Assembly (NCBI RefSeq): GCF_900102495.1
Contig: NZ_FMVQ01000001.1
Location: 124,001 to 188,000, forward strand
Source of the DNA: Nitrosospira sp. Nl5
GTDB lineage: Bacteria; Pseudomonadota; Gammaproteobacteria; Burkholderiales; Nitrosomonadaceae
Direction of reading: 5' to 3'
DNA: 64,000 nt
The position numbers were made by a program, and so were the translations under genes. Numbering within the stretch: the first letter of the stretch is position 1; every line of letters starts with the position of its first letter. The notes beneath the pieces are model-generated. The model made no database searches and was not told the origin of the DNA. It saw only the letters and a list, made by a program, of their open reading frames with translations. This document shows positions 1 to 64,000 of this stretch, one piece after another.

Positions 1-490
1 GCAACAGGCCGGGTTCGGGTTCTCCGGCCATGTCTTCATAAGCGACATCCTCACCCTCGATGGTCTGGGGCGCCGTCGACGACGCGGTGGAGTATTCCAG
101 CAACGAACTTTTCAGCCTGTCCCGCTCGGCTGTCCTGTCGGTTTTATCCTGACGCAGCTTTTCCATCAAAGCGGGGTCTCGGTCCTTTTCCTTCTTTTTC
201 TCTTCCGCCGCCAGTGCATTATTGGCAGCGGTAAGCTGCTCCTCGGCTCCCCTGAGCTTTGCCTTGATATCCTTCACTTCCGGGGAATCGCCAGAATCCG
301 GCGCAGCAACAGTGTTCTGCAGCGCCCCCATGGCGGCCACGGGATCATAAAACTCATTCGCTTCCGGACAGTAAATTGTATCGGGAACCAAGCCAATAAA
401 CGCCACCGTATTGGTTCCTACCCCTGTGATTGGCTGGCGTGCAGAAGGCACTTCTTCCACATAAACGCCCGGACTCAGATAATTTGCCAT
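1..490 (-). CDS. Contractile tail sheath protein, N-terminal part (eCIS); cut by window edge
   Basis: Reading the minus strand from the ATG at 490 gives an open frame to the window edge, about 163 residues. It begins MANYLSPGVYVEEVPSARQP; the SPGVYVEEV motif near the N-terminus is the hallmark of contractile phage-tail and eCIS sheath proteins. A GAAAAGGGG Shine-Dalgarno lies just upstream. After about residue 65 comes an unusual, strongly charged, probably coiled-coil stretch (KDIKAKLRGAEEQL to DRLKSSLLEY) not expected in a minimal sheath. The rest of the protein lies outside the window. With the two genes upstream on the same strand it forms an extracellular contractile injection system operon. 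The sheath assembles around the inner tube and contracts to drive it into a target. Family assignment is firm; the eCIS rather than prophage setting is inferred from the DUF4255 neighbour. Confidence 0.85.
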   Translation of the reverse strand, partial: MANYLSPGVYVEEVPSARQPITGVGTNTVAFIGLVPDTIYCPEANEFYDPVAAMGALQNTVAAPDSGDSPEVKDIKAKLRGAEEQLTAANNALAAEEKKKEKDRDPALMEKLRQDKTDRTAERDRLKSSLLEYSTASSTAPQTIEGEDVAYEDMAGEPEPGLL

Positions 491-610
491 TGCGCATCCC
501 CTTTTCATTAATGATCGTAAATTTGTTCCGTCGAAGCCGTCATTTGCTCCAGGAAACACCGTCTCTCATCGCTTAAACTATGGCCAGCGTTACACTTGCG
601 AGTGTTACGT

Positions 611-1033
611 TTACTGCTTTAGAACAAGCTCTATCCCGTATCCTTCCATTGGTGCCTGATCTTTCGTACGTTTCTTCCGTGCGCCCCCGGCAACCGTGGC
701 AGGCGTAGCCGACTTTTCCGCCTTGCCCCCGGAGGATGCGTCAACAGCGCGTACGGTATATTTCCCATCGGGACAATCCAGGAAGAAAAATATGCCATCG
801 GCGCGCGACTCGATTTGTCCCGGTTCACCGCAAGGGTGAGGCGCATCCGGAGCATCTGTTGCTCCTCGACGCGCTTGCGCGCGGCCAGCCGGCATGCCCG
901 GTTTCTGTGATTGTTTCGATTCAGCCGAAATGCCGATCTGAACACCTGGCATTGGCTTGCCCTCGGTATCGACGGTTCGGCCGCAAATACTTACGCGATG
1001 ACTCACGATTTCCCAGCTTGTCCATGCACTCAT
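611..1033 (-). CDS. Carboxypeptidase-regulatory-like domain protein of the eCIS operon
   Basis: This 140-residue protein has a beta-sandwich-like pattern. An opening strand, VSICGRTVDTEGKPMPGVQI, matches the 'GRVVDxxGxPLPGVxV' signature of CarboxypepD_reg/Peptidase_M14NE-type domains. A Ser/Ala/Pro-rich linker follows, and then DGIFFFLDCPDGKYTVRAVD, which resembles the second half of such a domain. The C-terminus (GGARKKRTKD...GIELVLKQ) is basic and then hydrophobic. Its start overlaps the end of the upstream DUF4255 gene by 4 bases (ATGA), which implies translational coupling, and the sheath gene follows 121 bases downstream. Such domains occur in eCIS loci as accessory structural or adhesion modules. 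A specific role (spike decoration, baseplate) cannot be read from the sequence. Confidence 0.7.
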   Translation of the reverse strand: MSAWTSWEIVSHRVSICGRTVDTEGKPMPGVQIGISAESKQSQKPGMPAGRAQARRGATDAPDAPHPCGEPGQIESRADGIFFFLDCPDGKYTVRAVDASSGGKAEKSATPATVAGGARKKRTKDQAPMEGYGIELVLKQ

Positions 1034-1629
1034 GAGTTCGCTCCTGTCTGCATGCGAAACTTGAGTATTTTTTCGGTGACAAGATCTACCGTCTCTGGCC
1101 GCGCGACATCCACGGCCAGTGTGACGGTATAGTTGAGCGCAGCCTTCGGCTTACCGCCCAGTGCCTGCCAGAATTCCCCGAGGCTTTGCAAGCGCCCCGG
1201 CTGGAGAGAGCTGACGGGCAGGGGTAAATCCTGATCCGTGAGGCTGCCTTGCAGTACATCCTGCGGGATGGTCCGGTAGCGCAGCAGTGCCTGAATGACA
1301 TTTCCCAGCAGACGATGCTCATCTTCGGAAGGGTTGGTAACGCTCTGGCTGGGCCATGCGGTAATCAGGTACGAAATATCAATTCGCACCGGGGCGGCGG
1401 TACGGGTGGCGGTTCCATCAGATCGCCGGTCCAGATATACCTCGTTACTTCGAAGCTCCATATTCTCCCGAATGTCATACAGAAAGAGATCGATGGCGGG
1501 CAGGGTCACGGAAGACGGAGGAAACTGATTGTCTGGTGCGCCGAAACTGACTTGCACCTGCTCAGCCAGCCCCTTTGGGAGCTCGCGTTTCAATAGAGCA
1601 GCCAGCGTTTCGTCCAGATCGTTAATCAT
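1030..1629 (-). CDS. DUF4255 (Pvc16-type) eCIS protein
   Basis: 199 residues, beginning MINDLDETLAALLKRELP. The pattern 'IxDLDxTLxxLL', then FGAPDNQF, then PAIDLFLYDIRENMELR, and later an ISYLITAW strand followed by EDEHRLLGNVIQALL is characteristic of DUF4255/Pvc16_N. This family is named from the Photorhabdus virulence cassette, where the protein caps or terminates the contractile tail. In Pvc-type loci it is a structural gene near the sheath and tube genes, as here. It is the first clear gene of the minus-strand operon. It overlaps the next gene by four bases, and a small unassigned frame ends six bases before its ATG. Confidence 0.85.
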   Translation of the reverse strand: MINDLDETLAALLKRELPKGLAEQVQVSFGAPDNQFPPSSVTLPAIDLFLYDIRENMELRSNEVYLDRRSDGTATRTAAPVRIDISYLITAWPSQSVTNPSEDEHRLLGNVIQALLRYRTIPQDVLQGSLTDQDLPLPVSSLQPGRLQSLGEFWQALGGKPKAALNYTVTLAVDVARPETVDLVTEKILKFRMQTGANS

Positions 1630-1635
1630 GATTGC

Positions 1636-1875
1636 TTACCGTTTCTGCATCGGCTGGCGTAAAAGCATAATGCCATACCCCCGCAATGACTCGTTCTCCC
1701 GAAAAATTTCCCGAGCAGACAACGCACCGGTACCTTTACGCCGTCGTGGTTTCTCCCATACACTCCCGCGCTGGGCATCTTTACCCGCATTTACTGCCAT
1801 GCAACTTCCATGCCAGTGTTTTTGGAGAAGATATCGCGTTGAATCAATGGCTTGATCAAAGCTGTTTGAGGGCAA
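1636..1875 (-). CDS. Small unassigned ORF upstream of the eCIS genes
   Basis: An open frame of 79 codons ends six bases before the DUF4255 start, so its stop codon (TAA inside GGTAAG) overlaps the only Shine-Dalgarno-like sequence of that gene. The product is basic with no recognised motif (GKDAQRGSVWEKPRRRKG in the middle). It has no obvious ribosome-binding site of its own. It could be a leader peptide coupled to the eCIS operon or simply a chance frame in the leader. Only the close spacing supports it. Confidence 0.25.
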   Translation of the reverse strand: MPSNSFDQAIDSTRYLLQKHWHGSCMAVNAGKDAQRGSVWEKPRRRKGTGALSAREIFRENESLRGYGIMLLRQPMQKR

Positions 1876-2382
1876 TGGGTCACTTTTCTCTTCGGAACTG
1901 CGATCGTCCGAAGCGATAATCCGGGATTGATTGCAAGCTCAAGTACCTGGAATCATTAGCTTATATTTTTGTTGGGTTGTTTCTAACCCAGGGTGGGTCG
2001 GAACGAAAAGTCTGTTTCCTGGAAAATACTTTCATTCCAAAGATTGGCGGGACTTTTTCAACCTGCGGTTTCGCTGTGAACACTACGAGCAGGAAATATA
2101 TTCGGGAGGGTACTGGAACAATGGGTTGACTTCGACCCAGTGGGGGTATTTTCTGATCTTTCTTTAACTTAATGAAACAAAACGGATAAATGGAAAGCCC
2201 TAATAGAGGCCGCGCCTTATTTGACTGAGCGACCCAACCACTCGCATGATAGGCAGAAGTAAGTAGTGGCTGATTCAACGATGTTTTATTTTTTTGATAT
2301 TACCGGCACGGAATTTGCTGGAGAAGTCACTGCATGACACCAATTCGTGGCATGCATCAAAGCTCTGTGTGCAGGGGGAAAG
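1876..2382. other. Divergent intergenic region between eCIS and signalling genes
   Basis: About 500 bases separate the divergent operons. No convincing coding frame is seen. Frames on both strands are short and lack recognisable protein character. A regulatory region controlling both directions is expected here, but no clear sigma-70 promoter or operator could be picked out by eye. Confidence 0.4.
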
Positions 2383-4011
2383 ATGTGTCCACTATCAAAA
2401 TTAAGATCCTGTTCAGGGGCCACTACTGGTCCGATGGCTGATGCGATGGGTCCGGATTACGCGCAGGATTCATCAAAAACGGTCGCGACATGGCTCACAG
2501 CGGTGGTCATTTCCGTCCTCATGTGGAGCGTCGCCCATGCAAGCGAGATCCAGGTTTTTTCGGTCAAAGAGAATCCCGCTGGTACCGTCGTTGCGACCAC
2601 CGGCGTCTTTGCGGAAACCACTCCGAGCGCATCTGCGTTTCAACTCCGGTTCGATGACAAGCTCGCGATTCGGGCCAACGAGGTTAAATCCGCGCCATCC
2701 TTTGCACCTGAGATATCGGTGATTCTTTGCGTCGACCAAAGCGGTTCCATGGGCCCCTCTGGCATCAAACAAATTCAGGAGGCGCTTAGGAGCGTTTTGG
2801 CCAAATCGGAACTGCAATTGAACCTCGCCTTATGGGCGTTTGACACAGAAGTCAGGAAGCTTCGCGGCTTTTCCAAAAATACTGCACAGATGGCAAAAGG
2901 CATTGGCGAGATCGGTGTTAAATCTGCACGGGATAGTAAAACCAAGCTGTACGAAGCCATCGAACTCGGTCTTTCCGAGTTGCGGAGCCATGATGACAAC
3001 GATCTGAAGCGCCTGATCGTCATTACCGATGGTAAGGATGACGGCAGCAGCATCACCGACCAGGTGATCGCAAGCAAGGCCAACGCCAAGGGGATTACCA
3101 TCTACGCGGTCGGGTTTGGCAATGTTACGGACGAAGATTCGGAATTGCTTGCACGCCTGACGAAAAACACGGGTGGCTACTTTATTCCTGCCGGCAACAC
3201 GCAGGAACTGACTCGCGCACTCCATCAATTACTCAATTTACCTGCGCCCCGCGTGTTTAACGTCTCGTTCCATTACAATGTATCGGGAGACGGGCGCCAA
3301 GTAGATTCCGCGCAACTGGAGTTTACACCCGAGGGGAAGGCGCCGGTGTTGCGAACGATGGTGTACGGGCTTTCAGCGCCCAGCGTTGCCAGTCCGCCAG
3401 GAACAGCGCCAACCCCGAATGGATCTGGGGACAAGTGGACGGTTAATCTGCTGTCGATCGATTTCGACCTCAGGCTCCTGTCGGCAATTCTGATTGGCAT
3501 CGTTGTACTCCTTGTCATCGTGGCAATGAAGCGTCCTCCGCCACCGTCACCCCCACCTCCTCCCCCGCCGCCGCCGCCTCCCCCCCGACCTTCAAAACGT
3601 GCGCGCACCTCCGTAGGTTTTGCGTTCCCGGCACCCGCCCAGGGGCGCCCCACAGCGATTCTGCATTGTCTTAGTGGACCCGCGAGAGGGCTACAGTATC
3701 CTATTGAGCAGACGATCTATCGCATCGGCTCGGGTGAGTCAAATGATTTGCAATTGAGCGATGATTATCTTTCGCACAAGCACGCCAGCATAAGATATGA
3801 CGACGGCAACCTCTATCTGAGCGACAGCGGATCGCGCAATGGAACTTTTCTGAATGATATGCGGCTCGACCAGACAGCCAAGGCACTTACCCCGGGGGAC
3901 CGTATTCGGGTTGGAAAATCGATGCTCGAGCTAGTTGCGACGGATGAGGATCGTGGAGTCAGACAAGCCAGGCAATACGACGCCGATGGGGGAGAGCAAC
4001 TGGTTCCGTAA
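2383..4011 (+). CDS. Membrane VWA-FHA signalling protein
   Basis: 542 residues. The start is taken at ATG 2383 because GGGGGA lies just before it; an in-frame GTG at 2347 is less likely. Domains in order: a signal anchor (about 35-53, WLTAVVISVLMWSVAHA); a von Willebrand A domain with the MIDAS motif D118-x-S120-x-S122 (DQSGSM) and VITDGKDDG; a second membrane span (about 364-381, LLSAILIGIVVLLVIVAM); a cytoplasmic run of some 16 prolines broken by one serine (385-402); and a C-terminal FHA domain (about 430-515) with RIGSGESND and SRNGTFLND phosphothreonine-pocket motifs. The topology suggests a periplasmic metal-dependent ligand sensor linked to a cytoplasmic phosphothreonine reader. The PP2C, FHA and Ser/Thr kinase genes downstream fit this. 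The ligand is unknown. Confidence 0.85.
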   Translation: MCPLSKLRSCSGATTGPMADAMGPDYAQDSSKTVATWLTAVVISVLMWSVAHASEIQVFSVKENPAGTVVATTGVFAETTPSASAFQLRFDDKLAIRANEVKSAPSFAPEISVILCVDQSGSMGPSGIKQIQEALRSVLAKSELQLNLALWAFDTEVRKLRGFSKNTAQMAKGIGEIGVKSARDSKTKLYEAIELGLSELRSHDDNDLKRLIVITDGKDDGSSITDQVIASKANAKGITIYAVGFGNVTDEDSELLARLTKNTGGYFIPAGNTQELTRALHQLLNLPAPRVFNVSFHYNVSGDGRQVDSAQLEFTPEGKAPVLRTMVYGLSAPSVASPPGTAPTPNGSGDKWTVNLLSIDFDLRLLSAILIGIVVLLVIVAMKRPPPPSPPPPPPPPPPPPRPSKRARTSVGFAFPAPAQGRPTAILHCLSGPARGLQYPIEQTIYRIGSGESNDLQLSDDYLSHKHASIRYDDGNLYLSDSGSRNGTFLNDMRLDQTAKALTPGDRIRVGKSMLELVATDEDRGVRQARQYDADGGEQLVP

Positions 4012-4068
4012 TTCTGGCATACAGCGGATCAAACGACTGTACTGGATACCAAGAGGGATACCAAGATT

Positions 4069-5034
4069 GTGAAACAGCCAATTGCAAGCCAATTGTCGGT
4101 AGGTGCCCGTTCCGAAACAGGGTACGTCCGGAACGAGAACCAGGACAGGATGGGTTGCGTGAGAGCCGCTTTCGGCGACGTGTATATTGTGTCGGACGGC
4201 ATGGGAGGTCATCGGGGCGGGGCGCTCGCAGCCGAACTGACAGTCCAGGCACTAACGCAAGGCCTGTCTCATATTCGTTCGGTTGCTGGAATACCTGCAG
4301 AAACAAAACGTGCCTTCGAAGAGGCGAACAGGACGGTCTATGAGCAGGGGCACTCGGGAGCAATGGAAACTCGAGGCATGGGCGCCACAGCCGTCGTACT
4401 GCTGGTGGCAGGGTCGAGGGCCATAGTCGCCCATGTGGGGGATAGCCGTGCCTATCTATTTGCTCGGCGTGAACTGCGTCAGTTGACCAAAGATCATAGC
4501 CGCGTTCAGCGCTTGGTGGATGCGGGAATGTTAACAGCCGCCGAGGCCATGTCGCACCCTGATGCGAGTCTACTGGAACGAGCAATGGGCACTTCACTGG
4601 ACGTAACGGTGGATATTTCCCCATGGATACCACTGCATGCGGGTGATCAGGTTCTTCTGTGTTCGGATGGGCTTCATGGCTATGTTGCCGATAGCGAGAT
4701 CGGCACCATCCTGGGTCAGGACGCGACAGTGCAGGAATTGACGGACCAGCTTGTCAATCGCGCCTTGCAGAAAGGCGGGGAAGATAACATAACCGTTCAG
4801 TTGATCGAATACGGGCGTCGGCGCAAACGCGGGTGGCCGCAGGTTATTAGCCGTTTTGCCATCGTTTTTCCGATCGCTCTGGGTGTTCCGGCGGGGGAAT
4901 ACAGGAGGGTTGGAGAGGAGTCCGGGGTACAGATAGCCCGGGTTGACAAGTTGCCTGTCTACCGAGTCGGAGAGCGCCACCCACGCCGGTATAGCGAAAC
5001 ACGATGCGTATTAGATACCGTAAACACTGCATAA
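4069..5034 (+). CDS. PP2C-family protein serine/threonine phosphatase
   Basis: 321 residues from a GTG at 4069, preceded by AAGAGGGA. All metal-binding PP2C motifs are visible: RNENQDR (about 22-28), SDGMGGHRGG (about 42-51), GDSRAYL, CSDGLHGY and GGEDNITV. A complete catalytic domain therefore ends near residue 245. A further 75 residues follow: a basic RRRKR stretch, a short hydrophobic run (FAIVFPIALGVPA) and an unrelated tail. Most PP2C proteins of such modules end at the catalytic domain or with a proper membrane span, so the tail may derive from an old frameshift. The enzyme would remove phosphates placed by the kinase encoded at 8642-9964, resetting the FHA-dependent switch. Confidence 0.9.
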   Translation: MKQPIASQLSVGARSETGYVRNENQDRMGCVRAAFGDVYIVSDGMGGHRGGALAAELTVQALTQGLSHIRSVAGIPAETKRAFEEANRTVYEQGHSGAMETRGMGATAVVLLVAGSRAIVAHVGDSRAYLFARRELRQLTKDHSRVQRLVDAGMLTAAEAMSHPDASLLERAMGTSLDVTVDISPWIPLHAGDQVLLCSDGLHGYVADSEIGTILGQDATVQELTDQLVNRALQKGGEDNITVQLIEYGRRRKRGWPQVISRFAIVFPIALGVPAGEYRRVGEESGVQIARVDKLPVYRVGERHPRRYSETRCVLDTVNTA

Positions 5035-5051
5035 ACCAGAGGTCATTGCTA

Positions 5052-5828
5052 ATGAACGACAAATCGAAGCAGAGCGACATTTCCAAATGGTGGAAACAGA
5101 TTGTCGGAAGCAGTGCCTCGGACACCCGTGTTTGCGAAAAGGGGCATCCGATGGACCCGAATTGGAAAACCTGTGCCTATTGCGATGCCGAGGCTCGTGC
5201 CCATCAAAAAACCGCTCACGAACCTGATGAGATCGAATCAAGCCAATCTACGCAAAGGAGCATCACCATGGAAAGGAGAACTACACAGATAGACAATGGA
5301 GAATCAGGCGAAGGACGGGGTGCGACAAAGTTTGAGACATCAGCCGGCGTGTCCCCCCCGAGAGAAAAACCCGAGACGCGCCTCCAAACCGGGAAATCAG
5401 ATACGAGTCAGAGAAAACTTACCGGCGTGCTGGTTACATTCAACTGGAGGCCACAGGGTAAATTATTTCCCCTTTATGAAGGACGCAATGTTATCGGTTC
5501 CGGTTCCGAGGAGACGTGCGACATTTACATTTCCAACAGAACTGACGAGATGATATCCAAGGAGCATGCCGTCATCCTCTGCCGCGCCGGGAGAGACGAA
5601 CTGCATGACATGCTCAGCACCAATGGGACTTTTCTCAATGAGAAGTATGTTGAAAGAGACGGCGCTGATCTGGTTGACGGCGCATTAATCAAAACCGGAG
5701 CGACCGTGTTTGAGTTCAGGAAATTTACCAGTGGCGGCGACCGGGCGCCTGAAAGTGACAAGGCCAGATACTACGAAAGTGAAGGGGATATCCGGAGAAC
5801 TCGCTCTCCAGGAGAAACCGAGATTTGA
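5052..5828 (+). CDS. FHA-domain protein with N-terminal zinc ribbon
   Basis: 258 residues from ATG 5052, preceded by AGAGGT; an in-frame ATG at 5004 would overlap the phosphatase gene. Near residues 30-60 the pattern C-E-K-G-H then C-A-Y-C (CEKGHPMDPNWKTCAYC) is a small zinc ribbon. A polar, Thr-rich linker follows (RSITMERRTTQI), a plausible phosphorylation site region. The C-terminal half is an FHA domain with NVIGSGSEETCDI, SKEHAVI and LSTNGTFLNE. It is probably a soluble adaptor that is phosphorylated on threonine by the nearby kinase and binds phosphothreonine partners, as Fha proteins do in type VI secretion posttranslational control. The partner is unknown; an eCIS or lipoprotein target is a guess from location. 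Confidence 0.85.
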   Translation: MNDKSKQSDISKWWKQIVGSSASDTRVCEKGHPMDPNWKTCAYCDAEARAHQKTAHEPDEIESSQSTQRSITMERRTTQIDNGESGEGRGATKFETSAGVSPPREKPETRLQTGKSDTSQRKLTGVLVTFNWRPQGKLFPLYEGRNVIGSGSEETCDIYISNRTDEMISKEHAVILCRAGRDELHDMLSTNGTFLNEKYVERDGADLVDGALIKTGATVFEFRKFTSGGDRAPESDKARYYESEGDIRRTRSPGETEI

Positions 5829-5891
5829 CGCGGGTACGATTCGCAGCGGGAGAACTGTCTTCCCTGTTCCACGGATCTTGCGGAAAGGTTA

Positions 5892-6130
5892 TTAACCTAA
5901 ATCCGGTAGTTGACCGCTCATTTAATAAATCATCGTTATGGTTATAACGATATTTCGTATTATTTTACTCTCATCTTGCGGGTGAGGCCGCTACGGGATG
6001 AATTGCACAATTTTTGCGGTACATGGCAGCGTTGCAACTCCTTGGAATAATCATTCCCGCATCGTTGCGCCTTGCCCTGTACCCCAAAAACCGCACAATT
6101 CACCCCGCCCAACTACCGGATTTAGGTTAA
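5892..6130. mobile_element. MITE-like palindromic mini-element, copy 1
   Basis: A 239-bp element bounded by a perfect 21-bp terminal inverted repeat: TTAACCTAAATCCGG... at 5892-5912 and ...CCGGATTTAGGTTAA at 6110-6130. Its inner half (about 6000-6105) is itself a long imperfect palindrome (AATTGCACAATTTTTGCGGTACA against its complement in CCCTGTACCCCAAAAACCGC). It contains no coding frame. A diverged copy with the same ends and the same core phrase (GTTGCAACTCCTTGGAAT) lies at 39199-39440. The structure fits a non-autonomous miniature inverted-repeat element. Its right end stops 13 bases before the next start codon. Confidence 0.8.
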
Positions 6131-6143
6131 TGGAAGAAGCATC

Positions 6144-6797
6144 ATGAAGATAATCGCCGCAATGCTACTTTTAACCCTCATAACAGGGTGCAGCACAGTA
6201 GGCGGAACCCGGGGGAGTTCGGGAATGGCCGCGCTTGAATGCGGCGCTATCGGGGCGGGACTTGCCACCGCAATATGTTTGGCAGCGGGCGGTAGCGCCG
6301 CGGCATGCGCGGGTTCCGCCGCGGGTGGCGGCCTTCTTGGCGCAGGGGTCTGCTATACCTACGCCGAAAAATATGAGAAACGCCGCCAGGAACTCGCCGG
6401 TAAAGAGAATGATGTGGATGCGCGACTGAAGTATGTACGCGGACTCAATGAAGATTCAGAAAAATTGAATCAGGAACTGAACACCCGCGTTGCCCAGATC
6501 TCCAAGCGCACGGATACGATTGTCGCGCAGATTAATCAAGGCACCATTTCCCAGCAGGAGCTGGTAAAAGAAAGGGAGGCATTGCTCAAGGCGGAGAATG
6601 CGGCGAAAGACCAGGTTGCGCTTGAAAAAGCCGCATTGGAGGACATGAAGCGTTTTCAGGCCGAGCAAGCGCGCAAGACCAGTGCGGATAGCGCGGCGCA
6701 TGCCGAACTGGATGCCGAAATCAGGAAACAGGAACATCTGCTCGCCGAGACACGAAGGGCCACCAGCGCGCTTGCTTCCCAGCGCCAGAGAATATAG
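6144..6797 (+). CDS. Lipoprotein with glycine-rich segment and long coiled coil
   Basis: 217 residues with a GGAAG ribosome-binding site seven bases upstream of ATG 6144. The N-terminus (MKIIAAMLLLTLITGCSTVG) is a lipoprotein signal with lipobox ITGC. A Gly/Ala-rich hydrophobic stretch follows (residues about 30-72, GAGLATAICLAAGG...GGGLLGAGVCY), similar to glycine-zipper segments that insert in membranes. The rest (about 75-217) is a charged helical coiled coil (EKRRQELAGKENDVDARL...). Probably anchored in the outer or inner membrane facing the periplasm, with a rod of about 140 residues. It stands between the FHA gene and a second coiled-coil lipoprotein, so it may be an envelope partner of the signalling module. 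No named family was recognised. Confidence 0.75.
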   Translation: MKIIAAMLLLTLITGCSTVGGTRGSSGMAALECGAIGAGLATAICLAAGGSAAACAGSAAGGGLLGAGVCYTYAEKYEKRRQELAGKENDVDARLKYVRGLNEDSEKLNQELNTRVAQISKRTDTIVAQINQGTISQQELVKEREALLKAENAAKDQVALEKAALEDMKRFQAEQARKTSADSAAHAELDAEIRKQEHLLAETRRATSALASQRQRI

Positions 6798-6841
6798 ACC
6801 AACCAAGCCGGAATAAGGAATACAAGCAACATAGGGAACAT

Positions 6842-6919
6842 AAGGAATATAAGGAATATAAGGAATATAAGGAATATAAGGAATATAAGGAATATAAGGA
6901 ATATAAGGAATATAAGGAA
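6842..6919 (+). repeat. Tandem 9-bp repeat array (AAGGAATAT x 8 plus partial)
   Basis: Eight perfect head-to-tail copies of AAGGAATAT (6842-6913) and a ninth partial copy AAGGAA. Degenerate related units (ATAAGGAATAC, ATAGGGAAC) precede them from about 6813. The last AAGGA serves as the Shine-Dalgarno of the ATG at 6924. Every unit therefore carries a ribosome-binding-like core. Confidence 0.95.
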
Positions 6920-6923
6920 CAGG

Positions 6924-7370
6924 ATGGTGGCAGACATCAGATCAATGGCAATGCTGGCGGTTTTAACGTCCGCGCTGTGCGCATGCACTGTTATGCAGCT
7001 CAAAAAAGATGTGGAGCAAGATGAAGCACGCGTAGTGGGCAAGGAAGGCGAACTCAAAACCGAAGAAGCGCGGCAGGCTCAGCTACGCGGGGAAATCGCC
7101 CGGTTACAGGAGGATTTGTCGAACCGGCAAGTATCGCTGGACGATCTGCAGTCGCGACTGGCACAACTGCTGCGGGCAAATGCGAATACGCCGGATGTCA
7201 CCCAGGAACAGCGAGCGCTCAAGCAGCGGCGAGAAGTGAAATTGAAGGCGCATCAGAAGGAACTGGTCAAGATCCAGCAGAGCGACGAGACCATCACGGA
7301 AAAGAAAAAAAAGCTGGAGCACCTCAAGGAAGAAATCAGGAAATCCCTGAATCTTCTGATGCACTCCTGA
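6924..7370 (+). CDS. Small coiled-coil lipoprotein
   Basis: 148 residues. The ATG at 6924 follows AAGGAACAGG from the repeat array. A second in-frame ATG at 6945 is possible. The N-terminus (SMAMLAVLTSALCACTVMQ) has a lipobox-like LCAC with the acceptor cysteine near residue 21. Everything after it is a charged, heptad-like helix (DVEQDEARVVGKEGELK... to HLKEEIRKSLNLLMHS), so it is almost certainly a coiled coil. It resembles its upstream neighbour in design but lacks the glycine-rich segment. The S41 protease gene starts 12 bases downstream, so the two are likely co-translated. It may be an adaptor or substrate of that protease. No family recognised. Confidence 0.7.
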   Translation: MVADIRSMAMLAVLTSALCACTVMQLKKDVEQDEARVVGKEGELKTEEARQAQLRGEIARLQEDLSNRQVSLDDLQSRLAQLLRANANTPDVTQEQRALKQRREVKLKAHQKELVKIQQSDETITEKKKKLEHLKEEIRKSLNLLMHS

Positions 7371-7382
7371 TAACGTGCCGGC

Positions 7383-8549
7383 ATGGCGCACATTAACGTC
7401 GGGTCAGGAACCGCCTTACTGGTAGTGACAGTCGCCTTTCTCGGCGGCTACCTGTTCAAAGCCATCCTGCCCTGGTTTGACGAAGATATGCCGGCAGGCG
7501 CGCAGCGGTCGCAAGTGAAGGAGCCCGCAATAAGCCGCTATGCCGAAGCGCTTGCACATATTGAGCAGCGCGCGGTGTTTTCAACTCCCGTAGGAGACCT
7601 TCAAGACATGGTGGCCGCCTCTTTAAAAACGTATCTTGCGAAAAAAGATCCCTATTCGGATTTTCTGACCCGGCAAGAATATGCGAAATTCAAGGCGGCG
7701 GGCAGCGAGTATTACGTTGGCATAGGTCTTGATATTGAGAAGCGCCGCAATGGCGATATTATCTGCTACCCGCTTCCGAACGGATCCGCCGCAACGGCGG
7801 GAATCAAGCCAGGCGAGCGTCTGCTGGCGGTCGACGGCGTTTCCACCCAGGGAAAATCGCTTCCCGCCGTCGTCGCCCTGGCAATCGGCAAAGCGGGGAC
7901 TACCGTTGTGGTGGAGCTTGCGGACTCTTCCGGGAATCGCAGGCAAGTAACCGTTACCCGGTCGACAATAGCCGGTCCCGCAGTATCCGAGTATACGTTT
8001 CGCTCCGCGCGTATTATCAAATTGGCGAACTTTACGCCCAGCACCAGGCAGGAGCTCGATTATCTGGTTTCCAACTGGCACAAGCGTGATCCCATTGTCA
8101 TTGATTTGCGGGGTTGCGGCGGTGGGGATTTTTACGCGGCGGTGAATTCCGCAATGCTCTTCCTCAAGAAAGGGGAGCCAATCGTCTCGGTAAGCGGACG
8201 CTCCGGCACGCGGTCGTATTCGGCTACGGTTGCACGGCAGCCGCCCGCACAACGCGTGTTTTTGTGGCAAGACGAATTTACCGCCAGCGCTGCGGAGATA
8301 TTTATCGCCGCTTTAACAGACAATGCGCGTGGCACGTCGATCGGAAGAACAACCGCCGGAAAGGGAACCCGGCAGGACATTATTGAGCTGACGGATGGCG
8401 GCGGCGTCCTGATTTTGACGACGGGATACCTGATAACTCCCGATGGCGTACGATTTGAAGGCACGGGGCTGGCACCGATGCGCCCGGTTGCGGAGAGTAC
8501 CGATGATACGGAGGCATTCCTTCACAAAACCGCCGCCTCCATCCATTAG
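7383..8549 (+). CDS. Membrane-anchored S41 (CtpA-like) PDZ protease
   Basis: 388 residues. An N-terminal anchor (about 7-28, GTALLVVTVAFLGGYLFKAI) is followed by a helical lead, a PDZ domain (about 105-182, GIGLDIEKRRNGDIICYPLP...PGERLLAVDG) and an S41 peptidase domain. The catalytic dyad is visible as FTASAAE with Ser302 and AGKGTRQ with Lys327; their 25-residue spacing equals that of classical carboxyl-terminal processing proteases. It should cut C-terminal tails of unfolded or specific envelope proteins in the periplasm. In the middle of a kinase/FHA module it may process the lipoproteins just upstream or the VWA sensor. The target is inference; the protease family is secure. Confidence 0.88.
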   Translation: MAHINVGSGTALLVVTVAFLGGYLFKAILPWFDEDMPAGAQRSQVKEPAISRYAEALAHIEQRAVFSTPVGDLQDMVAASLKTYLAKKDPYSDFLTRQEYAKFKAAGSEYYVGIGLDIEKRRNGDIICYPLPNGSAATAGIKPGERLLAVDGVSTQGKSLPAVVALAIGKAGTTVVVELADSSGNRRQVTVTRSTIAGPAVSEYTFRSARIIKLANFTPSTRQELDYLVSNWHKRDPIVIDLRGCGGGDFYAAVNSAMLFLKKGEPIVSVSGRSGTRSYSATVARQPPAQRVFLWQDEFTASAAEIFIAALTDNARGTSIGRTTAGKGTRQDIIELTDGGGVLILTTGYLITPDGVRFEGTGLAPMRPVAESTDDTEAFLHKTAASIH

Positions 8550-8641
8550 GCCGTTAGGGCAGGATGGACCGATGGACCGCTGGTCCGTGCTTTATTACTC
8601 AGGGCGGGCCTGGCAGGTGAAATGCCAATTTGGAGTCGACT

Positions 8642-9964
8642 GTGGAAAACGATGATCTGATCGGCAAGACAATACATGGCAGCTATTTAATTACGTCCAA
8701 ACTCGGCGAGGGCGCAATGGGTCAGGTTTATCTCGCCGAGAATTCCCTGGTTCAGGACAAGAAATATGCGATAAAAGTTCTTAGGAGGGAGCTGACCCGT
8801 AGCCCGAACTTCAAGCAGCAATTTTACGAAGAGGCAGCGCACCAGGCGCAACTCTCCCATCCCAATATCGTTCAGATGTATGACTATTTTCAGGAAGGCG
8901 AAGACTATTTTCTTGTTCTCGAGTATGTCGATGGACGTTCGCTGGCCGACAGGATTGATGCCCTGGGCGGACCAATGGCCGAGAAGGAGGCCTTGCACAT
9001 CTTCAAGGGCGTCCTGGCGGGACTCAACTGTGCGCATGAGAAAGCAATCCTGCATCGGGATATCAAGGCCCCCAACGTGATGGTCGACAATAGCAACAGG
9101 GCGCTGTTGACAGACTTCGGCATCGCACGGCAGTCCGGCGGTGAAAGCGCCGCGAATATTGGGCGTGTGATTGGCACACCCGAGTACATGAGTCCCGAAC
9201 AATTCGAGAATTCGGACAAAATCGATCATAGGTCGGACGTCTATTCGGCCGGAATTCTTTTATTCGAGATGCTGACCGGCCGTTTGCCATTTAAGGATAC
9301 CTCCCGGGAAACACTTAAACAACAGCATATAGCCACTCCCACCCCCAATCCCCGCATCATCAATTCGAAGATCAAAAAACCTCTCGCCAACATCGTATTG
9401 AAGGCAACACAGAAGGATCCGGGTGACCGGTTTCAAGGCTGCCTCGCCTTTCTCAAGGCGATTGAGTACTACGAGCGCGGCAGGAACTGGAAAATCTGGG
9501 GACTGAGCCTATCCATCATCCTGGCAGCGGGGATTTGGTATTTTGTACAGAACTTGAAAGCGGTGCGCAGCTTGGCAAGCTTGGCAACCGATAATTATGC
9601 GTTGTTATGTCGAGAGGCCGAAACATTGAAACGAAAGGAAACAGGTTTGCGCATTGCGGCGGAATCGGGCGATGCGGAAATGGTGGAAGCGTTTTCGAAA
9701 CACGTGTCGGACCACAATGCGAATATCGAGAAATTTCTAGGGGATTATGCCAGCGCCTTCCGTGAATTATCGACATTCAGAGGTAGCACCGCGCATAAGG
9801 TATTTAGCGAGCGGGAGCAAATCGACGTGCGGACGAGATACGAGCAGGCCGATGAATCGGAACGGGCAAAATTCTGGCAATTAACCGGCGACGATTACGA
9901 ACAATTCACGACTACCGGACAAAGCCCCGACAGGGGAAGGATGCTGGAAAAGTGTCCGCCTTAG
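8642..9964 (+). CDS. Transmembrane serine/threonine protein kinase
   Basis: 440 residues from GTG 8642, which follows GGAG by seven bases; a TTG at 8630 is the alternative. It is a Hanks-type kinase with all key motifs: GEGAMG glycine loop (about 22-27), YAIKVL lysine (about 44), HRDIKAPN catalytic loop (His138-Asp140), DFG (Asp158), GTPEYMSPEQ and SDVYSAGILLFEMLTG. One membrane span follows (about 285-303, IWGLSLSIILAAGIWYFVQ). The 135-residue outer domain is helical and charged and has no PASTA repeats. It very likely phosphorylates the FHA proteins encoded upstream and is opposed by the PP2C enzyme. It closes the signalling gene set, with the outer domain as a probable envelope sensor. Confidence 0.92.
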   Translation: MENDDLIGKTIHGSYLITSKLGEGAMGQVYLAENSLVQDKKYAIKVLRRELTRSPNFKQQFYEEAAHQAQLSHPNIVQMYDYFQEGEDYFLVLEYVDGRSLADRIDALGGPMAEKEALHIFKGVLAGLNCAHEKAILHRDIKAPNVMVDNSNRALLTDFGIARQSGGESAANIGRVIGTPEYMSPEQFENSDKIDHRSDVYSAGILLFEMLTGRLPFKDTSRETLKQQHIATPTPNPRIINSKIKKPLANIVLKATQKDPGDRFQGCLAFLKAIEYYERGRNWKIWGLSLSIILAAGIWYFVQNLKAVRSLASLATDNYALLCREAETLKRKETGLRIAAESGDAEMVEAFSKHVSDHNANIEKFLGDYASAFRELSTFRGSTAHKVFSEREQIDVRTRYEQADESERAKFWQLTGDDYEQFTTTGQSPDRGRMLEKCPP

Positions 9965-10101
9965 CCTGGTATTCTCGGCGCAATCCATGCATTTTTTTTG
10001 GCGATTGGAGAAAGAGAGAGCGGTAAAACTGGTTTATCCCTCGCAATCTGGCGAAATACCCGCCTTGACGAGGGTTGCTGTTCTAAAAAGGAGATCCGAA
10101 A

Positions 10102-10494
10102 ATGGAACTACGGGTGGAAAGGACAGATTTTTCTGAAAATAGTACGATTGGCAAGCTATACGTGGATGATCAGTTTGAATGCTACACTTTGGAAGACAAG
10201 GTCAGGCCGGTCAAGATCAAGGGGAAGACAGCTATTCCCACGGGGCGCTATGAGGTCATTATTAACCACTCGCAGCGATTTAATCGCCCGCTTCCGCTTT
10301 TTCTGGATGTACCCGACTTCGTGGGAGTTCGAATACATCCCGGCAATACAGCAGCGGATACAGAGGGATGTATCCTGGTAGGCGAGACGAAAGAAGAAGG
10401 ATTCATAGGTCAAAGTAAACCGGCTTTTGAACGGCTTTTCGATAAATTGAAGGCCGCTTCCGAGACCGAGAAGATATTCATAGAGATAGGATAG
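10102..10494 (+). CDS. DUF5675 family protein
   Basis: 130 residues with an excellent AAGGAGAT ribosome-binding site before ATG 10102. The sequence has the DUF5675 pattern: TIGKLYVDDQFECYTLED, then IPTGRYEVIINHS, FLDVPDFVGVRIHPGN, and TEGCILVG near residues 88-95. The His-Pro-Gly-Asn and Gly-Cys-Ile-Leu-Val-Gly motifs resemble the active-site area of peptidoglycan L,D-transpeptidase-like folds. The family is common in phage and tail-like loci and may act on cell wall, but its reaction is not established. It sits 137 bases after the kinase gene and 12 bases before an exported protein, so it may be an effector or accessory of the same locus. Confidence 0.75.
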   Translation: MELRVERTDFSENSTIGKLYVDDQFECYTLEDKVRPVKIKGKTAIPTGRYEVIINHSQRFNRPLPLFLDVPDFVGVRIHPGNTAADTEGCILVGETKEEGFIGQSKPAFERLFDKLKAASETEKIFIEIG

Positions 10495-10506
10495 CGGCAT
10501 CTGGTA

Positions 10507-11070
10507 ATGTTGAGCCTCCTGAAAATACTGCGCTCCGGTTTCGCCGTTATATTGATCTTCGTGCCCCTTGTGCTGTTCATGCACCTGGATGCGTTTGCGC
10601 AAACGAAAGCGGAAGCGATTCCGTTCATGCATGAGAAAACATATCTCTTGCCGTCCGGCAAGAGCGTCGCCATCAAGTTTCGGGAGCGCCCATGCGAGAG
10701 TGCCGGGAGCAGGGGGTGCAGCGAAGCCGACGCGGGGACGTGGGGCACGGACGGAGGCGTTCCACGGTTCCTTACCGAAGTATTCCTGGTTTCCATCGAC
10801 GGCAGGGAATTCGTCATTCCCGAGAAATTCTACAAGGATTTGACCAACACTTATCACTTGAATGCCTTTGAACAAAAGACGCGCGTTATTATCGAACTCA
10901 AGGGTGGGGAAGCCGCGGGCGCTTACACCGCACGTTTTACGCTTGGCGGGACATGCGGATTCGAGCGAAAGGTCTGTGGGGAGGTTTGCGGGGAAATCTG
11001 GGAGCGGACCACCTGGTACAACGCATTCGCCTATGAAGCAGAAGCGGGATGCGAGAGTGGAATTCAATGA
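10507..11070 (+). CDS. Cysteine-rich exported protein of unknown function
   Basis: 187 residues. The N-terminus (LRSGFAVILIFVPLVLFMHLDAFAQ) is a signal peptide with a likely cut after AFA (about residue 31). The mature part contains paired cysteines (RPCESAGSRGCSE; GTCGFERKVCGEVCGE; AGCES), suggesting several disulfides in the periplasm or outside. The strand-rich pattern (RFLTEVFLVSIDGREFVIPEKFY) suggests a beta fold. No family recognised. It starts 12 bases after the DUF5675 gene and is probably co-transcribed. A pairing of a possible wall-active protein with a secreted disulfide-rich partner is conceivable (for example effector and inhibitor), but that is speculation. Confidence 0.6.
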   Translation: MLSLLKILRSGFAVILIFVPLVLFMHLDAFAQTKAEAIPFMHEKTYLLPSGKSVAIKFRERPCESAGSRGCSEADAGTWGTDGGVPRFLTEVFLVSIDGREFVIPEKFYKDLTNTYHLNAFEQKTRVIIELKGGEAAGAYTARFTLGGTCGFERKVCGEVCGEIWERTTWYNAFAYEAEAGCESGIQ

Positions 11071-11100
11071 GTTCCGGCGAAACCCCGCGAAGGAGAATAG

Positions 11101-11817
11101 ATGACTTCCATACTCGACGCGATTTCGCGCGCCTTTCGCGATTTATTCCGTTTTCAGGTATTGTGGATCGTCGTCTGGCCAATCCTGGCGGCAACGCTGC
11201 TGTGGGTGATTTTAGGTGTGGCTTTCTGGAGCAGTTTTTCAGGGTGGATCGCAAGCGGTCTGACGGCCATTGGCATCCAGGAGTGGCTCGAAGGCGTGGA
11301 ACCAAGATGGATTGCATACGGTATTCAGGGCGTGGCGCATCTCATTCTTTTTGTGCCGCTGGTTTTTGTTACCGCGCTGGTGATTACCGCGCTGTTCGCT
11401 ATGCCTGCCCTGGTTCATCTGGTGGCCAACCGTGATTATCCGCAACTTAAACGTGAAAACGGCGGTGGCGTTGCCGGTAGTCTACTCAATGCATTGCTTG
11501 CCATCGGAATTTTTATCGCTATATGGCTGGTTACGCTTCCCTTGTGGTTAATCGGCGCGGGTGTGGTCATTCCGTTTGTTGCCGTGGCGTATCTGAATCA
11601 GCGGCTGTTTCGTTATGATGCGCTGGCGGAGCATGCCAGCCGTGAAGAAATGCAGGTGTTATTTTCGGCCTGGCGGTCATCGCTGTGGGGCCTTGGGCTG
11701 CTGACCGGCCTGATACAATTTATACCGCTTTTGAATTTGTTCGCGCCGGTGCTGGCGGCGCTGGCTTTCATTCATTTCGGCCTGGCGCGCCTGACTGAAT
11801 TGCGTCACGCGCCGTAA
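11101..11817 (+). CDS. EI24 / CysZ-like inner-membrane protein
   Basis: 238 residues, ATG at 11101 after GGAGAAT. The pattern is that of the EI24 family: an amphipathic start (MTSILDAISRAFRDLFRFQVLWIVVWP), four or more membrane spans (for example ILAATLLWVILGVAFW, GVAHLILFVPLVFVTALVITALFAM, LLNALLAIGIFIAIWLVTLPLWLIGAGVVIPFVAVAYLNQRLF), and a last span LLTGLIQFIPLLNLFAPVLAALAFIHF. Family relatives include the sulfate permease CysZ. Betaproteobacterial members are usually annotated only as EI24 domain proteins. Transport of an anion is possible; the substrate cannot be inferred. Confidence 0.8.
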   Translation: MTSILDAISRAFRDLFRFQVLWIVVWPILAATLLWVILGVAFWSSFSGWIASGLTAIGIQEWLEGVEPRWIAYGIQGVAHLILFVPLVFVTALVITALFAMPALVHLVANRDYPQLKRENGGGVAGSLLNALLAIGIFIAIWLVTLPLWLIGAGVVIPFVAVAYLNQRLFRYDALAEHASREEMQVLFSAWRSSLWGLGLLTGLIQFIPLLNLFAPVLAALAFIHFGLARLTELRHAP

Positions 11818-12010
11818 ATGGAAAAATGGCAGGACCCCGGACTTAGCCGATTCGCATTTCGCCGCTTTTGATGTCGTTGTCGCCAATGCGGCATCTTTAT
11901 GTCCCCTGGCTTATAAATTTCAGCCTGTTATGTAACAATACTTGTGAGGCGTTATACTGGCGCTACATTGAGCGCTACACTGAAGCGCTAAACCGGGGGA
12001 GGAAATGTCC

Positions 12011-13765
12011 ATGCGATTCCGCACGCTTCGTTTTATGACGTTGGGATTGGCGGCAATGGTCGGCGGCATTATCGCGACGGCTGCATTTGCCCAGGCGGCC
12101 GAGACCGGCAACGGCGGTTCTTCCACGGTATCCGGAGCTGCGCATAAGCATTCAGTCGGGCCGCATCAGGCAAATCAGGATAAGCAAGCGTCACCCAGAC
12201 TGCTGAACCTGGGTCCACATACATTTCCGGTCAGCACGCAGAACAAATTAGCACAGCAATACATCAATCAGGGCCTGAACCTCTCATACGCGTTTAATCA
12301 TGCCGAGGCAGGCCGCGCATTCCGCGAAGCGGCACGGCTCGACCCGTCTCTTGCCATGGCGTATTGGGGCCAGGCGCTTGTGCTCGGTCCCAACATCAAC
12401 GCGCCAATGGATCCGGAAGACGAGGCGCCGGCTCTGGAGTTGGTGCAAAAAGCCGCCTCGCTCGCGGCGAAGGCATCACCGCGCGAGCGTGCGATGATCG
12501 GCGCGCTTGAAAAGCGCTACACGGGGAATGCCGAGCAGCGTAAGGCGAACGACAAGGCTTATGCGGATGCAATGCGGGAAGCGCACGCGCGCTTTCCGGA
12601 CGATCTCGACATCGCGATGCTCTATGTCGAATCGGTAATGGACCTTAACGCCTGGGGCTATTGGATGCGGGATGGTTATCCGCTGGAAGGAACCGAGCAA
12701 ATCGTCGCGCTTACCGAAGAGGTAATGCGGCGCAATCCGAAACATCCTGGCGCGGTGCATATGTATATTCACCTCATCGAGCCGACGAATACTCCCGAGC
12801 GGGCGGAAAAGGCGGCTGATACCCTGCTTACGCTGATGCCCGCGGCAGGGCATGCGGTGCATATGCCGTCCCACATTTATCAGCGCGTGGGCCGCTATGC
12901 CGATTCGATAAAGAGTAACCAGCTCGCCATCGCGGCTGACGAGGAATACCTCGCACACCGCCACGCGCAGGGTATGTACCCGATTATGTACTACCCCCAC
13001 AACATTCATTTCCTCTGGTTCGCGGCCACTTCGGACGGCCAAAGCAAGCTTGCGATCGAATCGGCGCGAAGCGTGGCCAGCCAAGTAAACGACGCGCTTC
13101 TGCGGGAAGTGCCGGCGGCGGCGGCGTTCCGTGCCGTGCCGTATTGGGCGCTTGCGCGGTTCGGAAAGTGGAACGAGCTCCTCCAGGAACCAGCGCCGCC
13201 GTCCACGAACGCCTTCTTGAAAGGAGGCTGGCATTATGCACGCGGCCTGGCGTTTGTTGCCACGGGGCAATTGCAGCAAGCCGAGCAGGAGCTGGCGGCA
13301 CTGCGCGAGATCATGAAGAATGGGTCGCTGGATTGGCAGCTTATGTCGCCAAATACTGCGCGCGGTGTGCTGAGTATTGGTCCCGAAGTGCTTGCCGGCG
13401 AGATCGCGGCCGCTCGTGGACAGTTCGATTCCGCCATCGCGCACCTTGAACGGGCAGTCCGCCTTGAGGATGGCCTGATTTACACGGAGCCGGCGGAATG
13501 GCAGTCTCCCCCAAGACTGGCACTGGGCGCGATCCTGATGGAGTCCGGACGCCCCGCCGAAGCGGAGACCGTGTATTGGGAAGATCTGCGGAGGAACCGC
13601 AACAACGGCTGGGCGCTTTACGGCCTATTGCAGGCGTTACGTGCGCAGAAGAAGGATGACCGGGCCCCGCTGATCGAGGCGCGTTTTAAGAAGGCATGGG
13701 AGCGCGCCGATGTGGCCCTCAATGCTTCGCGCTTCGGATGTATTGCGGCACCCCGGCAGGAATAG
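12011..13765 (+). CDS. Exported tetratricopeptide-repeat protein
   Basis: 584 residues. ATG 12011 is chosen because GGAGG lies eight bases upstream; ATG 12005 is only two bases from it. A signal peptide (RFMTLGLAAMVGGIIATAAFAQAAE) is followed by a TPR-type architecture: the first clear unit is INQGLNLSYAFNHAEAGRAFREAARLDPSLAMAYWGQA, and later helices such as ATGQLQQAEQELAALREIM and GQFDSAIAHLERAVRLEDG complete a helical solenoid. Conserved stretches such as HMYIHLIEPTNTPERAEKAADTL and HAVHMPSHIYQRVGRYADSI are typical of a widespread but uncharacterised TPR family. It is probably a periplasmic protein-interaction scaffold. Three AGCGCT-containing repeats (about 11959-11990) precede it and might be a regulatory site. 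Confidence 0.8.
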   Translation: MRFRTLRFMTLGLAAMVGGIIATAAFAQAAETGNGGSSTVSGAAHKHSVGPHQANQDKQASPRLLNLGPHTFPVSTQNKLAQQYINQGLNLSYAFNHAEAGRAFREAARLDPSLAMAYWGQALVLGPNINAPMDPEDEAPALELVQKAASLAAKASPRERAMIGALEKRYTGNAEQRKANDKAYADAMREAHARFPDDLDIAMLYVESVMDLNAWGYWMRDGYPLEGTEQIVALTEEVMRRNPKHPGAVHMYIHLIEPTNTPERAEKAADTLLTLMPAAGHAVHMPSHIYQRVGRYADSIKSNQLAIAADEEYLAHRHAQGMYPIMYYPHNIHFLWFAATSDGQSKLAIESARSVASQVNDALLREVPAAAAFRAVPYWALARFGKWNELLQEPAPPSTNAFLKGGWHYARGLAFVATGQLQQAEQELAALREIMKNGSLDWQLMSPNTARGVLSIGPEVLAGEIAAARGQFDSAIAHLERAVRLEDGLIYTEPAEWQSPPRLALGAILMESGRPAEAETVYWEDLRRNRNNGWALYGLLQALRAQKKDDRAPLIEARFKKAWERADVALNASRFGCIAAPRQE

Positions 13766-13799
13766 TTCCCCCCATCGCCAACGGCGGAGCCTTTTTGCA

Positions 13800-14357
13800 A
13801 TGGACGAACCCCTGATTTGCACGATCGGACATTCAACCCATCCATTGGACGAATTTGTCAGCCTGTTGAAAACGAACGAAGTCACGCACGTCCTCGACGT
13901 GCGAACCGTGCCGCGTTCCCGGCAAAATCCTCAGTTCAACAAGGAAACATTGCCAGATGCCCTCCGAACCGAGGGCATCAAATACACCCACCTGCCTGGG
14001 CTAGGCGGGCTGCGGCATGCCCACAAGGATTCGATCAACGGCGGCTGGCGCAACGCGTCTTTTCGCGGATATGCGGATTATATGCAGACACCGGAATTTG
14101 CCGTTAACGTGCGGGACGTCATGGAGCTTGCGGCGCACGAACGCTGTGCGCTGATGTGCGCCGAAGCGGTCCCGTGGCGCTGTCATCGCTCGCTGATCGC
14201 CGATGCGCTTACCGCGCGCGGGGCGCGGGTGGAAGATATTATCAATACGCGGGGGCGCAGGCTGCATTTGATGACGCCGTGGGCACGAACGGATGGGTTG
14301 AAGATCAGCTATCCGCCGGAAGCGATGGACGCCGTTGCTGGCAAGCAAATTCAATAA
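13800..14357 (+). CDS. DUF488 family protein
   Basis: 185 residues from ATG 13800, with GGAG ten bases upstream. The opening (ICTIGHSTHPLDEFVSLLKTNEVTHVLDVRTVPRSRQNPQFN) is the DUF488 signature, as are LPGLGGLR and the CALMCAEAVPWRCHRSLIADAL segment with conserved cysteines and the Cys-His pair. The family is widespread and related to DNA/RNA-acting or NAD-linked enzymes, but no reaction is established. The gene follows the TPR gene by 34 bases in the same direction and may be co-transcribed. Confidence 0.88.
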   Translation: MDEPLICTIGHSTHPLDEFVSLLKTNEVTHVLDVRTVPRSRQNPQFNKETLPDALRTEGIKYTHLPGLGGLRHAHKDSINGGWRNASFRGYADYMQTPEFAVNVRDVMELAAHERCALMCAEAVPWRCHRSLIADALTARGARVEDIINTRGRRLHLMTPWARTDGLKISYPPEAMDAVAGKQIQ

Positions 14358-14456
14358 ACGGGAGATTGCCGGTTCCATCCTGATGGATTTAAGCGCAAGC
14401 TAGCACCACTAGGCACCTTATAGATGGGCATCTTAAATAGCAATAGAAGGAGCGCA

Positions 14457-14822
14457 ATGATTATGAAAATCTTCTGGATAGCATCGTTCGCCCTTGCCGC
14501 AGTGGGTTCACAGCCGCTCATGGCATATGACGAAACGTTACTGAGACCGTATGGGCATGAACATGTTCAGCCCCGGCAACGAGGAAAGGAAAATAGCCAG
14601 CCGAAGCCATGGGAAACGAGGCCGTGGGAGCAGCAGAAAGCCACGGACGAGGGCCCGGCAGGGAAAAAAACACAAAAGGAGCGGTTTGAGCAACAAATGG
14701 AAAAACGTGGGCTTCGCAACCAGAATGACGTGAAGCAGCCTCAGGGCAAATGGGAGAACAAATGGGAGAAGCACCGGACGGAAGGCGAGCGGTTCAACCG
14801 CTCAGGATTGCCGCCGAGGTAA
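14457..14822 (+). CDS. Small exported, charged protein
   Basis: 121 residues from ATG 14457, after GAAGGAG. The N-terminus (MKIFWIASFALAAVGSQPLMAYDE) is a signal peptide with a cut near LMA. The mature chain is hydrophilic and rich in Lys, Glu, Gln, Arg, Trp and Pro (PWETRPWEQQKATDE, GKWENKWEKHRTEGER) and looks intrinsically disordered. No family recognised. It stands alone between DUF488 and rmuC; the 176 bases after it contain nothing recognisable. Confidence 0.55.
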   Translation: MIMKIFWIASFALAAVGSQPLMAYDETLLRPYGHEHVQPRQRGKENSQPKPWETRPWEQQKATDEGPAGKKTQKERFEQQMEKRGLRNQNDVKQPQGKWENKWEKHRTEGERFNRSGLPPR

Positions 14823-14998
14823 TGCAGCACCTGCCGATGAGTAATCCGGCAGACGGCCGGCTGCCAGATGTATTCATACTCGGCCCCTCTGGCCTTCTCT
14901 CATATCAAAAAATTACGCAAAGGACTGTCTAAAGGACTTTCCGGAAGCCTATCCCGGTTTTCCAGGTCGTTGCATTCTCCGGTATACTTTACAGCACG

Positions 14999-16129
14999 AT
15001 GCCCGATACCCTGCTGATTATTACCGCTGCCGCCATTCTGCTTGTGACCATGGCTTTTCTTGTGATCAGGCTTGGCATGCTTTCGACGTTGGTGCGCGAG
15101 TTGTCGGCGCAGCAAGCGAGGGTAATGGAAGATAAGCACCGCGACATGCTCAAGGATTTGCATGAGGGGCTGGCAAGGCAGGGTGACCGCTTATCCGAGG
15201 CGCTCGGTAAAACTTCCGAACAGTTGCGCGGAACGGTGGAAGCGCGGTTGGACCAGATCAGCGGTCAGGTCACCGAACGTCTTGACGAAGGGTTCAAGAA
15301 AACCAACGAGACGTTTACCAGCGTGATGACGCGGCTCGCGACCATCGACGAGGCACAGAAAAAAATAGATAGTCTTACCACCAACATGGTGAGCCTGCAG
15401 GAACTTCTCGGCGACAAACGTTCGCGCGGCGCATTCGGCGAGGTGCAACTGGAAGCATTGGTGCGCAATATTTTACCCGCGGCTGCCTACACCATGCAGC
15501 ACACGCTTTCCAGCGGCAGCCGCGTTGATTGCGTGTTGCGGCTGCCGCCGCCGACAGGCATGGTGGCGGTCGATTCAAAATTCCCGCTGGAAAATTTCCA
15601 TCGCATGTTCGACCGCCATACGGATGACGCCAGCCGCGCGTTGGCCCAAAAGCAATTCAAGGCGGACGTGAAAAAACACGTGGATGATATCGCCGGCAAA
15701 TATATCCTGCCGCCGGAAACCTGTGACGGCGCGGTAATGTTCGTCCCCGCTGAAGCGGTTTTTGCCGAAATTCATGCTTATCATGCGGATGTGGTGGATT
15801 ACGCCATGCAGAAGCAGGTGTGGATAGTCTCGCCCACCACCCTGATGGCAGTGCTGAATACCGCGCGTGCGGTACTGAAGAATATGGAAACCCGCGAGCA
15901 GGTGCACATCATCAAGCACGAGCTTTCCAGGCTGGGAAAGGATTTTGCGCGCTTCGACGAGCGCATGAAAAAGCTCGCCGACCATATTCGTCTGGCTAAT
16001 CAGGATGTAGAAGACGTGCATATTTCCAGCCGCAAGATCAGCCAACGCTTTGCGCGGATTGACGCAGTGGAATTGGACGACGCTTCACAAGTGGTAAGCG
16101 ACAATGCGCTGGAATCCGGCCAGGATTGA
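14999..16129 (+). CDS. rmuC: DNA recombination protein RmuC
   Basis: 376 residues. One N-terminal membrane span (LLIITAAAILLVTMAFLVI) is followed by a coiled coil (to about 150), then the RmuC nuclease-like core: QELLGDKRSRGAFGEVQLEALVRNILP, VDSKFPLENFHRM with the catalytic Asp-x-Lys pattern, and VMFVPAEAVFAEIH, then TLMAVLNTARAV. RmuC limits recombination of inverted repeats and acts against broken or foreign DNA. The length fits the shorter RmuC types. The gene is close to mtfA (18 bases) on the same strand. Confidence 0.92.
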   Translation: MPDTLLIITAAAILLVTMAFLVIRLGMLSTLVRELSAQQARVMEDKHRDMLKDLHEGLARQGDRLSEALGKTSEQLRGTVEARLDQISGQVTERLDEGFKKTNETFTSVMTRLATIDEAQKKIDSLTTNMVSLQELLGDKRSRGAFGEVQLEALVRNILPAAAYTMQHTLSSGSRVDCVLRLPPPTGMVAVDSKFPLENFHRMFDRHTDDASRALAQKQFKADVKKHVDDIAGKYILPPETCDGAVMFVPAEAVFAEIHAYHADVVDYAMQKQVWIVSPTTLMAVLNTARAVLKNMETREQVHIIKHELSRLGKDFARFDERMKKLADHIRLANQDVEDVHISSRKISQRFARIDAVELDDASQVVSDNALESGQD

Positions 16130-16147
16130 TTCCGATTCTGAAGCGGC

Positions 16148-16921
16148 ATGTCCTGGAACTTCAAAAACTGGTATCGTCAGCGCATCCTTGAAAATGAATC
16201 CATTCCTGACGATCTTTGGCAAAAAGCAGTTGCGCGGCTGAGATTTCTGCACGGCCTGAGTCCGATTGAGCTGAAGCGCTTGCGTGAATGCGTCATCCTG
16301 TTTCTTCATGCCAAGCAAATAAGCGGCGCGCATGGCCTGGTTATCACCAGCGAAATGCATGTGATGATCGCGGTACAGGCTTGTATTCTGATTCTGAACC
16401 TCGACCTCGATTACTACGACGGGTGGGTGGAAATCATTGTTTACCCCGGTGAATTCATTCGCGACTACGAATATGCCGACGAGGATGGCGTGGTGCATCG
16501 CGCGCGCGAGCCGGTATCGGGTGAATCCTGGCTGGGCGGGCCCGTGATTCTTTCCTGGGAAGATACCGCCGCGGCGGAGGCGGGCGCGGGATACAACGTC
16601 GTCATTCACGAATTCGCCCACAAACTCGACATGCTCAACGGTGACGCCAACGGATTTCCACCGTTGCACGCGAATATGAATCAGCAGGCATGGAGCGAGG
16701 CATTCAGTAAAGCCTACGCGGGTTTCTGCTTGCATGTGGATGCGGATGCCCCAACGGCGATCGATCCTTATGCGGCCGAGAATCCCGCGGAGTTCTTTGC
16801 TGTCATGAGCGAGGCTTTTTTTGAGATGCCATTGGTGGTAAAACTGGATTTTCCAGCGGTGTATGGACAGCTGGCATTGTTTTATCGGCAAGACCCGGCA
16901 CAACGATGGATCGAACCATGA
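16148..16921 (+). CDS. mtfA: MtfA family zinc-dependent peptidase
   Basis: 257 residues from ATG 16148. The HEFAHKLDMLNG motif (about residue 153) is the HExxH zinc site of MtfA, with AAENPAEFFAVMSEAFFEMP as the downstream helix supplying the third ligand. In E. coli MtfA binds Mlc, the repressor of glucose uptake genes, and has aminopeptidase activity. The stop overlaps the start of the glucokinase gene by four bases (ATGA), so the two are co-translated. This pairing agrees with a role in sugar metabolism, although no mlc or ptsG gene is in the window. Confidence 0.92.
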   Translation: MSWNFKNWYRQRILENESIPDDLWQKAVARLRFLHGLSPIELKRLRECVILFLHAKQISGAHGLVITSEMHVMIAVQACILILNLDLDYYDGWVEIIVYPGEFIRDYEYADEDGVVHRAREPVSGESWLGGPVILSWEDTAAAEAGAGYNVVIHEFAHKLDMLNGDANGFPPLHANMNQQAWSEAFSKAYAGFCLHVDADAPTAIDPYAAENPAEFFAVMSEAFFEMPLVVKLDFPAVYGQLALFYRQDPAQRWIEP

Positions 16922-17946
16922 CCGGATATTTTATCAGCGGCGATATTGGCGGTACCAAGACCTTGCTGCAGGCGGCGGAGTTGAGAGAGGGCAGCGTACA
17001 GGTGTGCCACGAACTCCGTTATTCCAGCCAGGACTATCCAACTTTTTCCGAAGTACTCAAGCATTTCCTCGCCGGCGTAGGTGTGTCCGGAATGCGCGGC
17101 AGCCCCGCGGCTGCGTGTTTCGCGGTAGCGGGCCCGATTGCGCAGCAAAGGGCAAGCCTCACCAATCTGCCATGGGTGATGGATAGTGCGGCTATCGCAA
17201 GGGAATTTTCCATCCCCGCGGTTAAACTCATCAATGATTTTGCAGCGGTTGCATTAAGTATCGAAAACTTGCCTGCGAGCGATCTGGTCGCGTTGCAAAC
17301 GGGAAAACCTTACGCCGGGGAGATGCGCGTTGTGCTTGGCGCTGGCACCGGTATGGGCGTGGCGTGGCTAGTACGGCAGGGCGGACGCTATATTCCGTTA
17401 TCCACCGAGGCTGGTCATACGGATTTCGCTCCCGCAGACGCGTTGCAGGATCGGCTGCTCCAATATTTAAGAAAAAAATTTGGCCATGTATCGGTCGAGC
17501 GGATACTGTCCGGGCCGGGGTTGACGAATATTTTTAATTTTCTTTCTGATTCCCATTTCTCCGAGGTTCCCGAGGTCGAATCGGGCGATACCAGCTTGGC
17601 GCGAATACGGCTGGAGGAAGACGGCGCGGCACAAGTGACCGACCTTGCTTTCCAACAAAAGCATCCGCTTGCAATGAAAGCAATGGACTTATTTGTTGAG
17701 ATTTACGGCGCGTTTGCCGGAAACCTGGCGCTGGCCGGATTGAGCCGTAACGGGGTGTATGTAGCTGGCGGCATTGCACCTAAAATCATCGACAAATTGC
17801 GGGAAGGCGGTTTCATGAAAGCGTTTTGCGATAAGGGCCGTTTTTCCTCCCTGATGGAGGAGATTCCCGTGCACGTTGTCATGAACCCAAACGTGGGCCT
17901 GGTCGGTGCGACAGAGGAAGCGCGGCGGATGTTGCTTGAAGAATGA
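16918..17946 (+). CDS. glk: Glucokinase
   Basis: 342 residues from ATG 16918, inside the mtfA stop overlap. It phosphorylates glucose with ATP to give glucose 6-phosphate. The ATP-phosphate motif GDIGGTKTLLQ is at the N-terminus, and FAVAGPI, LINDFAAVALS, VLGAGTGMGVAWL, EAGHTDFAP, ERILSGPGL and VYVAGGIAPK follow the bacterial Glk (ROK-unlike, E. coli type) order. The length is normal. In an ammonia oxidiser this enzyme would serve glycogen or sucrose turnover rather than glucose growth; that last point is inference. Confidence 0.93.
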   Translation: MTGYFISGDIGGTKTLLQAAELREGSVQVCHELRYSSQDYPTFSEVLKHFLAGVGVSGMRGSPAAACFAVAGPIAQQRASLTNLPWVMDSAAIAREFSIPAVKLINDFAAVALSIENLPASDLVALQTGKPYAGEMRVVLGAGTGMGVAWLVRQGGRYIPLSTEAGHTDFAPADALQDRLLQYLRKKFGHVSVERILSGPGLTNIFNFLSDSHFSEVPEVESGDTSLARIRLEEDGAAQVTDLAFQQKHPLAMKAMDLFVEIYGAFAGNLALAGLSRNGVYVAGGIAPKIIDKLREGGFMKAFCDKGRFSSLMEEIPVHVVMNPNVGLVGATEEARRMLLEE

Positions 17947-18080
17947 CCGGATTGCCGCCTGCTGTGTCGCTTGTCGCTGTATATGTGTAGGCACCTCCTT
18001 GCGTATTGACTGACGAGTTGAACGAAAATAAAAGCGTGAGATCAGGTCTGTCATTCTACTTGAGAGAAAATTGTTGGCAT

Positions 18081-18665
18081 ATGAATAAGGCGTTTGTCAA
18101 GGATACCGAGCCGATCGAGGATATCGAGGAGGAAGAAGTTGCCAGTCTTCTCCCCGCCGGAAGTAGAAACTACATCACACCCGGCGGCCATGCACGGCTG
18201 ATGGATGAATTTCTCTGGTTGATGAACAAGGAGCGGCCACAGGTAACGGCTACGGTATCGTGGGCTGCCGGGAACGGTGACCGTTCAGAGAATGGCGATT
18301 ATATTTATGGCAAAAAACGACTGCGTGAAATCGACCGGCGCATTCGTTTTCTTACCAAGCGGCTGGATATGGCCGAGGTCGTGGATCCAGCGATGCCGAG
18401 GGAAGATGAAGCACGGATTTTCTTTGGCGCAACCGTTACGTTCGCCAATCCGGAAGGCGAGGAAAAAACGGTTTCGATCGTGGGGGTTGATGAGATAGAT
18501 ACCGCCAAGGGCTACATCAGCTGGATTTCGCCGATGGCGCGGGCGTTGATCAAAGCGCGGGAAGGCGATGTGGTAACACTTCACGCACCGGGCGGGATTG
18601 AAGAACTGGAAATCCTGGAAGTCAAATACCGGACGATTCCAATGGGGCCGTTCGCCCAGGGCTGA
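18081..18665 (+). CDS. greB: Transcription elongation factor GreB
   Basis: 194 residues from ATG 18081 (MNKAFVKDTEP), matching the usual MNKAFVKE start of GreB; a TTG at 18006 would add 25 unrelated residues. GreB rescues backtracked RNA polymerase by stimulating cleavage of the transcript 3' end. The N-terminal coiled coil contains RNYITPGGHARLMDEFLWLMNKERP and GDRSENGDYIYGKKRLREIDRRIRFLTKRLD, with the acidic tip residues Asp-Glu present. The C-terminal FKBP-like domain carries VGVDEIDTAKGYISWISPMARAL. Upstream 134 bases hold no other feature. Confidence 0.94.
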   Translation: MNKAFVKDTEPIEDIEEEEVASLLPAGSRNYITPGGHARLMDEFLWLMNKERPQVTATVSWAAGNGDRSENGDYIYGKKRLREIDRRIRFLTKRLDMAEVVDPAMPREDEARIFFGATVTFANPEGEEKTVSIVGVDEIDTAKGYISWISPMARALIKAREGDVVTLHAPGGIEELEILEVKYRTIPMGPFAQG

Positions 18666-18736
18666 CGTGAAAAATGGGCATTTTATGGCGGTCGTTCAGG
18701 TTTTGCCGGCATTTGCTCTGATGCACTTGATTGACG

Positions 18737-19588
18737 ATGAAATTCATCACTTCCCGCGATAATCCGTTCTTCAGGCAACTCATCAAGCTGGAAGATTCCG
18801 CCAGGCAACGCAAAGCGTCCGGTTTGACGCTTCTTGACGGCATTCACCTGGTCAGCGCCTATCAACTCGCGCTAGGAGCGCCGAGAAACCTGATCATGAG
18901 CGAGTCGGGTTGCGAGGACTTAGAGATAAAGCGCTTCCTGGCTGGATTGGGGGCCGGGGCAGACGCGGATGTAATTGTTCTAAGCGATGCGTTGTTCCGA
19001 GAGGCTTCCCCGGTAAAAACACCTACGGGCATCATGGCACTGATATCCGTTCCTCCAGCCGCAAGCATTCCCGTGCATAAGGATGAAAGGGATGACAGTT
19101 TTTGCGTCTTGCTCGAGGCTATGCAAGACCCCGGCAATCTTGGTTCCATCCTGCGTTCCGCCGCCGCCGCAGGTGCGACGGACATCTATTTATCCGGTGG
19201 CTGCGCCGATGCGTGGTCGCCAAAGACGTTGCGTTCCGCCATGGGGGCACATTTTCTATTGCGTATCCACGAGCAGTCCAACCTGGCAGAGGTGGCGCGA
19301 ACATTTAGCGGCAAGGTCATCGCCACCACGCTGAAAGCGAAAACGAGCCTTTACCAGGCCTGGTTAACCGGCCCGATCGCGTTCGTGTTCGGTAACGAAG
19401 GAGTGGGGTTGTCGGACGCGGTGCTGCAAGCAACCAGCGAACAGGTCAGCATTCCCATGCAAGGTGGCACGGAATCACTGAATGCGGCGGCTGCGGCGGC
19501 GGTATGTTTTTTTGAGAGGGTGAGGCAGGTAAAAATGAGCGCTGGGTGTGTGGCAGAGGAAACTCGAGCTGATTCAATGCCGGATTAA
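18737..19588 (+). CDS. TrmH/SpoU-family RNA methyltransferase
   Basis: 283 residues; ATG 18737 (MKFITSRDNPFFRQLIKL) is preferred over TTG 18731. The three SpoU motifs are clear: QDPGNLGSILRSAAAAG, FGNEGVGLSDAVL and IPMQGGTESLNAAAAAAVC, which build the trefoil knot that binds S-adenosylmethionine. The N-terminal substrate-binding domain (LTLLDGIHLVSAYQLA) is as in 23S rRNA 2'-O-methyltransferases of the RlmB/TsnR group. The exact nucleotide modified cannot be told from sequence alone. Confidence 0.9.
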   Translation: MKFITSRDNPFFRQLIKLEDSARQRKASGLTLLDGIHLVSAYQLALGAPRNLIMSESGCEDLEIKRFLAGLGAGADADVIVLSDALFREASPVKTPTGIMALISVPPAASIPVHKDERDDSFCVLLEAMQDPGNLGSILRSAAAAGATDIYLSGGCADAWSPKTLRSAMGAHFLLRIHEQSNLAEVARTFSGKVIATTLKAKTSLYQAWLTGPIAFVFGNEGVGLSDAVLQATSEQVSIPMQGGTESLNAAAAAAVCFFERVRQVKMSAGCVAEETRADSMPD

Positions 19589-19821
19589 GCAAGATTACTG
19601 CTGCCAAAGACCGCAATGAAGTCTCACGCGAGTGCGATGCGGCATTGAGGAATACGCCGCGGGCGGCCGGACGTTAATGGTCTGCTTTACCAGTAATCCG
19701 GCAGACAGATCTTACGCAAGCCTGCTCAACGGTAGGAGATCGCGTTAACTTGCGCACTCCACCGAGAGCGGCATTCCTTGGCCTCGCCGACTGAGCTCAA
19801 ATCCGCCGTCTGCCTTGTAGT

Positions 19822-20331
19822 TTATTCACCTCGATAGCGAATGTCCACCCGCCGGTTCTCGGCCCAGGAAGCCTCATCGTGTCCTGTCGCGCGGGGTTTT
19901 TCTTCCCCCAGGCTCACGGATTCAATTTGCGCTTCCTTCGCGCCGGTTAGGGTCATGGCGTTTTTCACACTATCGGCACGGCGTTGACCCAATGCGAGGT
20001 TGTATTCACGGCTGCCACGGTCATCGGTATTTCCTTGCAGCAACACTTTGGCATCAGGATGGTCGCGCAGATACTGGGCATGAGATTGCACTAAAGGTCT
20101 ATATTCATTCTTGACTGCATGACTGTCGTAATCGAAATAAACGCTGCGTTTGGACAAAATATTGTTGGGGTCGGTAAGGGGATTAAGGGTTGGCGCAGCC
20201 TCCGCCGTCTTTGAACCGTCCTTCGTTGTGCCTGCTCCCGCGGACCGATCTTCTACTGCCGTAGGTTGCGTGGGCTGACTGGAACATCCCCATAATAAAC
20301 TGATCAATAAGACCCCGGATATCGTTTTCAT
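19822..20331 (-). CDS. pal: Peptidoglycan-associated lipoprotein (Pal-like OmpA protein)
   Basis: 169 residues from ATG 20331, with AAGGAAAG just upstream; an in-frame TTG at 20346 is less likely. Lipobox LLWGCSS gives an acylated cysteine near residue 16. A Pro/Thr linker leads to an OmpA domain with SVYFDYDSHAVKNEYRPLVQSHAQYL, LLQGNTDDRGSREYNLALGQRRADSV and RRVDIRYRGE, including the peptidoglycan-binding Asp and Arg. Pal anchors the outer membrane to the wall and works with TolB. It is not next to tol genes here, so it may be a second Pal copy or a relocated one. 233 bases to the 3' neighbour and about 400 upstream are without genes. Confidence 0.88.
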   Translation of the reverse strand: MKTISGVLLISLLWGCSSQPTQPTAVEDRSAGAGTTKDGSKTAEAAPTLNPLTDPNNILSKRSVYFDYDSHAVKNEYRPLVQSHAQYLRDHPDAKVLLQGNTDDRGSREYNLALGQRRADSVKNAMTLTGAKEAQIESVSLGEEKPRATGHDEASWAENRRVDIRYRGE

Positions 20332-20346
20332 TCTCTTTCCTTTCAA

Positions 20347-20739
20347 GTTGACTAAGTAGGTAAATCAGAATTTCCAACCTTGGTGGACTTTTAAATGCGG
20401 CTCTTACATTCAGTTTGAGTGGTATTAACAAAGCCACATTGGAATCATGGCTTAGCATTGGAAGAAGGGCAATTGGACGTTAGTACACCCCAGCATCTTC
20501 TTGAGTAACCGCCACCGCTCGGCGCGCAAGGCTCGGGATACCGAAAAGCAAAGTGCATTTACGGCGTTAACGGCGTGAATTGGGCTTATCTGTCGATACA
20601 GGCTTGTGTAGTACGTGGTGAACCAAAGGGATACGGTAACGCTATGCTTATGCAGCGGGGCAGGGTAGGGCCGATGAAATGCGCTTGGACTTGAAGAGTG
20701 GCACGGTGCAACGCGCCTCGCCTATTGGCGTCTTACGGC
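20347..20739. other. Gene-free interval upstream of pal
   Basis: No coding frame with protein character is seen on either strand. The pal promoter must be here (minus strand), but no clear -35/-10 pair could be recognised. A small CGCCTATTGGCG palindrome near 20717 is too weak to call a terminator for the MBL gene that ends at 20740. Confidence 0.4.
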
Positions 20740-21750
20740 TTACCTTCCTTCACTCGCCTGATCCAGCCAGTGTTCCAGCCCTTGGGCATTAAGCCCGACA
20801 TCCAGGCTTAACAGGTTGCGAATTTCTTCCTGCGTCAACTTGCAGCCATGCGCGATGATCCGCTGTAACAACAGCTCCCCAAGTTCTTCCGTCAGCGCCG
20901 TATGCCTCTCAGGAACATTGCGCAACCTCCTGGCGATCGCCACGTGGGCATCGATCAAGTCGTGCATCTCCACAGCGTGGTGCGGCAAGTGGCTGATGCG
21001 GCCGTAGTGGGTCAGGAAAGCATATGCTGGATCGTAACTCATGATCCGGTCCAGCGAGGTATGGGCTGCTGCGGGGTCGAACTGCACCGGGGTGGTGGTC
21101 GGAAAAACGAATTCCATCCCTTCCACGTCGAATTCACGATAGGAAAGGCCGAATGTGTCACCAGTAAAAAATGATTGGCTTTGCCGGTCGAAGATGCAGT
21201 AGTGGTGGCGCGCATGGCCTGGTGTATCCAGGAACAGCAATGGCCTGCCGTTGAAATCCAGATTGAATCCGTCCGGCGCCTCGATGATCCGGTTTGCCTC
21301 CACCGGACGGATGACGCCGTACATCCGTTTGAATTCTGCTTCGCCATATACCGTCGTTGCGCTCGCGACCAGCCGGGCAGGGTCGGCCATATGCCGCGCC
21401 CCGCGCGGATGCACCACCAGTTTCGCATGGGGAAAACGATGCATGAATTCTCCCGCGCCACCGGCGTGATCGAGATGTATGTGGGTGACAAACACATAGG
21501 CCACATCGCCGGCGTCAAGATCCTTTATCCGCAGCACTTCCATCACGCCGGCGACGGAAGATGAGGTTCCCGTATCCACCAGTGCTGCTTTGCCGCCCTC
21601 GACGATCAGGTGAATCGCGGCGAGCCCCGGACGGAGGTAGTCCGCATCGATCGCGCTAATGCCGTTGTCGTAATCGGTAACGCGGGGAGGGCTCAGCGGG
21701 CTGCGCGGAACGGCGGGCGCTTTTGCCCCGGCAGGCAAGTGCTTATCCAT
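20740..21750 (-). CDS. MBL-fold metallo-hydrolase
   Basis: 336 residues. The metallo-beta-lactamase motif THIHLDHAGGAGEF (HxHxDH) and further ligands (VHPRGARHM, DTPGHARHHYCIFD, SFFTGDTFGLSY) are all present, so two metals should be bound. The N-terminal ISAIDADYLRPGLAAIHLIVEGGKAALVDTGTS is typical of glyoxalase-II-like hydrolases. The C-terminal 100 residues are helical (RRLRNVPERHTALTEELGELLLQRII). The gene starts 25 bases after the acs stop on the same strand, so they form an operon. A role as a thioesterase linked to acyl-CoA metabolism is conceivable, but the substrate is unknown. Confidence 0.85.
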   Translation of the reverse strand: MDKHLPAGAKAPAVPRSPLSPPRVTDYDNGISAIDADYLRPGLAAIHLIVEGGKAALVDTGTSSSVAGVMEVLRIKDLDAGDVAYVFVTHIHLDHAGGAGEFMHRFPHAKLVVHPRGARHMADPARLVASATTVYGEAEFKRMYGVIRPVEANRIIEAPDGFNLDFNGRPLLFLDTPGHARHHYCIFDRQSQSFFTGDTFGLSYREFDVEGMEFVFPTTTPVQFDPAAAHTSLDRIMSYDPAYAFLTHYGRISHLPHHAVEMHDLIDAHVAIARRLRNVPERHTALTEELGELLLQRIIAHGCKLTQEEIRNLLSLDVGLNAQGLEHWLDQASEGR

Positions 21751-21775
21751 AAGGCAAGGAGGTTTGATGCGCGAA

Positions 21776-23743
21776 TTACGCTATCGCCTGTTTCAATTGT
21801 TCAAGTATTGCCGGGTTTTCCAGCGTGGAAACATCCTGGGTGATTTCCTCTCCCTGCGCAAGGGTGCGAAGTAAACGCCGCATGATTTTTCCGGAACGGG
21901 TTTTTGGCAGATTATCGCCGAAGCGGATCTCGTCGGGCTTGGCGATAGGACCGATTTCCCGGGCTACCCATTCGCGTAATTCAATCGCAATTTTATGCGC
22001 GGTCTCCCCTTGGGGACGCGCGCCTTTCAGCACCACGAATGCCACGACTGCCTCGCCTTTGATCTCGTCAGGTTTGCCCACGACGGCCGCTTCCGCAACC
22101 AGGGGACTTGCCACCAGCGCGGATTCTATTTCCATGGTGCCCAGACGGTGCCCGGAAACATTCAGCACGTCGTCAATGCGTCCCATGATCCAGAAGTAGC
22201 CGTCCAGATCGCGGTTCGCGGAATCGCCAGCCAGGTAATATTTGCCGCCCAGTTCCTTGGGAAAATAGGTATTCCTGAAGCGTTCCGGGTCACCCCACAA
22301 GGTACGTGCTTGTGACGGAAACGGACGTTTGATGACAAGAAATCCTCCCTTGCCGTTTTCTATGTCGTGGCCGGCTTCATCCACGATGGCTGCCATGATG
22401 CCGGGCAGCGGCAACGTGCAGGAGCCGGGCTTGAGCGGTACCGCACCGGGCGCGGGAGCAATCATGTGAGACCCGGTTTCGGTTTGCCACCATGTATCCA
22501 CCACCGGGCAGCGGGACTGCCCAACGACGGTGTAATACCACATCCAGGCTTCCGGGTTAATCGGCTCTCCTACCGAACCCAGCAGGCGTAATGAGGAAAG
22601 GTCGTATTTCCCCGGTAAATCCGGCCCATGTTTTATGAGTGAGCGAATCGCGGTCGGCGCGGTGTAGAAAGTTGTCACTTTATGGTCCTGGATCAGCTTC
22701 CAGAAGCGGCCCGCGTCGGGATAAGTGGGAACGCCCTCGAATACCACCTGCGTGGCGCCAACCGCCAGCGGACCATACGTCACATAGCTATGCCCGGTGA
22801 TCCAGCCTACATCGGCGGTGCACCAGAAAATGTCGGTGGGCTTGTAGTCGAAAATCCATTTCATGCTCAAGATCGCACCCAGCAGATACCCCGCGGAGGA
22901 GTGCTGCACACCCTTTGGCTTGCCGGTTGAACCAGAAGTATAGAGAGTGAATAGCGGGTGCTCGGCATTGATCCATTCGGGTTCGCAAACATCGCTCTTG
23001 CCGCTAATCAGTTCGTGCCACCAGACGTCGCGCAAAACGTTCCATTGGACGTCGCCGCCGCCGCGTTTGTAAACCACAACGGATTTCAACGAATCTGTTC
23101 CGCCCAGGGCGATTGCATCATCCACCGCGGCTTTCAAATGGTTTCTCTTGCCGCCCCGCAGTTGCTCGTCGGCGGTAATCACAGCCATTGCGCCCGCATC
23201 GATAATTCGCTCGTGCAGACTTTTGGCGGAGAAGCCGCCAAATACGACCGAGTGAATCGCGCCGATGCGAGCGCAAGCCTGCATCGCCACCACGGCTTCA
23301 ATGCTCATCGGCATGTAGATAATGACGCGATCGCCTTTTTTGATGCTGAGCGACTTGAGTCCGTTGGCGAACTGGCACACGCGGCGATGAAGTTCGCGGT
23401 ATGTGGAATGGGTAATCTTGCCGTCGTCCGCCTCGAAAATGATGGCAACCTTGTCCGGCTGGGTGGCGAGATGCCGGTCGAGACAGTTGAAGGAAACATT
23501 CAGCTCTCCGTCATCAAACCATTTGAAGAAGGGATGGCCGCTTTCGTCCAGCACCCGGGTGAATGGCTTTTGCCACATCATGCATTCCCGCGCCAGTCTG
23601 CCCCAGAAAGCCGGAAGGTCTTTCTCGGCTTCGGCGCAGAGCGCGCGGTAAGTATCCATGCCCGACAGGTTTGCCTGTTTTATGAATGCGGGATCGGGCG
23701 GGAATATGCGGGTTTCACTCAGAAGGGATCGAATCGCGGACAC
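21776..23743 (-). CDS. acs: Acetyl-CoA synthetase
   Basis: 655 residues, the usual length. It makes acetyl-CoA from acetate, ATP and CoA through acetyl-AMP. Motifs: [21 protein letters not shown] (AMP binding), [44 protein letters not shown], and [14 protein letters not shown], whose lysine is the one acetylated in the reversible control of this enzyme. The N-terminal [36 protein letters not shown] is also characteristic. It is transcribed away from rimP with 307 bases between the starts. Confidence 0.96.
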
Positions 23744-24011
23744 TGGCTGCCTCCGGTAAGTTTTCTCTGGGATATAGTACGTTCAAAATTGTATCATTCA
23801 TATTGACTGAACGAGGCCCGCTTCCGGATCAGCTATGGAAAAAACCTTGGGTGCGCTATACTTGTGTCATGAACTCCGGCAGCAAGTGATGAATAGTGCA
23901 TAAACGACATCGCCCGGCAGCAGGGAGATTCGCGGGTGGCAAACGAGGTTTATAATTTAGCGAGCATCTCTTTCATTAATTATAAAATTTTGCTAAAATG
24001 ACCGGACATTT

Positions 24012-24036
24012 ATGGGCTCTTTCAGCCCATTTTTTG
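24012..24036 (+). terminator. Terminator-like hairpin in the rimP-nusA-infB leader
   Basis: ATGGGCT (24012-24018) pairs with AGCCCAT (24024-24030) around a five-base loop and is followed by TTTTT (24031-24035). It lies about 15 bases before the likely rimP start, so it would end the transcript before the operon unless read through. Such attenuators upstream of rimP have been described in other proteobacteria, and NusA, encoded in the operon, modulates termination. Function here is inferred. Confidence 0.65.
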
Positions 24037-24050
24037 TTTGTGCCGGGACT

Positions 24051-24488
24051 ATGGGGGCTGTGGATTTGCATGAAGTGCTCGAATCGACTCTGCCCGGACT
24101 GGGTTATGAGCTGGTCGATGTCGAGCGGTCGGCGCGTGGCAAGCTGTTACGGGTGTTTATTGACAAACCCGGTGGCGTTACTGTGGACGATTGCATGGCC
24201 GTCAGCAATCACCTCAGCCGGTTGCTTGCGGTTGAGGGTATTGATTATGACCGGCTCGAAATATCATCGCCGGGGTTGGACAGGCCATTAAAAAAGGCAT
24301 CCGATTTCATCCGTTTTTTGGGTGAACCGGTCAAGCTGAAGTTGCGTGTGGCATTGCAGGGTCAAAGGAATTTCGCCGGGATTTTGCGTGAAATAAACGA
24401 TGGCGTATTAAAACTGGAAGTAGAGGGTAAAACGCTTGATCTTGAGCTGAATAATCTTGAGAAGGCGCGTCTGGTTCCAAAACTGTAG
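24051..24488 (+). CDS. rimP: Ribosome maturation factor RimP
   Basis: 145 residues from ATG 24051; GTG 24060 is an alternative and ATG 24012 would lie inside the leader hairpin. RimP is needed for maturation of the 30S subunit. The sequence shows [52 protein letters not shown] and [33 protein letters not shown], the conserved RimP blocks. The C-terminal SH3-like domain follows. First gene of the rimP-nusA-infB-rbfA-truB operon; nusA starts 27 bases downstream. Confidence 0.95.
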
Positions 24489-24515
24489 TTATCCGAGAAT
24501 TTGGCTGGAGGTAAC

Positions 24516-25988
24516 ATGAGCCGCGAGGTTTTGCTGTTGGTGGATGCGCTGGCGCGCGAAAAGAATGTCGAAAAGGGCATCGTTTTTGTCGCACTCGAAT
24601 TGGCGTTGGCTTCTGCCACAAAAAAGCGCTTTCATGAGGACGCCGACGTGCGAGTGTCGATTGACCCCGAGACAGGCGATTATCAGTCCTTGCGCCGCTG
24701 GCAGGTAGTGGCTGACGATGCGGTCGAAGATCCCGCACGTCAAATCCCCCTGAGCGAGGCATTGCAGCGCGACCCTGAAATCAAGCCGGACGAATTCATT
24801 GAGGAAGTGCTGGAACCGCTGGAGTTTGGCCGTATCGGCGCCCAGGCAGCCAAGCAGGTAATATTCCAGAAAATACGTGATGCTGAACGCGAGCAGATCC
24901 TGAACGATTTCCTCGAACGCAAAGAATACATGGTTACCGGCACCATCAAGCGCATGGAGCGCGGTAATGCCATTATCGAATCCGGCAAAATCGAGGCTGC
25001 GTTGCCTCGCGACCAGATGATTCCCAAGGAGAATCTACGTGTTGGTGACCGTGTGCGCGCTTATCTATACAAAATCGATCGTACCGCGCGAGGGCCGCAG
25101 TTGGTGTTGTCGCGGATTGCGCCGGAGTTCCTGATAAAACTGTTCGAACTGGAAGTGCCCGAGATTGAGGAAGGTCTGCTGGAGATCAAAGTCGCGGCAA
25201 GAGACCCTGGTTCACGCGCCAAGATCGCGGTTAAATCCAACGATCAACGGGTCGACCCGATCGGTACCTGTGTCGGTATGCGAGGCTCCAGAGTACAGGC
25301 GGTAACTGGCGAGCTGGCGGGAGAAAGAGTGGATATCATTTTGTGGTCGGATGATCCGGCCACGTTCGTGATCAATGCCCTGGCCCCTGCTGAAATCAGC
25401 AGCATCCTGGTGGATGAAGAAAAACATAGTATGGACATCGTGGTGGACGAGGATAATCTTGCCCAGGCCATCGGCCGCGGGGGCCAGAATGTGCGCCTGG
25501 CATCCGAGTTGACTGGCTGGGAACTCAATATCATGACGATGGAAGAGTCACAGGCAAAAAATGAAGAGGAATTTTCGGTTATTCGCCAGCTCTTCATGGA
25601 AAAACTGGATGTGGATGAAGAAGTGGCGGATATCCTGGTGCAGGAGGGTTTCACTACGCTGGAAGAAGTCGCCTACGTTCCGCTTAGTGAAATGCTGGAA
25701 ATCGAGTCGTTCGACGAGCAGACCGTCAATGAACTTCGTAATCGAGCCCGCAACGCCCTTTTGACCGAGGCCATTGTCAGTGAGGAGAAAGTAGAGCACA
25801 TAGCAGAAGATCTGCTTTCGCTGGATGGCATGGATAGTCAGACAGCGCGCCAATTGGCGGCTAAAGGGGTGAATACTCAAGAGGACCTTGCAGATCTGGC
25901 TGTGGATGACCTGATGGAAATGGTCGAGATGGATGCCGAACGCGCCAAGCAGTTGATTATGGCAGCGCGTGCACCTTGGTTTGCATGA
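24516..25988 (+). CDS. nusA: Transcription termination/antitermination factor NusA
   Basis: 490 residues from ATG 24516, with GGAGGT directly before it. NusA binds RNA polymerase and nascent RNA and affects pausing, termination and rrn antitermination. Domains: N-terminal RNAP-binding domain (1-125, [24 protein letters not shown]), S1 domain (about 135-200, [25 protein letters not shown]), two KH domains ([14 protein letters not shown] and [23 protein letters not shown]), and two C-terminal acidic repeats (about 365-490) as in proteobacteria. Confidence 0.97.
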
Positions 25989-26038
25989 TTTTGCCGCTGA
26001 GTTTGCCGTATCAGGCACAGCGTTATTAAAGGTTATTA

Positions 26039-28669
26039 ATGTCTCAAATGAATGTAGAACAATTCGCTAATGAACTGGGAGTCCTTCCGGCGGTATTGCT
26101 GGAACAGCTCCATGCTGCCGGCGTGAGCAAGCAACTGACAGTGGATAATTTGACCGAGAAGGATAAAACGCAGCTTCTTGATTACCTGCGAAAAATTCAT
26201 GGCGCCGAGGAAAAGGGCAAGATCAGCCTTCCCCGCCGGCAGACTTCCGAAATCAAGAAATCGGATAGCACCGGCAAAGCGCGCAGCATTCAGGTGGAGG
26301 TCCGCAAGAAACGGGTGTTCGTAAAAGGTGACGTAGATGACAGGGCGGCAACCCCCGGGAAGCCGGCCGAGCCTGCGGTGTCATCCGCAGCCGTGTCCGC
26401 ACCAGTTTCTACGCCAGTGGTGGATGCCGCACAACAGGCATTGCGCCAGGAGGAAGCAAGGAAGCAGGCCGAGTTGATTGCGCGGCAGACCGCGGAGCTT
26501 AAGGAAAAGAAACAGCGTCAGAAGCCCGCAGCGGCTGAGGCCAAGGAACCTGAGACCGCTGCCGCCCCCGTCAGCCCAGCCCCACTGGAGACCGTATCCG
26601 CCCCTGCCCCTGCCGCCATTCCATCCGCATCCGAGGTCCAGGCCGGAGCTGACGCTTCCCAGCCCCAGCCTGCGCCGACGGAAGGTACCCTGCATAAACC
26701 TGTAGTCAAGCCGGAAGACAAGGCAGCCAAGGCGGAGAAGAAAAAGAAGCAGACCAAGCAGGTTGTCTGGAAAGATGAAAGACTCGAAAAACGCGGACTC
26801 AAGACGCGCGGCGACCTCTCCGGCGGCAAGGGATGGCGCACGCGCAGGGATAGGCACGCGAAAACTTCTACTGAAGACCAGGCCGCTCATAGTTTTTCAG
26901 CGCCGACAGAGCCTGTTGTGCATGAGGTGATGGTGCCCGAAACCATTTCCGTCGGCGCGCTGGCCCAGAAAATGTCCATCAAAGCCGCTGAAGTTATCAA
27001 GGCGTTGATGAAAATGGGGAACATGGTAACAATCAATCAGATGCTGGACCAGGAAACCGCCATGATCGTGGTGGAAGAATTGGGCCACATTGCCAAGTAC
27101 GCGACGCTGGATAGTCCCGAAGCTTTTCTGGCAGATACCGAACTACCCATCGCCGGATTCAAAACGGAGCCGCGTGCGCCGGTGGTTACAGTAATGGGCC
27201 ATGTGGATCACGGTAAAACCTCGCTGCTGGATTACATCCGCCGTACACGTGTGGCAAGCGGGGAAGCGGGCGGCATCACGCAGCATATCGGCGCTTATCA
27301 TGTGGAAACTGAAAGAGGCATGGTCACTTTTCTCGATACGCCCGGCCATGAAGCCTTTACGGCCATGCGCGCTCGCGGCGCGAAGGTTACCGATCTCGTC
27401 GTGCTGGTCGCGGCGGCTGACGATGGAGTGATGCCCCAGACGATTGAGGCAATTCATCATGCCAAGGCTGCCAAAGTGCCGATCGTAGTGGCAATAACGA
27501 AGATAGACAAGCCGGAAGCCAATCCCGAACGCATCAGGCAGGAACTCGTGACGCAGGAGGTCGTACCGGAGGACTGGGGCGGTGATACCATGTTTGTTGA
27601 AGTTTCAGCCAAGACCGGCCAGGGTATTGACGCGCTTCTGGAAAGCGTGCTGCTCCAGGCTGAAGTACTGGAACTCCAGGCGGCAAAGGATGCGCCCGCC
27701 AGAGGAATCGTTATCGAATCACGCCTGGATAAAGGGCGCGGGCCGGTAGCGACAATATTGGTCCAATCCGGAACACTAAAGCGGGGCGATATTCTGCTGG
27801 CAGGCGCGGTATTTGGGCGGGTACGGGCAATGCTGGATGAAAACGCCAAACCGGTGGAACAGGCAGGGCCTTCCATTCCGGTGGAAATTCAGGGCTTATC
27901 GGAAGTTCCCGTGGCTGGGGAATCGGTCGTGGCATTGACCGATGAACGGAAAGCGCGTGAAATTGCGCTATTCCGCCAAGGCAAGTTTCGCGATGTAAAG
28001 CTGGCCAGACAGCAGGCCGCCAAACTGGAAAACGTGTTCGAGCAGAAAGGCGAGGTCAAGGTGCTTGCGCTCATCATCAAGGCCGATGTGCAGGGTTCTT
28101 ACGAGGCGCTGACACACGCGTTGCAAAGGCTTTCCACTGATGAGGTCAGGGTAAACATAATCCACAGCGGCGTGGGTGCGATTACCGAGTCCGATATCAA
28201 CCTGGCACTGGCTTCCAAAGCCGTTGTCATTGGCTTCAATAGCCGCGCGGATACTGTCGCGCGCAAGCTCATCAGTTCTACCGGGGTGGACGTGCGCTAC
28301 TACAGCATTATTTACGAGGCGGTGGACGAAATCAAGGCGGCACTATCCGGCATGATGGCGCCGGATCGCAGGGAGAATGTTACCGGCCTGGTGGAAATTC
28401 GCGAAGTATTCCGCATTTCCAAGGTGGGTTCCGTGGCTGGTTGTTATGTACTGGAGGGCATTATCAAGCGGGGTTCGCTCGTAAGATTGATGCGCAATGG
28501 AGAGCTGATTTATACTGGCGAACTGGATTCCCTGAAGCGCTTCAAGGATGACGTGAAAGAGGTTAGAGCAGGTTTTGAATGCGGTCTGTCCCTGAAAAAT
28601 TTCAACGATATCCAAGTGGGCGACCAAGTGGAAGCTTATGAAATCGTCGAAGTCGCGCGTAGCCTGTAG
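26039..28669 (+). CDS. infB: Translation initiation factor IF-2
   Basis: 876 residues. IF-2 is the GTPase that brings initiator tRNA to the 30S subunit. Order: IF2_N domain ([21 protein letters not shown]), a long Ala/Pro/Lys/Glu-rich linker (about 90-260) of low complexity, a second IF2_N domain (about 297-350), a G domain beginning near residue 383 with [31 protein letters not shown] and AITKIDKP, then domains II-IV ending in [22 protein letters not shown]. The ATG at 26039 is preceded by AAAGGT. Confidence 0.97.
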
Positions 28670-28684
28670 TGCCAGTCTTGCATC

Positions 28685-29065
28685 ATGCCTAAGGATTATT
28701 CTCGCGCGCTGCGTATTGCCGACCAGATTCAGCGTGAACTGGCTGATCTGATTCGCAACGAACTCAAAGACCCTCGCATTGGCATGATCACGTTGACTGG
28801 TGTTGAGGTGAGCCACGATTACGCTCATGCCAAGGTTTTCTACACGACGCTTCGTAGTGAAAGCGACAATTTTCTCACCGGTAAAGGGCTGGAACATGCG
28901 GCTGGATTTTTGCGTAGTCATTTGTCGCATCGATTGAAGCTACGGGTGATACCGCAGCTTCATTTTATCTATGACGAGTCGATAGAGCGTGGGATGCGTC
29001 TATCACAATTGATAGATGAAGCTGTGGCGCAGGAAGGTCCGGCAAAGAAGATGGACGACACCTGA
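28685..29065 (+). CDS. rbfA: Ribosome-binding factor A
   Basis: 126 residues. RbfA binds immature 30S subunits and helps 16S rRNA 5'-end processing and cold adaptation. Conserved pieces are RIADQIQRELADLIRNELKDPRIGMITLTGVEVSHDYAHAKVFY, ALEHAAGF-like LEHAAGFLRSHLSHRLKLRVIPQLHFIYDES, and ERGMRLSQLIDEA. It lies 15 bases after infB and is part of the same operon. Length is normal. Confidence 0.96.
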   Translation: MPKDYSRALRIADQIQRELADLIRNELKDPRIGMITLTGVEVSHDYAHAKVFYTTLRSESDNFLTGKGLEHAAGFLRSHLSHRLKLRVIPQLHFIYDESIERGMRLSQLIDEAVAQEGPAKKMDDT

Positions 29066-29104
29066 TTCGCGACCCGCCGCACTCAGAATTTACTTCGCAT
29101 ATTA

Positions 29105-30103
29105 TTGAATCCCAAGATTGAGCAGTTCAGGGGCATTAAACGTAAAATCAGCGGCGTCCTGCTGCTTGATAAACCTCCCCGCGTCTCGTCCAACCAGGCG
29201 CTGCAAATCGCCAAACGCATCTTCACTGCCAGCAAGGCTGGTCATACCGGCACTCTCGATCCGCTCGCAACGGGATTGTTGCCAATCTGCTTCGGCGAAG
29301 CCACAAAATTTTCCTCGGCATTGCTGGGGGCAGACAAAACATACGAAGCGACGCTGAGGCTGGGGTATATCAGTACGACCGGGGATGCCGAGGGTGAAAT
29401 TTCAGTCGCGGGCGAGGCACCTCCGCAGGACTGGAAGCTGACGCCGCCGCAGATTGAAACAGTACTGAAAAGCTTTACTGGCGTAATCACGCAGGTACCG
29501 CCAATGTATAGTGCCCTGAAGCATCAGGGGAAACCGCTCTATACCTATGCCAGGGAAGGAATGGAAATCGAACGGCAACCGCGCAAGGTGATTATTTATG
29601 GTTTACGGATGGAGGCGCTGGCCGGCGATGAAATGCGGATCGCAGTCAAGTGCGGTACGGGCACTTACGTCCGCACGCTGGCTGAAGACATCGGCAAAGC
29701 GCTGGGATGCGGCGGAGCATATCTCACCGCTTTGCGTCGTAGCATTCTAGATGATTTTGATCTGTCGCAGAGTTATACGCTAGATGTGCTTGAAGCCATG
29801 CCGGCAGCGCAGCGCGACGCCTGCCTGCGTCCCGCCGACAGCCTTCTGCACGATCTTCCCGCCGCTATACTCGATGATGCGGCAGTGGTATCTTTGCTGC
29901 AGGGGCGCCCGGTGAAAAGTGGTTTCTCCGGGGAGGGTCTGGACAATTTAGCGGATTTGGCGGAGGGTGAGAAGATTCGGCTGTACGATCAGCAGAAGCG
30001 CTTTCTAGGATTAGGTGAAATTAAGGCACCGGGCGAAATAGCTCCGAAAAGGCTGATAGGAATTTCTGAATGCATCCTTCGGGGAGCCCTGATAGACCAA
30101 TGA
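29105..30103 (+). CDS. truB: tRNA pseudouridine-55 synthase TruB
   Basis: 332 residues from a TTG at 29105, the only start codon in the frame before the conserved core; no clear ribosome-binding site precedes it. TruB makes pseudouridine 55 in the T-arm of tRNAs. Motifs: SGVLLLDKPPRVSSNQAL, AGHTGTLDPLATGLLPICFGEATKF with the catalytic aspartate (GTLDPLATG), SALKHQGKPLYTYAREG, VKCGTGTYVRTLAEDIGKALGCGGAYL. The C-terminal PUA-like domain is complete. Last gene of the operon. Confidence 0.95.
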   Translation: MNPKIEQFRGIKRKISGVLLLDKPPRVSSNQALQIAKRIFTASKAGHTGTLDPLATGLLPICFGEATKFSSALLGADKTYEATLRLGYISTTGDAEGEISVAGEAPPQDWKLTPPQIETVLKSFTGVITQVPPMYSALKHQGKPLYTYAREGMEIERQPRKVIIYGLRMEALAGDEMRIAVKCGTGTYVRTLAEDIGKALGCGGAYLTALRRSILDDFDLSQSYTLDVLEAMPAAQRDACLRPADSLLHDLPAAILDDAAVVSLLQGRPVKSGFSGEGLDNLADLAEGEKIRLYDQQKRFLGLGEIKAPGEIAPKRLIGISECILRGALIDQ

Positions 30104-30177
30104 GCGGCTAAATCAGGATGATCACAAGCGCACAATGAACGTGTAGCCGGTCACGAATGCAGCAACTTGAAGGATGG

Positions 30178-31017
30178 CTATGAATTTCCCTTGCCGCGCA
30201 TGCTATCGGTCACATCCTTTCCGATTCCGCGATAGCCTTTGAAGCGGCCGGATGAATCGAACATGGGTTCGCCGCTCACCATCAAATATTGTTGCGAGCC
30301 GTCGGATTTGGTGCGGCTGTAAACAAAATCGAGGAAAGGCCGGCGCGCAGTGATATTTGCCTTGAACACCGCATGTTCAGCTTCGTTCCATTGCGCCCCG
30401 TGATTCCCCTTGGATTCGCCCAGTAAGGCATCGACAGTAATCCCGAGCATTTCAAGGACCGGTCCGTACACTTTAGTGAAATGCCCGTTCTCGTCCTGCT
30501 CCCAATACCAGTCGGAGGCCAACTCGGTCAAGCGGCGAAAGCGCGCTTCGCTCTCGCGTAGTTCCGCAGTTCGCTCCGCCACGGTCTGCTCCAGCCGCTT
30601 GTTGTAATTCTCAAGTTTTTTGTACAACAGGCGTACTTCCAGCATATTGTGAATGCGCGTCTGAACTTCGACCAGATCAAAAGGCTTGCTCACGAAATCC
30701 TTCGCGCCTGCTTGCAGCGCCCGCAGCTTATGGCCCGGCTGTGCGGTGATCACCAGCACCGGAAGATAGCCGTCCGGTTCGATTTTCTTCAAGCCTTCCA
30801 GTACCTGAAAGCCATCCATGCCGGGCATTTGCAAATCAAGCAGAATCAGATCGTAGCGGTTCTGGCGATAGAGCGCGCAGACCTCGTACGGATCCATGGT
30901 CGAGGCAATGCAGGTATGCCCGGCATCGCTCAGCATTTGCTCAAGCAGCCGGACATTGGCGTCCTGATCATCAACGATCAGAACTTTGGCATTAAGAATG
31001 TCGGTTTTGCTAATCAT
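30178..31017 (-). CDS. Response regulator REC-PAS protein, copy A
   Basis: 279 residues with AGGA eight bases before ATG 31017. A receiver domain (1-125; acidic pair in VDDQDA, phosphoacceptor Asp61 in LLDLQMPGMDGF, Lys in VSKPFDLVEV) is followed by a helical coiled coil (YKKLENYNKRLEQTVAERTAELRESE) and a PAS/PAC domain (about 155-273, RFRRLTELASDWYWEQDENGHF ... GYRGIGKDVTDS). It ends almost at once after the PAC motif, with only a few residues and no output domain, so it may signal by interaction. Of its codons nearly all lie in an 821-bp block repeated exactly at 32618-33438. Probably a two-component partner of unknown kinase. Confidence 0.88.
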   Translation of the reverse strand: MISKTDILNAKVLIVDDQDANVRLLEQMLSDAGHTCIASTMDPYEVCALYRQNRYDLILLDLQMPGMDGFQVLEGLKKIEPDGYLPVLVITAQPGHKLRALQAGAKDFVSKPFDLVEVQTRIHNMLEVRLLYKKLENYNKRLEQTVAERTAELRESEARFRRLTELASDWYWEQDENGHFTKVYGPVLEMLGITVDALLGESKGNHGAQWNEAEHAVFKANITARRPFLDFVYSRTKSDGSQQYLMVSGEPMFDSSGRFKGYRGIGKDVTDSMRGKGNS

Positions 31018-31018
31018 T
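30198..31018. repeat. Perfect 821-bp direct repeat, copy A
   Basis: Bases 30198-31018 match 32618-33438 base for base in every segment compared by eye, an offset of 2420. The block covers the response-regulator gene from one base upstream of its start codon to a few codons before its stop. Outside the block the sequences differ at once on both sides. The lack of any difference points to a recent duplication or continuing gene conversion. Confidence 0.95.
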
Positions 31019-31296
31019 ACTTCTGTCCTGTTTATTGGCGATTAATCAATTTTTTGCGGTTTGCCCAAGGTATTCTATTGGTTCCATTGATGATACGTAA
31101 GAGCGGTTGTTTTTCCATGTGGTTTTTCTGCCTGGCTAAGATTGCATCCTTCGCTCCCGCATCATATCGCTCTGAGCAGCAGAAACAATGGGCCATTGGT
31201 ACACCCCTTGAAAAACATGTTTACAAGATTTGTGGGAAAGTGACACGTAAAATTGGAACAGAGCAGGTGTTTTGCGGAAATAGGGTTAAAAAATTT

Positions 31297-32232
31297 CTAA
31301 TTTGTGCGTTCTGAAATCCGATAGGTATTTTTATTCGCCTGCTTGGCATCCAGCAAAGCAATATCCGCATTCTTCAAGAGTGTCTTCACATCCTCGCCGT
31401 TGGCGGGATAAAGACCGATACCTGCGCTGGCAGTTACGGTGACGTCGTTCCTCTGAATGCTGTAGGGTTTCGATAATGCATTAATTATTTTTTCCGCCGC
31501 GAGACTTGCACCGTCGACGTTATTAATATGCGGCATAGCGATCACAAATTCGTCGCCTCCCAGGCGCGCCACGGTATCCTCCTGCCGCACCGAGGCTACC
31601 AGGCGTGCCGCAACCAGTTTCAGAAGCAGATCGCCGCTATCGTGCCCCAGGGTATTGTTGATCTCCTTGAATCCGTCCAGGTCCAGATACACCACCGCCA
31701 TGATGCCGCTGTTTCTTTTCGCGTGGATAATGGCCTGGGAAACTCTCTCCACCAGAAGCCGCCTATTGGCAAGGCCAGTCAGTGGATCATGTAGCGCCAT
31801 GAATTCCTGGGCCTTGGCATAATTTCGCGCTTTCTGGTGCAACAGGCGCACCTCCAGCAGATTGCGGACGCGCGCGAGCACCTCGGCCATATCAAACGGT
31901 TTGCTGACGAAATCCTTGGCTCCGGATTGGAGCGCACGCAGTTTGCAGTCCGGATTAGCGGTAATCACCAGTACCGAGAGATACCCGTCCGCTTCGATTT
32001 CCTTCAGAGCCTCAAGTACCTGAAAGCCATCCATGCCGGGCATTTTGAGATCGAGCAGAATCAGATCATAACGGTTCTGGCGGTGCAGCTCATAGACTTC
32101 GCGTGGATCTGTAGTCGAGGCGATGGACGTATAGTTTGCAGTGGTCAACACGGTTTCAAGCAGGTGAATATTTGATTCCTGATCATCGACAATCAGGATT
32201 TTGGCGTTGCGGATGTCGGCCTCGCTGATCAT
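31297..32232 (-). CDS. REC-GGDEF diguanylate cyclase response regulator
   Basis: 311 residues from ATG 32232, preceded by GGAAG; longer frames upstream lack support. An N-terminal receiver domain (phosphoacceptor Asp61 in LLDLKMPGMDGF), closely similar to those of the two flanking response regulators, is joined by a short helix to a GGDEF domain. The catalytic motif GGDEF is intact at 225-229, with LDLDGFKEINNTLGHDSGD upstream. An RxxD inhibitory site (Arg216-Asp219) stands exactly five residues before it. So it should make cyclic di-GMP on phosphorylation and be feedback-inhibited. It lies between two identical REC-PAS genes. Confidence 0.93.
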   Translation of the reverse strand: MISEADIRNAKILIVDDQESNIHLLETVLTTANYTSIASTTDPREVYELHRQNRYDLILLDLKMPGMDGFQVLEALKEIEADGYLSVLVITANPDCKLRALQSGAKDFVSKPFDMAEVLARVRNLLEVRLLHQKARNYAKAQEFMALHDPLTGLANRRLLVERVSQAIIHAKRNSGIMAVVYLDLDGFKEINNTLGHDSGDLLLKLVAARLVASVRQEDTVARLGGDEFVIAMPHINNVDGASLAAEKIINALSKPYSIQRNDVTVTASAGIGLYPANGEDVKTLLKNADIALLDAKQANKNTYRISERTN

Positions 32233-32336
32233 ATCGCTTCCATGTTCATTTTGATCATCTGTCTCTTTATTTAGACAGCTGCGGCCATAAGAAATGTCAT
32301 TCCGACATGCGGTGCGTGCATCAGAAAATATTATTG

Positions 32337-32463
32337 AACCTAAATTCACTGCGTAGCGAATTCACATAAAGATGAAGGTCGAGTAACATAAAAACCTTTT
32401 TGGAACATAACCCTAAACCTAAAATTGAGATCTTCGGCCGGATTCAGGTTGGATGACCGCTCA
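32337..32463. repeat. Possible remnants of the palindromic mini-element ends
   Basis: AACCTAAAT at 32337-32345 and AACCTAAAA near 32417 match the left end of the mini-elements at 5892 and 39199. CCGGATTCAGGTT near 32438-32450 resembles their right end, and GATGACCGCTCA beside it resembles the subterminal TTGACCGCTCA. The pieces are short and rearranged. They lie just outside copy B of the response-regulator gene; a further right-end-like GATTTAGGTTAA lies on its other side at 33849-33860. Confidence 0.4.
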
Positions 32464-32573
32464 CCTCACAACCGGAATGGGCGTTTAAAATGACCGGATT
32501 GGCATCAAGCGAAGCATGCAAGCCACTAATTCTCATGCCACGCGGAGAGCAATGCGGGAGGGCCACGGTCCTG

Positions 32574-33437
32574 TCATTCCAGGGCAGCGCATTTCCGAGC
32601 AGCAAAATTTCCGGGATGCATGCTATCGGTCACATCCTTTCCGATTCCGCGATAGCCTTTGAAGCGGCCGGATGAATCGAACATGGGTTCGCCGCTCACC
32701 ATCAAATATTGTTGCGAGCCGTCGGATTTGGTGCGGCTGTAAACAAAATCGAGGAAAGGCCGGCGCGCAGTGATATTTGCCTTGAACACCGCATGTTCAG
32801 CTTCGTTCCATTGCGCCCCGTGATTCCCCTTGGATTCGCCCAGTAAGGCATCGACAGTAATCCCGAGCATTTCAAGGACCGGTCCGTACACTTTAGTGAA
32901 ATGCCCGTTCTCGTCCTGCTCCCAATACCAGTCGGAGGCCAACTCGGTCAAGCGGCGAAAGCGCGCTTCGCTCTCGCGTAGTTCCGCAGTTCGCTCCGCC
33001 ACGGTCTGCTCCAGCCGCTTGTTGTAATTCTCAAGTTTTTTGTACAACAGGCGTACTTCCAGCATATTGTGAATGCGCGTCTGAACTTCGACCAGATCAA
33101 AAGGCTTGCTCACGAAATCCTTCGCGCCTGCTTGCAGCGCCCGCAGCTTATGGCCCGGCTGTGCGGTGATCACCAGCACCGGAAGATAGCCGTCCGGTTC
33201 GATTTTCTTCAAGCCTTCCAGTACCTGAAAGCCATCCATGCCGGGCATTTGCAAATCAAGCAGAATCAGATCGTAGCGGTTCTGGCGATAGAGCGCGCAG
33301 ACCTCGTACGGATCCATGGTCGAGGCAATGCAGGTATGCCCGGCATCGCTCAGCATTTGCTCAAGCAGCCGGACATTGGCGTCCTGATCATCAACGATCA
33401 GAACTTTGGCATTAAGAATGTCGGTTTTGCTAATCAT
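32574..33437 (-). CDS. Response regulator REC-PAS protein, copy B
   Basis: 287 residues. Residues 1-273 are identical to copy A at 30178-31017, including Asp61 and the complete PAS/PAC domain. Only the last residues differ (HPGNFAARKCAALE instead of RGKGNS), because the perfect DNA repeat ends inside the final codons. ATG 33437 has AAAGG seven bases upstream, a different 5' region from that of copy A, so the two copies are probably under different promoters. It is the most upstream of the three minus-strand regulator genes. One of the two copies may have lost an original C-terminal output domain. Confidence 0.88.
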   Translation of the reverse strand: MISKTDILNAKVLIVDDQDANVRLLEQMLSDAGHTCIASTMDPYEVCALYRQNRYDLILLDLQMPGMDGFQVLEGLKKIEPDGYLPVLVITAQPGHKLRALQAGAKDFVSKPFDLVEVQTRIHNMLEVRLLYKKLENYNKRLEQTVAERTAELRESEARFRRLTELASDWYWEQDENGHFTKVYGPVLEMLGITVDALLGESKGNHGAQWNEAEHAVFKANITARRPFLDFVYSRTKSDGSQQYLMVSGEPMFDSSGRFKGYRGIGKDVTDSMHPGNFAARKCAALE

Positions 33438-33438
33438 T
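32618..33438. repeat. Perfect 821-bp direct repeat, copy B
   Basis: Second copy of the block at 30198-31018, in the same orientation. Homologous recombination between them would delete the 2.4-kb unit containing the GGDEF gene. Confidence 0.95.
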
Positions 33439-34241
33439 GCATGCCTTTCTTTTATTGGAACTGCCTAATCTCACTAACCATTGCCCGGCCGCCGCACCGT
33501 TTCCGCAAATTCAATCGATCCGGATATTATTCGTGAACACGTTAATCCTGATACGTGCTGAGGTAACGCAAATCCTGCTCGCCATGTCTTTCTCAATATT
33601 GCCCGTACCGTATCGATAGAGAGAATTACCGGATGAGAGCCGTCAGGGGAACTCTGCGGTACGGATCACCTGGACGTCGTTGATGCAGGGAGACAATCCT
33701 CTGTTAGAGCCCATGTACGGCAAGGATCTGCTCATGCGAGAATCCTGCTATGGATGGGCATCCGTATAAATCCGACAGTTGATCATTCATTTTCAACTCA
33801 TTTGTCAGTTACGTACCACCCCTGGCTCGCAATGACTGTTCACCGCCCGATTTAGGTTAAAAATACGCTCAGGCTTTCAATGTCAGTGCACAGCATGAAC
33901 AACGATGCTGGTGACGCAAATGCTGCCGGTATTCTGCGTGATACTCTGTGCGCTAACTCTCATAAGAAAGTAGAAAGTGACTTAATTTTGCAGAAAGGGG
34001 GTGGCTTCTAAAGGAAAATGGGAGGAGCAGAGGCGGCGCAGCTCTCAACCAGTTTCCGTAACGCATGGAACTGCTTGGATAGCGGGCAAGGATTACGCAA
34101 GGTTCAACGCGTGGTGTTCCCAATAAGAAATCGGAGGCAACGATGCCGTGGTCGAGAAACGGGTGATTGCCAGGGCCGTAAACGGAGGTTGAAAGTGCGG
34201 AATCTGGCCAGGCGGCTGCAGTAATGGGATTGGAATAAAAT
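33439..34241. other. Gene-free interval between regulator array and tRNA-fMet
   Basis: About 800 bases with no frame that looks like a protein. GATTTAGGTTAA at 33849-33860 resembles the right end of the palindromic mini-element. The promoter of the copy B regulator must lie near 33440-33540 on the minus strand but was not recognised. The rest may be decayed sequence. Confidence 0.4.
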
Positions 34242-34271
34242 TTGACCTTGATAAATCCACTTTGTTATAAT
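34242..34271 (+). promoter_or_regulatory. Sigma-70 promoter of tRNA-fMet
   Basis: TTGACC at 34242-34247 and TATAAT at 34266-34271 with an 18-base spacer. The first transcribed base would be near 34278, seven bases before the mature tRNA. Confidence 0.8.
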
Positions 34272-34284
34272 TAGTATTCTCTGA

Positions 34285-34361
<77 letters not shown>

Positions 34362-34377
34362 ATGCCATCGATAATCT

Positions 34378-34403
34378 GCCCAACTCAGAAGGTTGGGCTT
34401 TTT
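34378..34403 (+). terminator. Rho-independent terminator after tRNA-fMet
   Basis: GCCCAAC (34378-34384) pairs perfectly with GTTGGGC (34392-34398) around a seven-base loop, followed by TTTTT. Confidence 0.88.
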
Positions 34404-34500
34404 GTTTTCCAGACCATGTAAGCGCAAGGGCTACGTGGAGACGCCTGTCTCGCGGTGCCAGCAAGCGTATCCGTCACTATGCGGAAGTCCGCAGCCTGCC

Positions 34501-34695
34501 TTAAAAGAGGTAACCTTGTTTAAGGAATCCATCTTCATCCAGCCAGGCATCATCGACCTGTTGCTCTGTTTCGGGTATGGGGATGCCTTTAACGTATTCA
34601 ATGATTGCCTCACGAGTAGCAGGCCTCTTTGACCTGATCATGTCGTTTGTCGCTCTACAATAGCTGTCGTAATACATTACGGTAGTCTTTGCCAT
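34501..34695 (-). CDS. Small hypothetical protein
   Basis: 64 residues from ATG 34695, with AAAGGAG seven bases upstream on the minus strand. The product (MAKTTVMYYDSYCRATNDMI...) is soluble, with a basic helix (RSKRPATREAIIEYVKGIP) and an acidic C-terminus (ETEQQVDDAWLDEDGFL). The good ribosome-binding site and protein-like composition support a real gene. The combination of charge pattern and size would fit a small antitoxin-like or accessory protein, but no family is recognised and no toxin partner is adjacent. Confidence 0.55.
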   Translation of the reverse strand: MAKTTVMYYDSYCRATNDMIRSKRPATREAIIEYVKGIPIPETEQQVDDAWLDEDGFLKQGYLF

Positions 34696-35169
34696 TCCAC
34701 GCTCCTTTGACCGTTTCAATTGTGCCCCAGGGTGCTCACTCGCTCTTTAGACGTTTACGGCATTGCACGCTTTCCCTTTAATTTATTTTATTGAATTGAC
34801 TCCCTGATTTTCCGGACACCAGTTGTTTTCCTGGCGGACGATACCTGTGCAAGGAAACATCGCTGCCAGGTACTATCCATTACCATTTGACCTTCACTTT
34901 CCGGTGAACCTGCTACGACGGTTCAAGCCGTTCAAGCTGCCGGATTTAGATTCAAAGATTCAGGCAATGGGTTGTACTTTAGTCCAATGGGCAAGGCAAC
35001 TAAAACCCGTAAGATGCAACCGCGGAAGGTTTGCTTTCCTCCATAAGATAACGGTCCCGGCCGGATCGTGGTTGCCTGTGCCGGGTTTGGTTTGCCAGGC
35101 GCGACGTCAGTAGCGGACGTTCTTGTTACTCGGCCGTAGAATCGAAACTTTTTCAAGCGAGAGTCATCA
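34696..35169. other. Gene-free interval before the YfbU gene
   Basis: Nothing certain is seen. A CCGGATTTAG at about 34940 echoes the end of the palindromic mini-element but is too short to call. Confidence 0.35.
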
Positions 35170-35703
35170 ATGAAATTTAGCAATGGTGAAAAACTGATCC
35201 TGGTAATGCTGAGTGACGTCTATAAGAAACTCGGAGTTGAGGGTGAGATCGATCCGGAATTCGTCAAGAAGGCTATTTTCCGTGGCCATACGTGGGGCTT
35301 GAGATGGAAGTACGATGGAATTTTTGGGGGATCGAAAGATGACGATCCTCCGGCAGTGAATGAAGTGATAAAAATTTTAACGATGTGGCGCGCTATTGAG
35401 GGAGCATATAAAAGACTGCCCATGGAGGATCAGGAAAAGTTGAAAAAAGATGCCGGGTACTTCGAGGACGATATTGGATTCTATGGGTTCGATGGCAACG
35501 ACGAAGCTGAGCACTTTAGCATAACGACTTTCCTGACAAAGGATTTGGGCCTGTTTGACGAATTTAAAGATCGCAATATAAACTCCCATATCGAAACCCT
35601 GCCGCGCTATAGAAGGATGCTCTCAATGTATGAGCTATCTCTCGAAAATCTGCGTAACAGAAGTTTTAATGCATCGGAACTATTAGCAATATTGCAGTGC
35701 TAA
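35170..35703 (+). CDS. YfbU family protein
   Basis: 177 residues from ATG 35170, preceded by AAGCGAGAG. The start (MKFSNGEKLILVMLSDVYKKL), the central VIKILTMWRAIEGAYKRLP, GFDGNDEAEHFSITTFL and LPRYRRMLSMYELSLENL follow the YfbU pattern of E. coli (N-terminal 'L(S/T)N.ERLIL.NQ' and C-terminal 'YRRML..Y'). The protein is all-helical. YfbU in E. coli has been linked to a poorly understood cell-death or stress process; no enzyme activity is established. It stands alone, flanked by gene-free sequence, which suggests an accessory gene. Confidence 0.75.
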   Translation: MKFSNGEKLILVMLSDVYKKLGVEGEIDPEFVKKAIFRGHTWGLRWKYDGIFGGSKDDDPPAVNEVIKILTMWRAIEGAYKRLPMEDQEKLKKDAGYFEDDIGFYGFDGNDEAEHFSITTFLTKDLGLFDEFKDRNINSHIETLPRYRRMLSMYELSLENLRNRSFNASELLAILQC

Positions 35704-36188
35704 ATCAGAAAGCCCAAGGTCTGGATGAAAGCTGGTAACCACAGCCTGTAAAAACCTGCCGCCTATCCTGGCAGTTCGCCAGACCCCAAAGAAAATTGAG
35801 TCCGGGAACGCTTTGGCCGGTCACGTGTTGCGAGGTAAATAGAACACTATGGGCCCTTTAAAATCACGAAACGTAATCTCGCTTCACCGCCTCCCGGCGA
35901 TCCGGCTCCGCGCGAGACGAGTGCTTCCTTGATGATCTTGAGAATAGGAGTGAGTTGCGGGCGTCGGCCAGAAAAACAGAAGCGCAGGGTTAGCGGGCTG
36001 CTGAAGACCATGGCAGTAGACGCAAGCGGGAACTACGGGCACAATACCCACAATTGATGGCGCCGTAGCAATCGGGCAACGTATTCGCAATTCACAATTC
36101 AGGTTAAGGAACTGATTGTATGAATCTTTAGTCTGCAAACAGAGTTCTGGTTCTTTAACTGATAAAATACTTAAACATTTTATTTTAT
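35704..36188. other. Gene-free interval before the SRP RNA
   Basis: No protein-like frame on either strand. The AT-rich stretch from about 36150 to 36188 (TTTAACTGATAAAATACTTAAACATTTTATTTTATGG) should hold the ffs promoter, but no unambiguous -35/-10 pair was found. Confidence 0.4.
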
Positions 36189-36287
36189 GGCGGGCCTCCC
36201 CGCATTGCATAGTAGTGAATCTGGTCAGGTCCGGAAGGAAGCAGCCACAGCTATTCTCTGCAAGTGCCGGGGATCAGGCTCGCCACC
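36189..36287 (+). ncRNA. ffs: Signal recognition particle RNA (4.5S, small type)
   Basis: The bacterial SRP apical hairpin is unmistakable: GGTCAGGTCCGGAAGGAAGCAGCC at about 36223-36246 with the GGAA tetraloop, and GTGCCGGGG on the return strand. The ends GGCGGGCC and GGCTCGCC pair to close the stem. TTTTT follows at 36289. The RNA binds Ffh and guides membrane proteins. Placement just upstream of dnaX is the usual order. End positions are approximate. Confidence 0.93.
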
Positions 36288-36416
36288 CTTTTTAGATAGG
36301 TAGCCAGGGCGGAGCGGTCGCAGCATCGCGTTCTGCTCCACATGCGACTGTACGCAGAACAGATTCAAGTTCTCATCCAGCCTAAAATAACCGACGTTGC
36401 CTATCTCCTCGATATC

Positions 36417-38096
36417 GTGTCCCAGACTCAAGTCCTTGCCCGCAAATGGCGCCCCAAGATCTTTTCGGAACTGACCGGACAGGATCACGTGGTCAGGGCG
36501 CTTACCAACGCCCTTGAACAAAAACGGCTGCATCATGCGTATCTGTTTACCGGTACACGCGGTATCGGCAAGACCACTATTGCGCGCATTCTGGCTAAAG
36601 CGCTTAACTGTGAAGCCGGGATTACATCAACGCCTTGTGGTATATGCTCCGCCTGTACTGAAATTGACGGCGGTCGTTTCGTCGATCTGATCGAGATGGA
36701 CGCCGCGTCCAACACGCAGGTGGAAAAGATGCGCGACCTGCTGGAAAACGCGCTCTATGCCCCGACTGTCGCCCGTTACAAGATTTACATCATTGATGAA
36801 GTACACATGCTCTCGAAATCGGCTTTCAATGCGATGCTGAAAACCCTGGAGGAGCCACCGGAGCACGTCAAGTTCATACTTGCCACAACCGACCCCCAAA
36901 AAATTCCTGTTACTGTTCTGTCCCGCTGCCTGCAATTCAACCTCAAACAGATTCCGCTGCCTCTGATTACCGCGCACTTGAAGCACGTGCTTGAGCAGGA
37001 GCAGATAAATTGCGACGTCACGTCGTTACAATTGTTGGCGCGGTCGGCACAAGGAAGCATGCGCGATGCCCTCAGTATCCTGGATCAGGCGATCGCTTTC
37101 GGCGGGGGAAGAGTCGAGGAAGCCAGGGTGCGCGACATGCTCGGCGCTATCGATCAAAGTTATCTCTACGATCTGCTTGACGCTCTGGGGCAAAAAGATG
37201 GGCCTCGCATGCTTGAGGTGGCCGATGCGATGGAAACCCGTAGTTTGTCGTTCGACGCCGCGTTACAGGATCTGGCAACGTTATTGCATCGCGTTGCTCT
37301 GGCCCAAATCGTGCCGTCTGCAATCGGGGAAGATACGCCAGAGCGTGAACGGATTCTTGCATTGGCAAAAACGTTTGTACCCGAGGATATCCAGCTGTTT
37401 TATCAGATCGTCATACATGGCCGCTCCGACCTGAGCCAGGCCCCGGACGAGTACGCCGGTTTTACCATGACGTTAATGCGGCTGCTGGCTTTCCTGCCGG
37501 AGTATATGCCGAAGATGACAGAGCCAGGGCATGATAGGGAGATAAAACGGCCATCTCCTTCGGTCTCGAAGACCACGGAAGCATCTGAAACACTTCCAAC
37601 ATCCGGTACAGTAGAAAAAGCAGAAGCAGCAAAAGCAGCAAAAGCTACAAAAGCCACAGCAGAAGCGGACGAAGCGGAAAATGCCGGGAACGCAACTGTG
37701 GGAGCGGCCCCGGCTGTAAGTTTGTTCGGTAGCGACTGGGCCACCGTCGTAAGCCAGTTGAAGTTGGGCATAGCGAAAGAGTTGGCCCAGAACTGTGAGG
37801 TCAAGAACGTTTCGGCGAACGAGATCGAATTTTGCGTGGCCGAGACGCATAAGCATTTGCTACCCTACCAGGACAGGATGCAGGCCGCCTTGAGAGAGCA
37901 TTCAGGCAAGCCGGTCCGGTTAAAGTTCTCCGTCGGGACTATCACGGGTATGACCCCCGCGGAACTGGACAATCGCAAGAAGCAGGAGAAGCAATTGCAG
38001 GCGGTCGCGGCGATCGAAGCAGACCCGTTCGTGCGAGAACTGGTGGAGCATTTCGATGCAAAACTGATCGTTTCTTCGATCAAATCCATTCAATAG
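36417..38096 (+). CDS. dnaX: DNA polymerase III subunits gamma and tau
   Basis: 559 residues from GTG 36417 ([19 protein letters not shown]), matching the typical [13 protein letters not shown] start; ATG 36342 would add 25 unrelated residues close to the SRP RNA. It is the clamp-loader ATPase. Walker [10 protein letters not shown], a four-cysteine zinc site ([16 protein letters not shown]), [22 protein letters not shown] and the sensor LSRCLQF are present. An Ala/Lys/Glu-rich linker (about 395-430, [18 protein letters not shown]) leads to the tau C-terminal domain. The frame contains no A-AAA-AAG slippery site with an evident stem, so gamma production by frameshift is not indicated. Confidence 0.95.
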
Positions 38097-38107
38097 CGGA
38101 GGAAAAA

Positions 38108-38434
38108 ATGATGAAAGGCGGCTTGGGCAATTTTATGAAACAGGCTCAGCAAATGCAGGAGAACATGAAGAACATGCAGGAGAAATTGGCCTCGATCGAA
38201 GTCGAGGGCCAGTCCGGGGCGGGCATGGTCAAGGTGGTGATGACCTGCCGTTACGACGTGAAGCGCGTCAGTATCGACGACAGCCTGATCGGCGATGATA
38301 AGGATATGCTGGAAGACCTGATTGCCGCCGCCGTCAATGATGCCGTGCGCAGGGTGGAATCCACCACTCAGGAAAAGATGGCGGGCTTGACCTCCGGGAT
38401 GGCTCTGCCGCCAGGAATGAAATTACCGTTTTAA
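38108..38434 (+). CDS. ybaB: YbaB/EbfC nucleoid-associated protein
   Basis: 108 residues from ATG 38108, 11 bases after dnaX and preceded by GCGGAGG. The sequence [41 protein letters not shown] is characteristic, as is [17 protein letters not shown]. It forms a DNA-binding dimer. The dnaX-ybaB-recR arrangement is classical. Confidence 0.96.
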
Positions 38435-38545
38435 TTGATGGAAAATTCACTTGAATTGTAATGGGCCGGCGGGCACGCGTGCGCCGCTTCATGAAAACTG
38501 TCTTCATTTGCATGTTGCAGCATTTTTTTTCCTTTTTTATTTGCA

Positions 38546-39142
38546 ATGAAAGCAGCGGCCAGTCTCGAAGAGCTGATCGAGTCTTTACGCTGTTTGCCCG
38601 GTGTTGGTCCCAGGTCCGCGCAACGTATGGCTTATCACCTGTTGCAGCGCGATCATGCCGGTGCCCAGCGCCTCGCACACTCCCTTGCTTATGCCCTTGA
38701 ACATATCAGGCATTGCGAGAAATGCAATAACTTTACCGAAGAAGTCGTATGCGAATTGTGCCGTTCTCAACGGCGCGACGCTACGTTGCTATGCGTAGTG
38801 GAAATGCCTGCTGATCTGCTGATGATGGAACAGGCGCACTGCTACAAGGGTATGTATTTCGTGCTGATGGGCAGGCTCTCGCCCTTGGATGGCATCGGCC
38901 CCAGGGAAATTCATCTTGACCGGTTGCTGAAGCGCGCTCAGGACGGCATGGTACGGGAAGTCGTACTCGCTACCAATTTCACGGTGGAGGGCGAGGCGAC
39001 AGCCCATTATATCGGTGAGCTGCTGCACGACAAAGGGATGAAGATTACCCGGATCGCGCGTGGACTGCCGGTGGGTGGCGAACTGGAACACGTGGATAGC
39101 GGCACATTGGCGCAGGCGGTGATCGAGCGCAGAGAGATCTGA
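38546..39142 (+). CDS. recR: Recombination mediator RecR
   Basis: 198 residues. RecR works with RecO and RecF to load RecA at gaps. It shows the helix-hairpin-helix [18 protein letters not shown], a zinc finger ([16 protein letters not shown]), a TOPRIM domain ([29 protein letters not shown]...LSPLDGIGP) and the C-terminal [20 protein letters not shown]. Full length. No strong ribosome-binding site is visible before ATG 38546. Confidence 0.96.
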
Positions 39143-39198
39143 GGGCGCGCCATGCGGGGACGCGTTTCGGTTCTTATGAAATTGGGAAACTTGAAGTT

Positions 39199-39440
39199 TT
39201 AACCTAAAGCCGGCAGTTGACCGCTTTTTTTTAATTTAGTGCAATGATCCACAAAGACTTTTCGTGTCACTTGACGTTCACCTATAAGGTGAGTTCGCTA
39301 CAGGGCGAATTGCACGGTTTTTGTGGCACATGGCGGCGTTGCAACTCCTTGGAATGGAGCGACCATTCCGCGTCGTTGCGCCTTGCCCTGCACCCCAAAA
39401 ACCGCACACTCCTCCCTGTCCAACTACCGGATTTAGGTTT
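39199..39440. mobile_element. MITE-like palindromic mini-element, copy 2
   Basis: 242 bases, bounded by TTAACCTAAAGCCGGCAG... at 39199 and CAACTACCGGATTTAGGTTT at 39421-39440, which match the ends of the element at 5892-6130 with two or three changes. The inner phrases GTTGCAACTCCTTGGAAT, CGTTGCGCCTTGCCCTG and CCCCAAAAACCGCACA are shared. The spacing of all parts is nearly the same. No coding frame. It ends nine bases before the rluB start. Confidence 0.8.
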
Positions 39441-39449
39441 AAAAGTGAC

Positions 39450-40286
39450 ATGCAGATGAGAGCCAGGCCGCATCGGCCACGTACGCCAATCAGACCGGGA
39501 AAGAAAAAGGCGCCGGTACGGGCTGACCCGACCTCCACATCCACGCCGACGCCCGGGGCCACGCACAAACTGCACAAGCTGCTGGCGCAGGCGGGGCTGG
39601 GGTCGCGGCGCGAGATGGAGGAATTGATCGCCACCGGCCAGGTGACCATCAATGGAAAAGTGGCGGAAACGGGTGATCGGGCGGGGCCTGACGATGTTGT
39701 ACGGGTTGGGAAACGCACCATTCATTTCAAATCCGGTGACCGTCTGCCCAGAGTGGTGCTTTACCATAAACCGGAAGGCGAAATTGTCAGTCATGATGAT
39801 CCCGAAGGCCGCCCATCGGTATTCGACAAGCTGCCCCAATTGCGCTCATCCAAGTGGATATCCATCGGCAGGCTTGACTACAATACCAGCGGGTTGCTGA
39901 TTTTTACCACTGACGGAGAATTGGCTAACCGCTTGATGCATCCGCGTTTCGAGGTCGAGCGTGAATATGCCGTACGGATCATGGGGCGCCTGACTCCCGA
40001 AGTGACGGCACGATTGATCACAGGTATTGAACTGGAAGACGGTCCGGCGAAGTTCGATCACTTGTCGGATCAGGGCGGCGAGGGGTCCAATCACTGGTAC
40101 CGGGTAGTATTGAAGGAAGGCAGGAATCGCGAAGTCCGCCGCATGTTTGAAGCGGCGGGAATGACGGTGAGCCGACTGATGCGGGTGCGCTTTGGTCCCA
40201 TTAATCTGCCGCCGCGCCTGAAACGCGGGAGTTGGATGGAATTGGATGAGACAGAAATAAAGCGCCTGCTGGCGTTAGTTGCGTAG
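39450..40286 (+). CDS. rluB: 23S rRNA pseudouridine synthase RluB
   Basis: 278 residues from ATG 39450 (ATG 39456 is equally possible); an open frame extends back into the mini-element but has no protein character. A basic N-terminus is followed by an S4 RNA-binding domain (HKLHKLLAQAGLGSRREMEELIATGQVTINGK) and the pseudouridine synthase domain with catalytic Asp in ISIGRLDYNTSGLLIFTTDGELANRLMHP, then KEGRNREVRRMFEAAGMTVSRLMRVRFG. It modifies U2605 of 23S rRNA in E. coli. The AGGT of the upstream mini-element end (39435-39438) may act as its ribosome-binding site. Confidence 0.93.
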   Translation: MQMRARPHRPRTPIRPGKKKAPVRADPTSTSTPTPGATHKLHKLLAQAGLGSRREMEELIATGQVTINGKVAETGDRAGPDDVVRVGKRTIHFKSGDRLPRVVLYHKPEGEIVSHDDPEGRPSVFDKLPQLRSSKWISIGRLDYNTSGLLIFTTDGELANRLMHPRFEVEREYAVRIMGRLTPEVTARLITGIELEDGPAKFDHLSDQGGEGSNHWYRVVLKEGRNREVRRMFEAAGMTVSRLMRVRFGPINLPPRLKRGSWMELDETEIKRLLALVA

Positions 40287-40303
40287 TGCGGGGCCATTCG
40301 CGG

Positions 40304-41209
40304 TTAACTCGTTGAAACTGGAAGCTGGTCGCGCTTCAGCAGGAAAACAAACTCGTCCCCTGCGCTGGTTTCCAGCCAGGTGAAAGGAGTCTGGAAGAAT
40401 TCTTGTTCCAGGGCATCCCGATTATGGCCGATCTCGACGATCAACAATCCCTGGCCAGTTAGATAACGGGCCGCCTGACGCAGTATTGCGCGGGTTGCCT
40501 CCAGGCCGTCTTCGCCGCTGGCCAAAGCATCGGGCGGTTCGTGGCGATATTCCCCAGGGAGCGCTGCCATCGATTCTGCGCTGACATAGGGCGGATTGCT
40601 GATAATGAGGTCATAGCGGCGTCCGTGCAATGCGTTGAATAAATCAGACTGAACAAGATTGATTTTGTGCTCCAGGTGGTAATCCAGCACGTTCTTCCGG
40701 GCAACCTGCAGCGCTTCATGTGAAATATCCGTGGCATCTATCGTGGCATTTTCAAAAGCCTGCGCAAGCAGCACCGCCAGGCAGCCCGATCCGGTGCAAA
40801 GATCCAGTGCGGAGTGGATATCATCCGGATTTTCTATCCATGGCGCGAGCTCTTCGCGCAGCAATTCCGCAATGAAAGAGCGCGGTATGATCACGCGTTC
40901 GTCCACGTAAAAACTAAAATCCCCCAGCCAGGCTTCTTTGGTGAGATAGGCGGCAGGAATTTCTTCCGTTGCGCGCCGCTCGATGATGCGCAATACCTCT
41001 TCCACCTCAGTGCCAGTAAGGCGCGCATCAAGAAACGGTTCCAGCTGGTCAAGCGGCAGGCGCAGGGTGTGGAGGATGAGGTAGGCCGCCTCGTCGTACG
41101 CCGAGACTGAGCCATGTCCGAAAAAAAGCTCGGCTTCGTTAAAGCGGCTTACGGCGAAGCGCAAGAGATCGCGGATAGTATGGAGCTGGGTCTTGGCTTG
41201 GCTGAACAT
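40304..41209 (-). CDS. prmB: 50S ribosomal protein L3 glutamine methyltransferase PrmB
   Basis: 301 residues. The N-terminal helical domain (LHTIRDLLRFAVSRFNEAELFFGHGSVSAYDEAAYLILHTL) is the PrmB type, which distinguishes it from PrmC. The methyltransferase core has ALDLCTGSGCLAVLLAQAF (SAM binding) and the catalytic NPPYV motif (IISNPPYVSAESM). It methylates a glutamine of L3 during ribosome assembly. It converges with rluB, with 17 bases between the stops. Confidence 0.93.
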   Translation of the reverse strand: MFSQAKTQLHTIRDLLRFAVSRFNEAELFFGHGSVSAYDEAAYLILHTLRLPLDQLEPFLDARLTGTEVEEVLRIIERRATEEIPAAYLTKEAWLGDFSFYVDERVIIPRSFIAELLREELAPWIENPDDIHSALDLCTGSGCLAVLLAQAFENATIDATDISHEALQVARKNVLDYHLEHKINLVQSDLFNALHGRRYDLIISNPPYVSAESMAALPGEYRHEPPDALASGEDGLEATRAILRQAARYLTGQGLLIVEIGHNRDALEQEFFQTPFTWLETSAGDEFVFLLKRDQLPVSTS

Positions 41210-41404
41210 AATTCCATTAAACCGCAGGACATTAAGATGTCTGAGCTTGTAACGAGCCCAGAAGGCGGGGAAGAATTTACTCCGAAGTATGAAGCTACTT
41301 ATTCGTTTACGCTGAACGATATCATAAACCCGAATCGCGCCAGGCTGGAAGCGTGATTTTAATGATTCGTAGACATCATACCTCTCATAGCCATCTCAGA
41401 TTAA

Positions 41405-41656
41405 ATCCCGGCCCATGCCAGAAGCGGCAGATCGATTTTAGACGTGGTGATTTTGGATAGCGTCATGGCACGCACCCAGGCCGGTCCGCTGGGCAAAGGC
41501 TGGAGCCATAACTTTGCTTCCAGCGCCACTCTGGGCAGCGACGGCTACCAGGGGATGGGTGAAGACTCTGCGCTGGATGCAGTGACCACCCTGGTGGAAC
41601 AGATTGGTCGTCGCCACCTTGGGCCACCGCTGGTTCGGCGATCAACTCTTCGATAA
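41405..41656 (+). pseudogene. 5' remnant of the RHS gene (out of frame)
   Basis: The frame open from 41405 to a stop at 41654 reads ...ARTQAGPLGKGWSHNFASSATLGS and SALDAVTTLVEQ, which is the start of an RHS/YD-repeat shell ('GPLGxGWxHNF'). Just after VEQ, near 41600-41605, the RHS-like reading continues in the +1 frame (VVATLGHRWFGDQLFDNTVI). A frameshift therefore separates the two parts. A stop at 41402 and lack of upstream RHS sequence show that the N-terminal region of the original gene is missing. Confidence 0.65.
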
Positions 41657-44600
41657 TACCGTCATCGTGCGCCAGGGGCTGAACGGCGAGGTCTTCGTCA
41701 AGCTGCCTGACGGCAGTTATAATCCCCCGCCCGGCGACCCCGCGCGGCTGATCAAGAACGTCGATACGACATATACCTATGAGACGCTGAACCGCGACAA
41801 ACTCAACTTCAACACCGCCGGCAGGATCGCCACATACAATCATGCCAGCGGCCTGCAGGTCAAATTCACCTATACCGGCAACGACCTGACCCAGGTGCAA
41901 AACAGCCTGGGCCGTACCCTAACATTGACCAACGTGTCGGGGCGCGTCACCGCCGTGGGCGACGGCGCCCGCAGTATCGGCTATGCTTACGACGGCAGCG
42001 GCAACCTTGCCACCTTTACCGATGCCACTGCCAAGAATACCACCTACCAGTACGACCTGCCGGGCCGGATGACGAAGCTGTTTTACCCCACCAACCCAGC
42101 GCTCGCCTTCGTCACCAATGTCTATGACACCCTGGGCCGCGTGCAGACCCAGACCAACATCCACAGCTGTCTTTATACCTATTACTTCGCCGGCTCACGC
42201 TCCGAGGAAGCAGGGCCCAGCGGCGTCAACAAGATTTCCTATAACGAAGCCTTCGGTAAGGTCATCAAATTGATCAATCCGCTTGGGCAGGCAACATCCA
42301 ATACCTACGATGGCCAGGAGCGCCTCGCCAAAACCGTCTTGCCGGAAGGCAACAGCGTCACCTATGTCTATGACGATGCAACCTGCGCCGCCGCCGACAA
42401 GCGTTGCACCCATAACGTCAAGACCCTGAGCAGGATTCCAAAGTCTGGTTCCGGGCTGGAGACGCTGGTCACCCGCATGACCTACGAGAGCGCCTTCAAC
42501 AAGGTGGCGACCTTGACCGATCCAAAAGGATTCATCACCTACTATTCCTACACGGCCCAGGGCGATCCCTTCATCATCGCGAGGCCAGCCAACATCGATG
42601 GCATCCGCGCTTACACAGCCTATGGCTACACCGGCTATATCGTCACCGGGCTTCCCACCTTCTACCTGCCCACATCGACCACGTTCAATACCGTCGATTC
42701 GGTGAATGTGGCGAATACGACAAGCTACAATAGCGCCAACAAGTATGTGCCGCTGACGACCACTGTGGATGTGGGCACTGGCAAACTCAACCTGGTCACG
42801 ACCTATACCTACGATGCCGTCGGCAACCTGACAGTGGTCAACGGCCCGCGCACCGACGTCACCGACACCGTCACCACCGCCTATGACAACCAGCGCCGTC
42901 CCATTCAAATGACCGATGCGCTGGGCAAGCTGACCAGGTTCGCCTACGATCCCGATGGCAACCGCATCCGCTCGTCGGCGCAAATCGGCGCCCAATGGCT
43001 GGTCTCCTGCAACACCTATACCGCGAGCGGCAAGCTGCTCAAAGCCTGGGGCCCAGGGCAGACCGCGGCGGATACGACTTGCCCCACCGCCGCCTCACCG
43101 GTGGCGGTGACCGACTACGCCTACGCCGTCTTCGACACGCCGTACCGGATTACCGAGAACCTGACCGCGGGCCAGGGCGGCAACCGCGTGACCGAGTACA
43201 GCTACCGGCTGGATGAAAGCCTCTACAGCGCCTCGCGCGCGATCGGGACCGCCTTGGCGCAGGTGTATGCCACCTACACCTATACCGACAACGGCCTGCC
43301 CGCCAGCGTCAAGGATGCGAAGAACAACCTGACCACCTACCAATACGACGGGCACGACCGCCTGAGCAAGACCCTGTTCCCGGACAAGGCAACGCCCAAT
43401 ACGTCCTCCGCCACCGATTACGAGCAATACGACTACGACAATAATGATAACCTCGTCGTCACGCGCAAGCGCAACGCGCAAGTTGTGATCGACAATTATG
43501 ACGACCTCAACCGCGTCACCAGCCGCAACTACCCGAACCCGGACGACAACGTGACCTTCCGCTACGATTTCCGCGACCGCCTCACCAGCGCCTACACCAC
43601 CGGACACGGCCTGGGCTACCTGCGGGACTATGCCGGGCGCCTCGCCAGCGTCTACCTGAACGGAGACCTGAGCCTCGCCTACGAATACGATGCGGCGGGC
43701 AACCGCACCCGCATCACCTGGCCGGAAGCCACCCCGTTCTACGTCACCACCGCCTACGATGCGCTCAACCGGCCCACCGGCATCAAGGAACTGGACGCCA
43801 CTTCCCTGGCCACCTATGCCTACGACGACCTGTCGCGGCGCACCACCGTGACGCTGGGCAACGCCACCACCACGACCTATGACTACACCGCCCAGTCAGC
43901 CCTGCTCACCCTGACGCCGGACCTGGCCGGCACCGCGCAGGACAACACCTGGACCTACGGGCGCAACCAGGCCCAGGAAATCACCAGCCATGCCTGGAGC
44001 AACGATGCCTACCAGTGGACGGGTTACATCAACGGCGCCAAGGCCTATACCGCCAATGGGCTCAACCAATACACCGCGGCTGCCGGGGCCGCCCTCGGTT
44101 ACGACGGCAACGGCAATCTGAGCAGCTACAGCACATGGACGTATGGCTACGATGCCGACAACCGGCTGAGGACAGCCAGCAGACCTGGCCTGGCCGCCAC
44201 CCTGGCGTATGACGGCAACGGGCGCATGCACCGCACCACCATCGCGGGGATCACCACCAACCTGCTCTATGACGGCACGGATCTCATCGCCGAGTACGAT
44301 GGCAGCAACACACTGTTGCGCCGCTACGTGCATGGGCCGGGCATCGACGAGCCGCTGGTATGGTACGAAGGCAGCGGCACCGGCAGCAAGACCTGGCTGT
44401 ATGCCGACCACCAGGGCTCCATCGCCGCCACCGCCAACAGCGCGGGCGCCTCCACCGTCACCTATGCCTACGGACCCTTTGGCGAACCGAACGTGACCGC
44501 CAGCGTGCGCTTCCGCTACACCGGCCAGCAGCTGCTGGGGCAGCTGGGCCTGTACTACTACAAGGCGCGGATCTACTGGCCCGCGCTCGGCCGGTTCCTG

Positions 44601-45200
44601 CAGACCGATCCGGTGGGGTATGGGAGCGACATGAACCTGTATGTGTATGTGGGGAACGATCCGGTGAATCTGATCGATCCAACCGGAACCATGGCCGTCA
44701 ATTTTGGTGCTGCCGGGATTGGGGCGATTATTGGTGGAGTCTCAGGCGGGGTTACTGCCGCCGGAGCTGGAGGGGATTGGCTTGCTATTGCACGCTCAAT
44801 TATTATTGGCTCAGCCAGTGGAGCTGCCGCTGGATTTGTATTAAATCCATCAGTAATCGTAGCGGCCGGAGGAATTGCCAGCGGGGCCGGTAACGCTGCA
44901 GGGCAATATTTTTCTTCTGGGAGTGTGAACCCTCGCGAAGTAGGCCTGGCAGCCGTAACAGGCGGGTTCGGGGCAGGTGGTTCTCTTCTGGCAAAAGCAG
45001 GTGGTTTTGGGCCGCACCTTCAGGCCGGATTTGGCGGAAGCGTCACGGCCGTTTCCCAGGGACTCATTGATTTGAGAGCGGCGGCGAATAAGGACTTCGC
45101 CGTGACCGGCACCCCGTCAAATAGCCCTGGCAATATATCGGCAAGTAGTTCCGGCCGAGCGCCGGCTGGCGGCGTGAACTGCGTCAAAAAGTGCAACTAG
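41604..45200 (+). CDS. RHS/YD-repeat polymorphic toxin-type protein, 5'-truncated
   Basis: 1198 codons from a TTG near 41604, but the true N-terminus is lost (see the fragment before it). It contains many YD repeats (YEYDAAGNRTRITW, AYDALNRPTG, YGYDADNRLRT). The RHS core motif is GRFLQTDPVGYGSDMNLYVYVGNDPVNLIDPTG at about residues 995-1027. In RHS proteins the repeats form a cocoon and the part after the core is a variable toxin. Here that part (about 170 residues) is a Gly/Ala-rich hydrophobic region (IGAIIGGVSGGVTAAGAGG...) followed by a Ser-rich linker and GGVNCVKKCN. GGVNC resembles the start of papain-fold toxins, but the frame stops right there. Base use is GC-rich compared with its neighbours, suggesting transfer. 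Confidence 0.85.
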   Translation: MVVATLGHRWFGDQLFDNTVIVRQGLNGEVFVKLPDGSYNPPPGDPARLIKNVDTTYTYETLNRDKLNFNTAGRIATYNHASGLQVKFTYTGNDLTQVQNSLGRTLTLTNVSGRVTAVGDGARSIGYAYDGSGNLATFTDATAKNTTYQYDLPGRMTKLFYPTNPALAFVTNVYDTLGRVQTQTNIHSCLYTYYFAGSRSEEAGPSGVNKISYNEAFGKVIKLINPLGQATSNTYDGQERLAKTVLPEGNSVTYVYDDATCAAADKRCTHNVKTLSRIPKSGSGLETLVTRMTYESAFNKVATLTDPKGFITYYSYTAQGDPFIIARPANIDGIRAYTAYGYTGYIVTGLPTFYLPTSTTFNTVDSVNVANTTSYNSANKYVPLTTTVDVGTGKLNLVTTYTYDAVGNLTVVNGPRTDVTDTVTTAYDNQRRPIQMTDALGKLTRFAYDPDGNRIRSSAQIGAQWLVSCNTYTASGKLLKAWGPGQTAADTTCPTAASPVAVTDYAYAVFDTPYRITENLTAGQGGNRVTEYSYRLDESLYSASRAIGTALAQVYATYTYTDNGLPASVKDAKNNLTTYQYDGHDRLSKTLFPDKATPNTSSATDYEQYDYDNNDNLVVTRKRNAQVVIDNYDDLNRVTSRNYPNPDDNVTFRYDFRDRLTSAYTTGHGLGYLRDYAGRLASVYLNGDLSLAYEYDAAGNRTRITWPEATPFYVTTAYDALNRPTGIKELDATSLATYAYDDLSRRTTVTLGNATTTTYDYTAQSALLTLTPDLAGTAQDNTWTYGRNQAQEITSHAWSNDAYQWTGYINGAKAYTANGLNQYTAAAGAALGYDGNGNLSSYSTWTYGYDADNRLRTASRPGLAATLAYDGNGRMHRTTIAGITTNLLYDGTDLIAEYDGSNTLLRRYVHGPGIDEPLVWYEGSGTGSKTWLYADHQGSIAATANSAGASTVTYAYGPFGEPNVTASVRFRYTGQQLLGQLGLYYYKARIYWPALGRFLQTDPVGYGSDMNLYVYVGNDPVNLIDPTGTMAVNFGAAGIGAIIGGVSGGVTAAGAGGDWLAIARSIIIGSASGAAAGFVLNPSVIVAAGGIASGAGNAAGQYFSSGSVNPREVGLAAVTGGFGAGGSLLAKAGGFGPHLQAGFGGSVTAVSQGLIDLRAAANKDFAVTGTPSNSPGNISASSSGRAPAGGVNCVKKCN

Positions 45201-45295
45201 GAGACTATGCGTTTGGCGGACACATTCTTCCCGGCGAGCAATTATTTGGCAGAGAGGCTGAATATATTGGTAACCTCGATAAACTGGTGAATTGA
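45191..45295 (+). pseudogene. Possible frameshifted end of the RHS toxin domain
   Basis: In the frame one base from the RHS frame, 45191-45295 reads VQLGDYAFGGHILPGEQLFG followed by REAEYIGNLDKLVN and a stop. It has the texture of a real protein end and overlaps the RHS stop codon. It could be the remainder of a toxin domain cut off by a frameshift or deletion. No start codon or ribosome-binding site is evident. Confidence 0.4.
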
Positions 45296-45316
45296 TTAAC
45301 TCCGTGGAGCTGGAAG

Positions 45317-45637
45317 ATGCTTACTATATTCATGACCATTGCTATTGCATACTTCTGGGGTCTGGGGTGTATGGGATTTTTGCTTGTATTAGGGTTACTC
45401 GAAATACAACGTGAGCGTGGGAAATGGAGTGGTCCAGCAGTGGCAATACTGAAAGGTCTCCACGGCTGCTTGACCATTGGCGGGATACTGGTGGCGACAA
45501 AGCTCTATGCTAAATATGACATCGATATAACCGAAAAAATTCATTTGGTTGCTACGATTACGCTCATTGTAATGTTTTACCTCACATACGTTGTCGCCAG
45601 GGAGTGGCATCGGCTACTGAAAGAAAAGGGGAATTAA
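45317..45637 (+). CDS. Small three-span membrane protein, candidate immunity protein
   Basis: 106 residues from ATG 45317, preceded by GGAGCTGGAAG. Three membrane spans are visible: MLTIFMTIAIAYFWGLGCMGFLLVLGLL, VAILKGLHGCLTIGGILVATKLY and IHLVATITLIVMFYLTYVVAREW, with a basic C-terminus (LLKEKGN). No family was recognised. Its position right after an RHS gene, same strand, with 116 bases between, is where immunity genes of polymorphic toxins are found. A membrane immunity protein would imply a toxin acting on or through the membrane, in line with the hydrophobic RHS C-terminus. This is inference from context. Confidence 0.6.
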   Translation: MLTIFMTIAIAYFWGLGCMGFLLVLGLLEIQRERGKWSGPAVAILKGLHGCLTIGGILVATKLYAKYDIDITEKIHLVATITLIVMFYLTYVVAREWHRLLKEKGN

Positions 45638-45985
45638 TGCGCACTCAGGCTAGTTCAATGTCTCATTAACCTGCTACTTTCAAGACGAACTGCTGCTTCG
45701 ACCCCTTTGGCCGAGTCCTGGCATCTATAGAGAGGAATTGACGCGCGGAAAACGGATGTTAAGAGGGGTGAAGGATAGCACTGCCGGGAATCTGAACGGG
45801 AAACGATCCACGCGATGAATGCCTATGTTGCTTATCTTACGCGTATATGAACACGTTGCCTCTGATGACTTTCGTGGCAATCATTTTTATATGTCCAAAA
45901 GTCAAAAGATTAACTGCCAGATAACACTGAACACTGATTGAAATACTCCTCATCAATACCTCCAACCTCTCCAAGGATTTTCATT
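45638..45985. other. Gene-free interval after the RHS module
   Basis: No protein-like frame was found. The interval separates the candidate immunity gene from the exported protein gene. Ribosome-binding AAGGAT for the latter is at its end. Confidence 0.4.
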
Positions 45986-47488
45986 ATGAAAACGCAGCTG
46001 AGACAAATCGCCCTGGCCGTGGCAACACTTGGCATGACGCCAGCGGCCCTTGCCCTGACCCCGGCCCAGATCGCCGCCGGGCCCACCACCTATGTATGGG
46101 TGGCGGGCAGCTCCGCGGCGCAGAACACCGTATTCCGCGGCGTGATCTCGCTTTGCAACGGCCTGGCCGGCAACGCCGGCACCAATGACCTGCACATCTA
46201 CATGGAAGGCTACGCCATCGAACCCGGCCTCTACATCAGCGACCGGACCGCCTATGCCTGCACCATGAGCGCCGCCGCCGGGGCCGCGCTGGCCGGCAAG
46301 AAAACGGTGGTGTACCACACCGTCCAGGGCGGCTCGTTCAATGCCTACACCCCGCACCTGAGCATGGCGGGCGAACCGAACCCCAACGGCTACCTGCCGG
46401 GCACCCTGGGCCGGGTCAACGACCTGGCAGGGCAGGGGGCAGTCGGCAAATGCGCAGCGGGCGCGGCCGGCACCATCAGCGTCACGCTGAACGGCGTGGC
46501 CTACAACATCGGGCGCTACGGCGACTGCGACGCCGTGACCAAGACCTATACCACCACCCTCAAGGGGGACGCCTCGGGCCTGCCCGGCCAGAGCTATCCC
46601 GATGGCGGATTCTCCGACACCGAATACCTGATCAACAAGCAGAACCTGGGCATCACGAAGAACCTGAGCGTCATCGGCAGCGAAGTGGCGACCAGCATCG
46701 GTCAGGCATTTGGCGTGGCCGTCAGCTACCCCCTATATTACCAATTGCAGAAGAATGACATTGCCACGGGAGACATCGCCGCCAGCTGCACCGCCACCCC
46801 CTTCACCACGAGCAGCCCCAACCTCACGCCGGCCTGCCAGCCCAACCTGCCGGCCCAGCGCTACACCACCATTGCAGGCAAGGACTCGATTGTTGGCGTG
46901 GACGGCAGCCTGTTCGGCGGAAGCGCCGGTTCCGTGGTCAGCCTGGTACGCCACATCCCCACCTCCGGCACCCAATCCGTGTCCGATGCCCGCTTCCTTG
47001 CCCAGCCCTGCGCGACCGGCACCCGCGGAGGCGCATTGGAATCGGCAGGCACGGCCGACAGTACTTCCACGGTGACGGTGAACCAGCAGTCCGGGACCAG
47101 CGGCGTGGAGATTGCCCTGAGGAATGCCTCCCTGGCGGATCAATTCGCCCTGGGCGTGGTATCCATGGAGAATGTCCCCGTGCCGACCGCCACGAACGAT
47201 CGCTGGGCCTTCGTCAAGCTGGATGGCGTCTCGCCCAACGCCGATGCGCAGCAACGCGCCAAGGCCATGGATGGGACATACACCTTCTGGTATGAGCTGG
47301 CGGCATTCACTGCCGACGGCGCGACAAGCCCCGCCAGCCTGGCCGGGGCCGCGCTGGTCACGGCCGTCACCGCCAAACTGGCCAATAGCGATTTGCGGGG
47401 GATATTCGTCACCCCGGCAGCCGCCGCGAGCGGCCCCACTTCCAAGGGCGCGCGTTTAGGGAATTCCTGCCAATTGGCCGTCCAGTAG
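45986..47488 (+). CDS. Large exported protein, possibly PstS-like fold, function unknown
   Basis: 500 residues from ATG 45986 (AAGGAT upstream). A clear signal peptide (MKTQLRQIALAVATLGMTPAALALT) is followed by VWVAGSSAAQNTVFRGVISLCN, which recalls the first strand and helix of phosphate-binding-type periplasmic proteins ('GASAPQ'). Near the end DRWAFVKLDGVSPNADAQQRAKAMDGTYTFWYELAAF resembles the C-terminal lobe of the same fold. Cysteines occur in pairs (SLCN/AYAC, KCAAG/GDCD, SCTAT/ACQP, PC, SC), suggesting disulfides. No ABC transporter genes are near, so a classical uptake role is doubtful. GC-rich codons resemble those of the RHS gene. A scavenging or surface-binding protein is possible. 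Confidence 0.6.
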   Translation: MKTQLRQIALAVATLGMTPAALALTPAQIAAGPTTYVWVAGSSAAQNTVFRGVISLCNGLAGNAGTNDLHIYMEGYAIEPGLYISDRTAYACTMSAAAGAALAGKKTVVYHTVQGGSFNAYTPHLSMAGEPNPNGYLPGTLGRVNDLAGQGAVGKCAAGAAGTISVTLNGVAYNIGRYGDCDAVTKTYTTTLKGDASGLPGQSYPDGGFSDTEYLINKQNLGITKNLSVIGSEVATSIGQAFGVAVSYPLYYQLQKNDIATGDIAASCTATPFTTSSPNLTPACQPNLPAQRYTTIAGKDSIVGVDGSLFGGSAGSVVSLVRHIPTSGTQSVSDARFLAQPCATGTRGGALESAGTADSTSTVTVNQQSGTSGVEIALRNASLADQFALGVVSMENVPVPTATNDRWAFVKLDGVSPNADAQQRAKAMDGTYTFWYELAAFTADGATSPASLAGAALVTAVTAKLANSDLRGIFVTPAAAASGPTSKGARLGNSCQLAVQ

Positions 47489-47649
47489 GATATTGCGCTT
47501 ATACAAGCAGCGTGAACGGTGATGTATCCATCCAGCTTGCAACGTGAGTTGATGGAACCCTTTATGAAAAGGGAGAAACCCAAAGCGAATCTTCACCTGG
47601 CACAAACCGGACAGTTCTATTTATCGCTGATTAGTAGAGGCACTCAAGA

Positions 47650-49634
<1,985 letters not shown>

Positions 49635-49700
49635 GATTTTCCTTTATTTCCTCAAGATAGATATTTCCGCTGAACCCGATTAACCGGATTTACGGGGGTG

Positions 49701-50894
49701 CTATAAACAGGACATCAGCATTTTTATCCGCCCGGCTGCTTCAACGCATTCCTCAAGCGGTGCGACCAGAGCGACACGCACGAAATTTTCACCGGGGTTT
49801 ATCCCATTCGAGTACCGTGCGAGGTAGCTGCCGGGTAAAACCGTTACATTATAATCGCGATAAAGCAGCCGCGTGAACTCGACATCACTGATCGGTGTTT
49901 TTATCCACAAATAAAACGCCGCATCCGGCATCGAGATCCGCAGGACACCTTGCAGCAACTCAGTGACGGCTGCGAATTTCTTCTGGTAACAACGCCGGTT
50001 CTCAACAACATGAGACTCGTCATCCCACGCTGCCTTGCTCGCTGCTTGTACTGCTGGATTCATCGCGCTGCCGTGATAAGTGCGATAGAGAAGAAATTTT
50101 TTCAGTACTGCCGCATCTCCCGCGACGAACCCCGAACGCATGCCCGGTACATTTGACCGTTTTGACAGGCTGCTGAACGCCACGAGCCGGGGAAAGCCGC
50201 TGCGGCCGAGATGATGCGCCGCCTCCAGGGCGCCAAGCGGAGGCGCTGTTTCGTCGAAATAAATCTCGGAATAGCATTCGTCGGCGGCGATGATGAATCC
50301 ATGCCGGTCGGAAAGCGCAAAGAGCTGCCGCCACTCATCCATTGAAATTACCCTGCCGGTTGGGTTACCCGGCGAGCAAACATAAACCAGTTGCGCACGG
50401 GACCAGATATCGTCCGGAAGTTCTGCATAGTCGAGCGCGAAACCGTTTTCTGGCAGCGTGTTTAAAAAATAGGGAGTGGCGCCGGCCAACAGCGCGGCGC
50501 CTTCATATATCTGGTAAAACGGGTTCGGACAAATTACCGCCGCTTGTGAAAGAGATGAATCAATCACCGCCTGGGCAAAGGAAAACAGCGCTTCACGGCT
50601 GCCGTTAACGGGAATGACCTCCGTTTCCGGATTGATAGCAGGCAAACGATAACGCCGCATCAACCAGGCCGCTATGCTCCCGCGCAGGGGTCCGGCTCCC
50701 AGGGTTGTGGGATAATGCGCCAGGCCGGCGAGATTATCCGCGAGCGCCTGGTGAATGAGCGCGGGCGTCGCGTGCTTGGGTTCTCCGATGTGCAGGTTGA
50801 CGGGTAGAAAGTCCTGGTTCGGCGTGATCTGCTCGAACAGCTTGTTGAGCTTCTGGAAAGGATAAGGCTGCAGGCGGTCGAGGTTGGGATTCAA
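49701..50894 (-). CDS. dapC: Succinyldiaminopimelate transaminase
   Basis: 397 residues, class I/II aminotransferase. DapC makes N-succinyl-diaminopimelate from the keto intermediate with glutamate. LQPYPFQKLNKLFEQITPNQDFLPVNLHIGEPKHATPALIHQAL is the DapC-type start, VYVCSPGNPTGRVISMDEW and AADECYSEIYFDETAPPLG are PLP-fold motifs, and the PLP lysine lies in AFSSLSKRSNVPGMRSGF. First gene of the minus-strand dapC-dapD-dapE operon; 67 bases separate it from dapD. Confidence 0.95.
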   Translation of the reverse strand: MNPNLDRLQPYPFQKLNKLFEQITPNQDFLPVNLHIGEPKHATPALIHQALADNLAGLAHYPTTLGAGPLRGSIAAWLMRRYRLPAINPETEVIPVNGSREALFSFAQAVIDSSLSQAAVICPNPFYQIYEGAALLAGATPYFLNTLPENGFALDYAELPDDIWSRAQLVYVCSPGNPTGRVISMDEWRQLFALSDRHGFIIAADECYSEIYFDETAPPLGALEAAHHLGRSGFPRLVAFSSLSKRSNVPGMRSGFVAGDAAVLKKFLLYRTYHGSAMNPAVQAASKAAWDDESHVVENRRCYQKKFAAVTELLQGVLRISMPDAAFYLWIKTPISDVEFTRLLYRDYNVTVLPGSYLARYSNGINPGENFVRVALVAPLEECVEAAGRIKMLMSCL

Positions 50895-50998
50895 TTTAGG
50901 GCGCGCCCTTTAATCGGGTTGGGCGGGTTGCTGGCGGAACCGCTACCTTTCCGGACTGTTGTGACTGGATCGAAGCGAAATTATAAAGGGCTGGCGGC

Positions 50999-51898
50999 TT
51001 GCTGACCAAGCAAAATAAGCACAACAAACAAAACCTTTTGCCGGTAACGGCCCTGCTCGGCGGCGCTGCCATCTGGGGATTGCTTTGGTACCCCTACCGG
51101 TTGCTGGAACATGCCGAGATAAGCGGGTCAGTCGCGACGGCGATGACATATTTTATTGCCTTGCTGCTGGGGCTGGCGTCATTCCGCAAAGATTTGCGAA
51201 TATCGCATATCGTCGGCGGCGAGCCATACCTGTTGTTCGGGATCGGGCTATGCGCGGGGTGGACCAATCTCGCGTATGTACTTGGTGTAATTCATGGCGA
51301 AGTCATGCGCGTGCTATTGCTGTTTTATCTCGCGCCGCTGTGGACCGTCGTGTTCTCACGCCTGCTGCTGAAGGAAAAATTAAGCCTGCACGGATACCTG
51401 GTTATGGCCCTTTCATTGTCCGGCGCGGCAACCATGTTGTGGGTACCCGAAAGCGGTTCGCTGCTGCCCGCATCCTTCGGCGACTGGATGGGACTGTCAG
51501 CCGGCTTCATGTTTGCGCTTTCGAACGTGATGAGCCGCAAAGACCAGTATCATAATATTCAGTCGAAATCCGTGGCGGTATGGATTGGAGTGGTCCTAAT
51601 GGCGTTGATTTACAGCCTGTTTCTGCCCGATCTATCAATTTTGGGTGACATCTCCCCGGATGTGTACGTGCTCCTGCTGGGATTGGGAGTAACAATATTT
51701 GTTCTGAGCGTGGCTGTGCAGTATGGCCTCACGCACGTTCCCGCAAACCGGGCTATCGTGATTATGCTGTTCGAATTAGTGGTGGCGGCGGTGGCGGCAT
51801 ATTTCCTGACCGACGAAGCCATGACGCTCAAGGAGTGGGTGGGCGGTGCAATGATTGTTTCGGCCAGCCTGTTTTCCGCAAGGATGAATCGGGAGTAA
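50999..51898 (+). CDS. EamA/DMT-superfamily transporter
   Basis: 299 residues from TTG 50999, preceded by AAAGGG. About ten membrane spans form two EamA repeats (VTALLGGAAIWGLLWYPYRLLE ... VMRVLLLFYLAPLWTVVFSRLLLKEKLSLHGYLVMALSLSGAATML; then SAGFMFALSNVMSRK ... IVIMLFELVVAAVAAYFLTDEAMTLKEWVGGAMIVSASLF). The pairs of LAPLWTVVFSRLLLKEKL and AVAAYFLTDEAMTLKEW are diagnostic. These are inner-membrane exporters of amino acids or metabolites; the substrate is unknown. It is divergent from dapC. Confidence 0.9.
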   Translation: MLTKQNKHNKQNLLPVTALLGGAAIWGLLWYPYRLLEHAEISGSVATAMTYFIALLLGLASFRKDLRISHIVGGEPYLLFGIGLCAGWTNLAYVLGVIHGEVMRVLLLFYLAPLWTVVFSRLLLKEKLSLHGYLVMALSLSGAATMLWVPESGSLLPASFGDWMGLSAGFMFALSNVMSRKDQYHNIQSKSVAVWIGVVLMALIYSLFLPDLSILGDISPDVYVLLLGLGVTIFVLSVAVQYGLTHVPANRAIVIMLFELVVAAVAAYFLTDEAMTLKEWVGGAMIVSASLFSARMNRE

Positions 51899-51990
51899 CA
51901 TGGTTCTTCCGCGCCGCTGTCCCTGGCGGCATGGGCGCTGTTGCCACCATCGCCGCTTTACATTCTACAGATCCAAACGAGGAGGAGAAT

Positions 51991-52941
51991 ATGCGCCACC
52001 ACGTAGTTTTTCTGGAGCGGGATTCCATCAAGGCGCAAGTGCGCAGGCCGAGCTTCGAGCACACTTACGAAGAATATGCGCACACCGCTTTTGATCAGAT
52101 CGTGCCGCGTCTGCGGCAGGCCACCGTGGCAATCATCAACAAAGTGCAGTTGAGCGATGCGCTCCTCGGGGAATTGCCCAGGCTGAAAATGGTGGCAATT
52201 ACGGCGACTGGTTATGACGGCATTGATATCGCCGCCTGCCGCAGTCGCGGGATCGCGGTGTCGAATATTCGCAATTATGCGGTTCACACCGTAGCGGAAC
52301 ACGTGTTCGCGCTGGTGCTTGCGTTGCGCCGGAATTTACTGGCGTACCGGCAAGAGATTGAGCAGGGCGCATGGCAGAAATCGGAACAGTTCTGTTTATT
52401 CACGCATCGTATTACCGAATTGTCCGGTTCCACCATGGGCATTGTCGGCGAAGGAGCGATCGGGCAGGGCACAGCTGCCATCGCGCGCGGCTTCGGCATG
52501 CGCGTGCTGTTTGCCTACCATCCTTCACCCAAGAGGAAGGAAGTGGTGCTGACACCCTTCGACGAGGTACTCGCCGAGTCGGACATTCTTTCGCTGCATT
52601 GCCCGCTATCGCCGGCAACGCGAGACCTGATCGGCATCAATGAGCTGCGCAGGATGAAGCGTAGCGCACTGCTGATCAATACAGCGCGTGGCGGACTGGT
52701 GGATGAGGCCGCGCTGGTTCAGGCGCTGAACGAAGGCCTTATCGCCGGGGCGGGCTGTGATGTGCTGACTGTGGAACCGCCCACCAACGGCAACCCGTTA
52801 CTCGCCGTGCGCCGCCCTAACTTCATTCTGACGCCGCATATCGCGTGGGCGTCGGACGAGGCGATGCAGGTTCTCGCCAATCAGCTGATCGATAATATCG
52901 AGGCGTGGGTGGCCGGAAAGCCACAGAATCTGGTTACCTGA
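51991..52941 (+). CDS. D-2-hydroxyacid dehydrogenase (NAD-dependent)
   Basis: 316 residues from ATG 51991, preceded by a perfect GGAGGAG; frames beginning at 51835 overlap the transporter gene. The NAD-binding GIVGEGAIGQGTAAIARGFGMRVLFA and the catalytic Arg/Glu/His set (LINTARGGLVDEAALVQAL, LTPHIAWASDEAM) are complete. The N-terminal substrate domain has VAITATGYDGIDIAACRSRGIAVSNIRNYAVHTVAEHVFALVLAL. It resembles glycerate dehydrogenase (HprA) more than PdxB or SerA, so hydroxypyruvate/glycerate is a plausible substrate pair. The exact substrate is not certain. Confidence 0.88.
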   Translation: MRHHVVFLERDSIKAQVRRPSFEHTYEEYAHTAFDQIVPRLRQATVAIINKVQLSDALLGELPRLKMVAITATGYDGIDIAACRSRGIAVSNIRNYAVHTVAEHVFALVLALRRNLLAYRQEIEQGAWQKSEQFCLFTHRITELSGSTMGIVGEGAIGQGTAAIARGFGMRVLFAYHPSPKRKEVVLTPFDEVLAESDILSLHCPLSPATRDLIGINELRRMKRSALLINTARGGLVDEAALVQALNEGLIAGAGCDVLTVEPPTNGNPLLAVRRPNFILTPHIAWASDEAMQVLANQLIDNIEAWVAGKPQNLVT

Positions 52942-53213
52942 GCAAGATCCTGATCCGCCGACGGCCAACCACCTACTGCTGCCGGTGGAGGCGACCATTA
53001 AACATATCCGAGAATCATAACGATAGGCGAAATACATATCCTCGATAAGCGCAGTTGACAAGGCAGGTGCCCTTCGATAGTCTCGTACCCGGTTTGGTTT
53101 TCGCCTGGTTTGCCAGGCAGCCAGGAATTCGGGCGATTCAGCATACCACTTTCAAGTAGGCTAAAATCCCTGATTAATGCAACTATCATTATGTCACTTA
53201 ACAGGAGCGAGTC

Positions 53214-53633
53214 ATGGAACTTAAAGGATCCAAAACCGAAGGAAATCTGAAAGCGGCGTTTGCAGGGGAATCCCAGGCGAATCGCCGCTATCTCTACTTT
53301 GCCGCCAAGGCGGACGTGGAAGGCCAAAACGATGTGGCAGCGGTGTTCCGTTCGACTGCCGAAGGCGAAACGGGCCATGCCCATGGCCACCTGGAATATC
53401 TGGAAACCTGCGGCGATCCGGCTACAGGCCTGCCTTTTGGCTCTTCCCGCGATAATCTCAAAACAGCCATTGCCGGAGAGACTCATGAATACACCGATAT
53501 GTATCCGGGGATGGCCAAGTCGGCACGGGATGAAGGGTTTGATGAAATTGGCGATTGGTTCGAGACGCTGGCCAAGGCAGAGCGTTCGCATGCAAACCGC
53601 TTCCAGAAGGCCCTGGATAACTTCGCCGACTGA
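53214..53633 (+). CDS. Rubrerythrin without rubredoxin domain
   Basis: 139 residues from ATG 53214, preceded by AGGAGCGAG. The diiron four-helix bundle of rubrerythrin is clear: [97 protein letters not shown]. The Glu and His ligands are in place. The C-terminal rubredoxin-like zinc/iron domain of classic rubrerythrins is absent, so electrons must come from a separate protein. It probably reduces hydrogen peroxide. The iron-sulfur protein encoded next may be the electron source. Confidence 0.94.
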
Positions 53634-53649
53634 ACAAGATGATAAAAAG

Positions 53650-53695
53650 GGATGGACCGGAGAGAAGCCTCGGACTTGATCCGGCCGGTCCGTCC
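53650..53695 (+). terminator. Hairpin after rubrerythrin gene
   Basis: GGATGGACCGG pairs with CCGGTCCGTCC (one G-T pair) around a 24-base loop. No thymine run follows, so it may be an RNA-stabilising or partial-termination hairpin inside the operon rather than a true terminator. Confidence 0.4.
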
Positions 53696-53745
53696 TACCC
53701 TGCAATGCCGCTTTCCTTTACTTCTCTTCCGACTTTCTCTTTGCC

Positions 53746-55074
53746 ATGACCAATCGAGAAGGCAGCTTGGAGCCGCCAAAGCGGCATCCCCTCGATTGGG
53801 TAAATCCGGATTTTTATGATGAGCCGAAGCTATTCGACGAAATGGAGCGTGTCTTCGATATCTGTCATGGTTGTCGCCGTTGTGTCAGCCTGTGTACGGC
53901 TTTCCCGCGACTGTTCGATCTGATAGACGAGGGAACTACCGGCGAACTGGACGGTGTGGAGAAGCAGAATCTGTGGGAGGTGGTGGATCGTTGTTACCTT
54001 TGCGATATGTGTTTCATGACGAAGTGTCCCTATGTGCCGCCGCATCCATGGAATGTTGATTTTCCACATCTGATGCTGCGCGCCAAGGCGGTCAAATACA
54101 AAAAGGGTGAAGTCGGTTTCCGCGACAAGCTGCTGTCCAGTACCGATCTCATGGGTAAGCTGGCAAGTGTTCCGGTAGTGGTTCAGGCGGTCAACGCCAT
54201 TACCAAGGCGCCAACCGCACGCAAACTGTTGGATAACGTACTCGGCATTCACGCCGAGCGGAAATTGCCCGATTACGACAGCCATAAATTTCGCCCGAAT
54301 GCCAGAATCAATGAGTCTTATGAGGTTCGCGACGGCGCCAGGACGCCGGGCAAGGTTGCGATTTATTCCACCTGCTACATCAATTACAACGAGCCGGGCA
54401 TCGGGCACGATTTATTGAAGATATTGGGGCACAATGAGATTCCCGCGTGTCTAGTAGAAAAAGAGGTCTGTTGCGGAATGCCAAAGCTGGAGCTGGGCGA
54501 CCTGGACGCCGTGAAAGAGCTCAAATCGGTGAATATTCCGCCTCTGGTGAAACTGGCCAGGCAGGGGTATGCGATACTCACATCCGTGCCTTCGTGCACG
54601 CTGATGTACAAGCAGGAATTGCCGCTCATGTTTCCGGAGGATGAGGATGTGGCAGCGGTAGCGGCCGCCATGTTTGATCCGTTTGAGTATCTGATGCTGC
54701 GTCATCGCGACGGATTATTGAAAACCGACTTTAAGCAACCTTTGGGGAATGTTTCCTACCATATTCCCTGTCATTTGCGAGTGCAGAATATCGGGCAGAA
54801 AACCAGGGACATGCTGCAAATGATTCCCGGCACCAAAGTGAGCGTGGTCGAGCGTTGCTCCGGCCATGACGGGACCTGGGGAGTCAAAAGCGAGCACTTT
54901 GCCGATTCCATGAAAATCGGCAAGCCGGTATTCAAGCAAATGGCTGCAACCAGCCCGGATTACATCAGCTCCGACTGCGCCATTGCCGGACGCCACATCC
55001 AGCAGGGTATGGGTGAAACCAGCGCGCAGAAACAGCATCCGTTGGCGCTCGTCCGAATTGCTTATGGCCTTTGA
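53746..55074 (+). CDS. GlpC/HdrD-like iron-sulfur protein with two CCG domains
   Basis: 442 residues. The N-terminal part has two ferredoxin-type cysteine clusters ([11 protein letters not shown] and [12 protein letters not shown]) that should bind two [4Fe-4S] clusters. Two CCG domains follow ([26 protein letters not shown]...[32 protein letters not shown]...[11 protein letters not shown]), as in HdrB/HdrD and GlpC proteins. It is soluble or peripheral and shuttles electrons. It lies between rubrerythrin and DUF3501 genes; this trio is seen in many proteobacteria and suggests that the protein feeds electrons to rubrerythrin. A glycerol-phosphate or glycolate role is less likely because the partner subunits are absent. 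Confidence 0.88.
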
Positions 55075-55161
55075 ATGCGCCTGATCGAACGGGCTTAAAA
55101 GGTAGAGCTTTCCCTTGATCGTCCTTATTCCAATTCAGAATACATTTTATATGAAAATATC

Positions 55162-55752
55162 ATGCCTCAGATTGCCCGTGACAGCCTGATGACCCTGGAA
55201 GCCTATGCCAAAGCACGGCAGGAATTTCGCGCCCGGGTGATGGCGCATAAAAAAAACCGCAAAGTACATCTTGGAGAAAACGTAACGCTCATTTTCGAGG
55301 ATGAGTTGACCATCCGATATCAAATTCAAGAAATGTTGCGGGTCGAAAAAATCTTCGAGGAGAAGGGCATACTCGATGAACTGGATGCATATGGTCCCCT
55401 GGTTCCTGATGGGAGCAACTGGAAGGCAACCATGATGATTGAATATCCAGACCCTGTCGAGCGCGCCGCGAGGCTGGCGGAATTGACCGGCATCGAAGAC
55501 AAGATATGGGTAAGGGTAAACGGCCACGATCCGGTTTATGCCATTGCCGACGAAGACCTGGAACGGGAAACCGCACAAAAAACTTCCTCGGTACATTTCC
55601 TGCGTTTTGAACTGGCGCGGCATATGATCGACGGGTTACGCGAGGGCGCTTCTTTGAGCATGGGGATCGACCATTCCGCCTATAAGATTCCAGCTATGCC
55701 GGTCACCGCAGCAGTATGCGATTCTTTAATCAATGACTTGGCGATACAATGA
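55162..55752 (+). CDS. DUF3501 family protein
   Basis: 196 residues from ATG 55162. The sequence ITRDSLMTLEAYAKARQEFRARVMAHKKNRKV-like start (here IARDSLMTLEAYAKARQEFR), HLGENVTLIFEDELTIRYQIQEMLRVEKIFE, MMIEYPDPVERAARLAEL and SSVHFLRFEL-REGASLSMGIDHSAY is diagnostic of DUF3501, a family found almost only next to rubrerythrin and GlpC-like genes. Its function is unknown. The stop overlaps the next start by four bases (ATGA). Confidence 0.9.
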   Translation: MPQIARDSLMTLEAYAKARQEFRARVMAHKKNRKVHLGENVTLIFEDELTIRYQIQEMLRVEKIFEEKGILDELDAYGPLVPDGSNWKATMMIEYPDPVERAARLAELTGIEDKIWVRVNGHDPVYAIADEDLERETAQKTSSVHFLRFELARHMIDGLREGASLSMGIDHSAYKIPAMPVTAAVCDSLINDLAIQ

Positions 55753-56267
55753 AAAAAATCCTGGTGTTGCTATGTTTCCTGCCGATGGCGGCCTACGCCC
55801 AGCAACAAAAAGGATTCGAATATGAATTTGATCATGAGAGGCCCTGGGTCGAGCTCCAGACGCAATTGCCCGCCTACCCCAACCCCGAAAACCTGCTGCA
55901 ATTCGACGCGGGTCCGGCCAGCACGAATCTTCATTACGTTGATGCCCCATCCATTACGGTAGGAGAAGACGGGGTGGTGCGTTTTACTCTCGTGATTAAA
56001 TCACCGCAAGGGGCGATGAATGTAAGCTATGAGGGAATTCGTTGCCAGACCGCGGAAAAAAGAACTTATGCCTTCGGTCGCAACGATAAGAGCTGGGCAC
56101 GGGCAAGGATATCGAAATGGGTGGATCTCGAAAATATCGCCCAGAATTACGCGCAGCGGGCACTTTCAAGATATTTCTTCTGCCCGGGCGTACGCATGGT
56201 GAAGGATCCGGAAGAGGCGATTGACGCATTGAAAGCCGGCATCCACCCTCGAGCGGTTCGCTATTAG
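55749..56267 (+). CDS. CNP1-like family exported protein
   Basis: 172 residues from ATG 55749, inside the stop of the DUF3501 gene. Signal peptide MKKILVLLCFLPMAAYAQQ. The mature protein has the CNP1 pattern: ERPWVELQTQLPAYPNPENLLQFDAGPASTNLHYVDAPSITVGEDGVVRFTLVIKSPQGAMNVSYEGIRC and AQRALSRYFFCPG with two cysteines. The family comes from a cryptic neisserial protein of unknown function. Translational coupling puts it in the rubrerythrin operon, so a redox or stress role in the periplasm is plausible but unproven. Confidence 0.88.
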   Translation: MKKILVLLCFLPMAAYAQQQKGFEYEFDHERPWVELQTQLPAYPNPENLLQFDAGPASTNLHYVDAPSITVGEDGVVRFTLVIKSPQGAMNVSYEGIRCQTAEKRTYAFGRNDKSWARARISKWVDLENIAQNYAQRALSRYFFCPGVRMVKDPEEAIDALKAGIHPRAVRY

Positions 56268-56347
56268 GGCTATCAAAGCTGCGAGAGGCTTTAAGCGGTG
56301 TTCACAAAGTCCTATACCTATCACTCGACGGTTGGGGCTATCCAGCG

Positions 56348-57097
56348 CTACCCCTGCGGGCTATTTGTCATCTGCCGGCAGTAACCTTGCAGATTATCCG
56401 GCAAATTATCGGGACACACGCCGCACAGCCGGTTTCCCGGTACGGCATAGTCGATAAATGTCGGGTACGGCAAATTGAGATTTGCCATGATTTCCCTGAA
56501 ATCTTCCAAGGTGCGGTTGTTGCCCAGTCGCGGGTTGCGTTGCTTCTCCTGCCCAATCGCGGAAACCCGCCTATGGTTGTAGTCGTGGGCAGGGTACACC
56601 AGGCAGTCATCCGGTAAAGAAAACAACTTTTCCTTTACGCTTCTGAATAACGCATCCGCATCGCCATTTTGGAAATCGGTGCGTCCGCACCCTTCAATAA
56701 GCAGCGCATCGCCGGTAAACACCCTGTCATCGCACAGATAAGAAAAATGCCCGTCGGTATGTCCCGGCGTGTGCAGGGGCTGTAGTGTAATACTGCCGAT
56801 CCGGAAGTGCTTGTCTTCTTCAATCCCCAGGTCGGTGCAGGGCCGCCGGTCAAAAGCGGGCGCAGCGATTTTGCTACCCGTCTTCTTTTTCAGCTCAAGC
56901 GCGGCGGTAATATGATCTGCGTGGATATGTGTTTCGATGCTATAGGCTAAATTAAGCCCGAGGCGCTTGATCTCATCGAGATCGCGATCTACCGACGTGA
57001 TTACGGGATCAATCAATAGGGCGTTGCCAGTTTCGTCGCAGCCCAGCAAGTAGGTATAGGTGCTGGACAGCGGTTCAAACAGCTGACGAAATATCAT
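56348..57097 (-). CDS. ETHE1-like persulfide dioxygenase (MBL fold)
   Basis: 249 residues. The MBL motif is THIHADHITAALELKKKTGSKIAAP, with other ligands in LHTPGHTDGHFSYLCDDRVFTGDALLIEGCGRTDFQNGDADALF and VYPAHDYNHRRVSAIG. This is the ETHE1/persulfide dioxygenase pattern: one iron, bound by two His and one Asp, oxidises glutathione persulfide to sulfite. The DUF442 sulfur-transferase-like protein at 57742-58074, which is fused to such enzymes in some bacteria, is nearby on the same strand, supporting a role in sulfide detoxification. Converges with the CNP1 gene. Confidence 0.9.
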   Translation of the reverse strand: MIFRQLFEPLSSTYTYLLGCDETGNALLIDPVITSVDRDLDEIKRLGLNLAYSIETHIHADHITAALELKKKTGSKIAAPAFDRRPCTDLGIEEDKHFRIGSITLQPLHTPGHTDGHFSYLCDDRVFTGDALLIEGCGRTDFQNGDADALFRSVKEKLFSLPDDCLVYPAHDYNHRRVSAIGQEKQRNPRLGNNRTLEDFREIMANLNLPYPTFIDYAVPGNRLCGVCPDNLPDNLQGYCRQMTNSPQG

Positions 57098-57318
57098 TTT
57101 AAAAACAAGAAATCATTCAAGCGCTCTATTATTGCCCCGTTTTATACGCCTGCATATCGGCATACGTCAATTCGATAGCGGCCGCATGTGCATTGGGCGA
57201 ACGTGCAGGCCTCATGTGGTGCAGACAAAAACGATCCGGCTGGTAGAGACTGGATCCAGGCCGGACGTTTTAGTCTAGCGTAAGGAAAGACTTTCGGGCT
57301 AGTCTAACTCCACTACAT

Positions 57319-57393
57319 TTAGCCGATTCCTACAAAACTCAAGATGGCAACGACGATAACAATTAAACCAACCAGATAAATAATATTATTCAT
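57319..57393 (-). CDS. 24-residue membrane peptide
   Basis: A 25-codon frame from ATG 57393 to TAA at 57319, preceded by CGGAGTACATC (GGAG eight bases from the ATG). It encodes a single hydrophobic span beginning MNNIIYLVGLIVIVVAILSF and ending in Gly-Ile-Gly. Short proteins with this 'NNIIYxVGLIVxVxAxLSFxG' pattern recur in many proteobacterial genomes as hypothetical proteins; that statement rests on memory of the family, not on a search. Function is unknown; a stress-induced inner-membrane peptide is likely. It is too short for routine gene callers. Confidence 0.7.
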   Translation of the reverse strand: MNNIIYLVGLIVIVVAILSFVGIG

Positions 57394-57741
57394 GATGTAC
57401 TCCGTTGTGGGTTAACAAGCGGAATTCACAGCAACCAAGCGATTCCAGGCAAAATTATGCCTTTAATGGCGTTTACGTTCCGTACGCCAGTGCACAAAGG
57501 GAACGGCCTCCTACCCGGCGTCCTGGCCGTGCGTAATCGATCGCAATAAGAAATTCTGGGAAACCGGGAGAAATTGAACAGGAGTATGAATATAGCCCCT
57601 GTTTTGGTTAATTTTATTTTATCTGGCGTGGATGCCGAGAATCAGTCCCCGCATCTGTTGAGAAAATATTGCGAGGACATCCTGCTATGGAGATTCAGTG
57701 CATCCATCGCCGCGGTATTTATGGAAAAAGGCGCGGTGGCG

Positions 57742-58074
57742 CTATCGCGCTCGCTCATAGAGGATCTTTGAACGAATACCCAGCCGGCAATAGCCGACGA
57801 TTGGACCGGGCAACTTGCTAACTGCCTCCTTGAAACTGGCAACGTTTGTGTCGTTTATCTGTCCAGGCACGACCGGCAGGTAGGCAAATTCCAGCCCCAG
57901 ATGTTTTGCCGCCGCTTCAAGAAGATTGTGATCCGGATGAGCGCCGCCGTCCTCGCTATCCGGCCGGTTACAGATCACGCTTTTGAAGCCGGCCGCCTTA
58001 ATATCAGCTAAATCCTCCGCATCGATCTGCGGGCTGGCCGAAAAATTGGCATCAATTCTGGTAAGTGGTTTCAT
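57742..58074 (-). CDS. DUF442 (TIGR01244-type) sulfur-transfer/phosphatase-like protein
   Basis: 110 residues from ATG 58074 (GAGGA seven bases upstream; the ATG at 58080 is too close to it). Motifs: RIDANFSASPQIDAEDLADIKAAGFKSVICNRPDSEDGG, AAAKHLGLEFAYLPVVPGQI and the active-site loop GYCRLGIRSK, a C-x5-R dual-specificity-phosphatase-like site. The usual form is CRSGTRS, so the loop here is slightly altered but keeps the Cys and Arg. The family is linked to sulfide oxidation and to ETHE1-like enzymes. It is 97 bases downstream of proB. Confidence 0.85.
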   Translation of the reverse strand: MKPLTRIDANFSASPQIDAEDLADIKAAGFKSVICNRPDSEDGGAHPDHNLLEAAAKHLGLEFAYLPVVPGQINDTNVASFKEAVSKLPGPIVGYCRLGIRSKILYERAR

Positions 58075-58171
58075 GAGCATTCCTCGGATCGGGTATCAGG
58101 ACTTCCCTGACGATCAATTCGCAATTTACTCTGCCGAACGGATATTCTACGCCGGTCTTTATACTATTGCG

Positions 58172-59290
58172 CTAAAGCAGAACCAGATTATTCCTATGGA
58201 TGAGTTCCGGCTCGTCGACGTAACCCAGGATGGCTTCGATTTCGGTGCTTGGCCGACGCGAAATTCTCCTGGTTTCCGCAGCGCTGTAATTAACCAGGCC
58301 CCGGGCGATTTCCCGGCCGGTCGGATCAAGACAGCCGACCACCTCGCCACGCTCGAAATTACCGCTGACATCGGTCACGCCGATTGATAACAGGCTTTTG
58401 CCGCTGCCTGTCAGTGCTTCTACTGCCCCTGCATCCAGCGTGACGTTTCCACGCATTTGCAGGTGATCGGCGAGCCATTGCTTGCGTGCCGCCAGCGTCA
58501 TGGTTTCGGCCAGCAACTGGGTGCCAATGGCTTCTCCCTGAGCGAGGAGAATCAGGACGTCAGGTTCATGTCCGGACGCAATCACAGTGTGGGCGCCACT
58601 GCGCGCCGCCCGTTTTGCGGCCATCACCTTGGTCAACATGCCGCCGCGCCCAATATCGCTGCCGGCTCCGCCTGCCATGGTTTCGATTGCAGGGTCTCCC
58701 GCGCGCGCTTCTTCCACCAGCCTGGCTTTTGCGTCCTTGCGGGGATCGGCGGTGAATAGCCCACCTTGATCGGTGAGGATCACGAGTGCGTCGGCCTCAA
58801 TCAGATTGGTTACGAGTGCAGCGAGCGTGTCATTGTCGCCGAAACGGATTTCGTCAGTTGCGACGGTATCATTTTCATTGATCACCGGAATGACGTTCAG
58901 GTTTAATAGCGTAATCAGTGTTGACCGGGCATTCAGGTAGCGCTTGCGGTCGGATAAGTCCTCATGGGTAAGCAGCACTTGCGCAGCCTGTATTTCATGG
59001 CTGCGAAAACAGGTTTCATAAGCTTGTACCAGCCCCATCTGCCCCACTGCGGCAGCCGCCTGCAATTCGTGCAGTGCATGCGGACGTTTCTTCCATTGCA
59101 GGCGCTGCATGCCTTCGGCTATCGCCCCGGAAGATACCAGCACGACTTCCCTGCCCATTTTTTTGAGTCGGGCGATTTGTTCCGCCCAGCGCGCGAGCGC
59201 GGCATGATCAAGGCCCTGGCCCTGATTGGTGACGAGGCTGCTGCCAACCTTGACGACGATGCGCCGCGACTGTTTTACAATGGATAGCAT
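58172..59290 (-). CDS. proB: Glutamate 5-kinase
   Basis: 372 residues. ProB phosphorylates glutamate in the first step of proline synthesis. Motifs: [91 protein letters not shown], and [26 protein letters not shown]. The C-terminal PUA domain ([42 protein letters not shown]) is present. It follows obgE and a DCC gene on the minus strand; obgE-proB linkage is common in proteobacteria. Confidence 0.96.
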
Positions 59291-59327
59291 GTTCGAATTG
59301 TTATGCCCATCGAGTGCGCGTTCTTAT

Positions 59328-59723
59328 TCAGCGGATCAGTTTCCGTTGAAGCAACAACAGGGCCAATCTGCGTCCAGCTGCAAGCATCGGGTAAATCACC
59401 GCCGCAACGCTTCCGCTGCCGAACAAGAATTTATTCAGCATGGTGAAAGCTCCGGGTTCAGCGCTGAGCGTTGACAGGAGATGCATGCCCTCCGCGCCGT
59501 GATAATACTGTCCGTGCCAAATGACGATCATGCCATCGTTGATTTCCATGCCTTTCGAGCGCAATTCCTGTACGAGGACCGGTTTCTCTCTCGCATTGAT
59601 CAGCTCCATGTCGTCCGCATTTCCACGGGCAGCATGGAATGCCGCAAAGCTTGTGCAGAATGGGCACTCACCGTCATAAATGAGGGATAACCGGTTCGGG
59701 TTAGAGGCAATATCAGTGGGCAT
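59328..59723 (-). CDS. DCC family thiol-disulfide oxidoreductase
   Basis: 131 residues from ATG 59723; a TTG at 59732 overlaps the obgE stop. The motif LIYDGECPFCTSFAAF is the D-x-x-C-P-x-C signature of DCC (DUF393) proteins, a thioredoxin-like group. GMEINDGMIVIWHGQYYHGAEGMHLLSTLS and a hydrophobic C-terminus (AAVIYPMLAAGRRLALLLLQRKLIR) fit the family. The gene is inserted between obgE and proB; 37 bases precede proB. The substrate is unknown. Confidence 0.88.
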   Translation of the reverse strand: MPTDIASNPNRLSLIYDGECPFCTSFAAFHAARGNADDMELINAREKPVLVQELRSKGMEINDGMIVIWHGQYYHGAEGMHLLSTLSAEPGAFTMLNKFLFGSGSVAAVIYPMLAAGRRLALLLLQRKLIR

Positions 59724-59728
59724 GACAT

Positions 59729-60823
<1,095 letters not shown>

Positions 60824-60852
60824 TCATTATCGCGCATAAATATCATGCGCAA

Positions 60853-60889
60853 GCAAAAAAGCCCTATCGTATTGACAGGGCTTTTTTGC
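60853..60889. terminator. Bidirectional Rho-independent terminator between rpmA and obgE
   Basis: GCAAAAAAGCCCT (60853-60865) is a perfect inverse complement of AGGGCTTTTTTGC (60877-60889) around an eleven-base loop. The AAAAAA and TTTTTT flanks give a U-tract in either direction. It would end or reduce rplU-rpmA transcription before obgE. Confidence 0.9.
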
Positions 60890-60907
60890 GGGAGCTATTA
60901 AAAATAG

Positions 60908-61165
60908 CTAGGCCGGCAAGATGCTTACCGTTTTGCGTTGTGCCGCACCTTTTATGCTGAAGTTTACTGTGCCGGTAATTTTGGCAAACAGGGTATGGTC
61001 CTTGCCCATGCCAACATTGTCGCCAGCATGAACCCGCGTGCCGCGCTGACGAATAATGATACTGCCCGCCGGGATCAACTGGCCGCCATAGCTCTTTACG
61101 CCCAGGCGCTTGGAATTCGAATCACGACCATTTCTTGAACTGCCACCTGCTTTTTTATGTGCCAT
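60908..61165 (-). CDS. rpmA: 50S ribosomal protein L27
   Basis: 85 residues. [61 protein letters not shown] is unmistakable L27. It follows rplU by 12 bases and is followed by a strong terminator. The N-terminus starts with AHKKAGGS, the form without a cleaved leader. Confidence 0.98.
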
Positions 61166-61177
61166 GGTAAACTCTCC

Positions 61178-61489
61178 TTATGCCGAAATACCGGTGATCT
61201 GGATTTCGGTATAATTCTGCCGATGTCCCTGATGTTTCTGGTAATGTTTGCGCCGCCGCATCTTGAAAATACGCACCTTGTCGTGCCTGCCCTGATTCAG
61301 CACTGTCGCCTTGACCGAGGTGCCGCTTAAAAGGGGCTTGCCCACCGATATATTGTCGCCATCGGCGATCATCAGCACCTGGTCAATCAGGAGCTCGCTT
61401 CCGATGTCCGCCGGTATCTGTTCTATTTTAAGTTTTAACCCGGCCTCTACGCGGTATTGTTTTCCGCCGGTTTTTATGATCGCATACAT
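61178..61489 (-). CDS. rplU: 50S ribosomal protein L21
   Basis: 103 residues from ATG 61489 ([33 protein letters not shown]); an ATG at 61501 adds four residues without support. [31 protein letters not shown] is the typical C-terminus. It is the first gene of the rplU-rpmA operon, with a strong sigma-70 promoter about 55 bases upstream. Confidence 0.97.
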
Positions 61490-61542
61490 GTTGGACTCCA
61501 TTTATTGCTCTCAGGAAAGCGCCCTGAAAGAGGTAAGCGCGA

Positions 61543-61571
61543 ATTATACATAGCCGCCTCCCCAAGGTCAA
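61543..61571 (-). promoter_or_regulatory. Sigma-70 promoter of rplU-rpmA
   Basis: On the minus strand TTGACC (61571-61566), a 17-base spacer and a perfect TATAAT (61548-61543). The start of transcription would be near 61536, about 47 bases before the rplU ATG, leaving room for a short leader. Confidence 0.88.
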
Positions 61572-61627
61572 AGGCCTGTCGCGAATGCGTTTTGTGTCAA
61601 AATACCCGGCTGTCCCAATTGTCGAAC

Positions 61628-61657
61628 TTGACACGTTGGCTGCGGCATTCCTACCAT
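61628..61657 (+). promoter_or_regulatory. Probable promoter of ispB
   Basis: Perfect TTGACA at 61628-61633, then an 18-base spacer and TACCAT (61652-61657), four of six matches to the -10 consensus. Transcription would begin near 61664, about 18 bases before the GTG start. Confidence 0.5.
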
Positions 61658-61681
61658 GGCACCTTTTTTGCAGGAACCTTT

Positions 61682-62650
61682 GTGTCAATTGAACGTATCA
61701 GAAGCCTTATCGCCCAGGACATGGACGCGGTGGATGCGGTTATCCGCGATAAACTCTATTCGGATGTGGGGCTCATCCGGCAGGTAAGTGAATATATCAT
61801 CAATAGCGGCGGAAAACGCCTGCGGCCAGCACTGGTGATTCTGGCCGCCGGCGCATTCGGCTATTCCGGAAAATATCATTTCAACCTTGCGGCGGTCGTG
61901 GAATTCATCCATACCGCGACGCTGCTGCACGATGACGTGGTGGATGCGTCGGAATTGCGGCGTAGCAAGGCTACCGCCAACGCCTTGTTCGGTAACGCCG
62001 CGAGCGTACTGGTGGGAGATTTTCTCTACTCCCGCGCGTTCCAGATGATGGTGGAGGTGGACAACATGCGCGTCATGCGGGTATTGGCCGATGCCACCAA
62101 TACCATTGCCGAAGGCGAAGTGCTGCAGTTGCTCAATTGCCGCGATCCCAACGTCGACGAGGAAAACTACCTGCGGGTGATTCGTTATAAGACTGCCAAG
62201 CTGTTCGAGGCGGCGACCCGCCTGGGCGCAATCCTCGGCAATGCCACGCCGGCGGAGGAAGAAGCGATGGCCGCATATGGCATGCACCTGGGCACGGCAT
62301 TTCAGTTGACCGATGACATGCTGGATTATTCCGGGGATTACCAGGAAACCGGCAAGAACCTGGGTGATGATCTCGCCGAGGGAAAACCCACCTTGCCGCT
62401 GATTTATGCGATGAGAACGGGATCAAGCGAACAGGCAGCAATCATACGCAATGCCATCGAGAAGGGCGGGGAGGGCGGTTTCGGGCCGGTGCTGGAAGTG
62501 ATTCAACAGACTGGAGCGCTGGATTATGCGCGGCGGCGGGCGCAAGCCGAATCCGATACGGCCTCTACGACGATTTCATCGCTGCCGGCTTCCGATTATA
62601 AGGAATGCCTGCTACAACTGACCACGTTTGCGGTTGCGCGAAACTACTAG
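61682..62650 (+). CDS. ispB: Octaprenyl diphosphate synthase
   Basis: 322 residues from GTG 61682, preceded by AGGA six bases away. The first clear part is VSIERIRSLIAQDMDAVDAVIRDKL; a longer open frame upstream crosses the rplU promoter and is not protein-like. IspB extends isoprenoid chains for ubiquinone side chains. GGKRLRPALVILAAGAFGY, the first aspartate-rich motif LLHDDVVDASELRR and the second FQLTDDMLDYSGDYQETGKNLGDDLAEGKPTLPL are complete. Divergent from rplU, the usual arrangement. Confidence 0.95.
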   Translation: MSIERIRSLIAQDMDAVDAVIRDKLYSDVGLIRQVSEYIINSGGKRLRPALVILAAGAFGYSGKYHFNLAAVVEFIHTATLLHDDVVDASELRRSKATANALFGNAASVLVGDFLYSRAFQMMVEVDNMRVMRVLADATNTIAEGEVLQLLNCRDPNVDEENYLRVIRYKTAKLFEAATRLGAILGNATPAEEEAMAAYGMHLGTAFQLTDDMLDYSGDYQETGKNLGDDLAEGKPTLPLIYAMRTGSSEQAAIIRNAIEKGGEGGFGPVLEVIQQTGALDYARRRAQAESDTASTTISSLPASDYKECLLQLTTFAVARNY

Positions 62651-62983
62651 GAGTTGCTGGACTTAACGGGAATTGGTTGCAAAAGGTCCAGCAGATCCAT
62701 GTTTGTCGGCCTTCCGGTCCAATAGAATAGCTATTGGCCTTCAAAGCTCCCCAAAAAACTGTCCTCACCAGTCACTCTTTCACTTCCATTCTTCAAGTCC
62801 GGCACGCCGCCGACCGGATTTTCCGGCACGCGGATTCGGCCGGATTTGCAGTCAACAAGCACTTTCTGGCCCAAATATTGGATTTGCTCGGATACACCTT
62901 CCTGCGTACAATTGCTGCCCACGCGCCTGGAGTATTCAAGCGACGTGCGATAAGCAAATATAAGTAGTTGAGTTGGTATAATT
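62651..62983. other. Interval between ispB and tRNA-Pro
   Basis: About 330 bases. On the minus strand an open frame reading through 62960 to 62731 (EYSRRVGSNCTQEGVSEQIQ ... VLVDCKSGRIRVPENPVGG) has protein-like composition but no credible start codon or ribosome-binding site. It may be a remnant. A TATAAT at 62977-62982 is too close to the tRNA to be its -10 box. Confidence 0.4.
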
Positions 62984-63061
<78 letters not shown>

Positions 63062-63103
63062 TCGGTTTATCCCTATTGGTCTTTCGAATTTAGTGCCGCC
63101 GGT

Positions 63104-63178
63104 GAAGCAGCAACGGCAACCTCCGCTTACTTCGTCATCTGAGAAGCAGCAAAGGCAGACCTCCGCTTACTTCGTCAT
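63104..63178 (+). repeat. Tandem 35/36-bp direct repeat after tRNA-Pro
   Basis: GAAGCAGCAACGGCAACCTCC...TTCGTCAT at 63104-63138 recurs with three differences at 63143-63178 (both end in CCTCCGCTTACTTCGTCAT). The second copy runs directly into the first REP-like palindrome. Confidence 0.85.
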
Positions 63179-63325
63179 TCCCGCGAAAGCGGGAATCCAC
63201 GATTTCCCGAGTTGGTTCATGTGTTCTCGGAAACGATACTCTGGATTCCCGCTTTCGCGGGAATGACATTTGGATAACTGGGTCTCCATCAGACCAATTA
63301 CTTGAATTCCCACTTTCGCGGGAAT
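63177..63325. repeat. REP-like palindromes, cluster 1 (three copies)
   Basis: Three near-identical 20-base palindromes ATTCCCGC-GAAA-GCGGGAAT at 63177-63196, 63245-63264 and 63306-63325, the last two in the opposite orientation (loop CTTTC-type). All are followed or preceded by TGAC/GTCA. They lie between tRNA-Pro and the GIY-YIG gene. Confidence 0.85.
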
Positions 63326-63348
63326 GACGATATCTGCGATGTGTTTTG

Positions 63349-63639
63349 ATGGAACGGATTCCCGCGGTCTACATTCTTGCAAGCAAGCGTAATGGCACGT
63401 TGTATATAGGCGTGACCGGCAACCTGGTGAAGAGGGTGTGGGAGCACAAGCACGATCTGGTGGAAGGCTTTACTCGAAAATATCAGGTGCATACGCTGGT
63501 TTACTTCGAGATGCACGACGAAATGGCGGAGGCAATTCAGCGTGAGAAGCAGCTCAAGAAATGGAACCGGGCATGGAAGATTGATCTGATCGAAAAAACC
63601 AATCCTGGCTGGAGGGATTTATGGCAGGAAATTGTTTAG
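63349..63639 (+). CDS. GIY-YIG nuclease-family protein
   Basis: 96 residues from ATG 63349 (a TTG at 63346 adds one). A single compact GIY-YIG domain: AVYILASKRNGTLYIGVTGNLVKRVWEHKHDLVEGFTRKYQVHTLVYFE, with the two Tyr-Ile-x motifs in the forms VYIL and LYIGV, catalytic Arg (KRVWEHK) and the conserved Glu in EAIQREKQLKKWNRAWKIDLI. It corresponds to the small stand-alone GIY-YIG (UPF0213-like) proteins. Three REP-like palindromes lie on each side. Whether it cuts DNA, and at such sites, is unknown. Confidence 0.9.
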   Translation: MERIPAVYILASKRNGTLYIGVTGNLVKRVWEHKHDLVEGFTRKYQVHTLVYFEMHDEMAEAIQREKQLKKWNRAWKIDLIEKTNPGWRDLWQEIV

Positions 63640-63645
63640 TGCTGG

Positions 63646-63768
63646 ATTCCCGCGTTCGCGGGAATGACCGAAAGAGGAGGTGCTGTGACGGTGACTGGAT
63701 TCTCGCGTTCGCGGGAATGACGGAAAGGGCGGGCGCTATGGCCGTGGATTCCCCTTTTTCGCGGGAAT
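63646..63768. repeat. REP-like palindromes, cluster 2 (three copies)
   Basis: Palindromes at 63646-63665 (ATTCCCGCGTTCGCGGGAAT), 63699-63718 (one mismatch, ATTCTCGCG...) and 63748-63768 (ATTCCCCTTTTTCGCGGGAAT, imperfect). Each is preceded by TGG and followed by TGAC. They immediately follow the GIY-YIG gene. The remaining 230 bases to the window end show no gene. Confidence 0.85.
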
Positions 63769-64000
63769 GACGGTAAGAGGTTTTATGGGACGGGAAGGCG
63801 ACTCTGATAGCGCCATCGGACCAGTTTGGAAGGAGATGCGATGGAAGATGCTTTTCAGCTCGATCCTGGCCACATGGCGTTTCCCCGCAAATTTCGCATT
63901 TCCCCTCGCGTTTATGCAGGAGCTTGCAATCAGTGGAATAGCGATCTATGTGGTGTAAACTGTGCATAATGAATTTGATGCGGCAACGGAGACAACACGT

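Follow-up and report, generated by a model that had tools for sequence, protein, structure and literature searches.

A kinase, phosphatase and FHA gene module linked to contractile injection systems in Nitrosospira suggests control by threonine phosphorylation

Introduction

What triggers the production, docking and release of contractile injection systems of the eCIS type is, to our knowledge, little understood. A 64,000-nucleotide stretch of DNA from Nitrosospira sp. Nl5 (the window) opens with eCIS genes that diverge from a set of genes for a kinase, a phosphatase and FHA proteins, which raises the question of whether this module serves the syringe or merely neighbours it. An earlier note on the same DNA had proposed a control circuit for the eCIS, with DUF5675 and a Cys-rich protein among its parts and with a link that rested on proximity only.

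Results

The eCIS operon is headed by a Pvc16_N/DUF4255 gene (1030..1629, minus strand; PF14065, 4.5e-34), whose product is 82-89% identical to those of five other genomes of the genus. It is followed by a CarboxypepD_reg-like gene (611..1033, minus strand), which also lies between Pvc16 and sheath in five other eCIS of the same type in the genus; the gene is present as the earlier note had it, but its family match falls under the Pfam cut-off (PF13620, 24.1 bits against 32.3). The 5′ part of sheath gene 1 occupies 2..559 (minus strand), and the rest of its 574-aa frame runs outside the window to C24:122,835; the full gene matched both sheath families (Phage_sheath_1C, 1.3e-17; Phage_sheath_1, 6.2e-11). 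All genes named in the earlier note were found in place or nearly so, with Pfam support, although the eCIS proved far larger than the portion within the window. Its minus-strand genes span C24:97,973 to the window, 26 kb further upstream, and include sheath, tube, gp25, baseplate J, Pvc16/DUF4255 and an eCIS-type AAA ATPase, together with a 957-aa eCIS_core/DUF4157 protein (PF13699, 2.6e-27). Judged by its genes, the system beside the module is an eCIS, whose particle may be free or membrane-docked.

The module comprises seven plus-strand genes (window 2347-9964), so that the parts of a complete phosphorylation switch are, as a list predicted from sequence, all present. The first (2347..4011, start codon uncertain) encodes a membrane protein with a hydrophobic N-terminal segment, a VWA domain, a transmembrane segment at residues 375-393 and an FHA domain; Pfam found VWA (8.5e-16) and FHA (2.1e-17) in this single protein, and the MIDAS motif DxSxS is intact in six of seven sequences. 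An Stp1-like PP2C Ser/Thr phosphatase (4069..5034; PF13672, PP2C_2, 7.1e-16) has invariant Asp motifs and scored 224.7 bits with NF033484 (cut-off 230). The zinc-ribbon FHA adaptor (5004..5828; FHA, 2.9e-11) has an uncertain start, the frame shown overlapping that of PP2C by 31 bases, and its zinc-ribbon residues C44, H48, C57 and C60 are invariant across seven sequences. Lipoprotein A (LipoA, 6144..6797) has the lipobox LITGC, a Gly-rich segment and a coiled-coil-like tail, and is 47-83% identical in six other module loci of the genus and 41% in Paraburkholderia; the short, coiled-coil-like lipoprotein B (LipoB, 6924..7370) has a weaker lipobox than the clear one of LipoA. A CtpA-like S41 protease with a PDZ domain (7383..8549; S41 peptidase, 8.7e-29) keeps the motifs TASA[AG]E and AGKGTR in all six aligned sequences and scored 176.5 bits with TIGR00225, under the cut-off of 218.6. 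The last gene (8630..9964; PF00069, 4.8e-54) encodes a Ser/Thr kinase with a transmembrane segment at about residues 289-307 and a C-terminal domain beyond it. It retains K49, HRD and DFG, in favour of a phosphorylation switch; against one, Thr is absent between DFG and IGT in six of seven sequences. Its structure model is poor (mean pLDDT 47.5), with the C-terminal domain predicted helical and the remainder unreliable. Five module genes gave dN/dS values of 0.07-0.24 in 15 comparisons, with synonymous sites near saturation in some.

Canonical phosphothreonine binding by FHA domains involves Arg, Ser and Asn contacts. The Ser and Asn positions are kept in both FHA proteins, and the Arg position, which follows the glycine in GarA, is taken by Ser or Ala in the VWA-FHA protein, the zinc-ribbon protein having Ser or Lys there. 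Since this Arg is missing from both, phosphothreonine binding may be weak, or binding may be phospho-independent.

An anti-phage defence kinase system was rejected, as PADLOC models yielded no defence system matched by several module proteins: the kinase matched many models of defence kinases, there was one weak match each for PP2C (PDC-M21C, 9.1e-10) and LipoB (JetC, 2.5e-05), and VWA-FHA, zinc-ribbon FHA, LipoA and S41 had none. DUF5675 (Pfam, 2e-35) and the Cys-rich protein were likewise rejected as an effector/immunity pair or as module parts. Both persist in 14 of the 16 genomes of the genus that lack the module, lie between cysS and EI24 wherever the contig extends that far, and were not seen beside the Paraburkholderia module; being chromosomal backbone genes, they stand outside the module in which the earlier note had placed them.

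We sampled 23 Nitrosospira/Nitrosovibrio genomes and compared them with 38 other relatives. The VWA-FHA gene was found in 7 of the 23 and in none of the 38. In each of the seven it starts at most 1 kb from an eCIS gene and all seven module genes follow in identical order, with a second kinase in three of the loci. No VWA-FHA gene occurs in the 13 genus genomes without Pvc16, and the Pvc16/module association has a one-sided p of 4.9e-4 for independent genomes, although these are not independent. A different eCIS stands opposite this same module and its control region in G019, where the WHD-AAA protein is 38% identical to that of the Nl5 locus. Gene-distance correlations with VWA-FHA ranged from 0.20 to 0.95 for eCIS genes and reached 0.39 and 0.53 for backbone genes; they are too few and uneven, and overlap too much with the backbone, to prove co-divergence or co-evolution with the eCIS. 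LipoA relatives in five genomes of a different genus within the family and in one genome of the order were rejected as traces of the module: they match in the N-terminal Gly-rich part only, other module genes had no match at any of the eight places, and no eCIS genes were seen at the five places that are annotated.

Beyond the genus, the sole VWA-FHA relative among plasmid records (32% identical) belongs to Paraburkholderia caribensis, in which the whole module, plus a second kinase, occurs in the same order (31-54% identity) and diverges from the same eCIS type. All eight loci with this VWA-FHA protein (seven in the genus, one in Paraburkholderia) thus adjoin an eCIS and keep the seven-gene order. 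Among 398 genomes of the phylum, with at most three candidates scored per genome, the full protein was found in its own genome only, and viral contigs held no relative. A search of the sampled genomes for a module away from any eCIS, named beforehand in the earlier note as evidence against the link, found none. The second such case named there, an eCIS lacking the module, does exist for other eCIS. The two-sheath type in the genus has the module at six of six loci. Module-free eCIS comprise three second-type eCIS of the genus, one more on C23 of the same genome as our locus, all 32 class-level eCIS loci fetched and all seven annotated relatives in other phyla, some with short flanks. The latter came from a Pvc16 contig scan that gave 12 loci, eight outside the genus and seven of these annotated (L047, 3.6 kb, was left out), with only 1.4-10 kb of sequence before Pvc16. 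Many eCIS thus lack the module, which is accessory to only some of them.

Two divergent sigma-54-like promoters, conserved in the genus, lie in the region between module and eCIS. TGGCATGGAAGTTGCA (1800..1815, minus strand) is directed at the eCIS and scored 21.5 of 22.5 (18.5-22.5 in six other genomes), and CGGCACGGAATTTGCT (2304..2319, plus strand) is directed at the module and scored 20.5 (19.5-20.0 in six other genomes); taken singly, such sites score inside the random-sequence range. A palindrome, TGGGTTGTTTCTAACCCA (1973..1990, no strand assigned), lies 157 bases from the promoter on the eCIS side and is a candidate enhancer site; a second, TGGGTTGACTTCGACCCA (2122..2139, likewise), lies 164 bases from the module-side promoter. 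Exact TGGGT-N8-ACCCA occurs at 12 sites in the seven intergenic regions (against a mean of 0.0085 and a maximum of 1 over 2000 Markov resamples) and five times in the other loci fetched, which total 967,288 bases. This exact 18-base motif, counted locally, replaced a 30-base palindrome pattern with three mismatches, which was uninformative genus-wide, its total hits being fewer than those of the reversed control in 20 of the 23 genomes and more numerous in G019, G001 and G020. No exact palindrome precedes sm118 in five regions; two-mismatch palindromes do so in G000, G004 and G022, a level also reached by 39 of 400 random pieces, and plasmid records held no match to sm118. As a separate observation, a small partner protein occurs near eCIS genes in other genera.

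The island also encodes an enhancer-binding protein (Sigma54_activat AAA, PF00158, 3e-62; Fis-type HTH, PF02954, 1.3e-08), and rpoN is present. The AAA domain of this activator begins at about residue 46, and no receiver or sensor domain was recognised. Its orthologues (71-77%) occur in precisely the seven module genomes, with matches of at most 53% in seven other genomes of the genus; a homologue without the module is found at 6 of 32 other class eCIS loci. The intergenic region of the Paraburkholderia pair has a different palindrome and no divergent sigma-54 pair, so sigma-54 control is not universal. Together, promoters and activator point to control of some eCIS by sigma-54.

Discussion

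The presence of all eight loci at an eCIS, the different eCIS type in G019, the shared control region and the FHA-tail fusion in Deinococcus exceed the proximity on which the earlier note had rested its link, and support dedication of the module to an eCIS; of the circuit proposed there, this part gains ground and the membership of DUF5675 and the Cys-rich protein is lost. We therefore regard the locus as probably an eCIS island with a dedicated Thr-phosphorylation control module, T6SS-like in its working and built from different proteins. Association of a kinase/phosphatase/FHA set with eCIS in some soil bacteria of different families suggests that a phosphorylation switch controls such syringes. 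Among the matches listed from openly licensed literature, we found no prior report of such a module serving an eCIS.

In the proposed mechanism, the island's sigma-54 activator would fire and particle and module would be made together. The transmembrane kinase would sense the envelope through its extracytoplasmic domain; both lipoproteins would help, as would the S41 protease and the VWA domain in the periplasm. The kinase substrates would be either the FHA adaptors or some component of the eCIS, and PP2C would undo the phosphorylation. The FHA proteins, one of them membrane-bound, might then gate particle assembly, membrane docking or release.

The T6SS Thr-phosphorylation pathway consists of PpkA/PppA/Fha with TagQRST or RtkS, and some T6SS are also controlled by RpoN with the enhancer-binding protein VasH (sections of PMC10482370, PMC6082577 and PMC3224232). 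As there, kinase, PP2C and FHA genes are grouped here beside a contractile machine, the kinase is transmembrane, a VWA domain is present, and inputs would come from the outer membrane or the periplasm; unlike there, the machine is an eCIS, VWA sits on the FHA protein and not on the kinase, and an S41 protease belongs to the operon. The known eCIS regulators GerE/LuxR, BTAD and RfaH are also encoded by genes adjoining eCIS, but are transcription factors, at times with a histidine kinase (sections of PMC8213781, whose main text lacks the terms 'FHA' and 'sigma'). Streptomyces CisA, too, is a membrane accessory protein of a CIS and is required for firing, but is one bitopic protein with a substrate-binding-like domain (sections of PMC12237407, whose main text lacks the terms 'kinase' and 'phosphorylat').

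Alternatively, the module may work mainly on transcription, sensing envelope stress and freeing the enhancer-binding protein, by phosphorylation or FHA binding, to turn on the sigma-54 promoters. An activator that has no recognised sensory domain and accompanies the module exactly within the genus would fit this. We nevertheless think it rather unlikely, as the Paraburkholderia pair lasts without divergent sigma-54 sites, the activator homologue occurs at other eCIS without the module, and the module, itself behind a putative sigma-54 promoter, would be made with the particle and not ahead of it. Improbable in our judgement is an independent envelope-stress cassette that hitch-hikes in the eCIS island, functionally untied: neither the 38 relatives nor the phylum genomes, as scored, gave an eCIS-free copy, the only plasmid record with a VWA-FHA relative carries an eCIS itself, the gene order is common to two genera and survives the other eCIS type of G019, and the divergent control region is shared by the module loci of the genus, even if the parts resemble generic PknB/Stp1/FHA/CtpA-like proteins and eCIS frequently occur without them. 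Capture of a T6SS cassette is very improbable, for despite the common logic of transmembrane kinase, PP2C, FHA, VWA and lipoproteins, and an extracellular VWA sensor domain on P. aeruginosa PpkA (sections of PMC3224232), kinase and VWA are here on separate proteins, the FHA proteins score far under the TagH/VI_FHA model (TIGR03354, 43.6 and 18.2 bits; cut-off 120.25) and do not belong to that family, and no TagF or TagR family appears among the module protein matches.

If a dedicated phosphorylation switch is indeed at work, T6SS-like post-translational gating would become a testable general principle for eCIS, generality being based on a module that stays with eCIS in two genera and on an FHA-tail fusion in another phylum. 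More tentatively, phosphorylation-gated eCIS might form a general class of multiple origin, with a separate module in betaproteobacteria and FHA within the tail in Deinococcus; FHA would dock the particle at an envelope sensor, leaving it membrane-held and signal-fired, not freely released. None of 50,697 phage records matched the fusion, and five fetched Deinococcus stretches held no matches to the PP2C, LipoA or S41 of the module. The Deinococcus proteins differ from those described here, with a kinase of about 1600 aa and FHA built into a tail protein, and the vWA protein of one cluster had no match to module proteins at E 1e-3. Like our locus, however, these clusters contain FHA and a Ser/Thr kinase, and that one vWA as well: in the Deinococcus plasmid eCIS, FHA is fused to the tail protein Tail_P2_I and adjoins a membrane kinase that itself carries FHA.

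Module and eCIS linkage

Contig C24 of the 3.0 Mb Nl5 genome carries the window at 124001-188000, and a plus-strand operon (window 2347-9964) encodes VWA-FHA, PP2C, zinc-ribbon FHA, lipoproteins A and B (LipoA and LipoB), S41 protease and transmembrane kinase. It is divergent from the eCIS genes, which lie on the minus strand upstream of the window and encode two sheaths, gp19 tube, a LysM-bearing tube protein, gp25, baseplate J, a tail protein, a winged-helix AAA ATPase, an eCIS_core protein and DUF4280. Beyond them, outside the window, lies a sigma-54 activator gene (C24:96425-97525).

VWA-FHA was found in 7 of 23 Nitrosospira/Nitrosovibrio genomes and in none of 38 other relatives. All seven VWA-FHA genes start less than 1 kb from an eCIS gene, and all seven module genes were matched in identical order in each of these genomes; in G014, G010 and G016 a second kinase gene follows zinc-ribbon FHA and precedes LipoA. 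Six of the VWA-FHA genes adjoin the two-sheath eCIS type of this locus, and that of G019 adjoins a second type, in which Pvc16 (the DUF4255 gene) is long. Pvc16 was detected in 10 of the 23 genomes and the sheath C-terminal domain in 11, the eleventh being G020, without Pvc16. With genomes treated as independent despite their relatedness, the module-eCIS association within the genus gave a Fisher p of 4.9e-4. The dN/dS values of five module genes (the set leaves out LipoB and zinc-ribbon FHA) were 0.07-0.24 in 15 comparisons. The eCIS of G013, G003 and G011, whose sheaths are 47-50% identical to that of G019 over the best segments, belong to genomes without VWA-FHA, and no module genes were found in the fetched eCIS stretches. 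The Nl5 genome itself encodes a further, module-free eCIS on C23 (L039, C23:315001-335000); it differs in type, its sheath measuring about 800 aa, and no kinase module was found in this stretch. The second-type eCIS of G013 adjoins a CHASE-PAS-GGDEF-EAL protein (L035:15482-18649), which suggests a different input, cyclic di-GMP. Close to its sigma-54 activator gene, Nitrosovibrio tenuis (G010) also encodes a second VWA protein that lacks FHA and shares 49% identity with VWA-FHA (L040:10246-11358).

Beyond the genus, a LipoA profile gave full-length matches in only two of 399 genomes of the order, both from the genus, and a VWA-FHA profile gave the Nl5 genome and one FHA-only match among 398 genomes of the phylum, with at most three candidates scored per genome; both searches were samples and neither revealed Paraburkholderia. 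Searching 72,556 plasmid records with VWA-FHA yielded a single match, in Paraburkholderia caribensis MBA4. Its module comprises VWA-FHA (32% identity), PP2C (52%), zinc-ribbon FHA (43%), second kinase (54%), LipoA (41%), LipoB (31% over 74 residues), S41 (46%) and kinase (43%), followed at the module end by DUF4280 (54%). Divergent from it lie Pvc16 (67%), the two sheaths and other eCIS genes. Neither DUF5675 nor the Cys-rich gene has a match in this neighbourhood. Module and eCIS are therefore kept together in two genera, which we take to belong to different families. The same module profiles, for which recovery of the Paraburkholderia module at 32-54% identity served as positive control, gave together with blastp no kinase, PP2C, FHA, VWA-FHA, S41 or lipoprotein match in 32 class-level eCIS loci (5-20 kb each; 32 of 37 Pvc16 places outside the Nl5 genome, from 369 genomes). 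No module gene was found in seven annotated relatives of this eCIS (Anammoxibacter, Chloroflexota, Zixibacteriota), some with short flanks.

The earlier note had reported an eCIS next to a complete kinase/phosphatase/FHA/VWA/protease module, linked by proximity only. This observation is real and has support beyond what its reader could know: the module lies beside an eCIS in 7/7 genus genomes and in MBA4, and other eCIS occur without it.

Boundaries of the island

EI24, which lies just downstream, was found in 23/23 genus genomes, and the usual order in the 16 module-free ones is cysS, DUF5675, Cys-rich protein, EI24, TPR. Matches to full-length DUF5675 and to at least 85% of the Cys-rich gene were obtained in 14 of these 16, and the cysS and DUF5675 matches lie 94-399 bases apart in 12. 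The exceptions are G003 (5.2 kb insert between cysS and DUF5675), G020 (DUF5675 degraded, Cys-rich gene unmatched), G017 (neither matched) and G018 (contig stops short of cysS). Because the order is kept in module-free genomes, we place the island between cysS and DUF5675 and assign DUF5675 and the Cys-rich gene to the backbone; the two had been counted as parts of the module, so the module beside the eCIS stands but with narrower boundaries. In G022 the island lies at another place with its own DUF5675 copy and the usual site is empty, and in G004 part of the island appears inverted.

In most genomes of the genus, cysS and EI24 flank the backbone pair (window 10102-11070; L107-L124), of which the Cys-rich protein is secreted. 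DUF5675 gives a weak Tlde1_dom match (E 0.0025), and its H..G..GC motif resembles that of L,D-transpeptidases. Both genes seem broken in G019, which has the other eCIS type in its island (L029:2050-2935). The G003 insert (L133:1736-6772, 5 kb) is perhaps the remnant of a lost island: it contains a short fragment similar to the activator, and a lipoprotein gene in it resembles one adjoining the G022 island.

Control region and proposed mechanism

The region that separates the module from the eCIS contains a pair of oppositely oriented sigma-54-like sites together with TGGGT-N8-ACCCA palindromes, at palindrome-to-promoter distances of 141-173 bases calculated from coordinates. Across the seven genomes, the sites score 18.5-22.5 on the eCIS side and 19.5-20.5 on the module side (maximum 22.5). 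Since random pieces reach similar scores (300 pieces of 950 bases; best score median 18, 90th percentile 20), single sites are weak evidence, and it is the conserved places of these consensus matches across seven genomes that argue for them as putative promoters. Exact palindromes number 12 in the seven intergenic regions (two each in G000, G019, G014, G004 and G022, one each in G010 and G016), against a resampled mean of 0.0085 and maximum of 1. G019, with the other eCIS type, retains the entire arrangement. Upstream of four module-free sheath genes no exact palindrome was found, and the best same-strand sigma-54-like sites score 15.5-18. Activator orthologues (71-77%) occur in exactly the seven module genomes; elsewhere in the genus, seven genomes have 50-53% matches and nine none at E 1e-70. 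RpoN is encoded in the Nl5 genome. No divergent sigma-54 pair was found in the MBA4 intergenic region, which has a 24-base palindrome instead, and transcription control apparently differs between the two genera.

Module and particle would be switched on together, and the module would act after transcription, on assembly, docking or release of the particle. Because the two appear to be switched on together, we infer that such a post-transcriptional role fits better than a standing sensor. As caveats to this reading, both module FHA domains are without the canonical Arg, and the main kinase is without an activation-loop Thr in 6 of 7 sequences. Judged from its genes, the locus would represent an eCIS with putative phospho-control like that of T6SS.

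Other plasmid eCIS

The Paraburkholderia Pvc16 matches 30 plasmid records, of which seven were fetched (Paraburkholderia, Nostoc, Rhodococcus, one S. clavuligerus, Streptomyces NBC_01324 and two Deinococcus), leaving out eight Serratia records and the remaining Streptomyces. The Rhodococcus and S. clavuligerus eCIS gave no module match, Streptomyces NBC_01324 was judged on its annotation only, and the sole Nostoc match, located about 4 kb before Pvc16, is a hybrid of kinase and histidine kinase.

The Deinococcus FHA/kinase eCIS is an independent parallel to the module-eCIS pair. Deinococcus aquaticus and D. psychrotolerans encode an eCIS protein with FHA (E 6.1e-16 and 1.5e-09) fused to Tail_P2_I (3.1e-13 and 6.7e-11; L142:18854-19840 and L143:26303-27229). 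Adjoining the fusion is a membrane kinase of about 1600 aa that itself bears an FHA domain and contains a hydrophobic segment, and the D. psychrotolerans cluster additionally has a vWA protein. Both fusion halves were matched in three more Deinococcus records, and all five have a kinase match beside the FHA match or, for D. grandis, within one open frame with it; among the matches listed (20 of 42 records), Streptomyces clavuligerus has the tail half only. The Deinococcus tail FHA keeps the Arg (IGR) and differs at the Ser position of what we take to be the canonical motif.

A small protein gene beside the activator

The small protein gene sm118 (C24:95857-96213; L004:9857-10213), outside the window, adjoins the activator. 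A sigma-54-like site scoring 19.5-22 lies just upstream of it in all five island genomes counted, the region of G016 and G014 falling outside the fetched stretches. The second-type eCIS of G013, G003 and G011, the C23 eCIS and eight other-phyla loci gave no sm118 homologue. An activator homologue occurs in 6 of the 32 class-level loci as a raw count. Homologues of sm118 occur in 9 of the 32, eight with an upstream site of at least 19.5 (L075 has none; the L085 start is uncertain), which makes sm118 a candidate conserved eCIS regulator.
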